Source: a virus. From it: a stretch of DNA of 24,223 nucleotides. The stretch spans positions 1-24,223 of the IMG/VR virus record IMGVR_UViG_3300037149_000284, one strand, 5' to 3'. The position numbers were made by a program, and so were the translations under genes. Positions 1-24,223 of the stretch are shown piece after piece. The notes under the pieces are model-generated. The model was not told where the DNA came from. It made no database searches and saw only the letters and a program-made list of their open reading frames with translations. Every line of letters begins with the position of its first letter. Positions within the stretch are counted from its first letter, which is position 1.

Positions 1-450
1 GCCCAGGTACGCGCGTTGAATCGCCGCATTGATCTTGCTGCTCCCGTCACGCGTCAAGCCGGTGATGAGATCGGCCGTGTAACCCTGGACTACCTGCAGC
101 GCCGCGCGATCGACTACCGGCTGTACGGCGAGTGTTTCTGTTGCGGCCGCCACCGTTGCATCCACATGGAGCGCCGCCTCTTGATATGCCTGCTCCTGAA
201 TCGTATTGACCTGCGAAGTGGCCTGACGGCTGAACTCTTCCATCACGCGATCGACTTGCGCCTTCAGTGCATGCAGGCGAGCGGCGTTGTAACTGTCGGG
301 CGAGTTGCGCGCCACGTCGGCCATGATCTCGCGATTGGCGTCCTCCAGCAACTTCAGCACGCGCTTACGCGCCTCTGGCGTCAGAGCCTTTGCCGCATCC
401 GTCAGCTCTGCGAGCTGCTGCGCGTATGCCTGTGCGCGAGAGCTGGCCAT
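1..450 (-). CDS. Phage minor head protein, N-terminal part (cut by left edge)
   Basis: The frame opens with ATG at 450 directly after the portal stop codon (TAGATG junction) and stays open for 150 codons to the window edge, so the C-terminus is missing. The visible part is almost entirely alpha-helical and rich in Ala, Gln and Glu. It ends in a segment reading YTADLITGLTRDG followed by KINAAIQRAYLG, which resembles the N-terminal region of phage minor head or head-morphogenesis proteins. The order terminase, portal, this gene matches Mu genes 28, 29 and 30 (F). Family knowledge: such proteins sit at the portal vertex and help prohead assembly. The assignment rests on gene order and general character, not on a complete domain. 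Confidence 0.6.
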   Translation of the reverse strand, partial: MASSRAQAYAQQLAELTDAAKALTPEARKRVLKLLEDANREIMADVARNSPDSYNAARLHALKAQVDRVMEEFSRQATSQVNTIQEQAYQEAALHVDATVAAATETLAVQPVVDRAALQVVQGYTADLITGLTRDGSSKINAAIQRAYLG

Positions 451-2130
451 CTACTTGACCGCCGTCCTGGCCTGCGCCTGGTCCAATTGCTCGTCGTCAG
501 CGCCAGTACCGGCTTCATCTGCTTCACTGGGACCAGGCGTCTTGAGTGCCTTCAACGCGCCGGCAAGAGCCGACTGCGGGAAGAACTGATCCTGCTGTTT
601 GTCCGCCCGGTCCTGCTTTTCCTGTTGCGCCGCTTCGTACTCCTCTTGCGAATCGTCGATATCCACGCCTATCTCGGCGAGCACCGTATGAAAGGCACGC
701 GCCGCGGTCAGCCCTGTGACCCAACCTTCCTGCTGGCCAACCTGCAGCGCCGTGGCAACGCCCGCCAATGTCTGCGCGCCCTTTTCCAGATCCTTGACCA
801 CGATTTCAGGGAACTCGATCGAATAGCTCGTATCGATGCCATGGGGTAACACGCCGGCGCGCTGCGCCCACTCGATTGCGAAATCCAGAATGGAGGTCAG
901 GCAACGGGACATGTGGTTCTGGCGCTTCTGAATCTTCTTTGTGAAGGGCGCGCTCATCTCGAGCGCCGAAGCACGGTTGGCATCGTCGCCATCGCCCATC
1001 AGCACCGGAGGAATGCCGGCGCCGCCCAGGCCGTATTTCTTCACCATGCCCGCGCCGGCCGCCATGTCCGCGCCCTTGAAGTCCGGAGTCTTGGCGTCAA
1101 CCGTCACGTTCTCATTGGTGAAGAGTGCGCCGCCCTGCTTGGGCGGATCCTTGGTGATCTTGTTTTTGTACTCATCCACCTTCTTGTCGTCCGCGCCTTT
1201 GAAGACGTAATGCCAGATGAAGGAATTGAGGAAGCGCACCTTGTCGCCAAAGTCGAAGATCATCTGGTCGAACAGATCCACCCAGTCCGCCAGGGCAAAC
1301 ATCTCGCTGAATCCGCGGCTCGCCGATTTCGCCTTGTTCAGCGTGAAATAGAAGCATTCGCCATCGAGCTTGCCGTAGTTCGGATCGTTCACATCCTCAA
1401 TGCGGCGCACGATCAGCATGGGCTTCTGCAAGACCTCGCCCACTTCGCGGCGCAGGCGCACGGCAAACGGCACATTGATCGACGTGGTCCCATCGGAGGT
1501 TGCCATCTCCGCAAACTGGATCGTGTCGATGTTCATCGGGTCGATGTAGCCCACGCGCAGTTTTCCGCTGATCGGATTGACCGCCGTCGTGATGCACAAC
1601 TCCCCGAAGGTGGTCAGCTCATTGGTCCACTGCTCCAGGTTGTCGTCCATGTTGTTGACTTCGTCTTTCCAGAATGCGTCGATCACATCCTGGACGCGCG
1701 GATCCTTGGCCGTTACGCGCACACCCTTGCCGATGGTGTAATCGGTCAAGATCTCCACGATGCGCTTGCCGAAGGGCGTCGTCACGCTGAGGAAGTAGCA
1801 GACCTGCAGCATGCGGTCATGCATCAGCGGATTCAGGTCGCGCAGCGTGGCCAGCGATGTGATGCGCCGGAATCCCGGATCCTCGCCGTCTCCAGTGGTC
1901 AGCGTGAAGAGCTGCGGCGCGACGGCCTCAGCGGTGAGCTTATCTTCAGGCGAGAGCTTGCCCGTTGTCAGAATCTTCTTAGCCAGGTCGAACAGAGCTT
2001 TGTCTTTCGCATCGGCACGGGCATCGTCCCAACGCTTAGCTTCCGCCGTATTCATTACGGTAAGATCCGCGCGTTCCTTGTTTGATCGGCGGTGGAACAT
2101 ATCTTTGATACGGTTGGGAATCAAGCCCAT
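451..2130 (-). CDS. Phage portal protein
   Basis: This 559-aa protein would form the dodecameric ring at the head vertex through which DNA is packaged and ejected. Length and composition fit portal proteins. The segment TPFGKRIVEILTDYTIGKGV near residue 115 is typical of the portal wing/clip entry region (a helix followed by the 'iGkG' turn). The central part has alternating beta and helix with many aromatic residues. The C-terminal 60 residues are Gln, Glu and Asp rich and probably disordered. The ATG at 2130 has a good Shine-Dalgarno (GGAGATCCAG before ATG) and overlaps the terminase stop by 10 bases. It sits between the terminase and a minor head gene, as expected for a packaging module. 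I do not see clear similarity to the Mu gp29 family, so it may be of another portal subfamily. Confidence 0.85.
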   Translation of the reverse strand: MGLIPNRIKDMFHRRSNKERADLTVMNTAEAKRWDDARADAKDKALFDLAKKILTTGKLSPEDKLTAEAVAPQLFTLTTGDGEDPGFRRITSLATLRDLNPLMHDRMLQVCYFLSVTTPFGKRIVEILTDYTIGKGVRVTAKDPRVQDVIDAFWKDEVNNMDDNLEQWTNELTTFGELCITTAVNPISGKLRVGYIDPMNIDTIQFAEMATSDGTTSINVPFAVRLRREVGEVLQKPMLIVRRIEDVNDPNYGKLDGECFYFTLNKAKSASRGFSEMFALADWVDLFDQMIFDFGDKVRFLNSFIWHYVFKGADDKKVDEYKNKITKDPPKQGGALFTNENVTVDAKTPDFKGADMAAGAGMVKKYGLGGAGIPPVLMGDGDDANRASALEMSAPFTKKIQKRQNHMSRCLTSILDFAIEWAQRAGVLPHGIDTSYSIEFPEIVVKDLEKGAQTLAGVATALQVGQQEGWVTGLTAARAFHTVLAEIGVDIDDSQEEYEAAQQEKQDRADKQQDQFFPQSALAGALKALKTPGPSEADEAGTGADDEQLDQAQARTAVK

Positions 2131-3731
2131 CTGGATCTCCTGTCTGGCTGCATATGTTCATTCGTGCTTCGGCTGACACCGGTCATCACGCCGCGTTCAG
2201 CTCGCGGATCGCGACTGCCAGATTGCGTGCTACTCGATGCAACGGCTGCATCGACGCCGGAGTAGCTGGCAAACTGCGCGAGGGATGCGGCCCAGAAGCG
2301 ATCGGCGTGTGCGAATACCTTGCGCTTCTGTGCGCCGGCGACGGCCGACTCCATCTCGATCTGGGGCGCATCGAACTTGACTCCGGTTGCGGTGGCCTCG
2401 CGCTTGATCGACTGCAGCTCGATTCGGATCTGCGGATCGTACGGAATCCGGAAGTGTGCTTCCTCAAGCACACGCTTGAACTTGACGGCCAAGTCGACCT
2501 TCATGCGAACACCGTTGTCATTCGTACCGCCGAAGCTCACGCCCATCACCCGGCCGCCATTGGTTTGCTCCAGCAGGTCATAGAGCGCGATACCCATGCC
2601 GGTTGAATCGAGCGCCGTGCGCGTCGTCATGCGCACCCACGGATCGAGGATGTCGTATTGCTTCGGAAAAGGCACAGAGAACAGCGGCAGCACCAGGCGT
2701 GTCATGCGGATGTCGCCCAGGCGCTCGATCAGCCAGAGCAGAGTCTGATTGTGACTGCGCGCCACGTCAATGCCTGCGTAGAGAGGCCCACGAGCCGCAT
2801 AACCGGCCGGCCAGTCCACCGTTGCTCCGGAGTCCTCGCACTGCTGAATGAGTTCGATCGGCAGCCATGCACCCGTGGCCTTCAGGAACGCACAGCAGAA
2901 CTCCTGAGCCCAGGTATCGGCATCCTTGATGCCTTCCCGCATTTCGTCGATGTTGATCGGGCAGCCATCGGCGACGGCCATGTGCACGTCGATCCAGTGA
3001 CCGCTCCACGGTCCTTTGCGTAGTGGATTCGGCCGCGGCGCAATGCCGTCCGTCAGTCCGAGATCCTTGGCCAGGTCAAAGAATTTTCCCTGTTCGCCAT
3101 TGGGCGTCGAGAGCACGTCAAGCCGGTTGCCGAGAGCAACCTGCCGGAAAATGGCGGCCCAGATTGCGTAGCTGTCCTGCTGGTGCGCGAACTCATCCAG
3201 GACCGCGTCGCCCGGGTAACCACGGGCGGTGCGGGGATTCGCGGCGAGCGCCATGATGCGGCTGCCGTTCGCGAACTGGATCCGCTGCACCAGAAAGTCG
3301 GTCAGGCTGATGTCGTCTTTCCATAACTCGTCGTAGGTTTCCGCGACCGCCCCGATGGCCTGGGTGTTTTTCTTGCAGGTGTCCACAAACTCGGTCGATT
3401 GCGCCTGCGAGGGGGAAAGCACCGTTGTCGTCGATCCCGGATGCTCCAGGCGGCGAAAGATATGATCTACGCCCGTTGCGTAGGAGTAGCCGATGCGGGC
3501 AGACTTGACCGACAGCTTAAATCGCGTCGTATCGTCGATCCACCGCTGCTGGTAATCCCGCATCTGGATCACGGGCGGCAACTTGAAATCGAACGGCACA
3601 ACCTCGATCCGTGGCCCGGACTCAGGCTGCGGGCTTGGGAGCTGGGCCGATTCCGAAGACGCGTTCGCGGATTTTGTCGATGTCGTCTTTGGTGATGGCT
3701 TTGCCTCGCGTGATTTTCTTTTCTGCAGCAT
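2121..3731 (-). CDS. Terminase large subunit (Mu gp28-like)
   Basis: This 536-aa packaging motor has an ATPase domain followed by an RNase H-fold nuclease. Visible motifs are a deviant Walker A (SVKSARIGYS, residues 74-83), Walker B with catalytic acid (AVLDE, 176-180, followed by FAHQ) and the coupling motif LSTPNG (207-212). The nuclease acids are in GIDVA (Asp322), LDSTGMG (Asp375) and HADRFWAASLA (Asp477). The spacing and the last motif are typical of Mu-type large terminases. The first 50 residues are Ser, Pro and Lys rich and overlap the 3' end of the small subunit gene by 110 bases. The ATG at 3731 has a good Shine-Dalgarno (AAAGGA, 5 bases before), so the long overlap looks genuine, although a GTG further in (near residue 45) cannot be excluded. 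Confidence 0.92.
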   Translation of the reverse strand: MLQKRKSREAKPSPKTTSTKSANASSESAQLPSPQPESGPRIEVVPFDFKLPPVIQMRDYQQRWIDDTTRFKLSVKSARIGYSYATGVDHIFRRLEHPGSTTTVLSPSQAQSTEFVDTCKKNTQAIGAVAETYDELWKDDISLTDFLVQRIQFANGSRIMALAANPRTARGYPGDAVLDEFAHQQDSYAIWAAIFRQVALGNRLDVLSTPNGEQGKFFDLAKDLGLTDGIAPRPNPLRKGPWSGHWIDVHMAVADGCPINIDEMREGIKDADTWAQEFCCAFLKATGAWLPIELIQQCEDSGATVDWPAGYAARGPLYAGIDVARSHNQTLLWLIERLGDIRMTRLVLPLFSVPFPKQYDILDPWVRMTTRTALDSTGMGIALYDLLEQTNGGRVMGVSFGGTNDNGVRMKVDLAVKFKRVLEEAHFRIPYDPQIRIELQSIKREATATGVKFDAPQIEMESAVAGAQKRKVFAHADRFWAASLAQFASYSGVDAAVASSSTQSGSRDPRAERGVMTGVSRSTNEHMQPDRRSRWA

Positions 3732-4317
3732 CCATTTCCTTTGCGAACTTCCGGCGCTTCAACTCCGCGTCCTTTTCGAGCTGCACCAGACGGCGTTCGT
3801 CCACGGCGACTTTACGTTCCTTGATGTTGTTCAGCCGGCGCTCGTTCATGATGTCGGCCAGCGCGATCAGACCTTTGGTGGCATTCATCCGGCCTTTTGG
3901 CGTGGCGTCTTCAGCCAGGATCGCCATCAGCTGATCGCGGGCCGCATTGACAACGGCCTCGTCCTCGCCGGCGACGATCGACTTAGCGAAAGCCGCGGCG
4001 ATTTCCCGGGCCTGGGCCGAGCGCACCATCATCTCGGCCGTGACCTGGCTAACGCGTAGATCGAACCATCGCTGCAGATTGCTGTCCGACAGCCGCATGT
4101 TTGGGAAAAGTTCGAGAACATTCGTCTCCAGCGAATCCCAGTCGATGAATCCGCCTTTTTCCTTGGGAAGCGCAGACAACTCCTCGATATCCTTCCAGGT
4201 GCGCCCCTGGTCTCGAAGAGCCTGGATCGCATCGCGCACCTCAATAGGAAGGCGATCGATATAGAGAAGCTGATTGCGCAGCCGCTTCTCGCCGGTTTTT
4301 GCTCTGGGCTTGGGCAT
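3622..4317 (-). CDS. Terminase small subunit (Mu gp27-like, DUF3486 type)
   Basis: This 231-aa protein sits directly upstream of the large terminase. The N-terminus carries IDRLPIEVRDAIQALRDQGR and then WKDIEEL, the typical opening of Mu gp27-like (DUF3486) proteins. These are thought to recognise DNA for packaging through an N-terminal helical DNA-binding region. The middle and C-terminal parts are strongly helical and highly charged (residues about 140-215), consistent with an oligomerising coiled coil. The C-terminus ends in a Pro/Ala tail. The start ATG at 4317 lies 2 bases after the previous stop. Function is inferred from sequence character and position. Confidence 0.78.
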   Translation of the reverse strand: MPKPRAKTGEKRLRNQLLYIDRLPIEVRDAIQALRDQGRTWKDIEELSALPKEKGGFIDWDSLETNVLELFPNMRLSDSNLQRWFDLRVSQVTAEMMVRSAQAREIAAAFAKSIVAGEDEAVVNAARDQLMAILAEDATPKGRMNATKGLIALADIMNERRLNNIKERKVAVDERRLVQLEKDAELKRRKFAKEMDAAEKKITRGKAITKDDIDKIRERVFGIGPAPKPAA

Positions 4318-4319
4318 GG

Positions 4320-4640
4320 CTAGCTGAACAGCACGTTGTCGTTGTCCCGGCGACGCAAAGCGACGGCAGATCCCAGGGACGTAAGCATGATGCGTTCGGC
4401 AATGAATCGCCCCTTTTCGTCGCTGAACGTCTGGTCGAACTTCACGTAGTTCAGCTCCTGGAGGTCCTGCAGCATGGTCATGACCTGGCGGAAGCTCATG
4501 TTCGAGCCAAGATCCTGCATGAGCCCCTGCAGGATCGAATCAGTCATCCTGTCCAGCTGATCCTCATGCCCCTGCCGGATCAGCTTCAGCATGTTGCCGC
4601 GCCGGCGCTTCGTTTGTTTCAGCTCCTGTTCAACGTCCAT
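4320..4640 (-). CDS. Small winged-helix-like protein of the packaging cluster (Mu gp26-like)
   Basis: This is a 106-aa protein. Residues about 17-105 alternate helices and end with a beta-hairpin-like stretch (LNYVKFDQTF, FIAERIMLTSLG), which fits a small winged helix. The position between a membrane/coiled-coil protein and the gp27-like small terminase is where Mu has gene 26. The sequence pattern 'helix, Leu-rich recognition helix, V-K-F-D wing, L-T-x-x-G' resembles that family. The start ATG at 4640 follows the previous stop by a single base (TGAAATG), indicating translational coupling. The role is unknown even in Mu. The family assignment is moderate and could be wrong. Confidence 0.55.
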   Translation of the reverse strand: MDVEQELKQTKRRRGNMLKLIRQGHEDQLDRMTDSILQGLMQDLGSNMSFRQVMTMLQDLQELNYVKFDQTFSDEKGRFIAERIMLTSLGSAVALRRRDNDNVLFS

Positions 4641-4641
4641 T

Positions 4642-5160
4642 TCACCCTCGCTCCACTAAACGGTTCACTGCCTCCGTCAACTTCGCGAGCGCTGCATCCT
4701 GCTGGTTGAAGCGCTCGTATACAGATGGAAATTCCTGCGCGGCATAGATCGTCAGGCGGCGAACCTCCTCGGCCTGTTGGCCGCCCTGCTCCGCCAGCTT
4801 GGTCAACGCAGTGGCCTGGCGATCGCTTGCATCGGCCTGACGGCTACTTGCCTTCGCCTGGTCCTGGACACCCGATACCACCGCGGTGAACGCAGCCTGC
4901 ACCGTGTCATTCATCCGGGAAAGGAATTGGCCCAGTATCGCCAGACCCACCAGTACGACCACCGGCCACGGTCCCCAGACACTCAGGAGCCGGAAGCCTT
5001 CGGTCGGCTGGCGCTGCAGCAGCTCGAAGATCGCCAGCACAATCGCGGCGCCCCCGGCCGAGCTGAGGCCCACCTGCAGATAACGGATCCACCCGCGGCG
5101 GAAGCTCGCCACCACTTCGCCCTTCGGGGCATCCACGATCCCGATCCCGAGCGTCGTCAC
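4642..5160 (-). CDS. Membrane protein with coiled coil (Mu gp25-like position)
   Basis: This is a 172-aa protein with two hydrophobic segments (about residues 27-48 and 60-81). They are followed by a soluble helical region rich in Gln, Ala and Asp (about 85-170) with heptad character, so it is likely a membrane-anchored coiled coil. The gene starts with GTG at 5160, overlapping the upstream stop as GTGA. A protein with a membrane segment and coiled coil (DUF2730 in Mu, gp25) occupies the same place in Mu, just before gp26, gp27 and gp28. The biochemical role is unknown. It could alternatively be part of the lysis functions, because it directly follows a holin-like gene. Confidence 0.55.
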   Translation of the reverse strand: MTTLGIGIVDAPKGEVVASFRRGWIRYLQVGLSSAGGAAIVLAIFELLQRQPTEGFRLLSVWGPWPVVVLVGLAILGQFLSRMNDTVQAAFTAVVSGVQDQAKASSRQADASDRQATALTKLAEQGGQQAEEVRRLTIYAAQEFPSVYERFNQQDAALAKLTEAVNRLVERG

Positions 5161-5675
5161 TTGCTGGCGACCCCCTGATAAGTGCTATCCCCCGTAAAAG
5201 GATTTGCTCCTACCCCCACAGTCAAGGGAGCAACAACTGGAACCCCTCCACTCACCGCGAAGACAGGCGCAGCTGGCGTGAGCAGCGATTTGGCCAGGCT
5301 GGCAACCTCATCCGCGGTATTCCCGGAGATGTGCAGGCTTGCTCCGCCCAGGGCGGCAGCCTCGCCGATCACCGCCGGCGCCAGCGCTTCAGCCGTAGTC
5401 TCGGCATCCTTAACTGCCTGCTGCTTATTCCCGGCCCGGATATCGGCTCCCACCTGGGCCACGCCCTGTAGTGCAGTGAGCAGCTCGGCCTGGTGCCGAT
5501 TCGCCTTGTCTCCGTATCCGACGATTGAGAGACCGACGCCAGCCAAGGTCAGCCCGGTTGCCGGGTCAACCTTTCCAAGCCAGACCGCAGCAACTGCGCC
5601 AGCCAGAATCACCGCGCCGCCCAGAATTGTTTTCTTGCCTTCGAACCATCCCAAAACTCTCTGCCAGATCGCCAT
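5157..5675 (-). CDS. Holin-like small membrane protein
   Basis: This is a 172-aa protein. The N-terminus is short, amphipathic and positively charged (WQRVLGWFEGKK). Two close hydrophobic segments follow (about residues 15-34 and 40-55), with a long polar-to-neutral C-terminal part rich in Ala, Val and Gly. Two membrane spans at the N-terminus near an endolysin gene suggest a holin or a holin-like pore protein. The C-terminal 110 residues are longer than in ordinary holins, so the call is inference. The ATG at 5675 has a Shine-Dalgarno (AGAGGA, 4 bases before). It heads the packaging gene run and follows a gap of about 210 bases holding a weak terminator, so a promoter for the head genes may lie just upstream. 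Confidence 0.45.
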   Translation of the reverse strand: MAIWQRVLGWFEGKKTILGGAVILAGAVAAVWLGKVDPATGLTLAGVGLSIVGYGDKANRHQAELLTALQGVAQVGADIRAGNKQQAVKDAETTAEALAPAVIGEAAALGGASLHISGNTADEVASLAKSLLTPAAPVFAVSGGVPVVAPLTVGVGANPFTGDSTYQGVASK

Positions 5676-5748
5676 AAATTCCTCTCCGAACCCGAACTTT
5701 CCCTTTGCTGCCTTCGCCCAGCCCCCAGACCTGCCCGCAATCGCACAG

Positions 5749-5770
5749 AAAAAATGCGGAACCGCGTTCC
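5749..5770 (-). terminator. Possible intrinsic terminator after the Acb2-like gene
   Basis: On the minus strand a short hairpin (GGAAC, loop GCG, GTTCC) is followed, after GCA, by six T residues. It lies about 115 bases past the Acb2-like stop and 74 bases before the holin-like start. The stem is only 5 bp, so termination may be partial. The rest of 5676-5884 shows no coding potential that I trust. Confidence 0.35.
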
Positions 5771-5884
5771 AAAGAGGAGGGTGCCACTACCCCACCGAAA
5801 AATCTGCCAGACGCCTCCAGAGGGCTTCTGCTGCGTTTTCGGGTTTTGCCGGTATTCACCCCGGTTGTACCCGGACCTCCTCCG

Positions 5885-6169
5885 CTAAAGCTTCCCGAAA
5901 TTCACGATCCCCGAGTTCGCCCACATCCGAGCTTCCCGGACTAGCCGGAGAGCCGTGCTGCGATCCGCCGACGGTGGCACATGCGCAAGGATGGTTGCCG
6001 CAAACGTCCGGCCCGCGATCGTGACCGCCTGCAGATCCGTGACCTGGTCGCCCGTAGGGGCGTGATACGTAAAAGCCGCGTCAAGGAATTCCCTGTCCTT
6101 GTCGCTCATTGCTGCCTCGTCAGCCACCGGAACATCGCCGATGCTGTATGCAACCTTTGTCTGTGCCAT
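5885..6169 (-). CDS. Acb2/Tad1-like cyclic-nucleotide sponge candidate (anti-CBASS/anti-Thoeris)
   Basis: This is a 94-aa protein whose C-terminal part has the pattern I associate with Acb2/Tad1-type hairpin-domain proteins. It shows FTYHAPTGDQ (residues 33-42), a helix, the short linker HVPPSADRS, and then TALRLVREARMWANSGIV (72-89). Family knowledge: Acb2 binds cyclic oligonucleotide signals of CBASS, and Tad1 binds the Thoeris signal, so the bacterial defence effector is not switched on. The start is chosen at ATG 6169 (GAGG, 5 bases before). A second good start is ATG 6109 (GAGG, 5 bases), giving 74 aa, closer to the usual family size. A longer reading from TTG 6271 has no ribosome site and would run through a 12-bp inverted repeat. 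The gene sits alone between the secreted lysis-region protein and the holin-like gene. Confidence 0.68.
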   Translation of the reverse strand: MAQTKVAYSIGDVPVADEAAMSDKDREFLDAAFTYHAPTGDQVTDLQAVTIAGRTFAATILAHVPPSADRSTALRLVREARMWANSGIVNFGKL

Positions 6170-6186
6170 CATTGCCTCGATTTGGT

Positions 6187-6222
6187 TCCGGCCTGTCGGG
6201 TGTGCCCACTCGACAGGCCGGA
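6187..6222. repeat. 12-bp perfect inverted repeat upstream of the Acb2-like gene
   Basis: TCCGGCCTGTCG and its exact complement are separated by 12 bases, and the structure ends 10 bases before the GAGG ribosome site of the Acb2-like gene. Neither side has a T-run, so it does not look like a plain terminator. It could be a protein-binding dyad or an RNA hairpin that controls transcription or translation of the downstream gene. Confidence 0.7.
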
Positions 6223-6339
6223 GGTTGGTTGATTTGCCCAGGTACGCGCTGTAGACCGTCGTCCACCACAAGTAACAGTGTCTCTTTCAACTACCACCGC
6301 AGCAATCTGGGGTATTCCGCTGTTTTGGGTTGTATTTTG

Positions 6340-7047
6340 TTAGCTTGCCGGCTGCTCGTCCGCCTCGGCCTGCTGTTCGGCCGCAGCATCGGAAGCCAGG
6401 GCCGAAGCCTGCAGCTGCGGATCCGACTCGCCGCGCAGAGATTCGAGCTTGGTCACCAGCGCCGATCCGGCAGCGATCGCCAGCGCGATCAACTCCTCGA
6501 TCTCCTCGGCCGTCAACGCCAGGCCAAGCAGCGGCGCAGCAGGTATGAACGGATTGGGTCCATGCCGCGGCATGCTGGATGAGTTGGCTGCAATCACTGC
6601 CTGCACAATCGCGATCTGCGCCTGGATCGACGTCATGATGGTTGCGAACGCCGTCTGCGCCTTGGTGCTCTTGAGGTGCAGCACACCCTGGCTCTGCAGC
6701 GTACTGATCTGGGCAAGCAGTGTATTGAACGCGGTGATCGCCTGCGCGGAGGTCAGCTGCGATCCCGAGTTGGGCAAAGACTGCACCGTCTTGGTAAACG
6801 CGTCATTCGCCTTCGCAGCCTGGTCGATATAGCTTGCGACCAGCGCGCCCTCCTGGGCGGACTCTTCGCCGGCCTGGATCAACTGGTGGTTCGTGGTGGC
6901 CGCCGTCTGCAGGCTCGCGCCGATCGAAGCAGCCGCCAAACTCGATTGATGCACGGCCGTGCCGCGGCATCCCTTGGCGCCCATGCAAATCACCAGCGCC
7001 ACCGTCATCACGGCCGTAAAGGCCAACAACCGTCCAAATCGTTTCAT
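6340..7047 (-). CDS. Secreted or lipoprotein-like protein of the lysis cluster
   Basis: This 235-aa protein starts at ATG 7047, overlapping the lysozyme stop as ATGA, so the two are translationally coupled. The N-terminus is a typical export signal: MKRFGR, a hydrophobic core (residues 7-21), then MGAKGC. Cys27 could be a lipid-attachment site, although the residue before it in the box (Lys) is unusual. The mature part is helical and rich in Ala, Gln, Ser and Thr (about 30-160). A second hydrophobic helical stretch follows around 175-200, and the C-terminus is acidic and Ala-rich. Directly following an endolysin, it could serve in outer-envelope disruption (spanin-like), but no spanin motif is recognisable. 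I do not recognise the family. Confidence 0.6.
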   Translation of the reverse strand: MKRFGRLLAFTAVMTVALVICMGAKGCRGTAVHQSSLAAASIGASLQTAATTNHQLIQAGEESAQEGALVASYIDQAAKANDAFTKTVQSLPNSGSQLTSAQAITAFNTLLAQISTLQSQGVLHLKSTKAQTAFATIMTSIQAQIAIVQAVIAANSSSMPRHGPNPFIPAAPLLGLALTAEEIEELIALAIAAGSALVTKLESLRGESDPQLQASALASDAAAEQQAEADEQPAS

Positions 7048-7484
7048 GCCGTCTGCTCCTTCCACATCTGGAATTCCGCTTCGCGGCGCGTCTTCAGGGC
7101 AGAAATTTCCTTCGCGCCGGAGTGGTCCCAGCAAAGCAACTGTTGGGCGGCCGCATCCAAGCGACCGGCGTTGAGATCTGTGAGCAAAGTGGATGAGGCT
7201 AGCCGCCCCTGGCCGAGATTGAAGACAAAGTCCACCAGCGCGTCGAACTGGCCCTGCGTCAGTGGGGCTTTGACCAGGCGCGCAACGGCATCTTCGGCAT
7301 CGCGCACATCGCTCAGCAAGATCTTCGCGGCAAAAGATTCGTCAATGCCCCGCGGAAAGCTCTCCGGGTGGAGCAGCTTGTGGCCATAGCCGATGGTGGA
7401 GATCCCAGCCACGTCGAGGTACACATGGCTGCGAAACCCTTCCGATCGCTTCAACAGATCCAAACCTGCCGCACTGAGTTGCAT
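7044..7484 (-). CDS. Endolysin, GH24 (T4-type) lysozyme
   Basis: This is a 146-aa muramidase that cleaves the glycan chain of peptidoglycan to release phage. The catalytic set is visible with exactly the T4 lysozyme spacing: Glu15 in SEGF, Asp24 in YLDVAG, and Thr30 in TIGYGH. Further family features are the LTQGQFDALVDFVFNLG segment (about 78-94) and the C-terminal LKTRREAEFQMW. There is no signal peptide or signal-arrest helix, so a holin is needed for release, and a holin-like gene lies downstream. The start ATG 7484 is preferred because AGGTG lies 6 bases before it. The ATG at 7499 has no ribosome site. It is the first gene of the leftward late cluster. Confidence 0.93.
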   Translation of the reverse strand: MQLSAAGLDLLKRSEGFRSHVYLDVAGISTIGYGHKLLHPESFPRGIDESFAAKILLSDVRDAEDAVARLVKAPLTQGQFDALVDFVFNLGQGRLASSTLLTDLNAGRLDAAAQQLLCWDHSGAKEISALKTRREAEFQMWKEQTA

Positions 7485-7540
7485 TAGCCTCACCTGCATT
7501 AGTGAGACCAGACTAGGAGGATGTGTTTTCAGAGGCTATT

Positions 7541-7572
7541 AGCGCCTAAAAAGCGCTCGCCGCCCGTAAGTT
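7541..7572 (-). repeat. 32-bp repeat, left copy (inverted partner at 19741-19772)
   Basis: Read on the minus strand, the block contains TTACGGGCGGCGAG and CTTTTTAGGCGCT. It matches the plus strand at 19741-19772 in 29 of 32 positions. It lies between the end of the repressor-linked genes and the lysozyme gene. The two copies point outward from the repressor-plus-early module. It partly overlaps a GC-rich hairpin (7558-7579). Confidence 0.85.
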
Positions 7573-7579
7573 GGCGGCG
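7558..7579 (-). terminator. Possible terminator of the repressor operon
   Basis: CGCCGCC and GGCGGCG form a perfect 7-bp stem with an 8-base loop. On the minus strand it is followed by AGCGC and then TTTTT. It lies 28 bases past the stop of the last repressor-linked gene. The T-run starts 5 bases after the stem, which is not ideal. The right part of this structure is shared with the 32-bp repeat, so a non-terminator function is also possible. Confidence 0.4.
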
Positions 7580-7606
7580 ATAGAAGGGAATGCTTCATGC
7601 TTTCGT

Positions 7607-7996
7607 TTATTGCGAATTTAATTTGTCGAACGCTTTGTTGAAGCCGGTCCGAGCGTCGGCTATGCATTTAGTGGCACCGGAGTCCAAGACCATCGCGCGA
7701 TCTCGGCATGTATGCAGAATATCTATGTTGATATTTAGAAGCAGGCTGTTCACGCTCTGGCTGTCGGTGTAGGTCGCATGCTCAAGTTCCCTGAGAGAAT
7801 GTTGCGCCCGATCATCGGCCAAGGCATAGGCCGTCGAATCAGCATCAGTTTTCCCGATCAGGTCATTCACCGTAGAGCGCGCATCGTCAACCCGCTGTAG
7901 AAACCGCTCGTGCCGCCGATGTTGCCAAAATCCCACTCCCGCCGCAACGATAAGGAGCAGAAATATCCCAGCGAGAATAAGCCATCGTTTGCTCAC
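7607..7996 (-). CDS. Small single-span membrane protein in the repressor operon
   Basis: This 129-aa protein has an N-terminal membrane helix (about residues 5-23, WLILAGIFLLLIVAAGVGFW), followed by a basic stretch and then a polar helical domain. The polar domain holds two cysteines (in ILHTCRDR and ATKCIADA) that could form a disulfide if the domain is periplasmic. It starts with GTG at 7996 (GGGAG, 3-4 bases before), 14 bases after the preceding small gene. The family is unknown to me. Because it is co-oriented and tightly spaced with the repressor, it is probably expressed in the lysogen. Superinfection exclusion or lysogenic conversion are reasonable guesses, without direct evidence. Confidence 0.6.
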   Translation of the reverse strand: MSKRWLILAGIFLLLIVAAGVGFWQHRRHERFLQRVDDARSTVNDLIGKTDADSTAYALADDRAQHSLRELEHATYTDSQSVNSLLLNINIDILHTCRDRAMVLDSGATKCIADARTGFNKAFDKLNSQ

Positions 7997-8010
7997 GTTC
8001 TCCCTTCTTT

Positions 8011-8214
8011 CTACTCCGGGCAGAGTTTTTCTATGCTGAACGCGGTCCCTGATTTTTCGCCGCGATCACGGTAAATATGGAACTCAATGCGATCCGCACC
8101 AGTGGCCGAAATGTTGATGTTCGTTACATCTACATCGCACGGCATGTGAAAATTCATTGAAATGCCGCCCTTCTCTGGCGGATGCTCATTTCGTGCCGGT
8201 TCCGAAGTGTCCAT
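8011..8214 (-). CDS. Small hypothetical protein in the repressor operon
   Basis: This is a 67-aa protein. The start ATG 8214 is chosen because of a strong ribosome site (GGAGG, 5 bases before); an upstream ATG at 8262 has none comparable. It overlaps the repressor's 3' end by 29 bases, so its translation is likely coupled to the repressor. The N-terminus is polar (SEPARNEHPPEKGG). The rest looks beta-rich (MPCDVDVTNINIS, RIEFHIYRD). I do not recognise the family. Together with the downstream membrane protein it forms a two-gene tail of the repressor operon. Confidence 0.55.
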   Translation of the reverse strand: MDTSEPARNEHPPEKGGISMNFHMPCDVDVTNINISATGADRIEFHIYRDRGEKSGTAFSIEKLCPE

Positions 8215-8818
8215 GATGCCTCCGATCTTCCTGGCTATTTTCAACCTGTCCTGCTTCGTCACTTCTGGTCCCCGGCTCTATGATGTGGATCGCTGACCGT
8301 GCGGTCTCGAATAAAGCTTCTACCATATCAGGATCCCGACTTCCGGCTTTGTGACAGAAATCATAGATAAGGGCTACCAGCTTTGCATACTCCGGTCGCC
8401 TAAGCTGACCGCCTTCTTTTTTCAGCGCGGCATCGGCCCTCTCCATCGCGAACACGAGCAAATCCTGGTCTAAAACTAAATTCGGTTCCGCATCCCTCTT
8501 CGCGGATGACCTCTTTCGTTCGACCAATACGTGGGGGAAGAGGGATGATCCATCGACCACCGCACTGGATTCATCCATGAACAGTCCCGCTAATCTCTGA
8601 AAAAACTGCTTTGCCTCACCTGCAGCCAGATTCGCTAATAGCGCGAAGATCTTGGGCTGTGGGAGATTTCTGCCTGCCTCCCATTTCGAAACGGCGGAAG
8701 GCTGAGTACCTAACGCTTGGGCAAAAGCCGTCTGCGTTTCTCCTCGAGACTCCCGCAATTGCCGAATCCGGAGCGCTGCTTCGGATTCGGTTGCGCTTTT
8801 TATAGGCTTCGGTGGCAT
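8186..8818 (-). CDS. XRE-family phage repressor
   Basis: This is a 210-aa DNA-binding protein divergent to the early operon, most likely the lysogeny repressor. A clear XRE helix-turn-helix lies at residues about 17-60, with the core TQTAFAQALGTQPSAVSKWE. The C-terminal part is helical and has no LexA-type Ser/Lys protease signature, so SOS self-cleavage is not expected from sequence. The start is placed at ATG 8818, just outside the operator palindrome (8833-8865). ATGs at 8848 and 8869 lie inside or against the palindrome and are less likely. No clear ribosome site precedes 8818, so a weakly translated or near-leaderless message is possible. The palindrome lies 15 bases upstream and also covers the early promoter, which fits autoregulation. 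Confidence 0.85.
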   Translation of the reverse strand: MPPKPIKSATESEAALRIRQLRESRGETQTAFAQALGTQPSAVSKWEAGRNLPQPKIFALLANLAAGEAKQFFQRLAGLFMDESSAVVDGSSLFPHVLVERKRSSAKRDAEPNLVLDQDLLVFAMERADAALKKEGGQLRRPEYAKLVALIYDFCHKAGSRDPDMVEALFETARSAIHIIEPGTRSDEAGQVENSQEDRRHHGHFGTGTK

Positions 8819-8825
8819 AAAACGC

Positions 8826-8854
8826 TTGACAGTTGTGAAAGTGAGCATTATGCT
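8826..8854 (+). promoter_or_regulatory. Early promoter (sigma70-type)
   Basis: A perfect -35 box TTGACA (8826-8831), a 17-bp spacer and TATGCT (8849-8854) point rightward. The first early gene starts 27 bases past the -10 box. The spacer and -10 box lie inside the 33-bp palindrome, so binding of the repressor there would block polymerase. Confidence 0.75.
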
Positions 8855-8865
8855 CGATTTCACAA
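8833..8865. promoter_or_regulatory. 33-bp operator palindrome over the early promoter
   Basis: TTGTGAAA, GT, GAGCAT, a central T (8849), ATGCTC, GA, TTTCACAA form a dyad with 14 of 16 symmetric pairs, only the GT/GA step being mismatched. It lies between the divergent repressor and early operon and covers the -10 region. The likely binders are the XRE repressor and/or the small HTH protein encoded at 8882. Confidence 0.85.
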
Positions 8866-8881
8866 TCACAGGGGCTTAAAA

Positions 8882-9088
8882 GTGACGCTGCGTTTTAAGG
8901 CTACACCGCCAGAGCTAATTACCGCTTCCATTTTCCGTGGAACCTACACCGTTGTTGCGCGAAAACTTGGCGTGACTCCACAGCATGTTCGGCATGTCGC
9001 GTTAGGGAAGAGCACCTCCAAACGTGTATGGAAGGAGATCCAATGTGAACGAAAGCGCAGATTGGCGCAAATGAAGGATGCCGCATGA
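8882..9088 (+). CDS. Small HTH DNA-binding protein (Ner/Cro-like position)
   Basis: This 68-aa protein starts with GTG at 8882 (AGGGG, 7 bases before). The core YTVVARKLGVTPQHVRHVAL is a helix-turn-helix, followed by a basic tail (KSTSKRVWKEIQ, CERKRRL). It is the first gene after the operator-controlled promoter and faces the repressor. That is the place of Ner in Mu and Cro in lambdoid phages, which turn down early and repressor transcription in the lytic cycle. Its role as the second regulator is inferred from position and size. The fold is clear but the family is a generic small HTH one. Confidence 0.72.
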   Translation: MTLRFKATPPELITASIFRGTYTVVARKLGVTPQHVRHVALGKSTSKRVWKEIQCERKRRLAQMKDAA

Positions 9089-9214
9089 GCACCCGCCTAG
9101 CACGGACATGGTTCTCCCTCCATTGCGCATTTCTTGCGGCGCTCGGTGCGTCCACCTCGACGAGCGCCTCCCAGTCCACCTATCACGCCGGGAGTACCAC
9201 CACAAGGAGCAAAC

Positions 9215-9433
9215 ATGAAGAGCAAAGCAACAGTTGTGTTTCCTCCGGTTCCGTTCCATCCGCAGAGCAAGCACGTCGAGCGCTTTTTTGCGACGCTGCA
9301 CAAACGCTTCAACGCGAAAGCGTATCTCGACAACGGTGTGGACGCGTATGCCAACGACCTATGGGTAAGCGACCACGCGATCCACGACGTCGAGATCACC
9401 AACAAGGATTTTGCAAAGACACCCAAGCATTGA
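9215..9433 (+). CDS. 72-aa protein built of DDE-transposase motifs in swapped order
   Basis: The start ATG 9215 has a strong ribosome site (AAGGAG, 5 bases before), and third-base GC preference marks this frame as the coding one. The N-terminal half (PFHPQSKHVER, then TLHKRF) matches the Glu-motif region of the MuA-type transposase encoded at 10007 (PFHPQAKSIER, then TIHGRF). The C-terminal half (LWVSDHAIHDV) matches that transposase's first-Asp region (ILISDHMIHDV). In the transposase, the Asp segment precedes the Glu segment by about 120 residues. Here the order is reversed and they are only about 20 residues apart. At DNA level the copies have diverged, so it is not a recent copy. It cannot be a complete nuclease because the second Asp motif is missing. 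It may be a relic, a decoy subunit or a regulator of transposition. The 126 bases before it hold no gene I trust. Confidence 0.65.
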   Translation: MKSKATVVFPPVPFHPQSKHVERFFATLHKRFNAKAYLDNGVDAYANDLWVSDHAIHDVEITNKDFAKTPKH

Positions 9434-9519
9434 TCTCCGCTTATGCTGCCGGCGCTTTCGAACGGCGCTATTGCGAGACTGAGCAGCAGCTCGATCGGCA
9501 AAAGGGCGGCAATCAATGA
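9430..9519 (+). CDS. Possible 29-aa coupled microORF
   Basis: A TTG at 9430 overlaps the preceding stop as TTGA. The frame ends with TGA overlapping the next gene's ATG (ATGA at 9516-9519). The peptide is helical and polar (YAAGAFERRYCETEQQLDRQ). Such tight overlaps on both sides are the rule in this operon and argue that the frame is translated. Without homology, the call is tentative. Confidence 0.35.
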   Translation: MISAYAAGAFERRYCETEQQLDRQKGGNQ

Positions 9520-10010
9520 ACTCATCACGCTCTCAATCTTGGTCCTCGGCCTCTGCGACGTCCACGGCAAATAATCAGGAAAAATTTGCCGTGGTTCGGC
9601 AGGGAAACCTGTTTGAAGGAACTTCCAGCGTCCTTCCAGGTTCTCTGAATGATGCGGCACTGATCAGAGCTACGGTTACCGAGGCTATCCGAAAATCTGG
9701 CAAAACCCGCGAAACCATTGCGGAGGACATGTCTCGCCTGACGGGTACAGAAGTAACAGTAAGGCGACTCAACGCTTTTACAGCGGAATCCCGCGAGGAC
9801 TACCGATTCCCGTCCGAATTGATTCGGGCCTTTTGCATCGCCACCGGAAACGATGGTCTTTTGCGCAATCTAGCTCAGCTAGCTGGCTTCCACCTCGTCA
9901 ATGAAACCGATTTTCAGCTACTGCAGCTCGGCCGTGAATACCTCAAGCAGAAACGCGCGAACGAGAAAGTAGCGTTGCTCGAAAAGGGCCTTTCTGGGGT
10001 GGAACTATGA
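9516..10010 (+). CDS. Pre-transposase early protein with HTH-like region
   Basis: This is a 164-aa protein immediately upstream of, and overlapping (ATGA), the transposase gene. After a Ser/Ala-rich N-terminus, residues about 45-115 hold the pattern IRKSGKTRETIAEDMSRLTG, RLNAFTAESREDYRFP, and LIRAFCIATGNDGLLRNLAQ. I associate this pattern with small proteins placed directly before A in other Mu-like phages. It looks like a degenerate XRE-type helix-turn-helix with an added domain. The C-terminus is a charged helix (REYLKQKRANEKVALLEKGL). The function is unknown; a regulator of early genes or a helper of the transposase is likely from position. Confidence 0.65.
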   Translation: MNSSRSQSWSSASATSTANNQEKFAVVRQGNLFEGTSSVLPGSLNDAALIRATVTEAIRKSGKTRETIAEDMSRLTGTEVTVRRLNAFTAESREDYRFPSELIRAFCIATGNDGLLRNLAQLAGFHLVNETDFQLLQLGREYLKQKRANEKVALLEKGLSGVEL

Positions 10011-12118
10011 GCGCCGCCCTCACAGTCCCCCAAGTTGTGGCGCTCGGCGACGGCCAGTGGATCTCTGTTGCGGATGCGGAGAAGTTGACCGGCCTGACGG
10101 ACCGCTGGCTCCGTGACCAGGCCAAGGCCGGCAAGATCATCTCCCGCGCGGCGGCCGAGCGCGCCGCCAACGGCAAGCCCAAGCCTGAATATCTGGTATC
10201 AACGCTGCCGATAAGGACCGAGCGCGCAAAGCTCGCCATCATGCCGAAGCAGCAGAACCTGCCGCTGCTGAGGACGCCGCAGCGCGCCGAAGATCTCTTC
10301 CCCCGTGCGGAGGTTCCTGAGGCTCAGAAGAAAAAGGTTGAGGAACGTTACCAAGCCATTCTTCCCATCCTGATGTTTAAGGCTGAGCCCGAGCGCTACG
10401 CGCACCTGACCCTGCGCGACGGCCGGAGAGTCACATCGCGGGAGCGCATGGTCGTCTTCCAGGCGCAACTCACCGGGAATGATCCGAGCACCCTCAAGCG
10501 CTGGGCTGCGCGGTTCAAGCAGGGCTACGCGGCCCTCGCGGACCGCCCGCGCAAAGACAAAGGTGTCTCCCTCTGGGCGAACCGCGACGAAGCGTCTGCC
10601 ACGCTTGCCAACGTGGCCTGCTATGCCGTGCTCATCGAGCACGTCTCAATCGCGCTTGCTCACGAGATCGTGAAATCTGCGGCGCGCCGCGGCCGCATTG
10701 AAGCCCCGAGCTACGAGACGATCCGCCGGATGATCCACGCTGTGAAGGACGAGAACCCCGCTGCCGTCACTCTCTCGCTGGGCGGCCGCGACATGTATGA
10801 CCGGTTCTTCGCTCCATTCGTCCAGCGCGGCATTACGGATATCGATGCCGGCTACATCCTGATCAGCGACCACATGATTCACGACGTGATCGTGCAGGAT
10901 GACACCTTCAAGAAAGACCGCAGCCTGATCCGCATCCGCTTCACGGGGCTGATGGACTTCCGCTCGCGCCGCTTTACCGCCTACGCCTGGTCGGAAGAGG
11001 GGTCGTCCCGCTCGATCGGCGTCGTCCTTCAGAACCATCTCATCGATTTCGGCACGTTCTTCCAGATGTACTGCGACAACGGAAAGGACTACCAAAAGGC
11101 CGCGCGCGGGGCTCGAGGTGGTCTGTGGACCGCCGCCGATCTCCGGCCCGAGTTACTCGGCGTAGTCGCTCGGATAGGCGCAGATGTCAAGTTTTGCCTG
11201 CCGTTTCACCCACAGGCAAAGTCGATTGAGCGCGCCAATAACACGATCCATGGGCGCTTCGATCGGCGCTGGAATAGCTATTGCGGCGACAAGCCGGAAC
11301 ATCGTCCCGATCTCTGCATCGCGCTTGAAGCCCGGCACAAGAAGTTGCTCGCTGCCGGTCGTGTAGAGGAGTCTGAAATCCCACTGGCCAGCGTCTTCAT
11401 CAAGGCCGCCCGCGCCTATATCGAGGCCGACTACAACAACAGAACAAAGCTCAAAGCGCGCGGTATGCAGGGTATGTCGCCGGTCGAGGCGTGGGATGCC
11501 TACCGCTGGAAAGACTCCAAGCCCGTCGATCCGCTCACAGTTGCTCCGCTATTCCTTTCACGCGCTCGGCGCGCGATCAATAACGAACGTGTGCACATCG
11601 GCGATAACGACTACGTCGCCGCCGACAAGGCCAGTGCCGCGGAACTACACGATCGCGCCATACCTGGCAAGTTGCACATGGTGCTCTACGACCCGTACGA
11701 CGACAACTTCATCGCTGTTGCCGACGATGACGGGTACGCCGTCGCGTGGCTGCACAAGGAACATTATCTGAAGCAGTCGGATGACGAGGAAACCCGCTCC
11801 GCGATCAAGGCCATCATGGAGGCGCGCTCCGAGCACTACCACCGCACCAAGGACAAGCTTCGCGCCCTCAAAGGCGCGGTACTCGACGCGGGCTACGTGC
11901 CCCAGCATCAGGTGATGGTTGCCATCGGCAACCTGCCCATTCCTATCGACGACGTCGTCGTTCAACGCCCGCACAAAGCCGCGGCAAAGTCCGGCGATCC
12001 CATATCTACCCTCTTACCCGGCGAGGCCGGAATACGCCTCGCGAGCCGCTTGCAAGGAGGCAATCGTGATACCCAAAGCGCAGAAAGCGTTCCTGACACA
12101 GATGGGCCTGCCGAGTGA
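10007..12118 (+). CDS. A: MuA-type DDE transposase
   Basis: This 703-aa protein joins phage ends to target DNA in integration and replicative transposition. An N-terminal Mu-type DNA-binding domain covers about residues 10-65 (WISVADAEKLTGLTDRWLRD). A second helix-turn-helix region lies at about 143-185 (ending in ALADRPRKDKG). The catalytic core has Asp288 (ISDHMIHDV), Asp357 (YCDNGKDY) and Glu408 (HPQAKSIER), with spacings of 69 and 51 residues, close to those of MuA. A Mu-type C-terminal beta-barrel follows (about 495-590). A charged helical tail at about 600-640 may contact the B protein. The length is near the usual 660-700 aa. The start ATG 10007 overlaps the previous stop, with GGGGTGG 4 bases before. 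The 3' end overlaps the B gene by 53 bases. Confidence 0.95.
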   Translation: MSAALTVPQVVALGDGQWISVADAEKLTGLTDRWLRDQAKAGKIISRAAAERAANGKPKPEYLVSTLPIRTERAKLAIMPKQQNLPLLRTPQRAEDLFPRAEVPEAQKKKVEERYQAILPILMFKAEPERYAHLTLRDGRRVTSRERMVVFQAQLTGNDPSTLKRWAARFKQGYAALADRPRKDKGVSLWANRDEASATLANVACYAVLIEHVSIALAHEIVKSAARRGRIEAPSYETIRRMIHAVKDENPAAVTLSLGGRDMYDRFFAPFVQRGITDIDAGYILISDHMIHDVIVQDDTFKKDRSLIRIRFTGLMDFRSRRFTAYAWSEEGSSRSIGVVLQNHLIDFGTFFQMYCDNGKDYQKAARGARGGLWTAADLRPELLGVVARIGADVKFCLPFHPQAKSIERANNTIHGRFDRRWNSYCGDKPEHRPDLCIALEARHKKLLAAGRVEESEIPLASVFIKAARAYIEADYNNRTKLKARGMQGMSPVEAWDAYRWKDSKPVDPLTVAPLFLSRARRAINNERVHIGDNDYVAADKASAAELHDRAIPGKLHMVLYDPYDDNFIAVADDDGYAVAWLHKEHYLKQSDDEETRSAIKAIMEARSEHYHRTKDKLRALKGAVLDAGYVPQHQVMVAIGNLPIPIDDVVVQRPHKAAAKSGDPISTLLPGEAGIRLASRLQGGNRDTQSAESVPDTDGPAE

Positions 12119-13034
12119 CATCGACACAATTAAGCGTGCGCGCATGTTCATGGCCGAGTCCGGCTCAACTACGGGCGATCTGGCAGACCTCGCCGATCTA
12201 AATCCGAACTCGCTCCGCGTGTACCTCAGCGGCTCCTACGACGCTCACAAACCGGCCGACTCGAACACGTTGGTTATTCGCGCCAAGCTCAAGCGCGCCA
12301 TCGATCTGCATGAGATCAAGCGCCGCAGCCGCGAGAATCGCCACTACCCCACCACGGAATATGACGTGGGCCGCGCATCCATCATCGAGACAATGTCAGA
12401 TGGCAGCGCCGTGATTTTCGAGGGCGCATGCGGTATCGGAAAGTCCTGGATGGCCCAGGGCGTCGCCGAAGAAATCAACAAAAGCAAGATCGGCCGCGCA
12501 ATTTACGTCTACTGCGTCGATGGTTTGACTCCGCAATCATTCCTCTCGGAGTGCTGCGTCCAGGCCAAGATACCCTCTCGCGGCAACATCATGCAGCTTC
12601 TGCGCAAGCTCTCTTACTTTCTTCAGGAAGAGCATCCGGTGCTCATCGTTGATGAGGCACAGGCGCTCCCAAAGAAAACACTCGAAATTCTGCGCAGTCT
12701 CTACGACCTGCGCGGCTACGGCATTGTCCTGACTGCGTCTTATGACCTGGTCACGCGGTTGAAGGAATACAAGATGCAGATGTGGAACAGCCGGATCGCG
12801 CGCACCCACCTGCTCCAGGGAGCGACCAGGGAAGAGGCTGCCCACATGCTCACGAGCGAACTCGGTCCGATGAGCAAGCGCGACATTGACGACACGCTCG
12901 CCGATGTCACGCTGGAGGCGATCCGGGACGGCGTGAAGTACAAGTACATCGCTCTCCGCAATCTCTTTTGGGCCATCAAGGCCGCTCGCAAGGCGATGAC
13001 AGCAGCACAGCAGAGAGAAGAGGCGATCGCATGA
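12066..13034 (+). CDS. B: MuB-type AAA+ target-selection ATPase
   Basis: This is a 322-aa protein from GTG 12066, which has an excellent ribosome site (AGGAGG, 5 bases before). Longer readings have none. The N-terminus has a small HTH-like region (residues about 33-58, STTGDLADLADLNPNSLRVY), as in MuB. The ATPase core shows Walker A GACGIGKS (120-127) and Walker B VLIVDEAQAL (192-201). A sensor-like segment YGIVLTASYD follows around 218-227. Family knowledge: MuB polymerises on DNA with ATP, delivers the target to the transposase, stimulates it and gives target immunity. The gene lies directly after A, overlapping it by 53 bases in another frame. Confidence 0.93.
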   Translation: MIPKAQKAFLTQMGLPSDIDTIKRARMFMAESGSTTGDLADLADLNPNSLRVYLSGSYDAHKPADSNTLVIRAKLKRAIDLHEIKRRSRENRHYPTTEYDVGRASIIETMSDGSAVIFEGACGIGKSWMAQGVAEEINKSKIGRAIYVYCVDGLTPQSFLSECCVQAKIPSRGNIMQLLRKLSYFLQEEHPVLIVDEAQALPKKTLEILRSLYDLRGYGIVLTASYDLVTRLKEYKMQMWNSRIARTHLLQGATREEAAHMLTSELGPMSKRDIDDTLADVTLEAIRDGVKYKYIALRNLFWAIKAARKAMTAAQQREEAIA

Positions 13035-13447
13035 ATTCCATCGCACGTTCACTTCCTGATTCGTTTCATCGCTACGTCGATGGCGAGGCGCCCGCCAATC
13101 TCCATCCCTGCGCCGTGATCGGATGCAACGGCATGGCCTTCGCCGGCAAGTATTGCGCCCGGTGCACCGAGGAGATAGTTGCTCTCGATGCTTGGGCGAC
13201 CCGCTGCGAAGAACGCCGTGCTCGGCGCCATGCAGCGCGCCAGGCGCTGTGGAACAGCTTGATGACGTGGACGCCCACGGACGAGCAGCTTGCGCGTCTG
13301 GCGCACCGATTCGAGTGCGCGGGCCGGATTCTGGACCGTGTGCTCAAGACGGCCGTCATCCTGGGCGTCATTTACCTGGCCATCGAAATCGGATTGGCCT
13401 TTCTACCAGGCGGCGCAGTCAGCCGCGTCCTCGGAGGTTTGCACTAA
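13031..13447 (+). CDS. Zinc-ribbon and single-span membrane protein
   Basis: This is a 138-aa protein overlapping the B stop as ATGA. Cys27, Cys32, Cys42 and Cys45 (CAVIGC, then CARC) form a compact zinc-ribbon-like knuckle. A highly charged Arg/Glu/Ala helix follows (about 52-75). A membrane helix lies at about residues 107-127 (TAVILGVIYLAIEIGLAFL) and a short tail closes the protein. A zinc knuckle on the cytoplasmic side tethered to the membrane suggests an adaptor or regulator. In Mu, small toxic or host-takeover genes (such as kil) lie directly after B, but no sequence similarity is claimed. Confidence 0.6.
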   Translation: MNSIARSLPDSFHRYVDGEAPANLHPCAVIGCNGMAFAGKYCARCTEEIVALDAWATRCEERRARRHAARQALWNSLMTWTPTDEQLARLAHRFECAGRILDRVLKTAVILGVIYLAIEIGLAFLPGGAVSRVLGGLH

Positions 13448-13707
13448 TGGCGATCGCTTCCGCACACATTACCTGCGACATCTGCAAGCGACCGAAAGAA
13501 CTGACCAACCATTGGCAGGTCGCCATCACCAAGCCCGGACTCGAAGGAGTCCTCTTTCTGCCGGCCGAGGCTGTCGAGAGCCCGCGTCACGCGGACTTTG
13601 TTTATGAAGACATTTGCGGCCAGGAGTGCTGCCACAAGCGGCTCTCACGCTGGCTGGACGATTTGAACGCACCATCCACAGTAAGCAATGAAAGTGAGGC
13701 AGCATGA
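13447..13707 (+). CDS. Small cysteine-rich protein
   Basis: This is an 86-aa protein, coupled to the gene before by TAATG, with GGAGG 9 bases upstream. It has CDICKR near the N-terminus and CGQECCHKRLSRWLDDL near residue 60. The arrangement resembles a treble-clef or FYVE-like zinc site, with beta strands between the two Cys groups (WQVAITKPG, GVLFLPAEA). I do not recognise a family. It belongs to the group of small zinc-binding candidates in this operon. Confidence 0.55.
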   Translation: MAIASAHITCDICKRPKELTNHWQVAITKPGLEGVLFLPAEAVESPRHADFVYEDICGQECCHKRLSRWLDDLNAPSTVSNESEAA

Positions 13708-14267
13708 CAACCGAAGCCAAAACCGCGCCGACTCCTACGCAGATTGATAGTCTCTGCGAGAAGTTCGACGCCGCAAAGATGGAGCACGATCTTGCAGGGC
13801 AGGAACTCTCCAAAGCAAAGGGTGACCTGCTGGCCACCGTGCAGGACTTCGGCTACACGCCCACCAATGCCGAGAAGACGACGCGGCTCGAGGGCACTCT
13901 CTACGTTGCCGATGCGACCACCGCTTCGACCGTCGAGATCAACGAGGCTTCTGTCGGCGAGCTACAAAGCGAACTCTCTCGGCTGAAGATCCCCAGGGTA
14001 TTCGGCACACTGTTTCAGCGCAAGGTGAAGCATTCGCTGAAGAAGGATGCGGCCACCACATTCAAGATCGCGATCGGCGGCCTCGAAGAGACAACGCAGG
14101 CGCGGCTCCTCGGCATCTTCGCCACTTGCTTCAACGTGAACATCAAAGCGCCATCGCTCAGCGTGGAGCTCGCCGCGACGTTGCGTGAGAAGGAAGCGGA
14201 GGCTGCGGAGAAGGCCGCCAAGAAAGCCGCCAGAGAAGCCAAAAAGGCAGCGAAGGGCGGCAGGTAA
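13704..14267 (+). CDS. Possible Gam-like nuclease-inhibitor analogue
   Basis: This is a 187-aa protein, ATGA-coupled. The layout is an N-terminal long helix (about 12-45), beta strands (TTRLEGTLYVADATTASTVE, 58-77), a helical region with SELSRLKIPRVFGTLFQRKV (about 89-108), and a Lys/Ala/Glu-rich C-terminal helix (about 155-187). Mu Gam has the order coiled coil, beta strands, then a helix of the type 'LERLGLQRFIRTKQE', and lies in the same part of the operon after B. Family knowledge: Gam binds linear double-stranded DNA ends and shields them from RecBCD. The resemblance is architectural rather than at residue level, so this is a guess. A generic DNA-binding protein is the main alternative. 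Confidence 0.42.
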   Translation: MTTEAKTAPTPTQIDSLCEKFDAAKMEHDLAGQELSKAKGDLLATVQDFGYTPTNAEKTTRLEGTLYVADATTASTVEINEASVGELQSELSRLKIPRVFGTLFQRKVKHSLKKDAATTFKIAIGGLEETTQARLLGIFATCFNVNIKAPSLSVELAATLREKEAEAAEKAAKKAAREAKKAAKGGR

Positions 14268-14500
14268 TGAGCAAGGGTCTGGACAAAATGCTTGAGCGTC
14301 GCGTGATGAAGGTGGCTGCCACGCTCGCCACGGCCGAGAGCTACCTCGCCAGTGTCCGTGCAAACGACGACTACTCAGTGTTGGCGTCCTGCAATGTCGC
14401 ACAGGCCGTCCGGGACCTGGTGAAAGAAACCCATGACATGCACCAGGTGGTCATGCGGATTGACGACGAGCGCAGCCGGAAACGGGGGCTTCGCCAATGA
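14267..14500 (+). CDS. Small helical protein
   Basis: This is a 77-aa protein coupled by TAATG to the preceding gene and by ATGA to the next. It is all-helical and charged, with long Ala-rich helices (MKVAATLATAESYLASV; VAQAVRDLVKETHDMHQVVM) and a basic C-terminus. No motif is recognised. It is retained because of tight coupling and good codon character. Confidence 0.5.
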   Translation: MSKGLDKMLERRVMKVAATLATAESYLASVRANDDYSVLASCNVAQAVRDLVKETHDMHQVVMRIDDERSRKRGLRQ

Positions 14501-15312
14501 ACAATGCCATCACCACGGCGGCCCCGGCCGGGAAACGCTGCACGCAATGTCTGTGCTGTGAGGCTGTGATCGTTTTTGAGGGCGAGGCGCTCTGCGCGGC
14601 CTGCGACGACGGCACGCATCCACCACTGCCCGAGTCCCGGCCCGCTCCGTTGCCCGATCCCCCTGAACAAGAATGCGCCACGCCGGCGCCCAAACCTGAA
14701 CCCGAATCACGGAAGGTGTCTATGAGGAGACTTACTCCGGATGAAATCGCGGCGATCCAGGCCGCGCCGCTTTCTGAGTCGACGGCAGCCTTGTCCAGGC
14801 GGCTCGGCTTGAGTGACAAGGCCGTGAGCTATCAGCGCCTCGTTTTCCAGCGAAAACAGAAGAGCGGCAGCGTCAAGCAGGTTGCGGAACAACGTGTGAA
14901 CGCAGAATCTGGGCCGACCACTGATGTCAACATCCACGTTGCCCCCCACGCGGATTCTGCTTCGGCGGCCGAGTTCATCCGCGCCAACGCCCACGCAATT
15001 CGCGTAGCCATCAATGAGCAGATCGCAACGGCCGCGCCGAAGCCCGCTAAACCCGACGATGACGATTGGATTCCGGAACCAGAAACGTCTCTTCCAGGTT
15101 CCGACGATGCGGAACCCAGCACCGCGCTGCTCTGCGTTGATGAGGATGAACTAAATGACTGGTGGGATGCACTCGAGGTCGAAGCAAAAGCTGATGCCTT
15201 TGTGCAGTGGTCGCTGGGCAATGATGGCCGCAACTCGCATGTCTACATCGAGCCCAGCATTCCGGTAGCCGGCACCCTTGACACAGCCGTAGACCAGGCG
15301 GCACAGCAATGA
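14497..15312 (+). CDS. Zinc-knuckle plus HTH protein with acidic tail
   Basis: This is a 271-aa, ATGA-coupled protein. It has an N-terminal cysteine cluster (Cys15, 18, 20, 21, then Cys33 and 36: CTQCLCCE and CAAC). A Pro/Glu-rich linker follows (about 40-72). Next is a helix-turn-helix (about 80-115: LTPDEIAAIQ, then TAALSRRLGLSDKAVSYQRL). The C-terminal half is long and acidic, rich in Asp, Glu, Ala and Trp. The layout looks like a DNA-binding regulator with an acidic interaction region. I do not recognise a family. A role in early-to-middle transcription switching is possible, by position only. Confidence 0.5.
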   Translation: MNNAITTAAPAGKRCTQCLCCEAVIVFEGEALCAACDDGTHPPLPESRPAPLPDPPEQECATPAPKPEPESRKVSMRRLTPDEIAAIQAAPLSESTAALSRRLGLSDKAVSYQRLVFQRKQKSGSVKQVAEQRVNAESGPTTDVNIHVAPHADSASAAEFIRANAHAIRVAINEQIATAAPKPAKPDDDDWIPEPETSLPGSDDAEPSTALLCVDEDELNDWWDALEVEAKADAFVQWSLGNDGRNSHVYIEPSIPVAGTLDTAVDQAAQQ

Positions 15313-15542
15313 GCCGGCGCACAAAGAGATCTGGCCCGGCGTGGGTGTTCTGGCAGCAAGCGGCGACCGCGCTCGAGGAGGCGCAGGACTTGATGCAGCA
15401 GGCAGCCATCATCGTTGCGCATGACGACCAGCCAATTGCCCTCCCGCCGATGCTGGTGCGTGCCATCAAGCGCGACATCAGCCACTTCCAAGAGAAGTTC
15501 GCCATGCTCGTTCGTGAGCAAAAGCAAAAGGCGGTGCGTTGA
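15309..15542 (+). CDS. Small helical protein
   Basis: This is a 77-aa protein, ATGA-coupled to the gene before and TGATG-coupled to the next. It has a basic N-terminus, an amphipathic helix (WVFWQQAATALEEAQDLMQQ) and a C-terminal charged helix. No motif or family is recognised. Confidence 0.45.
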   Translation: MSRRTKRSGPAWVFWQQAATALEEAQDLMQQAAIIVAHDDQPIALPPMLVRAIKRDISHFQEKFAMLVREQKQKAVR

Positions 15543-15847
15543 TGGCTACCAAGGCAACGAACGCCGAACTCGACCGACTGATTAAGGATTCGAAGACTCT
15601 CACTGCTGACCTGATGACGCTCCGGCACGAAGTAACCACCAAGGTCTATTCCGCCGCGCGGTCATGGCGGGAAAACACGGCGGTGAGTCGGCTGAGATTG
15701 GCGGTTGATGAGGCTGGCGATTTGCGGGACAAACTTTGGGACATGTATGAGGAGGCGTCTGGATTCAAAGAACCCTCATCTGAATTTCCACGCCCCGCTC
15801 CACGCCCACTCACCGATAGCAAGCTGCGCCTGACGGGAGGCCGCTAA
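15542..15847 (+). CDS. Small helical protein
   Basis: This is a 101-aa protein from ATG 15542 (TGATG junction with the preceding stop). It is helical over residues about 5-75 with heptad-like Leu/Ile spacing (ELDRLIKDSKTLTADLMTL; LRLAVDEAGDLRDKLWDMY). It then has a Pro/Arg-rich tail. A coiled-coil oligomer is likely; the function is unknown. Confidence 0.48.
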   Translation: MATKATNAELDRLIKDSKTLTADLMTLRHEVTTKVYSAARSWRENTAVSRLRLAVDEAGDLRDKLWDMYEEASGFKEPSSEFPRPAPRPLTDSKLRLTGGR

Positions 15848-16116
15848 TGGCTTGCGAAATCCGCTATGACGATCAGGGCCACGTCACGATGTTCCTCTGC
15901 GGCCGCGACCGCCGGCAGCGCTGCAAGTTCTGCCATGACGGCTACGCTACGAAGCTCTGCGACTTTCCCGTCGGAAAAGGTAAGACCTGCGATGCCGGCA
16001 TGTGCACCAGGTGCGCAACCAACATTGCCCACGAAGTGGATTACTGCCCAACCCACAAGCATCAGAAACCGCCTGCGGCGCAGGGCTCTTTGTTCGAAGC
16101 GAAAGGCAACCGATGA
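15847..16116 (+). CDS. Eight-cysteine zinc-binding protein
   Basis: This is an 89-aa protein, TAATG-coupled, with GGGAGG 6 bases before the start. Eight cysteines lie in one domain: Cys18, 26, 29, 38, 48, 53, 56 and 67, plus His30 and His70. This suggests two zinc ions in a cross-brace arrangement similar in spacing to RING, PHD or B-box folds (CKFCHDG; CDFPVGKGKTC; CTRC; DYCPTH). Small proteins with this layout occur in phages, but I cannot name the family. It may act as a protein or nucleic-acid adaptor. A ubiquitin-ligase role is not implied. Confidence 0.6.
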   Translation: MACEIRYDDQGHVTMFLCGRDRRQRCKFCHDGYATKLCDFPVGKGKTCDAGMCTRCATNIAHEVDYCPTHKHQKPPAAQGSLFEAKGNR

Positions 16117-16409
16117 CTCACGAGGACCTGGTCAAGACGATAGACGCGCTGGAGGCCGAACTGCGCCAACAGGCGCAATCAGTTGATGCGTTGCTAGCGA
16201 CGACGTGCAGCCGATTGTTGAATGCGGCCGCGAAGGTCAACGAGATGCGCATCCTGCATCAGCAACAGAACGTGCTTGCGTACTGGCAGTTGGCCACGGT
16301 CGCTGCGGAGCAGCTCACCGTCGCCGGTCACGCAATCACCGAGGCACACCGGATTCTGCTGGCAAAACAGGGCCTCGCAATCGGGCAAGATGGAGGGCTG
16401 ATCAATTGA
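16113..16409 (+). CDS. Small helical protein
   Basis: This is a 98-aa protein, ATGA-coupled on entry and TTGA-coupled on exit. It is helical almost throughout (EDLVKTIDALEAELRQQAQS; VLAYWQLATVAAEQLTVAGH), consistent with a helical bundle. No family is recognised. Confidence 0.5.
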   Translation: MTHEDLVKTIDALEAELRQQAQSVDALLATTCSRLLNAAAKVNEMRILHQQQNVLAYWQLATVAAEQLTVAGHAITEAHRILLAKQGLAIGQDGGLIN

Positions 16410-16858
16410 GCACACAACCGTCATTGTTTCCAGAGTCGGCCGAGGCTGCAATCGCGCGTCTCGATTCCACGATTCTCGATCTCATCCTGGGCCACAATGG
16501 CGGCCCGCTTGGCCTGACGCTCGAAGAGCGCGAAAAGGCTGTGCTGCGCACCATCCGTTATATGCGCGGGCAGGCCAACACCATCACCATCGCCGAAATC
16601 TCGAAGCTCACCAAGCTGAACCCGCGCGAGATCAAACTGGCCGTACGTACTCTGCGGATCAACTTCCACCTGCCGATCGGCAGCTCAAAGAATGGGAGCG
16701 ATGGGGGCTACTTCCTGATGCTCACAGAGGCCGATCGCGCGGTGTGGGCCAAAGATGTTCTCGACCAGGTGCGCGCCGAGCTGGCCGTGCTGCGCGCAGG
16801 TGCCGGTCAGCAGGCCACGCTCGAGCTGCTGGGTCAACTCCACATGGAGGTGAAGTAA
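16406..16858 (+). CDS. Winged-helix DNA-binding protein
   Basis: This is a 150-aa protein from TTG 16406 (TTGA overlap, GGAGGG upstream). After a short N-terminus with GHNGGPL, residues about 45-115 form a helix-turn-helix with wing: ERAVL-type helix, then TITIAEISKLTKLNPREIKL, LRINFHLPIGS, and GGYFLMLTEAD. This is the pattern of winged-helix proteins that read DNA or act as small phage regulators. The C-terminal helix (about 120-150) is probably for dimerisation. The segment NGGPL followed by a winged helix is seen in other phage accessory proteins, but no function is established. Confidence 0.55.
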   Translation: MSTQPSLFPESAEAAIARLDSTILDLILGHNGGPLGLTLEEREKAVLRTIRYMRGQANTITIAEISKLTKLNPREIKLAVRTLRINFHLPIGSSKNGSDGGYFLMLTEADRAVWAKDVLDQVRAELAVLRAGAGQQATLELLGQLHMEVK

Positions 16859-17080
16859 ATGGCTGCTCCTGACAAGAGGTTGCCCGACACCGCGGCTTTG
16901 ATGCGCAAGGCTACACAACTACGCACTGAATCGGAGGCGCTGATGGTCATCGTGATCCGCGTGAATGACGTCGCGTTCTCAGTGGATTCCGGCGTGTCGC
17001 CGAAGGATGCCGGCGAAACCATTGAAGCCGAGTTACCCGCTCTTGTGCAGCACCTGGCTGACAGCCGGCGGAAGAGGTAA
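16859..17080 (+). CDS. Small hypothetical protein
   Basis: This is a 73-aa protein starting directly after the previous stop (TAA, ATG), with GGAGGTG 6 bases before. An N-terminal helix (LPDTAALMRKATQLRTESEA) is followed by a beta strand (MVIVIRVNDVAFSV) and a C-terminal helix. It is a compact alpha/beta protein of unknown role. Confidence 0.5.
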   Translation: MAAPDKRLPDTAALMRKATQLRTESEALMVIVIRVNDVAFSVDSGVSPKDAGETIEAELPALVQHLADSRRKR

Positions 17081-17086
17081 GGCGTA

Positions 17087-17449
17087 ATGAGCTTTTTCAA
17101 AGGGAAGACGAAGAAATGCTTCGCCGCTGGCTGCGAGGAACAGATTCCGGCCCGCATGCTGATGTGCCGCAAGCACTGGGACATGGTGCCCAACAGCATT
17201 CAGTTCGCGGTGTACAACACGCTGGCAATCTGGCAGCAGGGCGGCGATCCGCACCTTTATACCGAGACGATTAAACGCGCAGCCGCCGCCGTGGCGCAGA
17301 AAGAGGCACGGCTCAATGAAGGAAGGCTAATCCATGAGACCGAAGAAACGAATCCTGCTGATCGACTCCAACGAGAATCGAATGTCCGTCCGCCGCTACC
17401 TGTTCACGACCTGGCATTTCGCCGTCATCTCCGCGACCGGCGCCGGTGA
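17087..17449 (+). CDS. Small zinc-binding candidate, 3' end overlapping next gene
   Basis: This is a 120-aa protein with AAGG 4 bases before the ATG. It has CFAAGCEEQ, then MLMCRKHW near residues 11-29, a C-x4-C...C-x2-H zinc-knuckle pattern. A segment follows (VPNSIQFAVYNTLAIWQQGG) like that of small phage zinc proteins with a 'CxxHW...vP' layout. The last 38 residues overlap the receiver-like gene in another frame and have poor, Arg-rich composition. The functional protein probably ends around residue 83, or an ancestral stop was lost. Confidence 0.5.
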   Translation: MSFFKGKTKKCFAAGCEEQIPARMLMCRKHWDMVPNSIQFAVYNTLAIWQQGGDPHLYTETIKRAAAAVAQKEARLNEGRLIHETEETNPADRLQRESNVRPPLPVHDLAFRRHLRDRRR

Positions 17450-17762
17450 AGCACGCGAGATGTTTGCCGCATACGATCCGGATCTCGTTGTCGCCTGCTG
17501 GCCGCTGGCCGGCGCGGATCTCGGCAAGCTGCTTGACGAGCTGCACGCATGCAAACCCGGTGTCCGTTCGCTGTTGCTGGCCGAGCAGCTCACGGTTGCA
17601 CCAGGAGATGTGGTGGCCGATGCAGTGCTGCTGAAAGGCGCGTGTATGCCAGTCCAGATCCTCGATCGCGTGAAGCTGCTGAGTGCCAGCAAGCGCGGAC
17701 CAAAGAAGACGGTGCAGTCAATCGACATCATGATGGATCTTGCTCAGCGGAGGATCGCGTAG
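17334..17762 (+). CDS. Degenerate receiver-domain (CheY-like) protein
   Basis: This is a 142-aa protein whose N-terminal 115 residues follow the receiver fold. Strand 1 is KRILLIDSNENRMSVRRYL with Asp11. Then come helix 1, strand 2 (FAVISATGAGEAREMF), strand 3 (PDLVVACWPLAGADL), strand 4 (VRSLLLAEQ) and strand 5 (DAVLLKGACMPVQIL) with Lys101. The acidic pocket has one Asp instead of two, and the phosphoryl-accepting Asp of strand 3 is replaced by Ala54-Cys55. It therefore cannot be phosphorylated in the usual way. The start ATG 17334 has AAGG 7 bases before it. It may act by protein-protein contact or by mimicking a host receiver. The source could be a host response regulator. Confidence 0.6.
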   Translation: MRPKKRILLIDSNENRMSVRRYLFTTWHFAVISATGAGEAREMFAAYDPDLVVACWPLAGADLGKLLDELHACKPGVRSLLLAEQLTVAPGDVVADAVLLKGACMPVQILDRVKLLSASKRGPKKTVQSIDIMMDLAQRRIA

Positions 17763-17764
17763 TC

Positions 17765-18379
17765 ATGGCTCTCTATAACTTCCAAAAGCGGTTCGCGCCG
17801 AAGATCCTCAGCGGTGAAAAACGGCATACGATTCGCGCCGATCGCAAAGATGGGCGACTACCCAAGCCGGGCGAGTTGCTGCATCTCTACACCGGCCTGC
17901 GCCAAAAGGGAACGCAGTTTCTGATGCGTACTCGTTGCACGAAAGTACAGCGTATCGGAATCGATGACATGGAAGATGACGGGATCAAGATCGCGATAGA
18001 CGGCTATGTGCTTGTTCCTGACGAGGCTGAAGCCTTCGCGAAAGCGGATGGTTTCGAGAGCTCCACCGAAATGATGAAGTTTTGGGAAGGACGCCTGCCA
18101 TTCGAGGGCAATATCATCCACTGGCATTTTCCGCCAGAAGCACCGGCATTGCCACCGTCACTGCACCGCCTGGTGATGGAACGTCGTACATCGCAGCACA
18201 ACGCAGAGGGCCAGAAAGATGAACGATCCTATAGAAGAACCGACGTATCACCGGCAGTGCCAATATCCGGGCTGCCACGAGCCCGCAGACGGGCAGAAAA
18301 GATTTTGCAGCAGCAAACACCGGACGGCGGACTGGAAGGCGCGCAGGAAGCCGCAGAAACCCCAGGAATGTTGCCCTAA
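17765..18379 (+). CDS. ASCH-domain protein
   Basis: This 204-aa protein has an N-terminal ASCH domain of about 110 residues: FQKRFAPKILSGEKRHTIR, then KPGELLHLYTG, TRCTKVQRI, and a closing WHF (about residue 121). These are the landmarks of the ASCH/PUA-like fold (the GxKxxTIR loop and the 'GD/GE-hLyxG' strand). Family knowledge: ASCH proteins bind RNA or modified nucleosides, and some hydrolyse N4-acetylcytidine. Residues beyond about 130 overlap the next zinc-protein gene by 161 bases. They are of low complexity and Arg/Gln rich, and may be a read-through tail. A function in RNA or nucleotide modification is inference. Confidence 0.65.
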   Translation: MALYNFQKRFAPKILSGEKRHTIRADRKDGRLPKPGELLHLYTGLRQKGTQFLMRTRCTKVQRIGIDDMEDDGIKIAIDGYVLVPDEAEAFAKADGFESSTEMMKFWEGRLPFEGNIIHWHFPPEAPALPPSLHRLVMERRTSQHNAEGQKDERSYRRTDVSPAVPISGLPRARRRAEKILQQQTPDGGLEGAQEAAETPGMLP

Positions 18380-18431
18380 CTGCGGCTGCGAGCTTCACAG
18401 GAAGCCCGGCCGGCCACGCACGAAGTCGTAG
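18219..18431 (+). CDS. Small double zinc-knuckle protein
   Basis: This is a 70-aa protein in a different frame from the ASCH tail. CQYPGCHEPADGQKRFC, then HRTADWKARRK, and CCPNCGCE give two cysteine groups separated by a basic helix. The pattern 'C-x4-C...FCSxxHRxxxW..R' is the one used by small CGNR-type or HNH-like zinc knuckles. The upstream ribosome site is weak (GAGG at 9 bases). The good sequence pattern suggests that this frame, not the ASCH tail, is the functional one here. Confidence 0.55.
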   Translation: MNDPIEEPTYHRQCQYPGCHEPADGQKRFCSSKHRTADWKARRKPQKPQECCPNCGCELHRKPGRPRTKS

Positions 18432-18441
18432 GAGGAACGCG

Positions 18442-19011
18442 ATGGATCATTCGATCAGCAAGATCACACCAGGGCAGATGAAACGCCTGCAGGTGCTTTA
18501 TGGCCAGCTCGCGCGGCATACGCAGGAAGGCGCGGATCGCGCGTCGCGGATGGCTTGGGCATCGAAGCTGCTGCTGCGGCCGATCGCGAGCTTCAAGGAT
18601 CTCTCCGAACATGACGCGCGCCATCTGATCGATACCTTGCAGGGCCAGCTCGGCGTCAAGGCCGGGGTCCCCGGCGACAGGTCTTCGTCGCAGGGGTGGA
18701 AGGCTCCCGCGCGGCCGCGCCAACGGCTCGATCGCGACGCCGCGCAGAAAGCCGGTACGGAAGGGCGCCGTGGTTATCAGAGCAAAGAGACGACGCTAGC
18801 CGGCAAGGCGGACTTCGCACGGATCCAGTATGTGCGCAATCTGATCGGCTGGTCACAGGAGCAGCTCGATGGCTGGCTGCGTTCGCCGCGATCTCCATTG
18901 AGCCGCAAGGCATCGCCAACGATCAGCACGCTGGGCGATGCGAACAAAGTCTATTGGGCGCTGAAGGGCATGGCCGCCGCGCGCGGCCTATGGAAAGGAC
19001 GCACGAAGTGA
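18442..19011 (+). CDS. GemA-like (Mu gp16, DUF1018 type) early protein
   Basis: This is a 189-aa protein with an excellent ribosome site (GGAGGA, 5 bases). The N-terminal half (ITPGQMKRLQVLYGQLAR, then FKDLSEHDARHLIDTLQGQL) and the C-terminal half (ADFARIQYVRNLIGWSQEQL; then DANKVYWALKGMAA) fit the two-module pattern of GemA/DUF1018 proteins. In these, a short helical 'IxxaQ..L' module is followed by a C-terminal DNA-interaction part. Family knowledge: Mu GemA modulates host gene expression and DNA supercoiling during lytic growth. The middle (about 70-115) is basic and low complexity. Assignment is moderate. Confidence 0.5.
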   Translation: MDHSISKITPGQMKRLQVLYGQLARHTQEGADRASRMAWASKLLLRPIASFKDLSEHDARHLIDTLQGQLGVKAGVPGDRSSSQGWKAPARPRQRLDRDAAQKAGTEGRRGYQSKETTLAGKADFARIQYVRNLIGWSQEQLDGWLRSPRSPLSRKASPTISTLGDANKVYWALKGMAAARGLWKGRTK

Positions 19012-19262
19012 ACTTCAATCGAGAGCAGCAGCAGGCAATCGGGAATCTCTATCACGCGCTGGTGCAGTCCCTGGCCGCAACGCCTGGATTCGCGGAATAC
19101 ATTGCGGATCTGCGAGCTGCTGGCCTGTGCCTCACTGAAGCAAATATCGACTTGTCCATCGTGGCTCTTCAGGATGATCACGCGCCGGAACAATCCGATG
19201 CCAACTGGCTGAAGAGCATGCGCATAGCGCCTGATCTGGAGGTACCGCATGACTCTCAATGA
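19008..19262 (+). CDS. Small helical protein
   Basis: This is an 84-aa protein from GTG 19008 (GTGA overlap with the GemA-like stop; AAAGGA upstream). It has helical stretches (NREQQQAIGNLYHALVQSLA; FAEYIADLRAAGLCLTEANI) and an acidic end. The family is unknown. It overlaps the next gene by 14 bases. Confidence 0.5.
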   Translation: MNFNREQQQAIGNLYHALVQSLAATPGFAEYIADLRAAGLCLTEANIDLSIVALQDDHAPEQSDANWLKSMRIAPDLEVPHDSQ

Positions 19263-19767
19263 GGTCCAGCTGCTGCTGCCTTTCGCCGAGCGCGAATACA
19301 TCAGTGCGAAGCGCGCGGCGCGGATCCTCGGCGTGGGTTATGTAACGATCCTTGATCTCTACGCGGCCCGTCGCATCGAAATGGTCGATTACGCCAAGCA
19401 TAAGCACAAGCGTGTGAAGTACGCCTCGATCGTCGCCTTTTGCGACCGCCTGCGCGAACGCTATGGCATCGCGAACCGGCGCCCGCCGCTGCCTTCGCCG
19501 ATGTTCCGCCATCGCGACGAGGATCTTCTGCCTTTCCCGCTGAGCGACACGATCAGCGTTAAAGACACCATGGAGATCCTCGGCTTCGATTCACCGTTCC
19601 CAGTGCGCCAGATGATCGAGCAAGGACTGTTTGAGGGTTACAAGATCTCCGGCCCGAGCCCCTGGCGCATCTCGCGCAACTCGCTGGCTTCCTTCCTCGC
19701 GCATGTGCACCATGTCGCGGAGCCAGCCGAGTCTGGCGAGAAGTTACGGGCGGCGAGTGCTTTTTAA
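19249..19767 (+). CDS. Tandem helix-turn-helix protein (last early gene)
   Basis: This is a 172-aa protein with two excisionase/MerR-like helix-turn-helix domains. The first is at about residues 17-70 (YISAKRAARILGVGYVTILD, ending KYASIVAFCDRL). The second, more divergent, is at about 101-152 (TISVKDTMEILGFDSPFPVR, ending ISRNSLASFLA). The duplicated fold suggests binding to a bipartite or long site. As the last gene of the early operon it occupies the place where a middle/late activator (Mor or C in Mu) would be expected, but it shows no Mor-family signature. Its last codons form part of the 32-bp repeat at 19741-19772. Confidence 0.65.
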   Translation: MTLNEVQLLLPFAEREYISAKRAARILGVGYVTILDLYAARRIEMVDYAKHKHKRVKYASIVAFCDRLRERYGIANRRPPLPSPMFRHRDEDLLPFPLSDTISVKDTMEILGFDSPFPVRQMIEQGLFEGYKISGPSPWRISRNSLASFLAHVHHVAEPAESGEKLRAASAF

Positions 19768-19772
19768 GCGCT
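19741..19772 (+). repeat. 32-bp repeat, right copy (inverted partner at 7541-7572)
   Basis: This plus-strand copy reads TTACGGGCGGCGAG, then TGCTTTTTAAGCGCT. It overlaps the last nine codons, including the stop, of the tandem-HTH gene. It differs from the left copy in three of 32 positions. Both copies are oriented outward from the 12.2-kb segment holding the repressor, early genes and transposase. Confidence 0.85.
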
Positions 19773-19811
19773 GCTGTTTCGGGTAGTATCTCCATCTTCA
19801 CAATCGAGAGT

Positions 19812-22466
19812 ATGAAGCGCTTACTAGCTCTCGCCGTTCTGCTCTGTTCCGTCCCCTTCGCATTCGCGCAGTCGCAATATGTGCAACTTATTGGATCGAA
19901 TATCACCGATGCTGCCGGCAACAAGCTGCAGAGCGGCACAATCACGTTTACGCCCGTGAGCAGCGCGGGCGCACCGGTGGCTCCGCACCTCACGCTGGGC
20001 GGACGAGCGGTACCGGCTACCGTCACCTTCTCGGTGGTCAACGGTGCGATCCAGGCCGCATACGGAACCACGCAACTCGCCGATGTGTCGCAGGCCTTTC
20101 CGCAGAACTTCTGCTATGCCGACACGATTCATGACAACGGAACGGGCGACACATGGAGCCCGGATACGTGCGTACAGCCAGCCTTCAACGCGAACTGGTG
20201 TACGGTGTCGAGCGGCCAAACGACATGCAACTTCGATCAGTTTCTTCCGATGGGTACGCCGGGCGCGATGGTTGCGGCTCCGTCTCTCAAAGGCGGCACC
20301 TTTTCGACAGGCGCGGCCGGCAGCCCGGTATCATGCAGCGTGGATCTAGCAGGACCCGCGCCGAGTTATGCGCTGAGCTGCACCATCCCGCAGGGCATAC
20401 AAGGTATCCAGGGCATCCCTGCATTGCTCGGCCAGGGCAAGGGCGCCTATAGCTCGACCACAACTTACAACGCCGGCGAAGTGGTCGCTTACAACGGCCA
20501 AAGCTACGCATCCTTCGTGTCATCGAACCTGGGCAATCAGCCGGACATCAGCTCCACGAAATGGGGTCTGCTCGCGAATCTTTCGAACTTGCCAACGGCG
20601 TTCGCATCGCAATCGCAGGCCAATCCAGACAAGGGCTACTTCAGTACCGTCGCGGCCACCACTCCAATATCGAACTCCAGCGGAGGCCTTGGGAATACAA
20701 CAGGAACTGCGCAGCACTCGCTTAACCTGCCCGCTGATTTTTCAGCCCAAAGCGCGGCAAATCCCCAGGCGGCGACTTTTACGGCGTTAAGTACGCTTGC
20801 TAACAGTTCCAACCCGCCACTCATCATCTACGACGATGACTTGGCCTCTGACCCGGATACGTGGACGCTTAATGCAATCCATTACTGGATCGATACTAAT
20901 CAAGTTCAGGTTCTTGCGTTCATCGCGGATTCTTCGAACCCAAATACCGCGCCGCTTATGAAGGTATTTGAACAGTATTGGCATCACACGGGCATACCTA
21001 TCGGAGCCTATCAAGGAAACGGAGTTCCAGATGGAAGCGCGAGCACGTGGATAGCTGGTGTTATCTCTACTCTCGATCCCGGAGACACACGAACAAACTA
21101 CACAGATTGTGTAACTGAATATCGGACGGTACTTGCAGCGGCTGCCAACAACAGCGTGAAGATCGTAGAGGCGGGGTTTCCTACTTGCCTTGTCGGACTG
21201 CTTGCCTCGGGGGCCGATGGAATCAGTTCATTGACTGGTCCGCAGTTGATTCAGGCCAAGGTGATTTCACTCGATATCATGGGGGGAAAATATCCGTCGA
21301 GTTTTGGTAGCCCGGAATGGAATTTTGCGTTTGACCCATCAGATAACAACACGCTTTTTACAACGTGGACCATGCAGAACGGATATCCTCCGATTTACCT
21401 TAACGGGTATGCTAACGGTCTGCCGATCAATACAGGAACGCCGCTATGGTTCCCAACAGCTAACTGCACCCCAACTGGTATCGCTGGCGGAAGTTGCCAC
21501 CCAAGTGCTTACGTTGCACAGCAGACCTCTACTTACAATCGCCCAGCATGGGATGTGCTTTCAGCATTCCATGCGATATTTGGTAATTCGTCATGGTCAA
21601 CGAGCGTAAGCGGCACCAACGTCATAAACACGGTAACTGGAGACAATACGTGGTCTAGCTCACCCGCTTCGAGACAATATTATATCACGACAACACAGCC
21701 AACTAGTTACTACGAGTCGTTTCTCGATGGACAAAACTTTTTTGGCACGGGTGCAAACGGGTTTTACCCTGCCGCGATAACTCCGAATATCCGATCTTAT
21801 GATGGACTACAGTGCAACGCGTATAACGGGTGCTCGGTCCCATCCCTAGGGATCGGGGGGAATTTCCAGTTCTCTCCGTCTGGGGGTAATCTTTTTCTGA
21901 CTACCTTAGGTAGTGAGTTTAATTTTACAAATAGCGCAAACAACACCTATTTCGGATTTGGTCAAGCGGCTACTGCGGGAAACTCTGGATACCTGCGGTT
22001 TGGTTATGTCGGAGACGGGAGCGCGTATAACGCTATAGGAATCGGGTTCAACGCAGGCACGGATGTGCTCACGCTAACGCCCTCGCTGGCGACCTTCACC
22101 GCCAGCATACAGGCAACCTCAGGATCTCTCAATCCATACACGTTGACTACCACGGCAAATGGAACATACACAGAGGGGCTTCTTTTGTTGGCCCCTAATC
22201 TGACAGCCGGACATGCGGTCGATATAGATTTTGGGGTGGCCGGATCAAACTACAACGAGGGGAGCATCGGTCTTCTTTACAACGGCTCGGGGTCAACGTC
22301 GAACTACATTCGATTCTCGTTTTACGGCGGACCTGACGCTATGCGGATTATGGGAACCGGGCAAGTTGTTATACCCGGAATCCATTCGACCACTGGGTCA
22401 AGGTATGTGTGTATTGGTACCAGCGGCGAACTTGTATCGTCAGTATCGGCGTGCAGCGGAACATAG
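19812..22466 (+). CDS. Secreted fibre-like protein with nucleoside-hydrolase-like domain
   Basis: This is an 884-aa protein. A Sec signal peptide (residues 1-19, cleavage after AFA) is followed by a beta domain (20-190) and a very short Gly-Ile-Gln repeat (194-204). Next is a small chitin/carbohydrate-binding-like module (211-252: AYSSTTTYNAGEVVAYNGQS). A nucleoside-hydrolase-like domain spans about 337-600. It shows the Asp cluster at 341-349 (IIYDDDLASDPDT), the MGG...EWNFAFDP signature, and RPAWDVLSAFHAI for the last metal-binding Asp. The C-terminal part (about 640-884) is Gly/Asn/Ser-rich beta structure. Family knowledge: nucleoside hydrolases cleave the N-glycosidic bond of ribonucleosides. 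The combination looks like a receptor-binding or surface fibre, but a true phage tail fibre would not need a signal peptide. From about 20.78 kb the DNA becomes less GC-rich, so the fibre part may be acquired. Confidence 0.7.
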   Translation: MKRLLALAVLLCSVPFAFAQSQYVQLIGSNITDAAGNKLQSGTITFTPVSSAGAPVAPHLTLGGRAVPATVTFSVVNGAIQAAYGTTQLADVSQAFPQNFCYADTIHDNGTGDTWSPDTCVQPAFNANWCTVSSGQTTCNFDQFLPMGTPGAMVAAPSLKGGTFSTGAAGSPVSCSVDLAGPAPSYALSCTIPQGIQGIQGIPALLGQGKGAYSSTTTYNAGEVVAYNGQSYASFVSSNLGNQPDISSTKWGLLANLSNLPTAFASQSQANPDKGYFSTVAATTPISNSSGGLGNTTGTAQHSLNLPADFSAQSAANPQAATFTALSTLANSSNPPLIIYDDDLASDPDTWTLNAIHYWIDTNQVQVLAFIADSSNPNTAPLMKVFEQYWHHTGIPIGAYQGNGVPDGSASTWIAGVISTLDPGDTRTNYTDCVTEYRTVLAAAANNSVKIVEAGFPTCLVGLLASGADGISSLTGPQLIQAKVISLDIMGGKYPSSFGSPEWNFAFDPSDNNTLFTTWTMQNGYPPIYLNGYANGLPINTGTPLWFPTANCTPTGIAGGSCHPSAYVAQQTSTYNRPAWDVLSAFHAIFGNSSWSTSVSGTNVINTVTGDNTWSSSPASRQYYITTTQPTSYYESFLDGQNFFGTGANGFYPAAITPNIRSYDGLQCNAYNGCSVPSLGIGGNFQFSPSGGNLFLTTLGSEFNFTNSANNTYFGFGQAATAGNSGYLRFGYVGDGSAYNAIGIGFNAGTDVLTLTPSLATFTASIQATSGSLNPYTLTTTANGTYTEGLLLLAPNLTAGHAVDIDFGVAGSNYNEGSIGLLYNGSGSTSNYIRFSFYGGPDAMRIMGTGQVVIPGIHSTTGSRYVCIGTSGELVSSVSACSGT

Positions 22467-22476
22467 GAAGGGAGTC

Positions 22477-22764
22477 ATGCTAAAAATCATTATCATCTCA
22501 AGCATGTTGGTGGCTGGGGTTGTCGGAGCGCAGACCCCAGACAAGCGGATAGCACAGATATCGCCAGAACAGCGGGCAGTATTCTGGCGCGCGCAGGCCG
22601 AGCAACTTGCTGCACAGATGCGCCTCGAAATGGCAAATCGCCAATTGCAAGCTGCTCGCGAAGCTATGGTCAAAGCATGTGTAGAAGCTGAACTCGTGTC
22701 TGATTCAGGCGGAGAACCAATGTGCCATCCCAAGCCAGACGCAGGAGATCTGGTGAGGAAGTAG
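22477..22764 (+). CDS. Small secreted helical protein
   Basis: This is a 95-aa protein with a good ribosome site (GGAAGGGAG, 2 bases before). The N-terminal signal peptide (residues 1-18, ending VGA) is followed by a helix rich in Ala, Gln, Arg and Glu (RAVFWRAQAEQLAAQMRLEM), like a coiled coil. Two cysteines lie in the C-terminal part (VKACVEAEL, GEPMCHPK). It follows the fibre-like gene by 10 bases and is likely co-transcribed with it. It could be an export partner or chaperone for the fibre. The family is unknown. Confidence 0.58.
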   Translation: MLKIIIISSMLVAGVVGAQTPDKRIAQISPEQRAVFWRAQAEQLAAQMRLEMANRQLQAAREAMVKACVEAELVSDSGGEPMCHPKPDAGDLVRK

Positions 22765-22779
22765 CGCTGTCAGCACTAC
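22761..22779 (+). terminator. Dyad at the end of the fibre operon
   Basis: GTAG-C-GCT, loop GTC, AGC-A-CTAC forms a near-perfect hairpin covering the stop codon of the small secreted protein gene. No T-run follows, so an intrinsic terminator is doubtful. The following 200 bases to 22980 hold no gene that I trust. Confidence 0.3.
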
Positions 22780-22980
22780 GGTAGTTGAGCAAAAACAAGT
22801 TTGCAGCGGCGGGAATGGGAGAGTGGAGAGCTTTCCTGTGGCAACTGGTTAGGCGAGATCGCAGATGCAGTATCCCAAGTCATCACGCGGGCACCGACGA
22901 AAAAAACCAAACGCATGGACGGGGAAAACGACCAACGATGCTGCGTCGCTGCAAAGTATGATCGTTCTGTGGGAGGCAAG

Positions 22981-23421
22981 ATGCCTAGTCAGAAAGAATC
23001 GATTCAGAAGGATTGTCAATTTGCAGATGAATGGACTGAAGAAGATCGTAGGGCAGAGCTGGACCTGATCCGAAAAGGGCGCGCTGCAGTCCTTGAATCT
23101 CAGAACTACTCGATTGAGAAAATGGCGGAGTTACTGGCTAAAGCTCAGATTGCTTTGGAAATCGAATGGGAAGCGAAGCGCGAGTGTGTCAAGCGTTATC
23201 TCGATGCGACCGGGCGTGGGCAATACGGAAGTGAAACTCTGGAGTATGAAATCGGCTTCTTCGAGAGATTAGGAGAAAGCAGTATTATTTTTCGGCATGG
23301 AAGCAACGACCTAGCCAAAAGCCGTCATGAGGAAGGATTCAAGAACAGCGGGCCGGATGACTCCGGCCCGCGTGGGTTTAGAGGTAGCTCGGAGCATACA
23401 TGCGGTACTGCTGCTGAGTGA
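22981..23421 (+). CDS. Hypothetical helical acidic protein
   Basis: This is a 146-aa protein from ATG 22981, chosen for its ribosome site (GGGAGG, 4 bases before) over an upstream in-frame start at 22801. Residues about 15-85 are helical and charged (EWTEEDRRAELDLIRKGRAA; MAELLAKAQIALEIEWEAKR). The C-terminal part is less ordered. Its 3' end runs through a hairpin (23350-23369) and overlaps the convergent recombinase gene by 44 bases. The last 30 residues may therefore not matter. No family is recognised. Confidence 0.5.
   Translation: MPSQKESIQKDCQFADEWTEEDRRAELDLIRKGRAAVLESQNYSIEKMAELLAKAQIALEIEWEAKRECVKRYLDATGRGQYGSETLEYEIGFFERLGESSIIFRHGSNDLAKSRHEEGFKNSGPDDSGPRGFRGSSEHTCGTAAE
23350..23369 (-). 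terminator. Hairpin terminator after the recombinase gene
   Basis: A perfect 8-bp stem (GGGCCGGA, loop of 4 bases, TCCGGCCC) lies 8 bases past the recombinase stop codon. The minus-strand sequence after it is moderately T-rich (GCTGTTCTTG). The plus side is followed by GCGTGGGTTT. It probably works for the leftward recombinase transcript, and perhaps in both directions. Confidence 0.6.
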
Positions 23422-24223
23422 GATCTGGATCGCTGTGAACGTAGATCATGGTGGTCTCCACAAATGCGTGGCCGAGCTGCTCCTTAATGGCCAGCAGATG
23501 AGCACCACGACGCAACAGGTTGGTGGCGAGAGAATGACGCAACAAGTGAGGATAGACGCGCTTCTTCAAGCCCGCACGCTTCGCGGCCGCGCGGATCATC
23601 TTGCGCAGATCCTGTTGCGAGTAGAAGCCCTTGCGGCGAAGGGAAAGAAAGACCAGGTCCTCGGGCTGGCCGCCGCGCTCGCGCAGGTATTCGGCGAGCA
23701 TCGAAACACAGGGGGCGGCGATGTGCGCGTTGCGATCCTTCTGAGTCTTCGTCCCGTTGATGTGGAGCGTCTGGGCGCCCAGATCGACGTCGCGGATCCG
23801 CAGCCGGCAGAGCTCGCGATTGCGCAGCCCTGCATAGGCCAGAGTTGCGATGATCGTGCGCTCGCGCAACGTGCGCCCCGCATGGATCAGCAGCGTCACT
23901 TCGGCCTCGCTCAGGACACCGCGCACCAGGTGCTTAGGCTTCCTCGGACGCCCCAGATGAATAGGCTTTCCGATGAACGCGCAGTAGGTCTCGATCGCCG
24001 TCGACGTGTTGGTGATGTGCGAGTACGACGCCCCGCTTTTGTGCATCCTTTCGATGTGCTGATCGATCACTTTCGGTGTGGGATTCAGGCCGATGACAGG
24101 GGCAAGCCGGCGCATCGCCGAGACGTAGTTGTAGACGGTGGTCTCACCCAGTCCGCGGCGCGCATAAAGGTAGCGCTCAAAGCGGACGAGAGTGGCCTGC
24201 AGATTAGAATGATTTGCAGCCAT
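23378..24223 (-). CDS. Tyrosine recombinase (site-specific integrase)
   Basis: This is a 281-aa protein reading to the right edge, where its ATG is the last codon seen. A slightly longer N-terminus outside the window cannot be excluded. An N-terminal SAM-like core-binding domain (about 8-85: RFERYLYARRGLGETTVYNY) is followed by the catalytic domain. The complete set is present: Arg134 (AGLRNREL), Lys159 (GTKTQKD), His226 and Arg229 (PHLLRHS), His252 (LGHAF), and the nucleophile Tyr261 (MIYVHS). Family knowledge: such enzymes catalyse site-specific recombination, as phage integrases or Xer-like enzymes. The size and pattern fit XerC/D-like integrases of mobile elements. A Mu-type phage does not need it. 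It may belong to another element or to the host. No att site or tRNA was seen in the window. Confidence 0.88.
   Translation of the reverse strand: MAANHSNLQATLVRFERYLYARRGLGETTVYNYVSAMRRLAPVIGLNPTPKVIDQHIERMHKSGASYSHITNTSTAIETYCAFIGKPIHLGRPRKPKHLVRGVLSEAEVTLLIHAGRTLRERTIIATLAYAGLRNRELCRLRIRDVDLGAQTLHINGTKTQKDRNAHIAAPCVSMLAEYLRERGGQPEDLVFLSLRRKGFYSQQDLRKMIRAAAKRAGLKKRVYPHLLRHSLATNLLRRGAHLLAIKEQLGHAFVETTMIYVHSDPDLTQQQYRMYAPSYL

Follow-up and report, generated by a model that had tools for sequence, protein, structure and literature searches.

The middle of an 884-amino-acid fibre-like protein from a Mu-like phage carries a diverged nucleoside-hydrolase (NH)-like domain, and the interpretation that we favor, with a probability of about 0.55, is that of an exported accessory fibre whose NH-fold head binds, and possibly cleaves, a glycosidic ligand. 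The window analyzed here is a virus record of 24,223 bases (IMGVR_UViG_3300037149_000284), the gene content of which points to a Mu-like transposable phage: a transposase (10007-12118; phrog_310, E 3e-58) and a MuB-like ATPase (11919-13034) are encoded along with a Mu Gp27-like protein, a terminase, an SPP1-like portal (454-2130), a lysozyme, and an HTH repressor. This 24-kb fragment closes on the right with a tyrosine recombinase (23378-24223), which shares the contig with the Mu-type transposase and may be a sign of host DNA or of a second integration system. Because of this gene, the right phage boundary is tentative. The host is probably a member of the Acidobacteriota, judging from a remark in an earlier interpretation of this DNA made without database searches (hereafter the sequence-only reading) and from similarity to the Tunturiibacter phage Tunturi_5.

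The NH-like domain was delimited by sequence homology to amino acids ~332-616 (20805..21659, + strand). The Pfam PF01156 profile did not match it even at E 10, NCBIfam and PHROG profiles were equally blind to it, and phmmer identified no relative in the PDB. A tblastn search of plasmid records with amino acids 332-611 retrieved a “nucleoside hydrolase” from Rhizobium rhizoryzae (32.5% identity, E 6e-16) together with an ORF from Gemmatirosa (27% identity, E 1e-13), both of which are PF01156 members (E 1.5e-19 and 3e-20, respectively). When compared as a single sequence by hhalign to a cellular profile built from four NHs, including E. coli RihA and none from phages, the domain scored 104 (E 7e-15, probability 98.4%) in an alignment of 275 columns. 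Controls scored 11-19; these were 20 shuffled versions, the domain read in reverse, and the regions of the fibre N-terminal and C-terminal to the domain. Sensitive comparison thus revealed whole-domain homology to PF01156 with negative controls, and the proposal of the sequence-only reading that an NH-like domain sits within a phage-borne, signal-peptide-bearing, fibre-like protein is borne out beyond chance similarity. Relatives from the DTDMxxDxDD subfamily of PF01156 (Gemmatirosa, Parabacteroides, and protein WP_165137779 of a Rhizobium phage-plasmid) are homologous over the whole domain at 26-32% identity and share the D/D/E/N/D pocket residues with the window protein, which differs from them in having Thr for the last Asp of the motif, in its embedding within a fibre, and in falling below Pfam detection.

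A mixed four-sequence profile had its best PDB matches to the XopQ structures 4kl0, 4p5f, and 7jlu (E 2e-10 to 3e-10) and also found RihA (E 5e-7), although this profile includes bona fide NHs, and these matches hence indicate the nearest NH branch rather than providing independent proof. An AlphaFold model of the domain, obtained from two sequences only, reached an unusably low pLDDT of 35, and its Foldseek matches carry no meaning: the top one was an NH, but at E 0.12 and TM 0.17, with all matches at E 0.12 or above. Overall, sequence comparison supports the assignment of this domain to the NH superfamily.

The surrounding protein is encoded by an intact ORF (19812..22466, + strand) and begins, as the sequence-only reading had indicated, with a signal peptide (19812..19868, + strand), i.e., MKRLLALAVLLCSVPFAFA with predicted cleavage before QSQ, which appears to be of the classical, signal peptidase I type (all signal peptides were judged by eye from sequence). 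It is followed by a conserved N-terminal module (19866..20280, + strand) common to the fibre of another Mu-like phage, IMGVR_UViG_3300047661_000105 (L003), with 66% identity over 138 amino acids. Peptide-pattern scans with this N-terminus yielded one relative in viral contigs and none in genome contigs, and a single-sequence AlphaFold model of the module had an unusably low pLDDT of 35. A collagen-like run (GIQGIQGIP) and a CBM_5_12-like module come next (20388..20579, + strand; amino acids 193-256). This segment holds the entire match to the tail-fibre family phrog_5073 (E 2.4e-5), which provides a tail-fibre sequence module. A sugar-binding-like module had also been proposed, and a Pfam CBM_5_12 match does lie within the phrog_5073 match at amino acids 212-234 (E 4e-5), although at 24.0 bits it is below the 26.2-bit cut-off. 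Downstream of the NH-like domain, the beta-rich C-terminal part of the fibre (amino acids 640-884; 21729..22463, + strand) had no relatives when viral and genome contigs were scanned with peptide patterns. Among the profile comparisons, a baseplate hub protein (8fqc) was matched weakly (E 0.003) over only ~60 residues, and this match was set aside.

Both the distribution and the composition of these parts suggest a mosaic origin. The fibre of IMGVR_UViG_3300047661_000105 has a similar leader, MRTRILALLPLLASSLLYAQ, and its N-terminal module again follows GemA-like and HTH genes, i.e., it occupies a matching gene position, but beyond this module it is unrelated to the window protein. The N-terminal module has a GC content at third codon positions (GC3) of 0.71, which drops to 0.50 in the NH part and 0.53 in the C-terminal part, compared to ~0.75 in phage core genes. 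The shared N-terminus with an unrelated remainder, combined with this drop in GC3, supports a fibre made of a conserved, putatively exported base and swappable heads. Phage tail fibres and tailspikes with enzymatic heads are similarly modular, with a swappable head domain on a shared N-terminus; the window protein is built alike, but differs from them in its signal peptide and in a gene located apart from the head and lysis genes. Head genes also differ between the two phages, with a Mu portal in IMGVR_UViG_3300047661_000105 that the window phage lacks. The syntenic relative of the window phage encodes a true Mu portal (G001:C1:21139-22179), versus the SPP1-like portal and Mu Gp27-like protein of the window, which points to an exchange of head modules between phages that are otherwise similar.

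Two unrelated phages of soil bacteria also carry NH-like domains, in both cases within gene blocks for tail or structural proteins. In the acidobacterial phage Tunturi_5, gp338 (602 amino acids) resembles the NH region of the window protein (tblastn E 0.01, pairwise BLASTP 2e-7) and likewise combines a signal peptide with an NH-like domain beside tail-fibre genes, although it belongs to the structural block of a jumbo myophage, has another N-terminal domain, and is only 22% identical. Its NH assignment is less sure because gp338 alone gives a weak match to the profile of cellular NHs (hhalign probability 6.7%), and it is tied to NHs mainly through the window protein. A LamG domain considered in gp338 had no Pfam match, and BLASTP to the LamG part of the Rhizobium protein was not significant. 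The six consecutive coding sequences gp337-gp342 (L066:22115-36449), which comprise gp338 with its NH-like domain, three annotated tail fibers, and two small proteins, each start with a signal-peptide-like leader; the tail fibres of Tunturi_3 that we inspected lack such leaders. The second case, Rhizobium NZ_CP049252, is filed as a plasmid but encodes a terminase, capsid, portal, and ParA/ParB, and is a phage-plasmid. Its NH protein consists of an NH domain and a Laminin_G_3 domain, and the gene, situated between tail genes and an endolysin, overlaps the terminal part of a tail-like gene.

With the methods used, NH domains on phage structural proteins appear to be rare. A scan for relatives based on the mixed alignment returned solely the Rhizobium phage again, and among 57 matches to DTDMxxDxDD in a DNA pattern scan of IMG/VR, only the Rhizobium phage copy was an NH. 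Exact peptide patterns from the NH part had no match in viral and genome contigs, and the same architecture, which the sequence-only reading suggested seeking in other acidobacterial prophages, was not recovered by these scans, which detect close relatives only. In the literature searched, we found free-standing phage NHs only and no report of an NH domain on a phage tail protein or of an NH fold as a tail-fibre or tailspike head, and the term is absent from the searched text of PMC3482391, which was consulted for NH among listed polymorphic-toxin domains. The description of this protein as unusual has thus held so far, with three unrelated phages found and none so described in that literature. 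The recurrence suggests that the NH fold has been reused on phage surface proteins.

These genomic contexts also bear on whether the protein is part of the virion. It could be a true tail fibre or tail tip, with the NH domain as a receptor-binding or depolymerase head and a leader that either does not export or acts before assembly. The tail-fibre PHROG and collagen-like linker fit this possibility, as do relatives encoded among the tail or structural genes of Tunturi_5 and the Rhizobium phage, yet gp338 seems to owe its “virion structural” label to computational annotation (“mass spectrometry” is absent from the main text of the source paper), and a classical cleavable signal peptide would be at odds with a virion role. 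Within the 24-kb fragment to which our comparison of gene positions applies, with the tail cluster or operon lying outside the contig, the fibre gene lies where the + strand early arm ends, apparently outside any tail operon. It adjoins an HTH/excisionase-like regulator directly 5' of it (19249..19767, + strand) and is distant from the head and lysis genes on the opposite strand; both the position of the regulator and this overall arrangement recur in IMGVR_UViG_3300047661_000105. We favor an exported accessory protein because of this early-arm position by a regulator and of the signal peptide, and consider a virion component unlikely. Only 10 nt separate the fibre gene from that of a small, putatively exported protein of 95 amino acids (22477-22764, + strand), in which a signal peptide is followed by a helix-like stretch starting with SPEQ, and the two are possibly co-expressed. 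Similarity of this small protein to gp339 and gp340 of Tunturi_5 was not above that of shuffles.

The residues lining the putative pocket bear on what the head might do. The sequence-only reading had singled out three NH landmarks, and all are present without being fully canonical. In the first, the Asp motif DDDLASDPDT (amino acids 341-350; 20832..20861, + strand), D341, D343, D347, and D349 align with the subfamily consensus DTDMxxDxDD, but Thr350 replaces the second Asp of the final DD pair, a residue that binds Ca2+ in characterised NHs. The second, MGG-KYPSSFGSPEWNFAFDP, carries E502 and N504 (E502-W-N504; 21315..21323, + strand), which correspond to the E-F-N with which NHs contact ribose. 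The third, RPAWDVLSAFHAI, carries D581 within RPAWD (21552..21554, + strand), the equivalent of the C-terminal Ca2+-ligand Asp. In an alignment of seven relatives, D343, D347, D349, E502, N504, and D581 are retained in the window protein.

The N-terminal hallmark of NHs is DXDXXXDD (PMC3608555), whereas the window protein reads DxDxxxDxDT. The DTDMxxDxDD motif of Rhizobium and Gemmatirosa is two residues longer than the hallmark, through an insert common to the window protein and the subfamily, and its spacing matches the DxxxDxDD of HopQ1/XopQ (PMC3608555, PMC11685791). Of the three acidic residues that bind Ca2+ (two Asp in the motif plus the C-terminal one), D343 and D581 are kept; the third, expected at the last Asp of the DxDxxxDxDD family, is Thr350. 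The calcium-binding aspartates sought by the sequence-only reading are hence present in part. The Ca2+-interacting residues of HopQ1 include D101, D108, and D384 (PMC3608555), and while D101 and D384 correspond to the retained D343 and D581, D108 corresponds to Thr350. HopQ1/XopQ proteins (PDB 4p5f, 4kl0, 7jlu), the best PDB profile matches, share a non-canonical motif and the D-x-x-x-D-x-D spacing with the window protein; unlike the latter, they keep the final DD, lack fibre modules, and act in plants as type III-secreted effectors. HopQ1, the Asp motif of which is also altered, has no detectable NH activity (PMC3608555), and XopQ still coordinates calcium (PMC11685791). The metal site of the window protein therefore seems changed but not obviously destroyed. 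With one metal ligand lost and no match to the hallmark motif, its primary sequence does not support membership as an NH enzyme.

The NH-like domain could be non-functional because Thr350 would remove a Ca2+ ligand and further losses occur in gp338, which has Asn at this position and lacks more pocket residues. A catalytically dead NH fold serving only as a lectin-like binding module would also be consistent with the placement of NH domains beside CBM-like or LamG modules, but the retention of D343, D349, E502, N504, and D581 exceeds what would be expected of a decayed enzyme and the Asp motif is complete in the Rhizobium phage protein, which makes this possibility improbable. The least probable is an active secreted nucleosidase for nucleoside salvage by the lysogen or infected cell, akin to secreted bacterial NHs: most pocket residues are kept and one cellular relative, an NH, has a sugar transporter and a gene of the ADP-ribosylglycohydrolase family as neighbors, but the nucleoside-scavenging role raised by the sequence-only reading is doubtful because the metal site is altered by the replacement of a Ca2+-ligand Asp with Thr, HopQ1 with its altered motif has no detectable NH activity (PMC3608555), and a fibre scaffold would be superfluous for salvage.

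For the exported accessory fibre that we favor, the phage-conserved signal peptide and N-terminal module would direct Sec export of a mosaic protein, ordered as N-terminal module, collagen-like/CBM-like linker, swapped-in NH-fold head, and beta-rich C-terminal part. The fibre would then most likely remain on display at the surface of the infected cell or lysogen, or be released from it. Its head, presumably a diverged domain of the DxDxxxDxDD subfamily, would have a pocket suited best to a ribose-like sugar, and may bind this or another glycosidic ligand, on surface glycans or as free nucleosides, and possibly cleave it.

If this interpretation is correct, a fold not known from phage fibres would be added to the heads by which phages contact the surface of cells, and acidobacterial phages, the hosts of which have poorly characterized receptors and surface glycans, would include signal-peptide-bearing fibre proteins. 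Since Tunturi_5 and its host are cultured, the export, virion content, and activity of gp338 are directly testable. More broadly, and tentatively, phages of soil bacteria may use the NH fold as an extracellular head on exported fibres, which would represent a new class of surface or secreted enzymes or lectins directed at ribose-like glycans and delivered by the host Sec pathway rather than by the virion only.
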